A stretch of 41,568 nt of DNA from positions 1 to 41,568 of the forward strand of contig JAUIHE010000008.1 in NCBI GenBank assembly GCA_030432195.1. The letters run 5' to 3'. The translations under genes and the position numbers were made by a program. Below the pieces are notes generated by a model that was not told where the DNA came from, did not search any database, and saw only the letters and a program-made list of their open reading frames with translations. The stretch is from Alphaproteobacteria bacterium. GTDB taxonomy: Bacteria; Pseudomonadota; Alphaproteobacteria; UBA7985; JAUIBT01. Positions 1 through 41,568 of the stretch are shown here, one piece after another. How positions within the stretch are numbered: position 1 is the stretch's first letter; every line of letters begins with the position of its first letter.

Positions 1-183
1 GGCCCAATCGGCCAACGAAAAAAGCCAAATCTGCCCCAGACGCGGCCTGTCGTGCTCACCGCCGCCTAGCCATGCCAAAATCTTGCCGCCGCGTGCTCAG
101 GTCAACCGTTGATGCGGGTGTCCAGCTGGTTGCGGTCTGTTTCATGTCGCCCCTCTTTGCGCTACCGCGCCACCGCTGGGCAC

Positions 184-606
184 CTAGCCCGCTTGTTCCA
201 ATTGCTCCTGATCGAAAGCGCCCGGCAAAAGAGCGGCCAGGGTCGTTGCTTGCACGCGCCCATCGCGCCCGCAACATAAGACGGGCATGTTCTTGTTAAA
301 CTCAGACAAGAACTGACGGCAAATGCCACAAGGCGTTATGGGCTCGACCGGAGGCCCGATAACCGCAATCGCTATAAAATCGCGCCGACCTTGGTTAATG
401 GCTATGGCCGCTGCTGAGCGCTCTGCGCAGATGCCCGCTGGGTAGGAGGCGTTTTCAATATTGGCGCCCTCGACGATCTGCCCGTCTGACAGCAGCAAGG
501 CCGCGCCAACTTGGAACTTCGAATAGGGCGCATAGGCGCGCGTTGCCGCCCGCTTTGCCGCCTCAACAAGCCGGTCTTGCGTGGCTTGGTCTAAGCTATC
601 GGACAT
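184..606 (-). CDS. cdd: cytidine deaminase
   Basis: Translated ORF has the zinc deaminase motifs (GANIENASYPAGICAERSA and PCGICRQFLSEF); 140 aa is the expected size. Confidence 0.95.
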   Translation of the reverse strand: MSDSLDQATQDRLVEAAKRAATRAYAPYSKFQVGAALLLSDGQIVEGANIENASYPAGICAERSAAAIAINQGRRDFIAIAVIGPPVEPITPCGICRQFLSEFNKNMPVLCCGRDGRVQATTLAALLPGAFDQEQLEQAG

Positions 607-617
607 GCCGAGCCCTC

Positions 618-1292
618 CTAGGCATCTTGTGTTCCGTAAATGCGATCACCGGCATCGCCCAGGCCAGGCACGATATAGCCCAGGTCGTTCAAGCGTTCGT
701 CCAGGGCGGCGGTGAGAATCGGCACGTCGGGATGATCTCGGTTGAGCCGCTCGACACCCTCAGGCGCGGCAACCAAGCAGCAGAACTGAAGATTTACAGC
801 GCCCGCCTTTTTCAGGTGAGAAATGGCATCGCTGGCAGAACCGCCGGTTGCTAACATGGGATCGACAACCAGGACACGTCGCTGTTCAATCTTGTTTGGG
901 ATCTTGAAATAGTATTCTTCGGCCTTCAGCGTTTCTTCGTTACGCGCTAGACCAACAAAACCGACCCGCGCGTCCGGCAAAATATCCAAAAAGCCATCCA
1001 ACAGGCCGTTACCCGCGCGCAAAATCGACACTAGAACCAGTTTGCGGCCCGCAATCTGCGATCCAGTCATCGGGCCCAAAGGTGTGTCGATCTGTTTGTC
1101 TTCGACCGGCAAATCGCGCGTGGCTTCATAGGCCAGGTACTGGCTAATCTCACGCAAGCGCTGACGAAACACCGCTGAGACGGTGGCTTTATCGCGCATG
1201 ATGGTCAACTTGTGGGCAATCATGGGATGATTGGCCACCCTCACATCGAGCGCGGCGGTGGACGGGGCAGAGCCGGGCGCGGCTTGGTTCAT
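618..1292 (-). CDS. upp: uracil phosphoribosyltransferase
   Basis: VSILRAGNGLLDGFLDILPDARVGFVGLARNEETL and VLVVDPMLATGGSASDAI (PRPP-binding loop). Confidence 0.95.
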   Translation of the reverse strand: MNQAAPGSAPSTAALDVRVANHPMIAHKLTIMRDKATVSAVFRQRLREISQYLAYEATRDLPVEDKQIDTPLGPMTGSQIAGRKLVLVSILRAGNGLLDGFLDILPDARVGFVGLARNEETLKAEEYYFKIPNKIEQRRVLVVDPMLATGGSASDAISHLKKAGAVNLQFCCLVAAPEGVERLNRDHPDVPILTAALDERLNDLGYIVPGLGDAGDRIYGTQDA

Positions 1293-1304
1293 GGGCTAGA
1301 CCTC

Positions 1305-1940
1305 TTAGAGCAATGCGTGACTATCGCTTAGGCTTACACCCTTTTCGCGCATGTCGTCCATGGCTGTTGCAAGCGAACCGTCCAAATCAATCGCGCGGCA
1401 GGCATCTTCGATCAAGGTGACCTCAAACCCCAGAGCGCGCGCGTCAATGGCCGAATAGTAGACGCAATAGTCTGTGGCAAGGCCAACCAATGCCAGCGCG
1501 CCAATTTTCCGCTCTCGCAAATAGCCCGCAAGGCCCGTGGGCGTTTGCCGATCATTTTCAAAAAAGGCGGAGTAGGAATCAATCTGGGGCCGAAAGCCCT
1601 TGCGAATGATCAAATCTGCGCTGTCAGTAATCAGGTCTGAATGAAAGGCCGCACCTTGGCTGGCCTGAACGCAGTGGGTGGGCCACAACACTTGTTGCCC
1701 ATAGGCCATCGTGCGCATTTGGAAAGGCGCGGCACCCTGGTGATTGGCCGCAAAAGAACTGTGGTCAACAGGGTGCCAATCCTGCGTTAGAATGCGGGTA
1801 GAAAACCGCGCTTGCAGGCGGTTGACGATGGGCACAATGGCATCACCATCAGATACGGCCAGCGCACCGCCGGGGCAAAAATCGTTTTGAATATCAATCA
1901 TTAACAGCGCCGTATCGGCGGATTGACCTGCATTACTCAT
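1305..1940 (-). CDS. pncA: nicotinamidase/pyrazinamidase (isochorismatase-like hydrolase)
   Basis: LLMIDIQNDFCPGGALAV, LTQDWHPVDHSSFA, GLATDYCVYYSAIDA: canonical PncA motifs. Confidence 0.93.
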   Translation of the reverse strand: MSNAGQSADTALLMIDIQNDFCPGGALAVSDGDAIVPIVNRLQARFSTRILTQDWHPVDHSSFAANHQGAAPFQMRTMAYGQQVLWPTHCVQASQGAAFHSDLITDSADLIIRKGFRPQIDSYSAFFENDRQTPTGLAGYLRERKIGALALVGLATDYCVYYSAIDARALGFEVTLIEDACRAIDLDGSLATAMDDMREKGVSLSDSHALL

Positions 1941-2066
1941 TGCTTGTGGAACCGTCGTTATTTGTTAGGAAGATCTGGCTGCCAAGCTAGCAGCTTGCCG
2001 CGCGCTTGCCAGCGGGGCAAACTATCGCTGTATAGCAATGCATGACAATAAACCTAGGAGCCTGGC

Positions 2067-2666
2067 GTGCGCGATGAACCTCTGAGCCCGGACATAGCCG
2101 AAAACATACTGGGCTTCTTGCAGCGCGCAGAGGCGCTAAAAGATACCCTACGTTCGGGCTACACAGCCAAAGGCCGCCCCGAGAGCACGGCCGAACACAG
2201 TTGGCGACTCATGTTATGGGTTGAAGTGCTGGCGGAGGCCGTCCCTAAGCTGGACCGCCTCAAACTCATGCGCCTGGCGCTTGTCCATGACCTCGCCGAG
2301 GCGGTTTCTGGGGACGTGCCCGCCCCTCAACAAAGCAACAGCAAAGCCAAAAGCGAACAAGAACGCCAAGACCTCGCCCAGCTCACCCAGAACCTGCCTG
2401 AGCGCCAGCATCAGGCCATCAGCGACTTGTGGGAAGAATACGAGGCGGCGGCCTCGCCAGAAGCGCAGTTTATCAAAGGCTTGGACAAACTGGAAACCAT
2501 CTTGCAGCACTGCCAAGGCGACAATCCCGCGGATTTCGATTACGAATTTAATCTGGGCTATGGACGCTTGCAGACCGACCGTCATCCGTTGGTCGTGCAG
2601 CTGCGCCGTCTGCTTGATGAACGCACACGTGCACGCATGCGATCGGGCCCGACGGCAAAGGCCTAG
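2067..2666 (+). CDS. HD domain-containing phosphohydrolase (YfbR/HDDC2-like)
   Basis: AEHSWRLMLW, LVHDLAEAVSGDVP and a downstream FIKGLDKLETILQ: HD-domain metal ligands. Confidence 0.85.
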   Translation: MRDEPLSPDIAENILGFLQRAEALKDTLRSGYTAKGRPESTAEHSWRLMLWVEVLAEAVPKLDRLKLMRLALVHDLAEAVSGDVPAPQQSNSKAKSEQERQDLAQLTQNLPERQHQAISDLWEEYEAAASPEAQFIKGLDKLETILQHCQGDNPADFDYEFNLGYGRLQTDRHPLVVQLRRLLDERTRARMRSGPTAKA

Positions 2667-2712
2667 CCGCCTGCTAGCCAGGGGCTCAACGGCCCGCTTG
2701 CCAGCACGAGCC

Positions 2713-3537
2713 CTAGTGGCCGGCCAGCAAAAACCATGCGCCGCTGCCCGCCATGGCCAAACCCAAGAGCGCGACGAGCCCGGCAGAAATATAGGGGGCA
2801 CGGCTAAAGAGGCGATCCACGACCGCGCTACGGCGGCGCAGTGCCCCCAATCCCAAAGCCGCAACGACGCCGACGGCAACCAGGGCCACCGCCAGCCCAA
2901 GACTGAAGCCCGCCACCAGCCCCATACCATACCAAAACCGCTGCAAGTTGAGGCAAAGGATCAGCACCGTTACCGCCGCTGTACACGGCAGCAGCCCGCC
3001 CGTTAGACCAAAAGTGATGGTCTGGCCCCAGGTTGCTTGACCGCCAGAAAACTGTTGCTCGATTTGCCGCGCATGCGCAGCCGCATGGGGATCTTGATAA
3101 ACGTGCCCGTGGTTGTGCCCGTGGTTGTGCCCGTGCTCTTGGTGGTTGTGGTCGTGGTCGTGGTGGTGGTCGGCAGGGTGATGCCGCGACGCCCTCGCCT
3201 GCCGCTGTAGTTGCCAAGCCATCCAAAACGCCAGCACCAACACCACCAATCCAGAGACAAGCAGCAACCAAGGCTCAAGCTGTTCGCCGATCAGGGCGTT
3301 GCCGCTGCTCAAAGCCAGGGCCGCCAGCGCCCAGACAATGAACGAATGCGCCAGCGCCGCACTGAGGCCTAACACGATTGCTTGCCCGACGCTGCCGCGG
3401 ACGGCGATGATAAAGGCGGCCGTCATGGTTTTGGAGTGGCCTGGCTCCAACCCATGCAAAGCGCCCAGCCCCATGGCCAACAAGAAGAGAAGCAAAAAGC
3501 TGGTCTGGCCTTCTAGGATGAGCGCCGACAACTCCAT
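2713..3537 (-). CDS. rcnA: nickel/cobalt transporter, RcnA/NicO family
   Basis: GALHGLEPGHSKTMTAAFIIA, a His-rich loop HHPADHHHDHDHNHQEHGHNHGHNHGH, YQDPHAAAHARQI, FGLTGGLLPC; strongly resembles E. coli RcnA as remembered. Confidence 0.85.
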   Translation of the reverse strand: MELSALILEGQTSFLLLFLLAMGLGALHGLEPGHSKTMTAAFIIAVRGSVGQAIVLGLSAALAHSFIVWALAALALSSGNALIGEQLEPWLLLVSGLVVLVLAFWMAWQLQRQARASRHHPADHHHDHDHNHQEHGHNHGHNHGHVYQDPHAAAHARQIEQQFSGGQATWGQTITFGLTGGLLPCTAAVTVLILCLNLQRFWYGMGLVAGFSLGLAVALVAVGVVAALGLGALRRRSAVVDRLFSRAPYISAGLVALLGLAMAGSGAWFLLAGH

Positions 3538-3538
3538 A

Positions 3539-4294
3539 TCAAGCCACCGCAGCTTGCGGCTGTACGCCTGCCTGACCTGCCTGACCTGCCTGACTTTGCT
3601 CAGCCGTGTCTAGAGGCTGCAAGCGCCCCTTCCTAAGGCGCAAAACACGGGTCGCCAAAGCAGCCTGGAATTGCTGATCGTGGGACACCAAGATCATCGG
3701 TTGGTCTAGCTCGCGCAGGATCGCGACCAGCCGATGCCAGTTTTCTTCATCCAAGGCATTGCTGGGTTCATCCAACAGCAAGACCTCGGGCTTCATGGTC
3801 AAAACGCAGGCTAGGGAAATCAGGCGCTTTTCCCCCCCTGACAGTGCATGCGTGACGCGCTCAGCAAGGCGGCTTAGTCCCAACTGAGCCAGTATCGAAA
3901 GGGACGTTGCTCGCGCTTGAACGGGGCTCTGGCCCAAATTCAGCGGCCCAAACATGAGATCGTCAAGGACCGTCGGGCAAAACAGCTGGTCATCAGGGTC
4001 TTGGAACACCAAGCCCACCTTGCAACGCAACGCGGCAAAATCAGCCTCACTGACGCAGGGTTGCCCGCGAAAATACAGGCTGCCGCTATCGGTCGCCATG
4101 AGGCCCACAAGCGCTTGCAGCAGGCTGGACTTACCCGCGCCGTTCGGTCCCGCGATCAAAAGGCGCTCTCCGGGATAGAGCGCAAGATCAACCCCCTTCA
4201 GAACCGCATCCGCGCCGACATAGCCCGCGCACAGCCCTTTGGCTTCCAACAGGGCCTCAGTATACGGCGTTCGCGTTTGTTCCCCCATCTGCAT
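3539..4294 (-). CDS. cbiO: energy-coupling factor ABC transporter ATP-binding protein (cobalt/nickel)
   Basis: Walker A GPNGAGKSS, signature LSGGEKRLISLA, Walker B VLLLDEPSNALD; sits with cbiQ and cbiM. Confidence 0.9.
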   Translation of the reverse strand: MQMGEQTRTPYTEALLEAKGLCAGYVGADAVLKGVDLALYPGERLLIAGPNGAGKSSLLQALVGLMATDSGSLYFRGQPCVSEADFAALRCKVGLVFQDPDDQLFCPTVLDDLMFGPLNLGQSPVQARATSLSILAQLGLSRLAERVTHALSGGEKRLISLACVLTMKPEVLLLDEPSNALDEENWHRLVAILRELDQPMILVSHDQQFQAALATRVLRLRKGRLQPLDTAEQSQAGQAGQAGVQPQAAVA

Positions 4295-5116
4295 CTAGTG
4301 CACCTCTGCCAACCAGCGCAGATCCGGCTCAAAGGCCAGCAGCGCGATCAAACCACAAGTCGCCGTCAAACCGGCTGCAAAGCTCCAGTCCAAACGGGAT
4401 AGCCGCCCAGGCTGGTTGACAGGAAACCGCCCGTCATAGCCCCGACACCGCATAGCCGCCAAAACCCGCTCGGAGCGCTCAAGGCTGCGCACCAGCAGCA
4501 TCGCCAGCAAATATCCCAAACAGCGATAGCTGTGCCAAGAACGGCGCAACTGGAAAGCCCGCATCTTCATTGCGGTTCGCAAACGCGCGTACTCTTCCCT
4601 GATGATGTCGATATAGCGCAAGCTGAGCGCTAAAATCTGAACAAGATGGCTTGGCATATGCAAGGCCGCCAGCGCCTGAACCAGACCTTGAGCGGGCAGT
4701 GTTCCCACCAGCGCCAGCATCATTAAAACCACCGCATTGCTGGTCAGCACAATCCGCAGCGCATGCCACAGCCCGGACCAACTGGCAGGCTGCCCCCAAA
4801 GCGTTAGCATGTGATCGCTTGGCCCGGCGAGCGGTGTTGTGAACGGCAACATCAGCAGCAGGAAAATCAGAAATGCATCGACCAGCAAGACGCGCCGCGC
4901 GGTTATCAACAGCGGCAAGCGCGCCGCCCACCCCGTGACAAGCGCCAGTGATAGGGCCAACATCAGACCCGCAATGTTCGGCAAGCTGACAACAAACAGT
5001 GCAAAGCCAAAGGACGCAACCAAGCGCATTCGCGGATCGAGGCGCTGCACGATCCCCTCCTCCGTCGGCGCCCTGGCTTCCAAAGCGGGCAAGTGCTGTA
5101 ACGTGAAGCTGCTCAT
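4295..5116 (-). CDS. cbiQ: cobalt/nickel ECF transporter T component
   Basis: Polytopic protein with LRTAMKMRAFQLRR and VLAAMRCRGYDGRF coupling motifs typical of CbiQ; overlaps the upstream gene by 4 bp. Confidence 0.88.
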   Translation of the reverse strand: MSSFTLQHLPALEARAPTEEGIVQRLDPRMRLVASFGFALFVVSLPNIAGLMLALSLALVTGWAARLPLLITARRVLLVDAFLIFLLLMLPFTTPLAGPSDHMLTLWGQPASWSGLWHALRIVLTSNAVVLMMLALVGTLPAQGLVQALAALHMPSHLVQILALSLRYIDIIREEYARLRTAMKMRAFQLRRSWHSYRCLGYLLAMLLVRSLERSERVLAAMRCRGYDGRFPVNQPGRLSRLDWSFAAGLTATCGLIALLAFEPDLRWLAEVH

Positions 5117-5982
5117 GTCTCACCTTCGGTCTGCTTGTGGTTGGCTGTAACGACCGAGCTGTCACCCGCACCAAGGGGCGTTGCAGAGCCGCCTAACCCC
5201 AATCGGGCCCCGACATCACGCAGCCGCTGCTTCCAATCCAGCTTTGGCACATCGCTCGCTTGCCGGTCCGCAGCGGGCCATTCCCTAGCCGGGGTCTGCG
5301 GCTCGGGTTTGGGGCGCTGAGCCTTGGCCGCCTGACGGCCCATCCAGAAAAACGCAAGGCCAAACAGGCCAACGATATAGCCGATACCGCCCAGAATCGA
5401 CTGCAAGCCGCTCTTTTCGCGCAGGGCAATAATCTCGCGTCGCAGCGGGGTTAACTCCTGGCGAATGAGGCCCTTGATGGCGTTTTGATCCGTCGCTGCA
5501 ATGCCCGAATTGGGCATGGGCACGCGCGCGCGCATCACCTCTGCTGGCAGCGCTTGCCCTGCATTTGCAGCCAGGCCAGTACCGCCCAAAAGCGCACCAC
5601 TGCGCCCTGCCTCGATTTCCTCTGCGCTGACGGTAAACTTTGCGATATGGCCACTGCCCAGATCGGCAAAAAAGCGATGCTCCTTCGGCTCCTGGGGCAA
5701 GTAACGGAACAGGCCGTTTTCATCACTACGCACGTCGGCGATGGCCTCCCCCTTTGCGCCGCTCACTTGGATCAAAGCATCGCGCGCGAACGTGCCGTTG
5801 GACAAGCCGATCTCGCCGACGACCTCGCCGTCACTGAACCAATAGGACAACAGCAATTTGTGGGCTGACGCGGGCGTGCTGTTCATCATGATGGCCGCAA
5901 CAGCCACCAGGAAAGCTGCCGCCGCCTTTTCTACCGCCATTTCTGCCGTCTGTTCCTCTGTCTTCATCCAAGAGACAATCAT
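5113..5982 (-). CDS. NikL/CbiL-like accessory protein of a Co/Ni ECF transporter
   Basis: N-terminal signal, carboxypeptidase-regulatory-like domain (VSGAKGEAIADVRSDENGLFRY), C-terminal single TM (GGIGYIVGLFGLAFFWMG); between cbiM and cbiQ. True start may be internal. Confidence 0.75.
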   Translation of the reverse strand: MIVSWMKTEEQTAEMAVEKAAAAFLVAVAAIMMNSTPASAHKLLLSYWFSDGEVVGEIGLSNGTFARDALIQVSGAKGEAIADVRSDENGLFRYLPQEPKEHRFFADLGSGHIAKFTVSAEEIEAGRSGALLGGTGLAANAGQALPAEVMRARVPMPNSGIAATDQNAIKGLIRQELTPLRREIIALREKSGLQSILGGIGYIVGLFGLAFFWMGRQAAKAQRPKPEPQTPAREWPAADRQASDVPKLDWKQRLRDVGARLGLGGSATPLGAGDSSVVTANHKQTEGET

Positions 5983-6614
5983 ACCCTAGTCTTTCTATCT
6001 GCCGTCGCGCGCAAAGGAGCCATCAATAGCTCCGGCTTGACTTGGCGCAAGAAGCTGACGAGGGCTGCTCCAATCGCGCCCTCAATTACCATGATCGAGA
6101 TGTGGCTAACCAAGATGACCTGTGCGGCCGCCCAAAACGCCTGGCTGGAAAGCCAAAGATCCAAGGCCACCAACAGAGCCGTAGACGTTATGGCGCCTGC
6201 GCTTGCCAGCCCTCCGACAATCGCGGTGCGCCTCAAGTTGCCCGACATCAAGAAAGGACGCGCCAATACGCCGACCATGACTGCGGGTAACGCGATGTTG
6301 AGGGTGTTCACGCCAAGCACTGTTAGTCCGCCGAATCCGAAGAAAAGGGTCTGTAGCAAAAGACCGACAAACAGCGCCGGGAAGGCGGCCCAGCCCAAGA
6401 TCAACCCCGCTGGACCCGACATAATCAGGTGAACGGACGTCGGCCCGACCGGCACGTGCACCAGCGAAGCCACGAAGAAAGCCGCGCTCAACATGGCAGC
6501 AGCGGGCACACGATCCACATTGAGCGCCCGCAGGCCAAGCGCCATACCGCCCACCGCAAGCACGGAACTGGCGGCCACAACTGGCATTGATAACGCGCCG
6601 TCAACGATGTGCAC
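5979..6614 (-). CDS. cbiM: cobalt/nickel ECF transporter substrate-binding permease
   Basis: Starts MHIVDGALS (CbiM N-terminal metal site); VPVGPTSVHLIMSGPAGLILGWAAFPALFVGLLLQ; ATGA overlap with the next gene. Confidence 0.93.
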   Translation of the reverse strand: MHIVDGALSMPVVAASSVLAVGGMALGLRALNVDRVPAAAMLSAAFFVASLVHVPVGPTSVHLIMSGPAGLILGWAAFPALFVGLLLQTLFFGFGGLTVLGVNTLNIALPAVMVGVLARPFLMSGNLRRTAIVGGLASAGAITSTALLVALDLWLSSQAFWAAAQVILVSHISIMVIEGAIGAALVSFLRQVKPELLMAPLRATADRKTRV

Positions 6615-6643
6615 GCTGAGCCCCCCTTGCGGATGCGAATGGT

Positions 6644-7609
6644 CTAGTAATTGGCGTCATACGCTGTAATCCAGATCACCGCGTCTTGCGATAAAGGTTT
6701 GTTATTATAAAATTTTTGCGGACCGACATTCAAAGCAGCAAATCCCCAAGTCCCGGCATGCGGGATGCCAAAACTAAAATAGCCCGCCTCATCGCTCAGC
6801 ACCACGATCGCGCCGCCCGGGGGCTCACTGCGCAGGGCGGGGCCCGCCTTGTTTGCCTTCATGTCCAACGGCGCGGCGATCAATTCCACTTCGATTTCTG
6901 CCCCAGAGACCGGCTCGCCCTCTGACATGACGCGGCCACGAAACGTCGAGCCCGCTAGCACGTTAGTGGGTTTCACCAGGGGCAGAATTTCTGCGGGCAG
7001 CCCCAGTGGCTGGCTCCAATCCGTGGGCAACTGGCCGTGGTTGAGATAGGTCTTGGTGATTTGCTGAATATAGATGCCCTCGCTTTCCTCAAGATAGGGC
7101 GCAGGCTCCAAGGCAAGAACGTAGTCACCGACACGCCGCACGGGCAGCACAGCCTCATAGGCGGCTGCGCTGTTTTCTGCCCCCTCAAAAACGATAGGTT
7201 TCAAGCTGTCGATCAGATCAATTTTTTCGCCGCGATTAACGGCAAACAGTGCCCTTGGCGCCCCCATATCCATGGCTGGCCCGTTTGAATAGGGGTGCCA
7301 AAAGACGAGCTTTAGCGGGATTTCTTGCGGCGCTGAAAGGTTGGTACGCGGGCTGTAAAGCAACTGAAAGTGCGCGAAAGCGGGTGCCGCGGCTAGGATG
7401 CTCAGGCCAAGCACGCCAAGCCCCAGCGACTTGGCCGCTCCCCTCGCAACATCCGCCAGGCGGCCGCGGCCTCTGTCCGCTCGTCCTGCAGCGCCTTGCA
7501 CTGCCTGCTGGAAACCTTCGCCCATCGTATCCCTCAAAAGCAATCCGTCGCCCACCGCAACGAAAGTCAAATCACGCCCCGAGCCATAACTGCTCAGCGC
7601 AGCAAACAT
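6644..7609 (-). CDS. DUF4198/NikK-like periplasmic metal-uptake component
   Basis: Signal sequence ending AAAPAFAHFQLLYSPRTNL, EIPLKLVFWHPYSNGPAMDMG; first gene of the cbi operon. The in-frame Met at about 7525 (MGEGFQQ) is an alternative start. Confidence 0.75.
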   Translation of the reverse strand: MFAALSSYGSGRDLTFVAVGDGLLLRDTMGEGFQQAVQGAAGRADRGRGRLADVARGAAKSLGLGVLGLSILAAAPAFAHFQLLYSPRTNLSAPQEIPLKLVFWHPYSNGPAMDMGAPRALFAVNRGEKIDLIDSLKPIVFEGAENSAAAYEAVLPVRRVGDYVLALEPAPYLEESEGIYIQQITKTYLNHGQLPTDWSQPLGLPAEILPLVKPTNVLAGSTFRGRVMSEGEPVSGAEIEVELIAAPLDMKANKAGPALRSEPPGGAIVVLSDEAGYFSFGIPHAGTWGFAALNVGPQKFYNNKPLSQDAVIWITAYDANY

Positions 7610-7724
7610 CTGCGGTCGTTCAAGGGGATACCGTCGATAGACGAGCCAGGATAGAGAGCCCGCGCCCGTCCTTCCTTCGCCAGACGATCACCCCGTCGTC
7701 CGTAACTGTTGACCAACCCACTGT

Positions 7725-7915
7725 GTGCGCTGGCTATCGGCAGGTCTCCTGGCTCGCGCTTCTTAGCGTGTCCGGTCTTCCCGCTGTAAAAACAGCAGTG
7801 ACGCGAATGGACGTGCTCAGCGCTCACAGTTGCGGGGGCAGCTCTGGATCAGGTCCCTACTGGGTACGCCCTTCCAGATTCCCTTTTCATGCCGGATGTG
7901 TGCTCACCATCGCGG
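7725..7915 (-). promoter_or_regulatory. cobalamin (B12) riboswitch
   Basis: Minus strand reads 5'-GGTGAGCAC...AAAAGGGAAT...GCTGCCCCCGCAACTGTGAGC...TCACTGCTG...GGGAAGACCGG...GCCAGGAGACCTGCC, i.e. the ordered conserved elements including the B12 box. Boundaries approximate. Confidence 0.95.
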
Positions 7916-8192
7916 CAACCGATGCATCTGGGGTAGCGCTGGCCAGCCCGCAGTGTCAAGCAGAAAGGAGTTGGCTGACCGGCACCGATCAGTCAGGCGA
8001 CCCGCTCGACTGCGCTACACACCACCCCACTTGCTAGCGGCCTGCGCAAGGTAGGGGCAAGAATTGGGAGGACTTATCCTTGCTTGCGCGCGCCAGGTCT
8101 CTAGACTGCCAGGGCCGCTTGGGCGCTGTGCAGCCAATGCGCCGCGCAGACGTCAAGGGCATAGATAGAGAAAAAGACAGCTAAGAGAGACC

Positions 8193-9032
8193 ATGAGCAT
8201 CATAAAAACCGCCGTTTTCCCCGTAGGTGGCTTGGGCACGCGATTTCTGCCCGCGACCAAAGCCATGCCCAAGGAAATGCTGCCCATTGTCGATACACCC
8301 TTGATCCAGTTCGTCGTTGAAGAAGCCCGCGCCTGTGGCATAGAACGCCTGGTCTTTGTCACCGGGCGCCAAAAGCACGCGATCGAAAACCACTTCGACC
8401 ACATGTACGAGCTGGAAGCCAACCTGGAGGCCAAGTCCAAGACCGAGTACGTCCACTTGGTGCGCCAGCACTTGGGCGAACCTGGAGAAATCTTGTTCAC
8501 GCGCCAAATGCGCCCGGCCGGTCTGGGGCACGCGGTCTGGTGCGCGCGCCACGTGGTACAAGATGCGCCCTTTGCCGTCTTGCTGGCCGACGATTTCATT
8601 GACGCAGAACCTGGCTGTTTGGCCCAAATGATCGCCGCGTTTGAGGCCAACCCCGGCAACTACTTGGCCGCAATGCAAGTCGAGGCCGACAAAGTGGACC
8701 GATACGGCATCGCTGAACCGGCTGACGACCAAGAACCAGAAAGCAAAAGCGTGCGCATTAAGGGTTTGGTCGAAAAGCCAAAACCGGGCGATTCACCGTC
8801 TCGCCTTGCTGTTATTGGGCGCTATGTGCTGATGCCAGAGGTCATGAAGCGCCTCAGCACCCTGGACCCCGGCGCTGGCGGTGAGATCCAGCTCACCGAC
8901 GCGATTGCTGCCGAGATTCCACATTGCCCGACCTATGCTTACCACTTCGATGGTCAACGCTTCGACTGCGGCTCCAAGTTGGGGTTTGTGCAGGCTACCG
9001 CCCACATGTCCGCCAAGCGCGGACTTGTCTAG
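8193..9032 (+). CDS. galU: UTP--glucose-1-phosphate uridylyltransferase
   Basis: KTAVFPVGGLGTRFLPATKAMPKEMLPIVDTPLIQFVVEEA is diagnostic. Confidence 0.96.
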   Translation: MSIIKTAVFPVGGLGTRFLPATKAMPKEMLPIVDTPLIQFVVEEARACGIERLVFVTGRQKHAIENHFDHMYELEANLEAKSKTEYVHLVRQHLGEPGEILFTRQMRPAGLGHAVWCARHVVQDAPFAVLLADDFIDAEPGCLAQMIAAFEANPGNYLAAMQVEADKVDRYGIAEPADDQEPESKSVRIKGLVEKPKPGDSPSRLAVIGRYVLMPEVMKRLSTLDPGAGGEIQLTDAIAAEIPHCPTYAYHFDGQRFDCGSKLGFVQATAHMSAKRGLV

Positions 9033-9195
9033 CAGGCGGGCCTAACGAACCGATACAGCAGGCGCGGCAGCCTGGGGGCTTGCGCTTGCCGGTCCGATGG
9101 CGCAAAAACCAGCCTAATCGAGTTGCGGCCAAGGCGGGCGAAAAGCCCGGCAGGCCCCACGGCTCCCAACACAGCGAAATACGGGTTCGTCTTCC

Positions 9196-10512
9196 ATGAA
9201 AATTGCGATGGTCGGTGCAGGCTACGTCGGCTTGGTCTCTGGCGTTTGTTTCTCTGATTTCGGCCACACCGTTGTTTGCGTCGAAAAAGACGAGAACAAG
9301 CTCGCCAAGCTGCGTGACGGACAGGTGCCTATCTACGAACCCGGTCTGGATCAGTTGTTGGAAAAGAACATGGCTGGCGGGCATTTGAGCTTTACGGGCG
9401 ACCTAGCCGCAGCCCTAGTGGACGCCGATGCCTGCTTCATTGCGGTTGGAACCCCCACTCGACGCGGCGATGGGCACGCCGACCTGTCTTACGTCCTGGA
9501 GAGCGCGCGCGAAATTGCCGATGCCATGCCTGAAGACTTGGTGGTGGTCATCAAGTCCACGGTGCCCGTCGGCACCAACCGCAAGGTCGCCGAAACAATT
9601 CGCCAACAGCGCCCCGGTGCGGCCTTCCACATGGCCTCCAACCCAGAATTTTTGCGCGAAGGCGTTGCCATTGCTGACTTCACCCGCCCGGACCGGGTGG
9701 TCGTTGGTCTAGAAAGCGAGCACGCAGAGGCGGTCTTGCGCGCCATTTACCGCCCGATCACCTCTCGCCAAACGCCTTTGTTGGTCTCAGATCCCGAGAC
9801 AGCCGAGCTCATAAAATACGCCTCCAACTCCTTTTTGGCGATGAAGATCACCTTCATCAACGAAGTCGCTAACCTGTGCGAGCGCGTCGGCGGCGATGTC
9901 GAAACCGTGGCTCACGGCATCGGCTTGGACAGCCGTATAGGCGAGCGTTTCCTAAATGCTGGGCCGGGTTATGGCGGCTCATGTTTTCCAAAAGACACCA
10001 TTGCATTTGCTCAAACGGGACGCGATGCCGGTGCCGTACAAAGTCTGGTCGAGGCCACCATCCTTTCAAACGATCAGCGCAAGTCTGCCATGGCGGACAA
10101 GATTATTCAGGCCTGCGGCGGCGATGTCCGAGGCAAGCGTATCGCGATTCTAGGCGTAACCTTCAAGCCTGAGACCGACGACATGCGCGACGCTCCCAGT
10201 CTGACCATCGTGCCAGCCTTGCAAGCGGCCGGCGCCCAGGTTGTGGCTTGCGATCCCCAGGCGGCCCACGAAGCGCGCGATATGTTACCAGGTGCAAGCT
10301 GGAGCAATGGGCCCTATGAAGCCGCCAGCGATGCCGATGCCGTTGTCATTTTGACCGAATGGAACCAATTTCGAGGGCTCAATCTGGCGGAATTGGCCGC
10401 CTGCATGCGCGGCACGACCTTCATCGACCTGCGCAATATTTACAATGCCGACGAGATGGACGCCGCCGGTCTGGACTATTGGCCCGTTGGTAAGCGCCCC
10501 AGCTTGAGCTAG
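9196..10512 (+). CDS. ugd: UDP-glucose 6-dehydrogenase
   Basis: MKIAMVGAGYVGLVSGVCFSDFGHTVVCVEKD; GPGYGGSCFPKDT catalytic Cys motif; NSFLAMKITFINEVANLCE. Confidence 0.96.
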   Translation: MKIAMVGAGYVGLVSGVCFSDFGHTVVCVEKDENKLAKLRDGQVPIYEPGLDQLLEKNMAGGHLSFTGDLAAALVDADACFIAVGTPTRRGDGHADLSYVLESAREIADAMPEDLVVVIKSTVPVGTNRKVAETIRQQRPGAAFHMASNPEFLREGVAIADFTRPDRVVVGLESEHAEAVLRAIYRPITSRQTPLLVSDPETAELIKYASNSFLAMKITFINEVANLCERVGGDVETVAHGIGLDSRIGERFLNAGPGYGGSCFPKDTIAFAQTGRDAGAVQSLVEATILSNDQRKSAMADKIIQACGGDVRGKRIAILGVTFKPETDDMRDAPSLTIVPALQAAGAQVVACDPQAAHEARDMLPGASWSNGPYEAASDADAVVILTEWNQFRGLNLAELAACMRGTTFIDLRNIYNADEMDAAGLDYWPVGKRPSLS

Positions 10513-10547
10513 CGCGCGCGCCTTGGTCCGCCATCGCACAACAAGAA

Positions 10548-10583
10548 AACGCCCGGCTGCGGATCAAATCGCGACCGGGCGTT
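10548..10583 (-). terminator. stem-loop terminator, best fit for argG
   Basis: Perfect inverted repeat AACGCCCGG ... CCGGGCGTT with 18-nt loop; on the minus strand it runs into GTTTTCTTGTTG. Lies between convergent ugd and argG. Confidence 0.7.
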
Positions 10584-10607
10584 CTGTCTTCAACGCAGCA
10601 ATGCGGC

Positions 10608-11882
10608 CTACTTGACCGACAGATTGCGCATTTGGTTGAGGCGCAGGCGCAACGCATTCAATTTGATAAAGCCGGCCGCATCCTGTTGATTATAAACGCT
10701 ATCTTCTTCGAAGGTCACGTATTCTTGGCTGTAGAGCGAATTGGGTGACTGACGTCCCACGACGGTTGCGCTTCCTTTGTAGAGCTTGAGGCGAACGTCA
10801 CCGCTGACGCGTTCTTGGCTCTTGTCAATCAGCGCTTGCAGCATTTCACGCTCCGGGCTGAACCAGAATCCATTGTAAATCAGCTCAGCATACTGGGGCA
10901 TGATCTGGTCCTTCAGGTGCATCGCGCCGCGATCCAGGGTCAGGCTCTCCATACCCCGGTGGGCGGCCAGCAAAATCGTGCCGCCGGGTGTCTCATAGAC
11001 GCCGCGAGATTTCATGCCGACAAAACGGTTCTCCACCAAGTCCAGGCGACCAATACCATTGGCACCAGCCAACTCGTTGAGGCGGGTCAGCAAGCTGGCG
11101 GGCGACAAGGGCTCACCGTCGATAGCGACTGCATCGCCATGTTCAAACGATATGGTGATATAAGTTGGTTGGTCGGGCGCCTCTTCGGGGCTAACCGAGC
11201 GCGAGTAGACATATTCGGGAGCTTCGTCCCAAGGATCTTCCAACACCTTACCTTCGGCAGAGATGTGCAGCAGGTTGGCATCGACAGAAAATGGCGCTTC
11301 GCCGCGCTTGTCCTTGGCGATCGGAATCTGGTGCTGCTCGGCAAAGGCAATCAGCTTGGTGCGAGAGTTCAAATCCCACTCGCGCCAGGGCGCAATCACC
11401 TTGATATCGGGTTGCAGCGCGTAATAGCCCAGCTCAAAACGGACCTGGTCGTTGCCCTTGCCAGTCGCACCGTGGCTAACAGCATCGGCGCCGACCTTTT
11501 GCGCGATCTCGATCTGCTTCTTGGAGATCAGGGGGCGGGCGATCGAAGTGCCCAACAAGTAGGTGCCTTCGTACAGCGTGTTGGCGCGGAACATGGGGAA
11601 GACATAATCACGCACGAATTCTTCGCGCAGATCTTCGATGAAGATGTTCTCCGGCTTGATGCCCAGCATCTCGGCCTTCTTGCGGGCGGGCTCCAGCTCC
11701 TCACCCTGGCCCAAGTCGGCGGTAAAGGTCACGACTTCGGCTTGGTATTCGGTCTGCAACCACTTGAGAATGACCGAAGTATCCAGGCCACCGGAATAGG
11801 CCAGAACGACTTTTGAGACGCTGTTTTCAGACGATGCGGACACGGGCGAAAGGCTCCTTGCGCTTGGAATGGGGATTTTCAA
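10608..11882 (-). CDS. argG: argininosuccinate synthase
   Basis: [21 protein letters not shown]-loop; [21 protein letters not shown]. The first ~20 codons may be over-extended. Confidence 0.96.
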
Positions 11883-12072
11883 AAGGGATTAGCGCAGCTG
11901 CGGCCCAAAGGCATCCTTTTTCTTCCAGCGCGACGCAGCGAGGCGGCTTCATCCTTGCTTGCACCGCGATGCTGCGGGTTTGCGTGCCTTAGGCCACCGC
12001 TTAGGGTCTTGCGCCAACTGCCGTGACCGCGTATCCCTTCGGGCCAAAGTATAAATCTGCCAGGAAGCCCTC

Positions 12073-12567
12073 ATGTCGGAAACAACAACCAAACTCACGA
12101 CGGAAGAACGCAACGCCTTGTTGGAAAAGCTCGCAGAGCTGGTGGTCGAGGCTGACTTGACCGAAATCTCCTACAGCGAAAACGATATGGAAGTCGTGTT
12201 GAGCCGACAGGCCACCGTAGCGCCGATGCCCGCCATGGGCTATGCCCCCGCCCCCGTAGCCGCTCCGGCGGCCCCAGCGCCTGCTGCTGCTAGCGCCGCA
12301 CCGGCCGCCCCGGCGGCTGCGCCAACCGCAGATGCTGATGCCATCAAGGCGCCGATGGTCGGCACGGTTTACCTGGCCTCCTCGCCTGATGCGGAGCCTT
12401 TCGTCAAGGTCGGCGATAGCGTCAAGGAAGGTCAAACCTTGCTGATTATTGAGGCGATGAAGGTCATGAACCCCTTGCCCAGCCCCAAATCTGGCACGGT
12501 CAAGGCTATCCTGGTCGAAAATGGCGAGCCAATCGAGTACGATCAGCCCTTGATCGCAATTGCTTAG
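12073..12567 (+). CDS. accB: acetyl-CoA carboxylase biotin carboxyl carrier protein
   Basis: Ala/Pro-rich linker and biotinylation motif IIEAMKVMNPLPSP. Confidence 0.96.
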   Translation: MSETTTKLTTEERNALLEKLAELVVEADLTEISYSENDMEVVLSRQATVAPMPAMGYAPAPVAAPAAPAPAAASAAPAAPAAAPTADADAIKAPMVGTVYLASSPDAEPFVKVGDSVKEGQTLLIIEAMKVMNPLPSPKSGTVKAILVENGEPIEYDQPLIAIA

Positions 12568-12670
12568 TGCTCTCGGCGCCTAGCGCTGCTGTTGTCGTGC
12601 GCTAGTGGTGCTGGCGCTGCTGGTCACTCCAGTTGGACGCGCTGCCAACGTTCTAACCTCAAGGCCTGTC

Positions 12671-14011
12671 ATGTTTGAACAAATCCTCATCGCCCACCGC
12701 GGAGAAATCGGCCTCAGGGTCTTGCGTGCCTGCCAGGAGCTGGGCATTCAAACCGTGGCGATCTACTCCAAGGCGGATGCACAGTCTATGCACGTGCGCC
12801 TGGCCGACGAAGCTATGTGCATCGGCCCTGCCCCCTCCAGCAAATCCTATCTGGATATGCGCGCCATCATGACCGTCGCGCATCTGGCGGACGTCGATGC
12901 CGTCCACCCAGGCATCGGTTTCTTGTCAGAGAACGCGGCATTTGCAGAAAGTGTCGAGCGCTCCAGCATGGCCTTCATCGGCCCAACCCCCGAACACATC
13001 CGCCTTATGGGCGATAAGGTCGCTGCCAAAGACGCGGCGATTAAGGTTGGCCTACCGGTTGTTCCGGGCTCCGACGGCGAGCTGACCAGCCTGGACGATG
13101 CCCGCAAGACCGCCGAGCGTATTGGCTACCCCGTGCTGATCAAGGCCGCCGCTGGCGGTGGCGGGCGCGGCATGAAGGTCGCCGAGGATGCGAGCCAGAT
13201 CGACGATGCCTATAACCTGGCGCGCTCAGAGGCCAAGTCGGCCTTCGGCAACGACGCGGTTTACATGGAAAAGTACCTGGCGGACCCGCGTCACATCGAA
13301 ATCCAAATCATCGCCGACGAGCACGGCAACGTGGTGCATCTGGGTGAGCGCGACTGCTCGGTCCAACGCCGCCACCAAAAGCTGATCGAAGAAGCGCCCT
13401 CGCCTGCCCTGCAAGACGCCCAACGCAAGCAGTTGGGGCTGCACACAGCGGCATCGATCGCCAAACTAGGCTATCGCGGCGTTGGCACGGTCGAATACCT
13501 GTATGAAAATGGCGAATTCTATTTCATCGAAATGAACACCCGCTTGCAAGTTGAGCACCCGGTGACCGAAATGATTACCGGTATCGACCTGGTGCAAGAG
13601 CAGATCCGCGTTGCCGCTGGCCTTCCACTGGCGTTTACGCAAGAGGACGTAACGTTCTCTGGTCACGCGATCGAGTGCCGTATCAACGCTGAAGACCCGG
13701 ACACCTTTGTCCCCAGCCCGGGCAAGATTGCCGAGTTGCACGCCCCTGGCGGCATGGGTGTCCGCTTTGATAGTCACGCCTACGCGGGCTATGCCATTCC
13801 ACCCTACTACGATTCCCTGATTGGCAAGCTGATCGTTCACGCCCCGTCGCGCGAAGAAGCGATTATCCGCATGAAGCGCGCATTGCGCGAAGCGGCCTTT
13901 GGCGGCGTGAAGACGGTTATTCCTTTGCACGAGCGCATGCTGGACGCCGAAGAATTCCGCGACGGCAGCTATACCATCAAATGGCTGGAGCGATGGATGG
14001 ATGAACGCTGA
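12671..14011 (+). CDS. accC: acetyl-CoA carboxylase biotin carboxylase subunit
   Basis: MFEQILIAHRGEIGLRVLRAC start at 12671 (ORF track start 12605 is upstream); AAAGGGGRGMKV; EMNTRLQVEHPVTEMITG. Confidence 0.95.
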   Translation: MFEQILIAHRGEIGLRVLRACQELGIQTVAIYSKADAQSMHVRLADEAMCIGPAPSSKSYLDMRAIMTVAHLADVDAVHPGIGFLSENAAFAESVERSSMAFIGPTPEHIRLMGDKVAAKDAAIKVGLPVVPGSDGELTSLDDARKTAERIGYPVLIKAAAGGGGRGMKVAEDASQIDDAYNLARSEAKSAFGNDAVYMEKYLADPRHIEIQIIADEHGNVVHLGERDCSVQRRHQKLIEEAPSPALQDAQRKQLGLHTAASIAKLGYRGVGTVEYLYENGEFYFIEMNTRLQVEHPVTEMITGIDLVQEQIRVAAGLPLAFTQEDVTFSGHAIECRINAEDPDTFVPSPGKIAELHAPGGMGVRFDSHAYAGYAIPPYYDSLIGKLIVHAPSREEAIIRMKRALREAAFGGVKTVIPLHERMLDAEEFRDGSYTIKWLERWMDER

Positions 14012-14663
14012 GCTGATCCTCGCCGCCTACCAGCAGGGGATATTCCCCATGGCCGAAGATCGCGAAAGCGACTACATCCGATGGGTGCGCCCGGATTATC
14101 GGGGCATCCTGCTCACCCATCTAGCGCACGTACCCACCAAATTGCGCCAGGTCGTGCGCAAACAGGTCATTGTCCAGCAAAACCTTCGCTTGACGGCCAG
14201 CACCTGTTTTCGTGAGGTCATGCTTGCTTGCTCGGAGACCAAGCCCGGGCGTGAGACGACCTGGATCAACGACGCGATCTTGGACACCTACTGCGAGCTG
14301 GCCGAGGACGGCCACGCTCAATCAATCGAGGTTTGGCAGGGCGACGATCTGGTCGGCGGCCTTTATGGCGTCCACATCGGTGGCGCCTTCTTTGGCGAGA
14401 GCATGTTCTCACGCGCCAGCAACACGTCGAAGGTGGCCATGGTCGGCCTGTTGTCTTGCCTGCAAGGTTCAGGCATTCCGCTCCTCGACACGCAGTTTTG
14501 GACCCCCCATCTAGCCCAATTTGGCGTCGATGAAGTGCCCGACGCTCAATACCAAGCCCTGCTGGAAGAGGCCCTGATGATCCGCGCGCCGTTTGAAAGC
14601 TGCCTATCACCTGCGGACCTTGGCGAATTCTTGGACGATCTGGCCCCCACGCAGCCCGACTAA
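14001..14663 (+). CDS. aat: leucyl/phenylalanyl-tRNA--protein transferase
   Basis: AYQQGIFPMAEDRESDYIRWVRPDYRGIL; GGLYGVHIGGAFFGESMFSRASNTSKVA; overlaps accC by 11 bp. Confidence 0.95.
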   Translation: MNAELILAAYQQGIFPMAEDRESDYIRWVRPDYRGILLTHLAHVPTKLRQVVRKQVIVQQNLRLTASTCFREVMLACSETKPGRETTWINDAILDTYCELAEDGHAQSIEVWQGDDLVGGLYGVHIGGAFFGESMFSRASNTSKVAMVGLLSCLQGSGIPLLDTQFWTPHLAQFGVDEVPDAQYQALLEEALMIRAPFESCLSPADLGEFLDDLAPTQPD

Positions 14664-14918
14664 CAAAAGTCTAGAACACTACATGGGGGGCGGTTGGCGG
14701 CGACGGTCAGTGTAGGGCTTGTGTGCGCCAATTCTTGTACTCGGCCCTGAACCGCTGCGCGTTGGGATTGATCCATCTCAAAAAATAGGGCAGTTTGAAA
14801 CATGACAGATCAAGTCCAACCTGCCCGCGACGGAATGTGACAAGGGGGGAGCGTTAAAGCCCCTCAACAAATCCGATCGCAAAAAACAAAAAACGGGCAT
14901 TTCAGGGAGCAACCAGCC

Positions 14919-15338
14919 ATGCAACCAGTCGTTCTGGTGGCTGAAGACGAGACCAGTATCGTCGAGTCTTTAAACTTTATTCTGCGTCGCGCAGGTGCGG
15001 ATGTGCGCATTTCCTACGACGGCGAGCAGGCTATCCGTGACATCGCCAACGTCCGCCCTCACGCGGTGGTCCTGGACATCATGATGCCGCGGAAGGACGG
15101 GTTTGAGGTCCTAAAAGCCACGCGCGCAAACCCTGATCTTGCGGGCCTGCCGATTGTCGTGTTGACCGCCAAAGGCCAAGAAAGCGACCGGGAAAAGGCC
15201 GAAGCTCTGGGGGCAACCGCCTTTATGACCAAACCCTTTTCCAACGCCGAGGTTGTCGAAACCGTCATGGCCCTGGCAGAAAATCGGCTCTCTGAGTGCC
15301 AGGTGCAAGAGGCCCATCCGGTCCATGCCGACAGCTGA
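14919..15338 (+). CDS. single-domain (CheY-like) response regulator
   Basis: VLVAEDETSIVESL, VVLDIMMPRKDGFEVL (phospho-Asp), VVLTAKGQ, FMTKPFSNAEVV; no output domain after the receiver. Confidence 0.92.
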   Translation: MQPVVLVAEDETSIVESLNFILRRAGADVRISYDGEQAIRDIANVRPHAVVLDIMMPRKDGFEVLKATRANPDLAGLPIVVLTAKGQESDREKAEALGATAFMTKPFSNAEVVETVMALAENRLSECQVQEAHPVHADS

Positions 15339-15660
15339 AAACGCGACTGAGACCGACGAGCGGCAAACGCTGAAGGCGCGCGCGCTGGCGCCCGAAGGGC
15401 CGCTGACGACGCGCCCAGCCGCTACCCTGCCCCCGGCCTTGCCGCGCTCACCCCAGCGCAGCTTGCTCATGCCGGCAATCTTCTTGTTCCTAGTCTCTTC
15501 CCCGGCGGTCTATTCGCTGCACACCGCAAGTCAAGAGCTGTCACCCTGGATCCTGCTGGCCTATCTGTTCGTCGTCTGGGCGGCGGGAATTTTCTTAGCC
15601 TTTCGCGGTCGCCGCGGCCTAAGAAGTAGCAGCAAATCTGGGTGGTCCAGCCGTGTTTAG
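15325..15660 (+). CDS. small membrane protein (two predicted TM segments) coupled to the downstream SLC5/HK hybrid
   Basis: In-frame ATG at 15325 overlaps the regulator's 3' end; TM segments LLMPAIFLFLVSSPAVYSL and ILLAYLFVVWAAGIFLAF; stop overlaps the next GTG start. Confidence 0.65.
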   Translation: MPTAENATETDERQTLKARALAPEGPLTTRPAATLPPALPRSPQRSLLMPAIFLFLVSSPAVYSLHTASQELSPWILLAYLFVVWAAGIFLAFRGRRGLRSSSKSGWSSRV

Positions 15661-18397
15661 CCCGGTTTTCGCCGTCACCCTGTCGTTTAGCTACCTGGCC
15701 TTCTTATTCGCCGTTGCGTTTATAACCGACCGTTTGCGCCCGCATTTCAAGCAGCGCCTGGTGAGCTCGCCGCTGGTCTATACGCTGTCGATCTCGATCT
15801 ATTGTACCAGCTGGACCTACTATGGCGCGGTGGGATCGGCGGCCAAGAACGGGCTGGAATTCATCACGATTTACTTAGGGCCCACTCTTGTCTTTTTGGC
15901 TTGGTGGACCGTGCTGCGCAAAATGATTCGTATCGCTGGCCAGCAACATACGACCTCAATCGCCGATTTTATCTCGGCGCGATACGGCAAATCGGCGCGA
16001 CTGTCGGTCCTGGTCACCTTGATCGCCCTAACAGCCACCACGCCCTACATCGCGCTGCAATTGCAAGCGGTAGCGACCAGCTTTGAAGCCCTCATCGAAA
16101 CGCCGACCTTTTCGATCCGCTCCTCGATCTTTTTCGGCGACATCGGGTTTTGGGTGGCCGTGATCATGGCGATCTTTGTGTCCTTGTACGGCGCGCGCTT
16201 GATTGATGCCAAGGAACAACACGCCGGGGTGGTGGCTGCAATTGCGGTCGAGTCCGTCGTCAAGCTCTTTGCCTTCGTGTCCATCGGCCTGTTGGTCATT
16301 TTCGGCCTCAAGCTTGGCATACATGGCCACGGCGGCCTGGCGCCGAGCCCCGAGGCCCTGGACGCCAGCAGTGCCGAGGTCCTTAGTTTGCGCGAGCATG
16401 GCGCCTTGCGCTGGACGACGCTGTTGTTTTTGTCCGCCTCCGCCGTCTTGTGCTTGCCGCGCCAGTTTCAGGTCACCGTGGTTGAGAACCGGCACGAACG
16501 CCATCTGGCGACCGCCTCTTGGCTGTTCCCGGCGTATTTGTTTGTTCTGTGTCTCTTTACCGTGCCCATCGCCATTACCGGCCTTCGCCTCCTGCCTGGA
16601 TCGAACCCCGACTTGTTTGTCATGTCGGTTCCGCTTGCTGCTGGCTACAGCAATTGGGCGCTGTTCGCCTACATTGGCGGCCTCGCTTCTGCTACGTCCA
16701 TGGTCATTATGGCCTCTATTGCCATGTCGATAATGATGTCTAACCACCTGATAATGCCAATGATTTTGCGCATTGAGGCCCTGGGGTTGTCACGCAGCAA
16801 CGACCTGACCTTGTTGCAAATTCGTGTGCGTCAAATCAACATCGCGGTCCTGTTGCTGCTAGGCTTCCTCTATTATTATCTCTCACGCTCGAACGACGGG
16901 CTGGCTGCCATGGGCCTAATTGCCTTTGCGGGCGTTGCTCAGTTCTTCCCGGTGCTGATCGGCGGCCTGTTCTGGCGCGATGGTACCGAGGTTGGCGCTT
17001 TGGTCGGCCTGGGCGCCGGCTATGCGCTTTGGCTCTATTTTCTGATCCTGCCGACCCTGCAAGATACGGGCTGGGCGCTCATCGCTGGCTTGCCCGACCC
17101 GCAGGGCTTGTTTGTGGCCATGGGCCTTGACCCGCTTGTCGGCGCCCTGTTCTGGAGCCTGAGCCTGAATGTGCTGCTGTACGTTGGCTTCTCGTTCGCA
17201 AGCCGCGCCAATGCGCTGGAGCGCTTGCAATCGGCCTATTTCGTCGATGTCTTTCGCTCTAGCCGTGTCGGAGAGAGCGAACTCTATGAACGCTCGGCGG
17301 CGGTCGAGGATCTCTACGAGCTGACCCAGCGGTTTATCGGGCGCGACCAGGCCTACCGCGCTTTTCGCTCCTACGCGCTGCGACAAGGATTGCGGGGACA
17401 CCTGCCCAATCCCGACCAGAACCTTGTGCCGTTCGTGGAACGCCTGTTGGCGGGCCGCATTGGCGCCGCTTCTGCGCGCGTTATGGTGGCCTCGATCGCA
17501 ACCGGTGAGACCATTTCAATGGACGCGGTTATCCGCATCCTGGACGAGACCCAGCAGGCCATCGAGTACTCGCATGCCTTGGAACAGAAGTCGGCGGAGC
17601 TGGAGGCCATCGCCGACCAACTGCGGGACGCAAACGAGCAGCTCATGGCCCTAGACATTATGAAGGACGACTTCTTGTCGAGGGTCAGCCACGAGCTGCG
17701 AACCCCTATGACCGCGCTGCGATCACTGACCGAGATACTGACGGGCACCGATGATCTTTCTCAAGACGAACAACAGCGCTTCTTGAAAATCATGGCGCAG
17801 GAAAGCAAACGCCTGACCCGACTTCTGGACGACATCTTGGAAGTCTCTCGCCTGGAATCGGGCATGGGCGTCAAGCTGGATGAGACAACCAACCCGATGC
17901 AAATCATGCGTGACGCGATCAGCGTTGTTGAAGCCAGCGCAACGACCGCCGGGGTCAAGCTCATCAACACCTTGCCGACACGCTGGCGTCTGCGGGCCAT
18001 GGGGGACAGCGACCGTCTGCAACAGGTCTTCGTCAACTTGCTGTCCAACGCCATCAAATACAATAATAGCCCGACGCCTTATGTGACGGTCAGTGCCGAA
18101 CGCCTGGACGGCGCTTTGATCTTGCACGTGCAAGACAACGGGCCTGGCATATCAGAAAAAGATCAAAAGACGCTGTTCACCAAGTTTTCGCGCTCTTGGC
18201 AGGACGTGGTTGAAACCACCACAGGCTCAGGGCTGGGGCTGGCCATTTCGAAGCAGATTGTTCAGCAGATGAACGGGGAAATCTTGGTGCAAACCCGCTT
18301 GGGAGACGGCGCGCGTTTCAGCGTCAAGCTGCCGGTCTTCAAGGCCGGGGCTGGGGACCAGGGGTCGGCGGCTGGCTCGCCCCCTTCCGGCGCTTGA
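15653..18397 (+). CDS. CbrA-like hybrid: sodium/solute symporter (SLC5) domain fused to sensor histidine kinase
   Basis: GTG start; ~500 aa polytopic SSF-like N-terminus (YGAVGSAAKNGLEFITIYLGPTL, TTSIADFISARYGKS); H-box FLSRVSHELRTPMTALRSL; N-box FVNLLSNAIKYN; G-boxes DNGPGISEKD and GSGLGLAISKQIV. Confidence 0.9.
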   Translation: MFSPVFAVTLSFSYLAFLFAVAFITDRLRPHFKQRLVSSPLVYTLSISIYCTSWTYYGAVGSAAKNGLEFITIYLGPTLVFLAWWTVLRKMIRIAGQQHTTSIADFISARYGKSARLSVLVTLIALTATTPYIALQLQAVATSFEALIETPTFSIRSSIFFGDIGFWVAVIMAIFVSLYGARLIDAKEQHAGVVAAIAVESVVKLFAFVSIGLLVIFGLKLGIHGHGGLAPSPEALDASSAEVLSLREHGALRWTTLLFLSASAVLCLPRQFQVTVVENRHERHLATASWLFPAYLFVLCLFTVPIAITGLRLLPGSNPDLFVMSVPLAAGYSNWALFAYIGGLASATSMVIMASIAMSIMMSNHLIMPMILRIEALGLSRSNDLTLLQIRVRQINIAVLLLLGFLYYYLSRSNDGLAAMGLIAFAGVAQFFPVLIGGLFWRDGTEVGALVGLGAGYALWLYFLILPTLQDTGWALIAGLPDPQGLFVAMGLDPLVGALFWSLSLNVLLYVGFSFASRANALERLQSAYFVDVFRSSRVGESELYERSAAVEDLYELTQRFIGRDQAYRAFRSYALRQGLRGHLPNPDQNLVPFVERLLAGRIGAASARVMVASIATGETISMDAVIRILDETQQAIEYSHALEQKSAELEAIADQLRDANEQLMALDIMKDDFLSRVSHELRTPMTALRSLTEILTGTDDLSQDEQQRFLKIMAQESKRLTRLLDDILEVSRLESGMGVKLDETTNPMQIMRDAISVVEASATTAGVKLINTLPTRWRLRAMGDSDRLQQVFVNLLSNAIKYNNSPTPYVTVSAERLDGALILHVQDNGPGISEKDQKTLFTKFSRSWQDVVETTTGSGLGLAISKQIVQQMNGEILVQTRLGDGARFSVKLPVFKAGAGDQGSAAGSPPSGA

Positions 18398-19343
18398 GCA
18401 CCGCCTTAGCGCGCTCGCGCCACCAAACATAAAGGCCCGCGCCAACGACAACACTAGAGCCCAGCGCGGTCAGCGGTTCGAACACCTCGCCGAAAATCGT
18501 CACGCCATAGAGCGTTGCAAAGACCAACAGCAAATAGTTATAGGGCTGCAGAACAGACGCCTCTGCAAACTCGAAAGCTTTGGTATAGAGCCAGTGCCCC
18601 GTGACCGACGTAAAGCACAAGAAGGTCATAATCAGCATATGCTCGCGGGTCATCGGCTGCCAAACAAACAAGGCAGGAATGGCGTACATGGCAAAGCAGA
18701 CCAGCGCCATATAGATAAAGGCGGTCTCAAAGCGTTCACGCTGCGTGACATAGCGCGACATGACGTTGTAGAGCCCGAACATAAAGGCCCCCAACAAAAC
18801 CAAAGGCGCCAACGGGTGAATAATGCCAAAGCCAGGGCGCAAAATAATCAAGACCCCGACCAAGCCAACCAAAACCGCGGTCCAACGGCGAACCCCAACA
18901 CGCTCGCCCAGGATTGGCACCGACAGAGCTGTGGCCATCAGTGGGAAACATGAAAAAACCGCGTGCTGAGCGGACAGGTCCATACTGCCCACGACATAAG
19001 CGAAAATGCCAATCTCAGCGGCGATCAATCCGGCGCGAAACAATTGCAACAAGGGGATCTTTGAGCGCAGCGCGGTCGCAATACCGCAACGTGCATGAAC
19101 GAACAACAGTGCGAAAATCAAGAAAGCTGCAAACCGCACCGACAGGAACTGAGAGACCGGATAGTGCGCCGACAAGACCTTAGTAAAGGCGTCTTGGCTG
19201 GCAAAGGTGAAGACCGCCAGCACCGCACAGATGATCCCCAGCTGCTGACGGGGGATCGTTTGAATTTTCGCCATGAGCATGGGCATCGACCTTATACTTT
19301 GAGCGCGCGGTTGAGCGCGCGCGGTGGCGGAATGGGCGCCCAA
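18339..19343 (-). CDS. EamA/DMT-family transporter
   Basis: Ten-TM hydrophobic pattern with two EamA-like repeats (FSCFPLMATALSVPILGERVGVRRW; PYNYLLLVFATLYGVTIFGEVFEPLTALGSSVVVGAGLYVWWRER). Start may be internal at MLMAKIQTI. Confidence 0.88.
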   Translation of the reverse strand: MGAHSATARAQPRAQSIRSMPMLMAKIQTIPRQQLGIICAVLAVFTFASQDAFTKVLSAHYPVSQFLSVRFAAFLIFALLFVHARCGIATALRSKIPLLQLFRAGLIAAEIGIFAYVVGSMDLSAQHAVFSCFPLMATALSVPILGERVGVRRWTAVLVGLVGVLIILRPGFGIIHPLAPLVLLGAFMFGLYNVMSRYVTQRERFETAFIYMALVCFAMYAIPALFVWQPMTREHMLIMTFLCFTSVTGHWLYTKAFEFAEASVLQPYNYLLLVFATLYGVTIFGEVFEPLTALGSSVVVGAGLYVWWRERAKAVLKRRKGASQPPTPGPQPRP

Positions 19344-19569
19344 AGACCGGCTTTGCTTGGCGAAACTCCCCCTTACCTGGACAGCGCTAACACAAGTTTG
19401 CGGGCCGCTGTATCCTTCTTACGCCTTCTTGAGTAACTTTTCTGCCTGCTAGCTAAGGTTCCAATATTGGCTGCTGCCGACCGTCACACGCGGTCTGCCT
19501 GAATATGACGCCCGGCCGATTTTGCTAAGCCTTTGAACCGTGCGGATGCCGGGACAGTTCCCGACCGAT

Positions 19570-20073
19570 CTATCTGTGGGACAGCGACTCAAGGTCTGCA
19601 TTCGCCAGGCCGTAGAGCAAAGGCGCGCGGGGGTCCCGATAGCGAAAGACCGCATAGCGGGCGTTGGCAAGCGCTGCGCCTTGGCCTTCTTGAAACAGAA
19701 AGCTGCGGGGCTGTATTAAATAGCGTGATCCCCACTGTTGGACAGGCAGAGCCACTTGCTGAGGCCCCAACTCTTCTAAATTGACGGCCAATTCTGCGAA
19801 GGTTGCGATGCCGCGCGCGTCCAGGGAAAGCACCGCAAAGCGAGCCCGTTGCGGCGCATCCGCTTCGCTTGTGTCTGCCTCATAGGCCAAGGCCATATAG
19901 TCGCCTTGAAGCAAAGAGCGTGGGTCGGCAGGCCGGATGGCAAGGTAGAAAATTTGCCCTTTGCGATAGGTGGCCTCCATGCTGGCGACGCCTCGAAAGA
20001 CGACAAAAAGGCACGCCAGAACTGACAACCCAACACCCAAGCGAAATATCCAGCGCACCGCCAACTTGCTCAT
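19570..20073 (-). CDS. GDYXXLXY domain-containing protein
   Basis: LAIRPADPRSLLQGDYMALAYE contains the family-defining GDYxxLxY; 4-bp overlap with the upstream DUF2157 gene. Confidence 0.82.
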   Translation of the reverse strand: MSKLAVRWIFRLGVGLSVLACLFVVFRGVASMEATYRKGQIFYLAIRPADPRSLLQGDYMALAYEADTSEADAPQRARFAVLSLDARGIATFAELAVNLEELGPQQVALPVQQWGSRYLIQPRSFLFQEGQGAALANARYAVFRYRDPRAPLLYGLANADLESLSHR

Positions 20074-22169
20074 GCCTGGGCCTCCTGATCCGAAGCATCG
20101 CGGTCATTGCCCGGCTTGGAAAGGCCCCATGCCAAAGCCGCGAAAACGCCCCACATGACGGCCGCCGACAGGCCCAGATAGCCCGCCTTGGCCAGCAGCG
20201 TTCCTGTTAGTGCCATGTACCATTGATTGAGAGAGATCAACAACGTCAGCCAGCCGATGATCTCAAGGACCAGGTTTTCGCGCTGGCGCCCTCCCAGCAT
20301 TAGCATGACCGCGAAAATGCTCATCAGCGGCAAAGCGATGGTCGCCAAGATCAAAAGCCCCGCAAAGGGCAAGAACTGCCAGCCGTTGTGACCCTGGCGT
20401 TGGCGGTCATGAACGACGACAAGGGCAAGGCCAACCAGACCGACCGCCACCAGGAATCGCTGTTGCCAAAAGGACGTCGGTGACACCATGAGCCCGAAGT
20501 ACGGTGCCGTGCTGTCAGGCATGATACCCCGCCCCCAAAGGATCATGACGATTTCTAACAGGATCAAAGTCACCGCCACGAGGCCCCAGTGAAGATAGCG
20601 CCAGCTTGCCCATTTGGGTTGAACGAAATGCCCCGCGGCCACCATCGCCATGAGGAACACGGCTGTTTGCTCAATGGTCAAGAAGCGGAACAGTTCTGGC
20701 ACAAAGGCCGTTAGCGTCGCGATCAAAAGCACCACCTGCCCCGGCCGCCAGACCTTGCCAGGCACAGAGGCCAAAAAGAAGCCTAGGATCACAAAGCGCA
20801 ACAGGTAGCCAATTGGGCTCACGTAATCACCCGAAAAATCGAACTCTTGGTAAATTCCGTTCAGGAGAAAAACCAGGCCAATCAGATATAGGACAAACAA
20901 AAAGGCATGGGTTCCCGACTGGCTCGTCGGATCTTTCAGACCGGTGCGGTAGCTCATATACAGGCAAAGGCCTGAGAGCATCAGCCCTAGTATGGGCAAG
21001 ACCGCCCATACATCTTCAACCAGCACAAGCAGCGCTAAGGTAATCAGGAGCCCCCCAATCAGACCGCCGATAGCCCGCAAAACAGTAACCGACCAGTGAT
21101 TTGCGGCGTCCATGACCCCTTTGACCAGCCCCGGCTCGAACCCCTTGCCGAGCCCATAGGTCTTAATCCACCGGCGCATGACCGAAGCCGCGCCCACGAA
21201 GCACCCAAGAATTACCAAGCCAAAAAGCAGATAGTAGCCCAAGCCATCAGGCAGCGAGTTTGGACTCGTTAGCAAAATGACCCTGAACCCCACAGCGGCA
21301 ACCGCCCCAGCGATCCAGAATACGCCGACAAAGGTCAGCAGGGCTTCATGGCGAACGAAGGCAGACATCAACAAGCTACCCGCCAAGGTGACACTAGCGG
21401 CAAACCACATCAGCCAAAACGCGCCAGAAGGGATGGTATCGACCAAGGTATTGGGCCACAACAAGAGCCAGAAATATAGGAACCAGGGAATAACGGCGGT
21501 CAGCGCGAGTAAGCCAGGCAACAAACTGGGACGCAGCCATTCTACGCGCTCAAACAGAACCTGACGCAAGGCCAGCACCAAAGCCGCGCCTAGCAACAGC
21601 ACCACCCAAGGATCAAGGACATGGGCCCAAAGCCCTGACATCAATTCAGGGGCCTGTTGTCTCATAAGAAACACACCAATCCAGAACACCACGAGCCAAG
21701 CCGCCCAAAGGATTTGCGCGCGACCGACCAGGACCAAGGGCAGAGCATAAAGAGCCCAAGTCAAGAAGAGGCCAAAACTATCTGCACCGAGCTGATAGAC
21801 CTGCCCCACCAGCGCAAGAATCGTGCCCAACAGGCCAAAGGTCAGCAACAGCAAGGGGCCTCGCGCCGCGGACATAGGCCCCGCCCACAGCGTCAAACCA
21901 GCGGACAGCAGCAGCCCCAGCGCCACCAGCCCAATCCGCCCGACACGGCTCAAATCTTGCCAGTTGTAGGCGATGAAACAGGTAATAGCCGCCAGGGTCA
22001 GAAGACTGGCCATGAGCAAACTGACCGCAACCAACCAACCGTGCCAGTCACCGGGACGCGCCAACGGGGTTAGCGCTTCAACGGGGGCAAATCTTGGCCC
22101 CTGGGACTGGCTAGGAGTAGCTGAAGTTGTCAAAACGCGCCCTTCCGAGTTAACCCAAAACCGAAACAA
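20070..22169 (-). CDS. DUF2157/DUF4401-type multi-TM membrane protein
   Basis: 699 aa, many TM helices, N-terminal LAAITCFIAYNWQDLSRVGRIGLVALGLLLSAGLTLWAG typical of DUF2157; paired with GDYXXLXY protein. Confidence 0.8.
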   Translation of the reverse strand: MFRFWVNSEGRVLTTSATPSQSQGPRFAPVEALTPLARPGDWHGWLVAVSLLMASLLTLAAITCFIAYNWQDLSRVGRIGLVALGLLLSAGLTLWAGPMSAARGPLLLLTFGLLGTILALVGQVYQLGADSFGLFLTWALYALPLVLVGRAQILWAAWLVVFWIGVFLMRQQAPELMSGLWAHVLDPWVVLLLGAALVLALRQVLFERVEWLRPSLLPGLLALTAVIPWFLYFWLLLWPNTLVDTIPSGAFWLMWFAASVTLAGSLLMSAFVRHEALLTFVGVFWIAGAVAAVGFRVILLTSPNSLPDGLGYYLLFGLVILGCFVGAASVMRRWIKTYGLGKGFEPGLVKGVMDAANHWSVTVLRAIGGLIGGLLITLALLVLVEDVWAVLPILGLMLSGLCLYMSYRTGLKDPTSQSGTHAFLFVLYLIGLVFLLNGIYQEFDFSGDYVSPIGYLLRFVILGFFLASVPGKVWRPGQVVLLIATLTAFVPELFRFLTIEQTAVFLMAMVAAGHFVQPKWASWRYLHWGLVAVTLILLEIVMILWGRGIMPDSTAPYFGLMVSPTSFWQQRFLVAVGLVGLALVVVHDRQRQGHNGWQFLPFAGLLILATIALPLMSIFAVMLMLGGRQRENLVLEIIGWLTLLISLNQWYMALTGTLLAKAGYLGLSAAVMWGVFAALAWGLSKPGNDRDASDQEAQA

Positions 22170-22842
22170 TCAAGAGCGCCGCCAGCGCGAACAGCACCAA
22201 CCCTAACACGACATCCAAGAAGGGCCCAAAGCGCAGCAACCAGCGCCGTGCAACGGGTGCCGATACAATCCACGCCAAGCAAACGTGCCAGCTCAGCGAC
22301 AGAGCAACCGCCAAGGCCATGATGGTAAAACGCATCCCTAACCCCAGGTCGTTCCGCACCAACACCGACGTGAGCGACAACCAAAAGGCACCGGCTTTGG
22401 GGTTCAGCATCATCAGCCCCAAGCCTTGGAAGAACCAGGCACTGATCTGCTTGTCGCGCGGCGGCTGAGCGGGCTCGCCCATGACTTGCGGATGCAGGTC
22501 ATCGTCGTGTCCCGGCAGACCATGAGCGTCACGGTAGTGCTGAACCAACAGGCGGGCACCCGATTCCAGTGCCCCCCAACCGACATAGGCCAAAAATGCG
22601 CCGCCCCCCAAGGCCAGCACGACTTTGACGATCTCATAATCTCGCGCGATCGCGGCAACACCGAACAGCGCCAGGCTGGCCCAAATGGCTTCACCCACAC
22701 CGATTCCTGCGGCAATGGCCAGACAGCCCGTCCGGTTGGTGCGGCGCGCAGCGGTGAGCAAGACAGCATAATTCGGCCCCGGGCTGACCAGTGCGATACT
22801 AAAGGGAATAAAAAACAGCAGAATCTCAGTCATCACCGCCAC
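22150..22842 (-). CDS. LysE/RhtB family translocator
   Basis: ALVSPGPNYAVLLTAARRTNRTGCLAIAAGIGVGEAIWASLALFG; LMMLNPKAGAFWLSL. Confidence 0.92.
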   Translation of the reverse strand: MAVMTEILLFFIPFSIALVSPGPNYAVLLTAARRTNRTGCLAIAAGIGVGEAIWASLALFGVAAIARDYEIVKVVLALGGGAFLAYVGWGALESGARLLVQHYRDAHGLPGHDDDLHPQVMGEPAQPPRDKQISAWFFQGLGLMMLNPKAGAFWLSLTSVLVRNDLGLGMRFTIMALAVALSLSWHVCLAWIVSAPVARRWLLRFGPFLDVVLGLVLFALAALLIVSVLG

Positions 22843-23079
22843 CTTACGCTAGCTCTGTGCAAAATACAGACAGAAATTACGCAATGCTTGCGTGGAGGAC
22901 CCGCCCGCCTGATGCCCCTGCGTTTGATCCCAAAAAGCGGGTTTTCTTTCGACTTGGCCGCCGTGCGCTAGCGCACAGCCCGAGCAATCGCCGTCGATTG
23001 TGCCAAAGATCCGCAAAGGGCATTTGCGGCCTATCAAATAGATAGTGCGCGCTGTGAATGCAATTCAGCGAAACCCGCT

Positions 23080-23932
23080 CTAGATGTCTAGTCCCGCCAT
23101 TTGATGGATTGGGTTGATATTGAACCTCTGTGGTTCTGAAGCCGATTGTTTGCAGATGAATTCCTAGGGTGTAAGGCCCTTGGGCGTTTTGAGAGGACGC
23201 CCGAAGTTGTATGCGTTGATGAAGTCTAACAGATGGCTGCGCAGTTGCTCATGATTGTCGTCGTGGAAGCGCTTGACGGTGGCGTGTTTGATTAGCGGAA
23301 CTGCTGAGCCTTCTGCTCCAGGCGTTGTGAACTGGATACCGTTGTCGGTGAGTACAGTGTGAATTTTGTAAGGAACTGCCTCGATCCGCCGGTCCAGGAA
23401 GTCTTTGGCAACCCGGCTCAGTGCCCTTTCATGCAAGTCAAAGAAGGCAAATTTGGACGTTCAGTCTATGGCAACGAACAAATGCAGCTTTCCTTCTTCC
23501 GTGCGAACTTCGGCAATGTCGATATGAAAGTAGCCGATCGGGTACTGCTTGAACTTCTCTTTTTGAGGGCTTGCCTCCATTAACGTCGGGCAGACGGGAA
23601 ATGCCGTGGCGTTGCAAGTAGCGATGTAGGGAGGATCGCGTCAGATGCGGGATCGTTGGCTGGAGCGCATAGAGGCAGTCATCCAGCGGCAGCAATGTAT
23701 GCTTGCGGAAGGCAAGGATGACTGCCTGGTCTTCCAACGATAGAACCGTCGAGCGCGCTTCTTTCGGCTCGGTTGGCAGGTCAGCCGTCGATGTCCGTTT
23801 CTTCTATTTAGCGCCGGTCTTTTGATTGATCCCATAGCGTTTCGAGTGCGATCTCAGGCCCTCTTGAATATTTTGTAGTGCTCGACGGGTTGCCTCCGTC
23901 GTTGTGGTGCTGCCGTGCAAAACTTGTCCCAT
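23080..23932 (-). pseudogene. degenerate IS481-family transposase
   Basis: Minus-strand pieces in order: MGQVLHGSTTTTEATRRALQNIQEGLRSHSKRYGINQKTGAK*, ILAFRKHTLLPLDDCLYALQPTIPHLTRSSLHRYLQRHGISRLPDV, FVAID*TSKFAFFDLHERA, EAVPYKIHTVLTDNGIQF, ATVKRFHDDNHEQLRSHLLDFINAYNFGRPLKTPKGLTP*, FNINPIHQMAGLDI*; interrupted by stops, a frameshift and an internal deletion. Confidence 0.9.
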
Positions 23933-24233
23933 AGTAGGTCCTTCTTCCATTCTTGCGAAACGATTGCACCATCAAAGTCTGGGATCAAACACCTAGCGCA
24001 GGCATGGACCAGCCAAACCGCTAGACACAGCCCGGCAACAACCGAACATTTATCCCATTTCCAGCTTTCGCGGTCCTGCCGCAGGCGAAACATGGGGCAA
24101 ATCATGACATTATTGGGAAATCAACGCGGGCCATATTGCGCCGGCTCGCCGCTTGCCGCATAACAGCACAGCATGGCCAGCTTGATTTTTTGGCCCAAAA
24201 GTTTTTAGAAATTGATTTCCGGGGAGTAGTCCC

Positions 24234-24833
24234 ATGAAGCGCCTGGTATTTTTGGCGACAGCGGTAATCGCGGCTTCCGGCCTAACCGGTTGCGGCGCGA
24301 TCAAAGCCACCGACAAGATTCTGCCGACTGATTACACCACGGTTTACCGTGATAAATACGTGGCGCCGCCAAGCCCGCAGGCAGCCTTGAACGTGTCAAC
24401 GGCCAACCGCATCGTTGCCCGCATTGAGGGCGAAACGCCCGACATTCAGGCCGTTGCTGCTCCTCCGCCAACAAGCTTAGCGCAAATCCCGACGGCCAAC
24501 AGTTTCTCTGGTCAGCCACCAATTTTGGTGCAGCCGATTGAGATCAACACCATCACAGCCCCTGCCCTGCCTGCCCCGCAGGCGACGATACAGCAACAAG
24601 CGCGCGTCTCAGATTTGGACCAGCCGATTGTTCTGTCGCGTCTTAGCGCGGTCGATGTGCGCGCCATCCAGCGCGCTCTGATGGACCGCGGATATCGCAT
24701 CACCCAGATCGACGGTGTTATGGGCCCGGAAACCGGATCGGCCGTTCGCGCCTTCAACCGGGACAACGGCCTGGTCCCCAATGCTTTGACCGGCCGCAGC
24801 CTGCAACTGCTGGGCCTCAGTGCGCTGCTCTAG
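24234..24833 (+). CDS. lipoprotein with C-terminal peptidoglycan-binding domain
   Basis: Lipobox MKRLVFLATAVIAASGLTGCG; C-terminal DVRAIQRALMDRGYRITQIDGVMGPETGSAVRAFNRDNGL (PG_binding_1). Confidence 0.87.
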   Translation: MKRLVFLATAVIAASGLTGCGAIKATDKILPTDYTTVYRDKYVAPPSPQAALNVSTANRIVARIEGETPDIQAVAAPPPTSLAQIPTANSFSGQPPILVQPIEINTITAPALPAPQATIQQQARVSDLDQPIVLSRLSAVDVRAIQRALMDRGYRITQIDGVMGPETGSAVRAFNRDNGLVPNALTGRSLQLLGLSALL

Positions 24834-24867
24834 CGCAGGGTTCTAGCGCAGGGTTCTGGCGCAAGGG
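24829..24867 (+). repeat. 13-bp tandem repeat x3 containing the stop codon
   Basis: TCTAGCGCAGGGT TCTAGCGCAGGGT TCTGGCGCAAGGG read directly. Confidence 0.85.
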
Positions 24868-24945
24868 CCCATGTACAAGGTTCTGGCGACGGGCGGCGCG
24901 CCGCGCGCTCGACCCGTACTGGCTTGCCAACTTAACCCTGCTGGC

Positions 24946-25659
24946 CTAGCCGGAATGAGGCAAAACCGACAGGAGGCGCGAAGCCTCTTCCAGGTCTTCC
25001 GGCCGATTGATATTGAAAAAGGGATCGATTGCGGCTGCTTGGCCGTCGCGCATGACCGACACCAGCGGCCATTCGACCAGTGCGACGCCTTGCGGCTCCG
25101 TAAAGGCCTCGACCTTGCGCACACCGTCCGCCAGAGCGGACTGTAAGTCGCCCAGCAAATCCACGGACCAGAGTGAAAAAACAGGATGTCGGCGGGTCTG
25201 GCTAACGGCCATGGCAACCTGTGCCGAGCCTTGCGGTTCTAGGCTTTCCAACAAGCGCGCGACCAAATCCGCAGGAAAGAAGGGCGCATCACAAGACGCT
25301 AGCGCCAAATAGCGCGGCGGGACCTGATTTGCGCCTACAGGTGGCCGTTCTGCCAACCAGGCAAGTCCTGCCTCTACGCCCGCCAAAGGCCCGGCAAAGC
25401 CGGGTTGGCGGTCTTGCAACAGCGGCAATCCAAACGGTGCAAATCGCTCCCTGTCCTGATTGACGCTGAGTGCTAGGGCGCCGACCTGGGGGCGAAGGCG
25501 CGCGATCGCGTGTTGCAACAGGCTCCGCTCGCCCAGTGCAAGCAAGCTCTTATGCCCGCCCCCCATGCGCCGCGACTGCCCACCAGCGAGAATCAATCCA
25601 GCCACTTCGATTTGCTGGTACCATGGAGTTTTGAGGCCTTGGGGTTCCGTCTCGATCAT
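24946..25659 (-). CDS. mobA: molybdenum cofactor guanylyltransferase
   Basis: VAGLILAGGQSRRMGGGHKSLLALG; LASCDAPFFPADLV; DPFFNINRPEDL. Start taken at MIETEPQG; the ORF track extends to 25776. Confidence 0.92.
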   Translation of the reverse strand: MIETEPQGLKTPWYQQIEVAGLILAGGQSRRMGGGHKSLLALGERSLLQHAIARLRPQVGALALSVNQDRERFAPFGLPLLQDRQPGFAGPLAGVEAGLAWLAERPPVGANQVPPRYLALASCDAPFFPADLVARLLESLEPQGSAQVAMAVSQTRRHPVFSLWSVDLLGDLQSALADGVRKVEAFTEPQGVALVEWPLVSVMRDGQAAAIDPFFNINRPEDLEEASRLLSVLPHSG

Positions 25660-25712
25660 CCGCTCTCCCCCCTCTGGGGCGTTCCTCGGGCGCCTTCCTG
25701 TGGGGCCCTGCA

Positions 25713-25772
25713 CCTGGCTTGGACTTGCGCCTTTCTTGGACTTGCGCCTGGCTTGGACTTGCGCCTGGCTTG
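25713..25772. repeat. 17-bp tandem repeat, three units plus a partial
   Basis: CCTGGCTTGGACTTGCG / CCTTTCTTGGACTTGCG / CCTGGCTTGGACTTGCG / CCTGGCTTG read directly. Confidence 0.85.
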
Positions 25773-25825
25773 CCACAGGGCGCCTACCTCGGCCCCAATA
25801 TAGGGGCTGTTGGCGACCGCGTGCG

Positions 25826-26512
25826 CTAAAACAGCAGGTCCGGCAAGGCGTCCAGCGACGGCACTTGCACGTCGGGCGTGCCCGGCAATTCGTCCAATTG
25901 CCCCGAAAGCCCCCGGTTCAACCAAGCAACTTGATAGCCAAACTGTTTGGCCCCGGCTGCATCCCAGGTGTTTGACGACACAAACAGGACTTCGTTCTTG
26001 TCCACGCCGAACTCGGTCAAAGGCAACTCATAGACCGCAGGCGACGGCTTGAAGATTTGCAGCTCGTCAACAGAGATCAGCTCGTCAAGCTGGCTCGAGA
26101 TACCCGCGCTTTCAACCGCGCCGCGCAGCATGTCGGGACCACCATTCGACAAAATGGCCGTCTTGAAGCCTTGCTCTTTCAGCCAGGTCAAGCAAGGTAG
26201 CGCGTCGGCATAAGGCGCCAACCGCCAATAGACATCCAGCAGGTGCTGGAACAAGGGCGTGTCGGTGGTCAAATCATGCGCCTTGAAGGCATAGCTCAGC
26301 GCTTTTTCCGTCAAGGCCCAAAAATCCTGATAGTCGCCCCGCAGCGAGACCAGCCAAGAATACTCCAACTGCTTTTGCCGCCAGAGATCCGAAATTGACT
26401 GTGCGTCATCGCCCAGCAGGTCGCGCTGGCTGTTGATGGCCGAATGCACATCTAACAGGGTTCCATAGGCATCAAAGACCACCACAACGACGGCGTCTTG
26501 ATCCAAGCTCAT
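25826..26512 (-). CDS. haloacid dehalogenase type II (HAD family)
   Basis: VVFDAYGTLLDVHSA, AILSNGGPDML, KPSPAVYELPL, VLFVSSNTWDAAGAKQFGYQVAWLNR. Start taken at MSLDQDAV; the ORF track extends to 26659. Confidence 0.92.
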   Translation of the reverse strand: MSLDQDAVVVVVFDAYGTLLDVHSAINSQRDLLGDDAQSISDLWRQKQLEYSWLVSLRGDYQDFWALTEKALSYAFKAHDLTTDTPLFQHLLDVYWRLAPYADALPCLTWLKEQGFKTAILSNGGPDMLRGAVESAGISSQLDELISVDELQIFKPSPAVYELPLTEFGVDKNEVLFVSSNTWDAAGAKQFGYQVAWLNRGLSGQLDELPGTPDVQVPSLDALPDLLF

Positions 26513-26765
26513 AAGGCCTCCCACAGCCGGGCCTTGCGGTAAAAAGGACAACCGAGCACCAGCCCTCCTCCCCAAGGTAAAATTCGAAACAATGGCAGCG
26601 CTTGGCGCGCAAGGCTGCACCTGGCTGACAGGCCGTTCGCGTGGGCGTCGGCCCTGCAACGCCCGTCAGCATCGTTCATAAATCAACCTGCGATAGGGCT
26701 ATGGCAAGGTGTTGCTCACTGCAAAATCGCCTTATGCGAACAAATTCTTGAAAGCCAGGCAGCGA

Positions 26766-27404
26766 TCAAGCCGAACGCGCGCTGAGCTGCAAGGCTAAGG
26801 CATTGGACGATGCGCGCTGCAAGGCTTCTTGCAAGAAGTCCAAACGATCCTGCCCCCAAATAACTTCATTGCCAAGGCAATAGCTGGGTGCGCCAAACAC
26901 GCCCCGCTCGATTGCCTCTTGGGTGTTGGCGTCCAGCAGGCCCGCCCCTTCGGCCTGCGCGCGCGCGATAAGGTCATCGGCGTTCAGACCGTGGTTCTTG
27001 ATGATGTTCGCCACGCGCTCTTCGTCGGATAAATCCAAGTCCTGCAACCAGACCAGTTCGTGAAAGCTTTGCGCCAGATCGCCCGCCATCTCGCTATCGT
27101 TCTGGCCAACCAGAGCCACGACGGCATTTGCCAGAGAATCATCGGTCGGAAAAAACTTAGGCTGCAAATTGAGGGGGCTCTCAAGTCGCGCCGACCAGCG
27201 CTTCAGCTCAGCGAACCGCCAGGCCTGACGGCTAGGGTGGCGCTTGGCTGGCGGCTGCCCGCCAGTGGCTTCAAAGACCTTGCCCAGGCGAACAGGCTTG
27301 TAGTTGACCTGAACGTCAAAAGGGGCCGTCACCGCACGAAAGCGCCGGTGCCCCAGATAAGAAAAGGGCGAAATCAGTGTAAAATAATAGTCGAGCTCCA
27401 GCAC
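26766..27404 (-). CDS. 2-hydroxychromene-2-carboxylate isomerase (DsbA/GST-kappa-like)
   Basis: LDYYFTLISPFSYLGHRRF; GVFGAPSYCLGNEVIWGQDRLDFLQEAL. Confidence 0.88.
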   Translation of the reverse strand: MLELDYYFTLISPFSYLGHRRFRAVTAPFDVQVNYKPVRLGKVFEATGGQPPAKRHPSRQAWRFAELKRWSARLESPLNLQPKFFPTDDSLANAVVALVGQNDSEMAGDLAQSFHELVWLQDLDLSDEERVANIIKNHGLNADDLIARAQAEGAGLLDANTQEAIERGVFGAPSYCLGNEVIWGQDRLDFLQEALQRASSNALALQLSARSA

Positions 27405-27757
27405 AATCCAGTCCTTTTTGTTGGTGCACGCCCTTCAGCGCGGCGTGCTGCGCTTGGAAGGAACCACTGCCTGAATATCGTTGACACGTGCGCGGATAAA
27501 ACGTCATTTTTCCCCGCCACTCAAATCATAATTTTGGGCAAGCGGCACACGTTGCAAATTGCCCTCACCGCAACGCTCGGTAGGAGGTCTAGATGAGTTT
27601 GCGCAATCATATTGCGCTGCTTACCCCGCGATTGACAGAGCAAAGTTTGGGTGAGGATAAGTTTCGCTAAGCCAGACCCAAAAAAGAAGTAGACAGCTAA
27701 ACAGTGCTTTCATATAAGCGGGTCTCACATCGTGCGCAGACGCCATGCTGTCAGGTT

Positions 27758-27833
27758 GCCGGGATAGCTCAGTTGGTAGAGCAACGGATTGAAAATCCGT
27801 GTGTCGGCGGTTCAAGTCCGCCTCCTGGCACCA
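27758..27833 (+). tRNA. tRNA-Phe(GAA)
   Basis: 76-nt cloverleaf GCCGGGATAGCTCAGTTGGTAGAGCAACGGATTGAAAATCCGTGTGTCGGCGGTTCAAGTCCGCCTCCTGGCACCA, anticodon GAA, encoded CCA; followed by T-rich tract. Confidence 0.97.
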
Positions 27834-28025
27834 TTTTTCTAAAATTTTTTTGTGCTGAAATCGCGCGCAGCGACCGTTGCCGAACGATAGCTTGCGTCCA
27901 GCGGCATAATCGTGTTGGCGCCCTAAATGACGCCTGTTCCGAGGATGCTTATTTAATTGGTCCGCAGGTCAATCCCTCAGCCGCCTCTTTGCCGCGCCGG
28001 CCATTCCGCTCCCCCCCCGGCCAAC

Positions 28026-28055
28026 AAAAAAGCCGAAGCAAATCGCCTCGGCTTT
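28026..28055 (-). terminator. intrinsic terminator of gapA
   Basis: Minus strand AAGCCGAGGC-GATTT-GCTTCGGCTTTTTTG: 10-bp stem (one G-U), 5-nt loop, U tract. Confidence 0.88.
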
Positions 28056-28120
28056 CGTGGGTGGCTTTCGTGGGTGGCTTTCGCAAGTAACTTTCTTGGA
28101 TAGCTATCGTGGGTCGCTTT
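28056..28120. repeat. 13-bp degenerate tandem repeat x5 in the gapA 3' UTR
   Basis: CGTGGGTGGCTTT, CGTGGGTGGCTTT, CGCAAGTAACTTT, CTTGGATAGCTAT, CGTGGGTCGCTTT are adjacent and in register. Confidence 0.85.
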
Positions 28121-28139
28121 CACCTGCTCTCGCTTTGCG

Positions 28140-29150
28140 CTAGAGCGCCAAGGCCTTGGCCATGGCCGTTGCCGTATCCAGCATGCGGTTCGAAAAGCCC
28201 CACTCGTTGTCATACCAGCTCACGATGCGCACAAAACGCCCGTCAACGACTTGGGTTTGGGTCGCATCAAACGTCGAACTCGCAGCGCAGTGGTTGAAAT
28301 CGCATGACACCAGGGGCAGATCATTGACCGTCAAGACCCCTTTCAATGCTCCGTCGGCCCCGTCCCGTACCAAGGCGTTGATCTCCTCAACGCTGGTGTC
28401 GCGACCAGCATCAAAGGTCAAATCGACCATGGAAACATTGGCGGTTGGAACGCGAACGGCGTTACCATCCAGGCGCCCGGCCAACCCTGGCAGCACCAAA
28501 CCGATAGCCTTTGCTGCGCCGGTTGACGTCGGGATCATCGACAAAGCGCCCGCGCGTGCGCGTCGCGGGTCCTTGTGCGCCGCATCAATCAAACGCTGAT
28601 CGCCCGTGTAGGCGTGGATGGTGGTCATAAATCCACGCTCAATGCCGACAGCCTGGTGCAGCAATTGGGCGACGGGTGCCAAGCAATTGGTCGTACAAGA
28701 GGCATTCGAGACGATGCGATCTTCTGCGCCAAGTTCTTGATGGTTGACGCCGTAGACAATGGTCTTGTCGGCGTCCTTGCAGGGCGCGGAGACCAAGACA
28801 GCCTTTGCGCCTGCCTCCAAATGAGCGCTTGCCGTTTGCTTAGAAGTGAAGCGGCCACTGCACTCCAGTACCAGATCAACCCCCAGCGCGGACCATGGCA
28901 GTTTTGCGGGGTCTGCCTCGGCCAAGCTGGTGATGGAGCGACCATCGACCAGCAGGCTGTCGTTGCTGGCATCAACTTGGTTGGCCAACGTGCCGTGGAC
29001 GGAATCGTACTTCAACAAATGCGCCGACATGTCGGCCGCAGCCAGGTCATTGATTGCGACAAGCTCAAGGTCGTCACGCCCAGATTCAAGCAAGGCCCGA
29101 TAGGTCAGGCGACCGATCCGACCGAAACCATTAATTGCGATTTTCAGGGC
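28140..29150 (-). CDS. gapA: glyceraldehyde-3-phosphate dehydrogenase, type I
   Basis: MALKIAINGFGRIGRLTYRA; SNASCTTNCLAPVAQLLH active-site Cys; WYDNEWGFSNRMLDT. Start moved in from 29183. Confidence 0.96.
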   Translation of the reverse strand, partial: ALKIAINGFGRIGRLTYRALLESGRDDLELVAINDLAAADMSAHLLKYDSVHGTLANQVDASNDSLLVDGRSITSLAEADPAKLPWSALGVDLVLECSGRFTSKQTASAHLEAGAKAVLVSAPCKDADKTIVYGVNHQELGAEDRIVSNASCTTNCLAPVAQLLHQAVGIERGFMTTIHAYTGDQRLIDAAHKDPRRARAGALSMIPTSTGAAKAIGLVLPGLAGRLDGNAVRVPTANVSMVDLTFDAGRDTSVEEINALVRDGADGALKGVLTVNDLPLVSCDFNHCAASSTFDATQTQVVDGRFVRIVSWYDNEWGFSNRMLDTATAMAKALAL

Positions 29151-29314
29151 CATTGTCATGTTCCTTATGTAAAACTTTGTCACTAAATGAACTCATGATG
29201 TTCGAAATGCAACATTTTTTACGGCATGAGGCAAAATTACCCTTCTGTTAACCGCGGTTGCTGTTAGACTTCGCGCATTCTCTCGCCGTTCCGTTTTCAG
29301 AAAGTGACTCTTGC

Positions 29315-30727
29315 ATGAGCCGCAACCGCAAAGCCAAGATCCTGGCAACCTTGGGGCCCGCTTCGTCGTCGCCCAACATGATCGCACGCCTGCACACCGC
29401 AGGTGTCGATGCCTTCCGCCTTAACTTTAGCCACGGCTTGCAGACCGACCACGAAAAGCGTTTGCGGGATATTCGAAATCTTGAAGCCAAAACCGGGCAC
29501 CCGATTACGGCCTTGATGGATTTGCAAGGCCCCAAGCTGCGGGTCGGCACCTTTGAGGGCAGTAAGCAGCCCTTGCAGCGAGGACAAAGCTTTGACCTGC
29601 GCCGTGAAGCTGGCCAGGGCAACGCTGACGGGGTTCACCTGCCCCACCCTGAGATCTTTGAAGCCGTAGAAGTGGGCCAGACCCTGCTGGTCGATGACGG
29701 CAAACTGCGCCTTGAGATCACAGAATTGAGCGCCGACTTCATCCGAACAAAGGTCATTGCCGGTTCTATGATTTCGGACCGCAAAGGGGTCAACTTGCCC
29801 GATACCGTCCTAAAGACCTCGCCTTTGACCCCCAAAGATCGTGATGATCTGGACTTTGGTCTGTCAATCGGGGTCGATTGGGTCGCCTTGTCGTTCGTCC
29901 AACACCCAGACGATATCCGCGAAGCTCAGGACATCATCAAAGGCCGCGCGCGCCTTATGGCCAAGATCGAAAAACCCAGCGCGATCCAACATATTGATGA
30001 AATCATCCGTCTGTCCGACGGCATCATGGTGGCGCGCGGTGACTTGGGCGTTGAGATGCCGCCCGAGGACGTGCCGCACCTGCAAAAGGATATCATCCGA
30101 CGCTGCCGCCGCGCGGGCAAGCCCGTGGTGGTGGCCACACAGATGCTTGAGAGCATGATCTCTGCGCCGACACCGACCAGAGCCGAGGCTTCAGACGTTG
30201 CCACGGCGGTCTATGAAGGCGCCGATGCGGTCATGCTGTCGGCCGAAAGCGCCGCTGGCCAGTATCCCCTTGAGGCGGTGTCGATGATGGACCGCATCAT
30301 TGTGCGCACCGAAGAGAGTCGCTTTTACCAGGCGGGCTTGGACGCCCTTGAGGTCGAACACCACAAGAGCGGCACGGACGCTATCTCTGACGCCGCCGCG
30401 CGCGTGGCGCTCAGCGTGGATGCCAAACTGATCGTCACCCATACGCGCTCTGGCAATACGGCCTTGCGCGCCGCCCGCGAACGCCCCAGCGTGCCGATTA
30501 TTTGCGTTACGCCTTCCCAAGACGCCGCCCGGCAACTCTCGCTGGTCTGGGGGTTACATTGCGTGCACACCGATCGTATTGATGGCCTGGACCAACTTGT
30601 CGAAAAGACCAACGAGATCGTCCAGAAGTCCGAATTGATGACCAAGGGAGAGCGCTATGTTTTGACAGCCGGTGTTCCCTTTGGAAAAGTGGGCATGACC
30701 AATATGGTTCGAATAGTTACATTGTAG
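29315..30727 (+). CDS. pyk: pyruvate kinase
   Basis: RKAKILATLGPASSSP; MAKIEKPSAIQHIDEII; MVARGDLGVEMPPEDVPHLQKDII; TQMLESMI. Start at 29315. Confidence 0.96.
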   Translation: MSRNRKAKILATLGPASSSPNMIARLHTAGVDAFRLNFSHGLQTDHEKRLRDIRNLEAKTGHPITALMDLQGPKLRVGTFEGSKQPLQRGQSFDLRREAGQGNADGVHLPHPEIFEAVEVGQTLLVDDGKLRLEITELSADFIRTKVIAGSMISDRKGVNLPDTVLKTSPLTPKDRDDLDFGLSIGVDWVALSFVQHPDDIREAQDIIKGRARLMAKIEKPSAIQHIDEIIRLSDGIMVARGDLGVEMPPEDVPHLQKDIIRRCRRAGKPVVVATQMLESMISAPTPTRAEASDVATAVYEGADAVMLSAESAAGQYPLEAVSMMDRIIVRTEESRFYQAGLDALEVEHHKSGTDAISDAAARVALSVDAKLIVTHTRSGNTALRAARERPSVPIICVTPSQDAARQLSLVWGLHCVHTDRIDGLDQLVEKTNEIVQKSELMTKGERYVLTAGVPFGKVGMTNMVRIVTL

Positions 30728-30820
30728 GCGAATTTCGCGCACTGCCGTGGTCCGATCAACAGAGCAAACGCTTCGGATCAACCGCCTGCGCTCGTACTGC
30801 TGCCAACGAAAGGAAACACC

Positions 30821-31636
30821 TTGGCCGTTCAAGATCATGCTCATTTGAACCATCGGCAGACCCAAATTGTCGCCGCATTGCGCCGGTTGGGCTATGTCTC
30901 GATTGAGCAGCTTGCAAAAGAGCATCAAGTCACGCAACAGACCATCCGCCGTGATATCAATCGTCTCTGCGATTTGGGCCTGATGGAGCGCTTTCATGGT
31001 GGTGCCGTGCAGTCCTCTAAGGCCCAAAACATTGGCCACGAGGCGCGCCGCAAGATGCTACCCGAAAATAAGGCGGCTGTCGCTGCGGCGTTGGTCTCGG
31101 AAGTGCCGGATAATTGCTCGTTGTTTTTGGATGTCGGCACCACAATGACCGCCGTTGCCCATGCGCTGCGCAATCGTTCCAATCTGCGTATTGTCACCAA
31201 CAATCTTGAGGCCGCTCAGGTGCTTGCCGACCGCGACGATTTTGAGACCATCGTCACCGGTGGCGTGGTGCGAGCTCAGGACGGGGCGGCCGTCGGCGAA
31301 GAAGCCGTGCATGCCATCAAGCGCTATCTGTGCGATTACGCCATCATTGGCACGTCGGGCCTGGACCGCTCCGGCTATATCCTGGATTTCGACATCAAAA
31401 AGGTCCGGGCGTCCGAGGCCATGATCGAGAACGCCCGCAAGGTCTTTTTGGGCACCGATCATACCAAATTCGACCGCCGAGCCATGATTAAGTCAGCGCC
31501 CCTGTCCGAGATCGACTTGATGGTCACCGACGAGGACTTGCCCGAATGGCTGGCGACGCTGGCGCAACGCGCCGGATGCCGATCTTTGGTCGCCCAGGTC
31601 CCGCGCAGCGACAAGCCCGACGGCACAGAACGCTAG
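30821..31636 (+). CDS. DeoR/GlpR-family transcriptional regulator
   Basis: TTG start behind AAAGGAAAC; HTH RQTQIVAALRRLGYVSIEQLAKEHQVTQQTIRRDINRLCDLGLMERFHGGAV; DeoRC domain (LFLDVGTTMTAVAHAL, IGTSGLDRSG). Confidence 0.93.
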   Translation: MAVQDHAHLNHRQTQIVAALRRLGYVSIEQLAKEHQVTQQTIRRDINRLCDLGLMERFHGGAVQSSKAQNIGHEARRKMLPENKAAVAAALVSEVPDNCSLFLDVGTTMTAVAHALRNRSNLRIVTNNLEAAQVLADRDDFETIVTGGVVRAQDGAAVGEEAVHAIKRYLCDYAIIGTSGLDRSGYILDFDIKKVRASEAMIENARKVFLGTDHTKFDRRAMIKSAPLSEIDLMVTDEDLPEWLATLAQRAGCRSLVAQVPRSDKPDGTER

Positions 31637-31811
31637 CGCAAAGCCCAAGTCTTGGCTTCAATTGCGCCTAGAAGCCTTTATACGAACGCAGCGCCGCTGT
31701 GACCGCCAACTCTAATGATAAGGCATTGAAAAACAAGTAGAATCATAGCAGACCGCAGCATGGAGCGGCGCGGCTTTGGTATTAGGTGCATCTGAGGAAA
31801 AATCAGATAGA

Positions 31812-31853
31812 TAGCGCGTGTTGGGTGAGAGCGACCCAATGAAACACGCGCTA
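31812..31853 (-). terminator. strong stem-loop between convergent genes, possible terminator of the ferritin-like gene
   Basis: TAGCGCGTG TTGGGT gagagcg ACCCAA tgaaa CACGCGCTA: 9 bp + 6 bp stem; minus strand then reads TCTATCTGATTTTTCC. Confidence 0.6.
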
Positions 31854-31915
31854 GTGCCATCGGCCTTGTAGGGATGGGGCGGCACCAGAACCGTCACCGC
31901 CCCCTATGTTTGGGG

Positions 31916-32494
31916 CTAACTAGAATGGCGCCACCCCTTTTGCTGTCCTTGGCCGTGTCTTTGGCCCTGGCCGCCTCCCTGACCTCTTCCCTGGCTCATT
32001 TGACCCGATGCGCAGCGCTGAAAGGCGGGCAGGTGCTTGTCGGCTGATGCGTCACGCAAGCGCTGCATGACAAAACTCACGTCACTATATCCGCTGACAG
32101 TCGGCAGCAGCTGCTCATCATAGAGCGCAACGTTGGCAATTTCGGCGGTAATGCCGATCGAACAGGCTTCTTGCAGACTGGCAGGCACAGGCTCCAGCGG
32201 CTTTGCTCCCGTGGAATAAGGATTTGCCGGGACATCAAGACCATAAGACTGCAACAAGGTTGCGACCGACGCGGCGTGCTGTTGTTCAGCGCGTATGATG
32301 TTTGAGAACGGTCTGACTTCACCAAACTTGTTCATCACTTCGGCATAGAAGGCTTGAGCGTGATATTCATCGTCCAGTGCGGCATAGAGCGCGCTTTGCA
32401 CGGATTGCGGCAGCCCTTGAGCGGCGGCTGGCACGGCCGTGCTAGCGAACAATGCGGTGGAGACGATCAAGGCAGAAGCGAGCGAGGTTTTCAT
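31916..32494 (-). CDS. secreted ferritin-like (DUF2202-type) protein
   Basis: Signal peptide MKTSLASALIVSTALFASTAVPAAAQ; DDEYHAQAFYAEVMNKFG, IIRAEQQHAASVATLLQSYGLDVP; Gly/Gln/His-rich C-terminal tail. Confidence 0.8.
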   Translation of the reverse strand: MKTSLASALIVSTALFASTAVPAAAQGLPQSVQSALYAALDDEYHAQAFYAEVMNKFGEVRPFSNIIRAEQQHAASVATLLQSYGLDVPANPYSTGAKPLEPVPASLQEACSIGITAEIANVALYDEQLLPTVSGYSDVSFVMQRLRDASADKHLPAFQRCASGQMSQGRGQGGGQGQRHGQGQQKGWRHSS

Positions 32495-32725
32495 ATCCGA
32501 ATTCCTTTTTCAGTGGGGTTGGATTCTGATTTGGGAGCCCCTTGTTTCTGCTGCGCTTCAGCTATGTTTCCACCGAGTAACTTTGCAAAATTCAGCCCTG
32601 ACAGACTGTCGCGTCAACCAAGTGCCTAGCTTCTATGCCGCCCATTGGCATTGGCCTTGACCGCAGCAGGCCAGCAGCGCTAACTGCTGGGCACAATAAC
32701 AAACCCATATGACCAGGAACGCACC

Positions 32726-34117
32726 ATGATTGAACCCGTCCTTTCGCGCCTCCGCGGCGACCGCCAAGCCGCCCTTGACCGCCTGTTCGAGTTCTTGCGC
32801 ATTCCGTCTATCTCGACCCAATCCAGCCACGCCGTCGACTGCCAAAAGGCAGCCGAGTGGGCGGCAAGTGATCTGGCAGACATGGGCTTTGCCGCCGAAG
32901 TCGTGGCGACCAGCGGCCACCCGATGGTTTTGGGCCACTTTGATGGCCCCAGTGATGCCCAAGGCCCGCACCTGTTATTCTATGGGCACTATGACGTACA
33001 GCCCGTCGATCCCTTGGACCTGTGGAACAGCGATCCTTTCGCGCCCGCGATGGACAGCGACCCGGCTGGGCGCCCCGTCATCCGTGCGCGCGGCGCCGCC
33101 GATGACAAAGGCCAGCTCATGACCTTCTTTGAGGCCTGCCGCGCCTGGATTGCTGAGACCGGCAGCTTGCCTTGCAAGATCACCGTCATGCTGGAAGGTG
33201 AAGAAGAGAGCGGCTCGCCCAGCCTTGAACCTTTCTTGCAAGACTATGCTGATCGCTTAAAGGCCGATTTGGCCCTGGTCTGTGATACCGGCATGATCGC
33301 GCCGCGTCGCCCCGCCATCACCACCAGCCTGCGCGGTATGGTGTTGGAGGAGGTCCTCATCACTGCCGCCAACAAAGACCTGCACTCGGGTATGTTTGGC
33401 GGTCCGGCCATGAACCCCATTCGGGTCTTGTCCAAGATCGTCGCCGATCTGCACGACGAGACCGGACGCATCACGCTGGACGGTTTCTACGACGATGTAT
33501 TGGAGACCTCGGATGAGCAAAAACAGAGCTGGGAGGCCATCGGCGTCAACGCCGAAAACTTCCTTGGGCCCATCGGGCTGTCAGAGCTGGCTGGCGAACA
33601 TGGCCGCAGCTTGCTGGAGCAGATCTGGGCGCGCCCGACCTGCGATGTCAACGGCATCATTGGCGGCTATACCGACGAGGGCTCTAAGACCGTTCTGCCG
33701 TCAAAAGCCAGCGCCAAGTTCAGCTTCCGATTGGTGGCTAACCAAGACCCGCAAGAAGTCGCCGAGGCCTTCCGCGCCCACGTTACGGCGCGCGTGCCAG
33801 CGGACTGCCAAGTTGAGTTCATCAGCCACGGCCGCGATCCTGCGCTGTTGATTGACACCAGCTTGCCGCAAGTCACACTGGCTGACGAAGCGCTGAGCGA
33901 GGCTTTCCAGGCTCCCGCCACCTTGGTTGGCTGCGGCGGCTCGATCCCGGTTGTGGAGTCTTTCAAGCGCATTTTGGGCATGGACTCGCTGCTGATTGGT
34001 TTCGGGCTCGACGACGATCAAATCCACTCGCCCAACGAAAAGTACGATCTGGAGAGCTTCCAACTGGGCGCTGAAGCCTGGGCGCGCCTTTTGGGCAAGC
34101 TGGGCGGTCAGGGCTAG
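32726..34117 (+). CDS. M20 family metallopeptidase (dipeptidase)
   Basis: LLFYGHYDVQPVDPLDLW, ARGAADDKGQLMTF, MLEGEEESGSPSL, KDLHSGMFGGPAMNP: M20 metal and dimerisation motifs. Confidence 0.94.
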   Translation: MIEPVLSRLRGDRQAALDRLFEFLRIPSISTQSSHAVDCQKAAEWAASDLADMGFAAEVVATSGHPMVLGHFDGPSDAQGPHLLFYGHYDVQPVDPLDLWNSDPFAPAMDSDPAGRPVIRARGAADDKGQLMTFFEACRAWIAETGSLPCKITVMLEGEEESGSPSLEPFLQDYADRLKADLALVCDTGMIAPRRPAITTSLRGMVLEEVLITAANKDLHSGMFGGPAMNPIRVLSKIVADLHDETGRITLDGFYDDVLETSDEQKQSWEAIGVNAENFLGPIGLSELAGEHGRSLLEQIWARPTCDVNGIIGGYTDEGSKTVLPSKASAKFSFRLVANQDPQEVAEAFRAHVTARVPADCQVEFISHGRDPALLIDTSLPQVTLADEALSEAFQAPATLVGCGGSIPVVESFKRILGMDSLLIGFGLDDDQIHSPNEKYDLESFQLGAEAWARLLGKLGGQG

Positions 34118-34301
34118 CGCCTAGAGAGCTGAGGGCAGATGGTGCTATCGCCATTAGCACCATCCCATGCCCAAGGCACGCCATATGGCGCAGAGGAACG
34201 AGCGTTGACACAATCGGCTGGCTATGATGTATTTTTGTTTATGGCTCGTTTTTTGAGTCTAACCAGCGAATCACGGTCACACTCTCGGTTTCAAAATCCC
34301 A

Positions 34302-35642
34302 ATGGCCAAGCCATTCTTAATCTTTGCTTCGGAAGACAAAGAACTAGCCGCGTTTCTCAGCAAACAACTGCAGGGCCCGGCCTACACCTATACACTGAAA
34401 GAGATCGACAGCGACCAGATCACTGAACAGGATCAAAGCCTTCTTGGCGACACATCCGCCATCAACGTGATTCTTTGGACACAAAATTCGATTGAGAAAC
34501 AAACTTTCCAAAACCTTGCTCAAGCGGCACAGCGTTCTGATCGACTGGTGTCGATAACGCTAACCAATGCAAATTGGGAGACAAACTCGACGTTCTTGGA
34601 CGCCAATATTCACATCGAAGTCGAAAACGTCGATGCCATCAAAGATGTTGTTTCAAGCAAAGTAAGAAAGCAAAATCCGTTTGGTTTCTATACGAAATAC
34701 CTCAGATCATATATCCTGGGACACCCAATCAGGTTTATAGCGATCTTCCTGCTAGCGAAGACAATGTTTTCAATGATTGGTGACGCGATTACACTAAGCA
34801 AAATTGCACAAATTATATTGAATCACTATGAAAAAGCCATCTATCTATTTTGGAAGAATGTACTATTTTTTATTCCAAATATATCTCAATTTGATGCGGG
34901 CATGCTGACAGTCTTAGCAATTCTATCAGGTTTGGCTGTACGTATTGATATTAAAAAAACAGTCAATCGCTCAATGATGAATTCGGCAATTAATTCTGTT
35001 TCATGGTCATTTGGAATCATATTTGCAATTTTGCTTTTTTCGCCAATTATATATTTACTATCTAAAACAATGGAAAAAATGTCTTACGAAAACAGTAAAA
35101 TAAGTGAAATTTTTGATACAATTTCGATTCACTACGAACGCATGAACGCCGGACCAAAAATGTTATTGACGCTTATGCCATTTTTTATAATTTTAATAAT
35201 TCAACATTACAATATAGAAAATCACGCGCTAACTTTGCGGAGCACATCTGAGATAAACAGAATGCGCTATCGAGGATCTTTCTATCGCATTCGCCGAATA
35301 CTTTTTTCATATATATTTGACTATTTTTTAATATTGGCCTTCCTTTTTCCTATTTGCATGGCAATAATATATGGGGATTTTTCACATTCAAAATTTGAAG
35401 GATCTGAATTTTTGGCTATATTTCTTATAGCAACACCTTTAGTTATCGTTATTGCAAGAAAAATTTTTTATTTCAACAAACATCGACACAATTCGCACCT
35501 GTCGTTTGGAAGCCTGGCAAAGTGGTTGCTGGCAGCCAACCTTTTGCTCGCCGCTTTGCTTTGCCTAAACTGGATAGCAGTGATTTTCGAAAACAGTTGC
35601 AGCAAGGATGCGTGGATTGAGGTCCTATGCGGTCTGCTATAG
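34302..35642 (+). CDS. TIR-like N-terminal domain fused to a multi-pass membrane C-terminus (function unknown)
   Basis: PFLIFASEDKELAAFLSKQL ... SAINVILWTQNSIEKQTFQNLAQAAQRSDRLVSITLTNANW fits a TIR-like alpha/beta pattern; about eight hydrophobic segments follow; visibly AT-rich relative to flanks. No clear Shine-Dalgarno. Confidence 0.6.
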   Translation: MAKPFLIFASEDKELAAFLSKQLQGPAYTYTLKEIDSDQITEQDQSLLGDTSAINVILWTQNSIEKQTFQNLAQAAQRSDRLVSITLTNANWETNSTFLDANIHIEVENVDAIKDVVSSKVRKQNPFGFYTKYLRSYILGHPIRFIAIFLLAKTMFSMIGDAITLSKIAQIILNHYEKAIYLFWKNVLFFIPNISQFDAGMLTVLAILSGLAVRIDIKKTVNRSMMNSAINSVSWSFGIIFAILLFSPIIYLLSKTMEKMSYENSKISEIFDTISIHYERMNAGPKMLLTLMPFFIILIIQHYNIENHALTLRSTSEINRMRYRGSFYRIRRILFSYIFDYFLILAFLFPICMAIIYGDFSHSKFEGSEFLAIFLIATPLVIVIARKIFYFNKHRHNSHLSFGSLAKWLLAANLLLAALLCLNWIAVIFENSCSKDAWIEVLCGLL

Positions 35643-36953
35643 GTTGCCTATCAGGAAGGCGCTGAAAGCACTCAAGCCCAAAACCAAAAGCAAGGGCAGC
35701 TTCAGGCGCACAAGCAGCACGGCCGCGAACGCCACTAGGGCGAGGGCGTGTAGGTCAAGCGTGCCTTGTCCAAGGCTCCAAAGCCGCAACGGCCCCACCT
35801 GAAAGCTGCCAGCTCCCGGCCACAAGGTTTGCAGGGCAAACCAGGCCGACAGGTTCAAAACCGCCCCGACCACAGCCGCTGAAATGCCCGACAAGACCCG
35901 GCGCAAAGCGGGCACAGCATTCAAACGGGCTATGTAGGGCGCAAAGGTAAAGATCCACAAAAAGCAGGGCACAAAGGTCACATAGAGCGTCAAGCCTGCC
36001 CCCAGACTTGCCCGCCAAAGGCTCAAAGGTTCCTCGATGCGCGCCGCTGCGATAGCACCGACGAATTCTGTGACCAGGATCAGGGGGCCGGGGGTGGTCT
36101 CTGCCAGTCCCAAGGCGTCCAGCATTTCTTGGGCGCTCAGCCAGCCGTGGGTCTCGACGGCGGCTTGAGCCATATAGGCCAGAACCGCGTAGGCCCCGCC
36201 AAATGTCACCACCGCCAACTGCGAGAAGAAGCGGGCAATATGGCTCCAGGTTGACGCCCAACCGGTGGCGAGCCCCAAGGCCAGGATCGGTGCGAACCAA
36301 GCGAGCAGCCAAGATAGGGCGACCTTCAAAGTCGCGCCAAACGAGCGGCCAACAATCGGATAGTCGTGCGGCTCGCTCCCGCTGGTGGGCAGACGCAGCA
36401 ACAGGCCGGCCAGGGCAGCGGCGGCAATCATCAAAGGATAGGGCAGCGTCAAAAAGAACAGGCCGACGAAACTGGCCGCTGCCACCCACCAATGCGCCAA
36501 GCTGGCCAATGCCCGGCGGGCAATCTTCCAAAATGCCAGCACCACCAGCGCCAAGACCGCCGCTTTGATGCCAACAAAACCCTGTTGCACCCAGTCAAGG
36601 GCACCGTAAGTTAGGTACAGCCCCGCCAGCAGGGCCATCAGAGCCGCGCCTGGCAGGACAAACCAAAGGCCAGCCGTCAGGCCGCCGCGCAGCCCGTGCA
36701 GCCGCCAACCGCAATAGGTCGCGATCTGCATGGCCTCGGGTCCGGGCAGCAGCATGCAAAAATTGAGCGCGTCCAAAAATCCGCGCTCGCTTAGCCAGCG
36801 GCGATTATCGACCAACTCCGTATGCATCAGGGCGATCTGACCCGCCGGGCCGCCGAAAGACAGCAGGCCGATACGCGCCCAGACCCAAAAAGCGCTCCAG
36901 TAGCCCGGCGACTGGCTGATATCGCCCCCGATCGCCCGGCGATCAACGCTCAT
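35637..36953 (-). CDS. chrA: chromate transporter (CHR family)
   Basis: GYWSAFWVWARIGLLSFGGPAGQIALMHTELVDNRRWLSERGFLDALNFCMLLPGPEAMQIATYCGWRLHGLRGGLTAG; second half repeats VVTFGGAYAVLAYMAQAAVE. Confidence 0.93.
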   Translation of the reverse strand: MSVDRRAIGGDISQSPGYWSAFWVWARIGLLSFGGPAGQIALMHTELVDNRRWLSERGFLDALNFCMLLPGPEAMQIATYCGWRLHGLRGGLTAGLWFVLPGAALMALLAGLYLTYGALDWVQQGFVGIKAAVLALVVLAFWKIARRALASLAHWWVAAASFVGLFFLTLPYPLMIAAAALAGLLLRLPTSGSEPHDYPIVGRSFGATLKVALSWLLAWFAPILALGLATGWASTWSHIARFFSQLAVVTFGGAYAVLAYMAQAAVETHGWLSAQEMLDALGLAETTPGPLILVTEFVGAIAAARIEEPLSLWRASLGAGLTLYVTFVPCFLWIFTFAPYIARLNAVPALRRVLSGISAAVVGAVLNLSAWFALQTLWPGAGSFQVGPLRLWSLGQGTLDLHALALVAFAAVLLVRLKLPLLLVLGLSAFSAFLIGNL

Positions 36954-37809
36954 TCATTGCCTTAAGATGCAAATAGAGCGCCGAATGATCCAAGTCGCCA
37001 CCACCGGCCGCGACCTGCTCTTCATACAAAGCGCGCACCAGTTGGGTTACAGGTAATTGCAGCCCCAAAGCCTCGGCCTGTTCTTGCGCCGTTTTGCAGT
37101 CCTTCAGTTGGGTTTTGCAGCGCCCACCCGGCACGAAATTGCCGTCAATCATGCGCTGGCCGTGTTGCTGCAAAATGGCTGAATCGGCAAAACCGCCGCT
37201 TAAAGCTTGCCGCAAGGATGTCGGCGCAACCCCGCCCGCCTCGGCTAGAATCATGGCTTCGCTGACGGTGGCGATAGTATTGGCAACGATCAACTGGTTG
37301 CAGAGCTTGGCGAGCTGACCGCAACCAACCGCCCCCATGTGCGTGACGCGCCCCAACACGGTCAGCAGTGGCAAAGCGCGCTCCAAGTCCTCAGGCGCAC
37401 CGCCTGCCATAATAGTAAGGCTGGCGTTTTCGGCGCCGCCCTGCCCGCCCGAGACCGGCGCGTCAACAAAACCGATAGCGCGCTGGCCTGCCTTGGCCGC
37501 AAGCGCCTTGGCGGTCCCCACCGGGGTCGAAGCTTGGTCGATCAACAAGCTGCCCTGGGGCATGGCCGCAATGACGCCGCCTTCGATTAAGACCCCTAGG
37601 CTGGTCGGCCCATCGGCCAGCATAGCTATGACAGCATCGGCATTTTCAGCCACGCCAGCAGGGCTATCGGCAACTTCGACCCCTAAGGGTTCAAGCGCCC
37701 GCGCCTTTTCAAGGCTGCGGTTCCAAGCCACAACATGGTGTCCGGCCTTGGCCAGATGCCCGGCCATAGGGGCCCCCATGATGCCGGTTCCAACAAAGCC
37801 AACGCGCAT
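36943..37809 (-). CDS. NAD-binding beta-hydroxyacid dehydrogenase (3-hydroxyisobutyrate dehydrogenase family)
   Basis: MRVGFVGTGIMGAPMAGHLAKAGHHVVAWNRS; FVDAPVSGGQGGAENASLTIMAGG; QLAKLCNQLIVANTIATVSEAM. Confidence 0.9.
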   Translation of the reverse strand: MRVGFVGTGIMGAPMAGHLAKAGHHVVAWNRSLEKARALEPLGVEVADSPAGVAENADAVIAMLADGPTSLGVLIEGGVIAAMPQGSLLIDQASTPVGTAKALAAKAGQRAIGFVDAPVSGGQGGAENASLTIMAGGAPEDLERALPLLTVLGRVTHMGAVGCGQLAKLCNQLIVANTIATVSEAMILAEAGGVAPTSLRQALSGGFADSAILQQHGQRMIDGNFVPGGRCKTQLKDCKTAQEQAEALGLQLPVTQLVRALYEEQVAAGGGDLDHSALYLHLKAMNER

Positions 37810-37879
37810 AAGAGCCTCCAATTTTTATCCAAGCCAGCCAAAAGCAGAGCCACCAAGCCGCCCCCCGGCGCGCCGTCCC

Positions 37880-38647
37880 TTATCTTGGCGACATGCGAAT
37901 AGCGCCGTCCAGACGAATGACCGACCCGTTGAGCATGGTGTTTTCGGCCATGTGGCAGACTAGCGAGGCATAGTCCTCTGGCGTGCCCAGGCGCGACGGA
38001 TAGGGCACAGAAGCAGCAAGGCTATCCTGCACCTCCTGGGGCATGGCTGCCAGCATGGGCGTTCCGAAGATGCCCGGCGCAATCGCCATCGCGCGCACCC
38101 CATACTTAGCCAGGTCACGCGCCAAAGGCAGGGTCATACCCACGATGCCGCCCTTTGAGGCAGAATAGGCAAGTTGGCCGATCTGGCCTTCATAGGCTGC
38201 CACCGAAGCGGTGTTGACGATAAGACCGCGCTCTTGATCGTCGCCCATAGGATCGGACTCGATCATGGCTGCGGCAGCCAAGCTGGTTACGTTGAAGGAG
38301 CCCACCAAATTGATATCAATCACGCGCTGGAACAAGCTGGGGTCGTGCGGCTCACCGCGCGAGACGGTCTTGGCGGCAGGCGCGATGCCCGCGCAGTTGA
38401 CCACCAGACGCTCGGGGCCGTGGTCAGCACGCGCCAAAGCCAGGGCCTCTTTGACCGATTGATGGTTGGTTACATCGACCTTAAAGAAGCGCGCACCACT
38501 CTCAGCGGCCAAGCGCTTCCCAGCTTCCTCGTTCATATCCAGAGCCGCCACTTTCACGCCCTTGGCGCGCAACATTGCGACGGTGCCGGCGCCAAGGCCA
38601 GAGGCTGCACCGGTCACGACCGCTGCCACATTCTCGTTCAAGATCAT
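37880..38647 (-). CDS. SDR dehydrogenase, 3-hydroxyacyl-CoA dehydrogenase type II-like
   Basis: AAVVTGAASGLGAGT, VNCAGIAPAAKT, YSASKGGIVGMTLPLARDLAKYGVRAMAIAPGIFGTPML. Start moved in from 38731. Confidence 0.88.
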   Translation of the reverse strand: MILNENVAAVVTGAASGLGAGTVAMLRAKGVKVAALDMNEEAGKRLAAESGARFFKVDVTNHQSVKEALALARADHGPERLVVNCAGIAPAAKTVSRGEPHDPSLFQRVIDINLVGSFNVTSLAAAAMIESDPMGDDQERGLIVNTASVAAYEGQIGQLAYSASKGGIVGMTLPLARDLAKYGVRAMAIAPGIFGTPMLAAMPQEVQDSLAASVPYPSRLGTPEDYASLVCHMAENTMLNGSVIRLDGAIRMSPR

Positions 38648-38682
38648 TCTTTGCCCTCCCAATAAGGCGTTATTCGTCCAGG

Positions 38683-39867
38683 TTAGAAACGTTCGATTGC
38701 GATGGCCGTGCCTTCGCCGCCGCCGATGCATATCGCGGCAACACCGCGCTTGAGCCCACGCTGTTCCAATGCATTCAACAGCGTGACGATAATTCGAGTG
38801 CCGGAGGTACCGATAGGGTGACCCAAGGCACAGGCGCCGCCGAATACATTCATCTTTTCATGCTCAACGCCCAGTTCCTTCATGTAGGCCATAGGCACGA
38901 CGGCAAAGGCCTCATTGACCTCAAACAGGTCCACGTCGTCCACGCTCCAGCCGATTTGCTGCAACAGTTTATGCGTGGCAGGGACCGGCGCGGTCGTGAA
39001 CCAAGCCGGTTCTTGGGCAAAGCTAGCATAGCCGACGATGCGGGCGCGGACATTGAGGCCTTGGGCTGTTGCAGCTGACTCGCTGGCCAACACCATGGCC
39101 GCCGCGCCGTCTGAGATCGACGAAGCGTTGGCCGCCGTCACCGTGCCGCCCGCCTTGAAAGCAGGCTTCAGCGTTGGGATTTTGTCCGGGCGAGACTTGA
39201 GCGGCTGCTCGTCTTGCTCAACGATCACGTCGCCCTTGCGGGTCTGCAAGCGGTAGGTGGCAATCTCCTTGGCAAAACTGCCGTCCTGCTGTGCCTTTAG
39301 CGCACGATCTAGGGTCTCCAGCGCGTAGGCATCTTGTTGCTCGCGCGTGAACTGATAGTGCTCGGCAGTCGATTCTGCAAAAACGCCCATGGCCGAACCC
39401 GCGTCATAGGCATCTTCAAGACCATCCAAAAACATGTGGTCAAAGACCTGCTTATGACCCAAGCGCGCGCCACCGCGCATATTGGGCTGAAGGTAGGGCG
39501 CATTGGTCATGCTCTCCATGCCGCCAGCCACAACCACATCTTGGCTGCCCAGACGGATCTGATCGGCGGCCATCATGACCGTGCGCATGCCAGAACCACA
39601 AACTTTGTTGACTGTCGTGGCAGGCACGCCCTTGTCTAGTCCGGCGGCAAAGCCTGCCTGGCGCGCGGGCGCTTGACCCAATCCAGCGGGCAAAACACAG
39701 CCCATGAACAATTCTTGCACCGCGCTGGCTTCAGCCTTGGCGTCCTCAAGCGCAGCCTTGATCGCGGCCCCGCCCAACTGGGGCGCCTTCGCACCCGACA
39801 AGCAGCCTTGAAAACTACCGATGGGGCTGCGTTTAGCCCCGGCGATAACAACTGAGCTCATGCTCAC
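38683..39867 (-). CDS. acetyl-CoA C-acyltransferase (thiolase)
   Basis: [21 protein letters not shown] (acyl-Cys), [36 protein letters not shown]. Confidence 0.94.
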
Positions 39868-40679
39868 TCTCCTTTGAACTCTGGCGCGCGCTTTTCGATG
39901 AAGGCGTTCATGCCCTCTTTCTGGTCGTGGGTAGCGAACATAGAATGGAAAACGCGGCGCTCAAACAAAAGGCCTTCTGCAAGGCTGGTCTGCTCAGCGC
40001 GGTTGACCGCATCGCGCGCCAAGCAAGCGATCGGCTTGGAATACGAAGCAATGGTCTTAGCGGCCTTCATCGCCTCATCCAACAGAGCCTCGGGCTCAAC
40101 GACACGGGCCGCCAAGCCCGCGCGCTCGGCCTCTTCGGCGCCCATCATGCGGCCGGTCAGGATCATATCCATGGCCTTAGACTTGCCAATCAGCTTGGTC
40201 AGACGCTGCGAACCGCCCAGGCCTGGCATGACCCCCAACTTGATTTCTGGCTGTCCAAACTGCGCATTGCTCGCCGCGAAAATCATATCGCACATCATGG
40301 CCAGCTCGCAGCCGCCACCCAACGCATAGCCCGCAACGGCGGCGATTTTCGGCGTCTGGCACGCAGGAACCTTGTCCCAATCGCCCAGCATGTCGTCCTG
40401 GTAGGCGCGCATATAAGAGTGCGGAGCCATAAACTTAATGTCCGCGCCCGCAGCGAAAGCCTTTTCGCCCGCGCCGATCAACACGAAGCAGCCCACGTCG
40501 GGGTCGCGGTCAAAGCGGGTCATGACATCGGTCACTTCGCGCATCATGACTTCGTTAAGGGCGTTGAGCGCCTTGGGGCGATTGAGGCGGATCAGCATGA
40601 CGCCATCGTGGCGCTCGACTTCGATCGTCTCGAAGGGCCCCAGTTCGCTTGCGGTTGTGGTGGTGTCGCTTTGTGTCAT
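39864..40679 (-). CDS. enoyl-CoA hydratase
   Basis: [60 protein letters not shown]. Confidence 0.94.
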
Positions 40680-40690
40680 GTCAGCGCTTC

Positions 40691-41566
40691 CTATGATTGA
40701 CGGTTACGGCCAGCAAAGCGCGGCAGCATGGCCGAGAAATCGCGCCCCTTGCCGTCTTCGCGCTCGACGAAGGTTTCATATAAATCCGTAGCCGCTTGGC
40801 CCAGCGGCGTATCGGCGTTCGCGCTCTCGGCAGCTTGTTGTGCCAATCGCAGGTCTTTCAGCATGAGTTCGGCCGCAAATCCCGGTTGATAATCGCGGTC
40901 GGCGGGCGACACAGGCCCCACGCCCGGTACAGGGCAGTAAGCGTTGGTGGTCCAAGAATAGCCCGAAGAGGTAGAGACCACATCGAAGACTTTGCTTGCA
41001 TCCAAGCCCAGCTTTTCAGCTAAGGCGAAGGCCTCGCAGGTGCCGATCATGGTGATGCCCAGGATCATGTTGTTGCAGATCTTAGCGCCCTGACCGGCGC
41101 CGCTCTCGCCGCAATGAACCGCTTTTTGGCCCATAATGTCGAACAAGGGCTTGGCCAGCGCAAAGGCTTCATCCGAGCCGCCAACCATGAAGGTGAGCGT
41201 TCCCGCTTCGGCGCCGCCAATGCCTCCGGATACCGGCGCATCCAGCGCCAGCAAGCCTGCGGCTTGACAGTCCGCTGCTACGGCCTTGGCCGAGTCTACA
41301 TCGACGGTTGAACAATCCAGCAGCGCCGAGCCCTGACGCATGACCGGAATGATATCCGCTGCAACGCTGCGCAAAATCGCGCCGTTGGGCAGCATAGTGA
41401 TAACCACGTCCTGGCCGCTGGCCGCCTCGCGCGCGGTCTCGGCCCATTGTAGGCCGTCAATATCACTGCGGTTGAGGTCAAAGCCCGTCACGTCATGACC
41501 CGCTGCGAGCAAGTTGCGCGCCATGGGGCCGCCCATGTTGCCCAGCCCGATAAATCCGATTTTCAT
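40691..41566 (-). CDS. mmsB: 3-hydroxyisobutyrate dehydrogenase
   Basis: [89 protein letters not shown]. Confidence 0.94.
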
Positions 41567-41568
41567 GT

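Follow-up and report, generated by a model that had tools for sequence, protein, structure and literature searches.

Most discussion of bacterial TIR proteins treats them as enzymes that cleave NAD+. NADase activity is found in many bacterial TIRs (PMC8494770), and the catalytic glutamate is required in all enzymatic TIRs examined (PMC10022894). This residue is common in the NADase groups of TIR domains and rare (<10%) in the MyD88 and TIRAP groups; note that its presence is not always in step with activity (PMC7075850). The animal adaptor TIRs of the MyD88 and TIRAP groups work as scaffolds (PMC7075850; PMC8494770).

Canonical TIRs with at least three C-terminal transmembrane (TM) helices are present in other Alphaproteobacteria. 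The alphaproteobacterial proteins L031 (636 aa), L140-L142 and L161 have the same layout as the protein described here, with the TIR at the N-terminus and a membrane region of several helices after it. They differ in that those included in our TIR profile retain the catalytic glutamate, and most are longer. Searches with phmmer and BLASTP, a weak test as no profile was used on either side, found no match between the TM regions of the L031-like proteins and residues 126-446 of our protein. As judged by sequence comparison, the TIR plus multi-TM architecture as such is already known, and the membrane parts of the known examples are unlike the one found here. The locus L161, from another alphaproteobacterium, holds three TIR frames within a short distance, each with 2-4 predicted TM helices, and forms a small tandem TIR-TM cluster. 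In three further TIR proteins of the same order (L032, L034 and L039), pentapeptide-repeat-like stretches lie N-terminally, ahead of the TIR.

The gene of interest, which we refer to as the TIR-TM gene, lies at 34302-35642 (+) of the window, the whole stretch of 41,568 nucleotides that was analyzed. It starts with ATG and encodes 446 amino acids. This open reading frame, called in a first-pass annotation made from the sequence alone, was confirmed: among 1000 dinucleotide shuffles of this stretch, no open frame exceeded 193 codons, so the ORF is not a product of chance. The sharp drop in base composition noted in the same annotation was also recovered, with a GC content of 0.38 and a GC3 of 0.40 for the TIR-TM gene, compared to 0.58-0.63 and 0.66-0.75, respectively, for ten other genes of the window. 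The drop is not uniform along the gene, as GC3 is 0.60 in the first 150 bp, 0.62 in the last 140 bp and 0.22-0.34 in the centre. Host-like values at both ends with a very low middle could point to a mosaic origin or simply to a bias in amino-acid usage.

To which family the N-terminus belongs was addressed with several sequence comparisons. The best Pfam family for residues 1-126 was TIR_2 (PF13676; E 0.002), with a score of 19.1 bits compared to a curated cut-off of 28 bits. An independent TIR profile was built from 45 sequences of TIR proteins of relatives, excluding the TIR-TM protein itself. This profile scored residues 1-93 at 24.3 bits, while the reversed sequence reached 0.8 bits and the best of ~20,000 shuffles 13.5 bits. 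Alignment of the N-terminus to the same TIR alignment with hhalign gave 93% (E 2.5e-7), compared to 3% for the best of 200 shuffles. Since both comparisons are clear of the shuffled controls, homology of the N-terminus to TIR domains is well supported at the level of sequence, and the original description of this region as TIR-like is upheld. Searches of NCBIfam, PADLOC, PHROGs and PDB sequences with the TIR-TM protein returned nothing useful. We assign the TIR-like domain to residues 1-93 (34302-34580, +), which align end to end with the TIR_2 proteins of bacteria, from the start methionine through box 1 to strand D. In addition to the score below the Pfam cut-off, the TIR-TM protein differs from TIR_2 in that the catalytic glutamate is replaced by leucine, the FISY-type box 1 reads FLIF, and the tryptophan and glycine of the BB loop are lost. 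The remaining predicted cytosolic part, residues 94-142 (34581-34727, +), may comprise the last TIR strand and a helix, followed by a linker, as suggested by a low-confidence model and hydropathy.

The sub-threshold Pfam score would also be expected if the N-terminus adopted another alpha/beta fold, and Foldseek searches with single-sequence AlphaFold2 models returned ferredoxin-like proteins, without significance, and no TIRs. However, the pLDDT of these models (48 for the domain and 43 for the full-length protein) is too low to decide a fold. Moreover, the order of elements in the full-length model (E5-9, H13-22, E27-30, H42-48, E55-59, H66-78, E82-92, E98-107, H111-118) agrees with that of a TIR domain, which provides weak backing for the TIR fold. 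Considering also the margin by which the independent profile and hhalign exceeded the shuffled controls, and that no family in Pfam outscored TIR_2, we regard a non-TIR fold as very unlikely.

The column of the catalytic glutamate in helix C is occupied by glutamate in all of the 38 scored distinct comparison TIR sequences, and by leucine (L72; codon 34515-34517) in the TIR-TM protein. L72 lies in the ungapped stretch SIEKQTFQNLAQAAQR, and it also falls in the glutamate column when the alignment is made with hhalign. The helix carrying L72 contains no other glutamate. In the profile alignment, the serine of box 1 (FISY), the tryptophan and glycine of the BB loop and the serine preceding helix C are lost as well. 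Because the glutamate column holds leucine and these box residues are missing, the TIR-TM protein is probably not an NADase, and a NADase mechanism as considered at first appears unlikely from the sequence. A membrane-anchored TIR enzyme might still cleave NAD+ through a displaced or unusual active site, in keeping with its membership in a superfamily in which many bacterial proteins are NADases (PMC8494770). Such an enzyme would have to function with leucine where every comparison TIR carries glutamate, without the additional box residues, and against the requirement for glutamate in all examined enzymatic TIRs (PMC10022894); we consider this highly improbable.

The same features set the TIR-TM protein apart from Thoeris ThsB and other TIR NADase defence proteins, with which it shares TIR homology only: it lacks the glutamate, has a membrane region, and no ThsA partner was found beside the gene. 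With the animal adaptor TIRs of the MyD88 and TIRAP groups it has in common a TIR domain without catalytic glutamate. The adaptors have no multi-TM part, and the likeness is one of analogy only.

The C-terminal part of the protein is predicted to span the membrane. Kyte-Doolittle hydropathy combined with a positive-inside count indicated seven TM helices (residues ~143-163, 195-216, 234-256, 283-303, 336-357, 366-387 and 406-428; 34728-35585, +) in an N-in/C-out orientation, and one possible amphipathic or re-entrant stretch at residues ~177-194. The proposed fusion of a TIR domain to a multi-TM region is thus supported on sequence evidence (profile and hydropathy). Of the about eight hydrophobic helices initially counted, the multi-TM character stands, while seven helices plus one amphipathic or re-entrant stretch fit better than eight. 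The predicted cytosolic loops contain 3, 7 and 2 Lys/Arg residues and the predicted outer loops 3, 3, 1 and 1, with acidic residues in excess at the C-terminus and in the second of the outer loops. This charge pattern fits an N-in/C-out topology, which would place the TIR-like domain in the cytosol. Nothing similar to the membrane part was found in Pfam, PHROGs, the PDB or the compared proteins.

We next consider the distribution of the gene. Except in one congener (G001), no homologues were detected in 143 relatives, nor in 385 genomes of the class, 399 genomes of the phylum or 369 gammaproteobacteria-like genomes (class of G549). None were found by tblastn in plasmids and phages, or by pattern scans of genome contigs and viral contigs. 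Note that these searches cover samples of genomes, and that single-sequence queries reach only moderately distant relatives. Matches with E values of 0.001-0.004 were rejected as homologues, being short, interrupted by in-frame stops or located inside an unrelated ATPase-like ORF. By these sequence comparisons, the TIR-TM gene has no relatives outside its own genus among the sampled sets and is an orphan; its relatives do not belong to a core of vertically inherited genes.

Comparison with two congeners revealed how the gene is placed in the genome. Congener G002 aligns with the window up to position 34116 and resumes at 35668. Its site is empty: the M20 peptidase and chromate-transporter genes are arranged tail to tail, and their matched coding parts lie ~9 bp apart. 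The alignment with G002 defines an insert at 34118-35639 (right edge approximate) between these convergent genes. In congener G001 the insert occupies the corresponding site, and contig C14 terminates with the upstream region and the first 29 codons. This left part of the insert (34117-34389) is 95.6% identical between the window and G001 over 273 bp, the highest value of 884 sliding windows (median 79%), compared to a backbone identity of only ~79-82%. The jump in identity is located at the stop codon of the M20 peptidase gene. Synonymous differences to G001 were found in 158 of 463 codons of the M20 gene and in none of the first 29 codons of the TIR-TM gene, which contain two amino-acid changes; at the M20 synonymous rate, the probability of zero in 29 codons is ~6e-6. 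A perfect 10-bp hairpin (GATGGTGCTA/TAGCACCATC; 34138-34164), kept in G001 with one G-T change, closely follows the M20 stop and lies within the insert at its left edge. This inverted repeat could be a terminator or a trace of insertion.

The empty site in G002 and the ~96% identity of the insert to G001 point to recent lateral acquisition or exchange. Most simply, the alignments suggest that the two species had already diverged when the cassette entered or was exchanged; the high identity is less likely to result from unusual constraint on the DNA. Contamination or a chimeric assembly was rejected, since the genes on either side are those of the congener itself and their order is the same. 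A horizontally acquired gene is expected to show an empty site, a foreign base composition and discord with the phylogeny, and all three were observed, in agreement with the horizontal origin suggested in the first-pass annotation.

In G001, contig C52 ends in the end of a multicopy insertion sequence (IS), ~22 bp before the TIR-TM stop codon, and the interior of the gene was not found in the assembly. The gene may thus be broken in this congener, with an IS near its 3' end and its interior missing from the assembly. The IS end (L016; C52, 21725-21823) is 99 bp long and is present in more than 12 copies in G001 and in at least 3 copies in the genome from which the window derives (G000; loci L022, L024 and L026). 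Elsewhere in the window, at 23164-23835 (-), two adjoining short frames (HLTRSSLHRYLQRHGISRLP..., DNGIQFTTPG...), which resemble a frameshifted transposase, possibly of IS481 type, lie in a local GC dip.

The state of the gene in G001, together with its orphan status and the loss of most TIR box residues, would be consistent with a functionless gene, decaying or selfish, that moved laterally and in which a once-canonical TIR-TM protein is losing its constrained residues. This is hard to reconcile with the intact reading frame in the window (446 codons without stop or frameshift), the preserved charge pattern across the helices and the unusual conservation of the insert start between two congeners. 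Decay is therefore an unlikely explanation.

The genomic surroundings provide little indication of a defence function. The neighbouring genes are of the housekeeping type (M20 peptidase, ChrA, pyruvate kinase, GAPDH, SDR and thiolase). PADLOC had no family for the TIR-TM protein and no match among the ten window proteins tested. A defence-island setting, as had been envisaged, was therefore not found. Also in the window, a cobalamin riboswitch (7722-7936, -; 104.5 bits) lies upstream of the gene for a DUF4198 protein at 6644-7609. Neither the same genome (86% complete) nor the two congeners yielded a further TIR or TIR_2 protein, which favours a self-contained protein over one acting with a TIR partner.

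The explanation we tentatively prefer is that the TIR-TM gene is a laterally acquired single-gene cassette, encoding a non-catalytic, cytosolic pseudo-TIR on a seven-helix membrane protein that serves as sensor or effector. The accessory cassette would have landed between two convergent housekeeping genes by lateral acquisition. The TIR part would act without catalysis, by sensing or binding a nucleotide, a signal from phage or stress, or a further copy of itself. Assembly of the TIR parts into oligomers would then alter the membrane part, resulting in pore opening, depolarisation or growth arrest. Since the membrane part matches nothing, we only infer a role as a pore or effector, and the output might be a pore, growth arrest or mere anchoring; oligomerisation and a defence role are likewise proposed. 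A role in conflict, such as phage defence, is the leading guess on account of the lateral movement and the TIR domain, albeit one held with less than even confidence. Against this explanation count the lack of defence neighbours and of a PADLOC match among the ten window proteins, the low-confidence models with their non-TIR Foldseek matches, the sub-threshold Pfam score and the possible breakage of the gene in G001.

The housekeeping surroundings free of nearby defence genes, and an insert that holds no second defence gene, are more readily accommodated if the protein is a membrane-bound transporter or receptor regulated by a domain of TIR origin, functioning in envelope or stress sensing rather than in phage conflict. 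Seven helices with charged cytosolic loops would also suit such a protein. However, its TM region matches no transporter or receptor family, and a gene that is patchily distributed, has moved laterally in recent times and differs in composition is more typical of conflict genes than of housekeeping receptors. We therefore view the transporter or receptor reading as possible, though doubtful. A more specific version of the conflict role can be formulated as well, in which the protein is a one-gene immune protein of a new type: a non-catalytic, MyD88-like TIR switch would oligomerise and gate its own seven-helix effector, all within a compact, mobile cassette. Such a switch would need neither NAD+ chemistry nor a second messenger. 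We regard this version as quite unlikely as it stands.

Because the TIR-TM gene lies outside defence islands and scores below the thresholds of curated models, neighbourhood, PADLOC or Pfam searches would miss it. A bacterial TIR that moves laterally, lacks the catalytic glutamate, is fused to a membrane bundle and comes from a genome in which no other TIR gene was detected would make a good case on which to test whether bacteria, too, use TIR signalling that is non-enzymatic, as in the animal adaptor TIRs.
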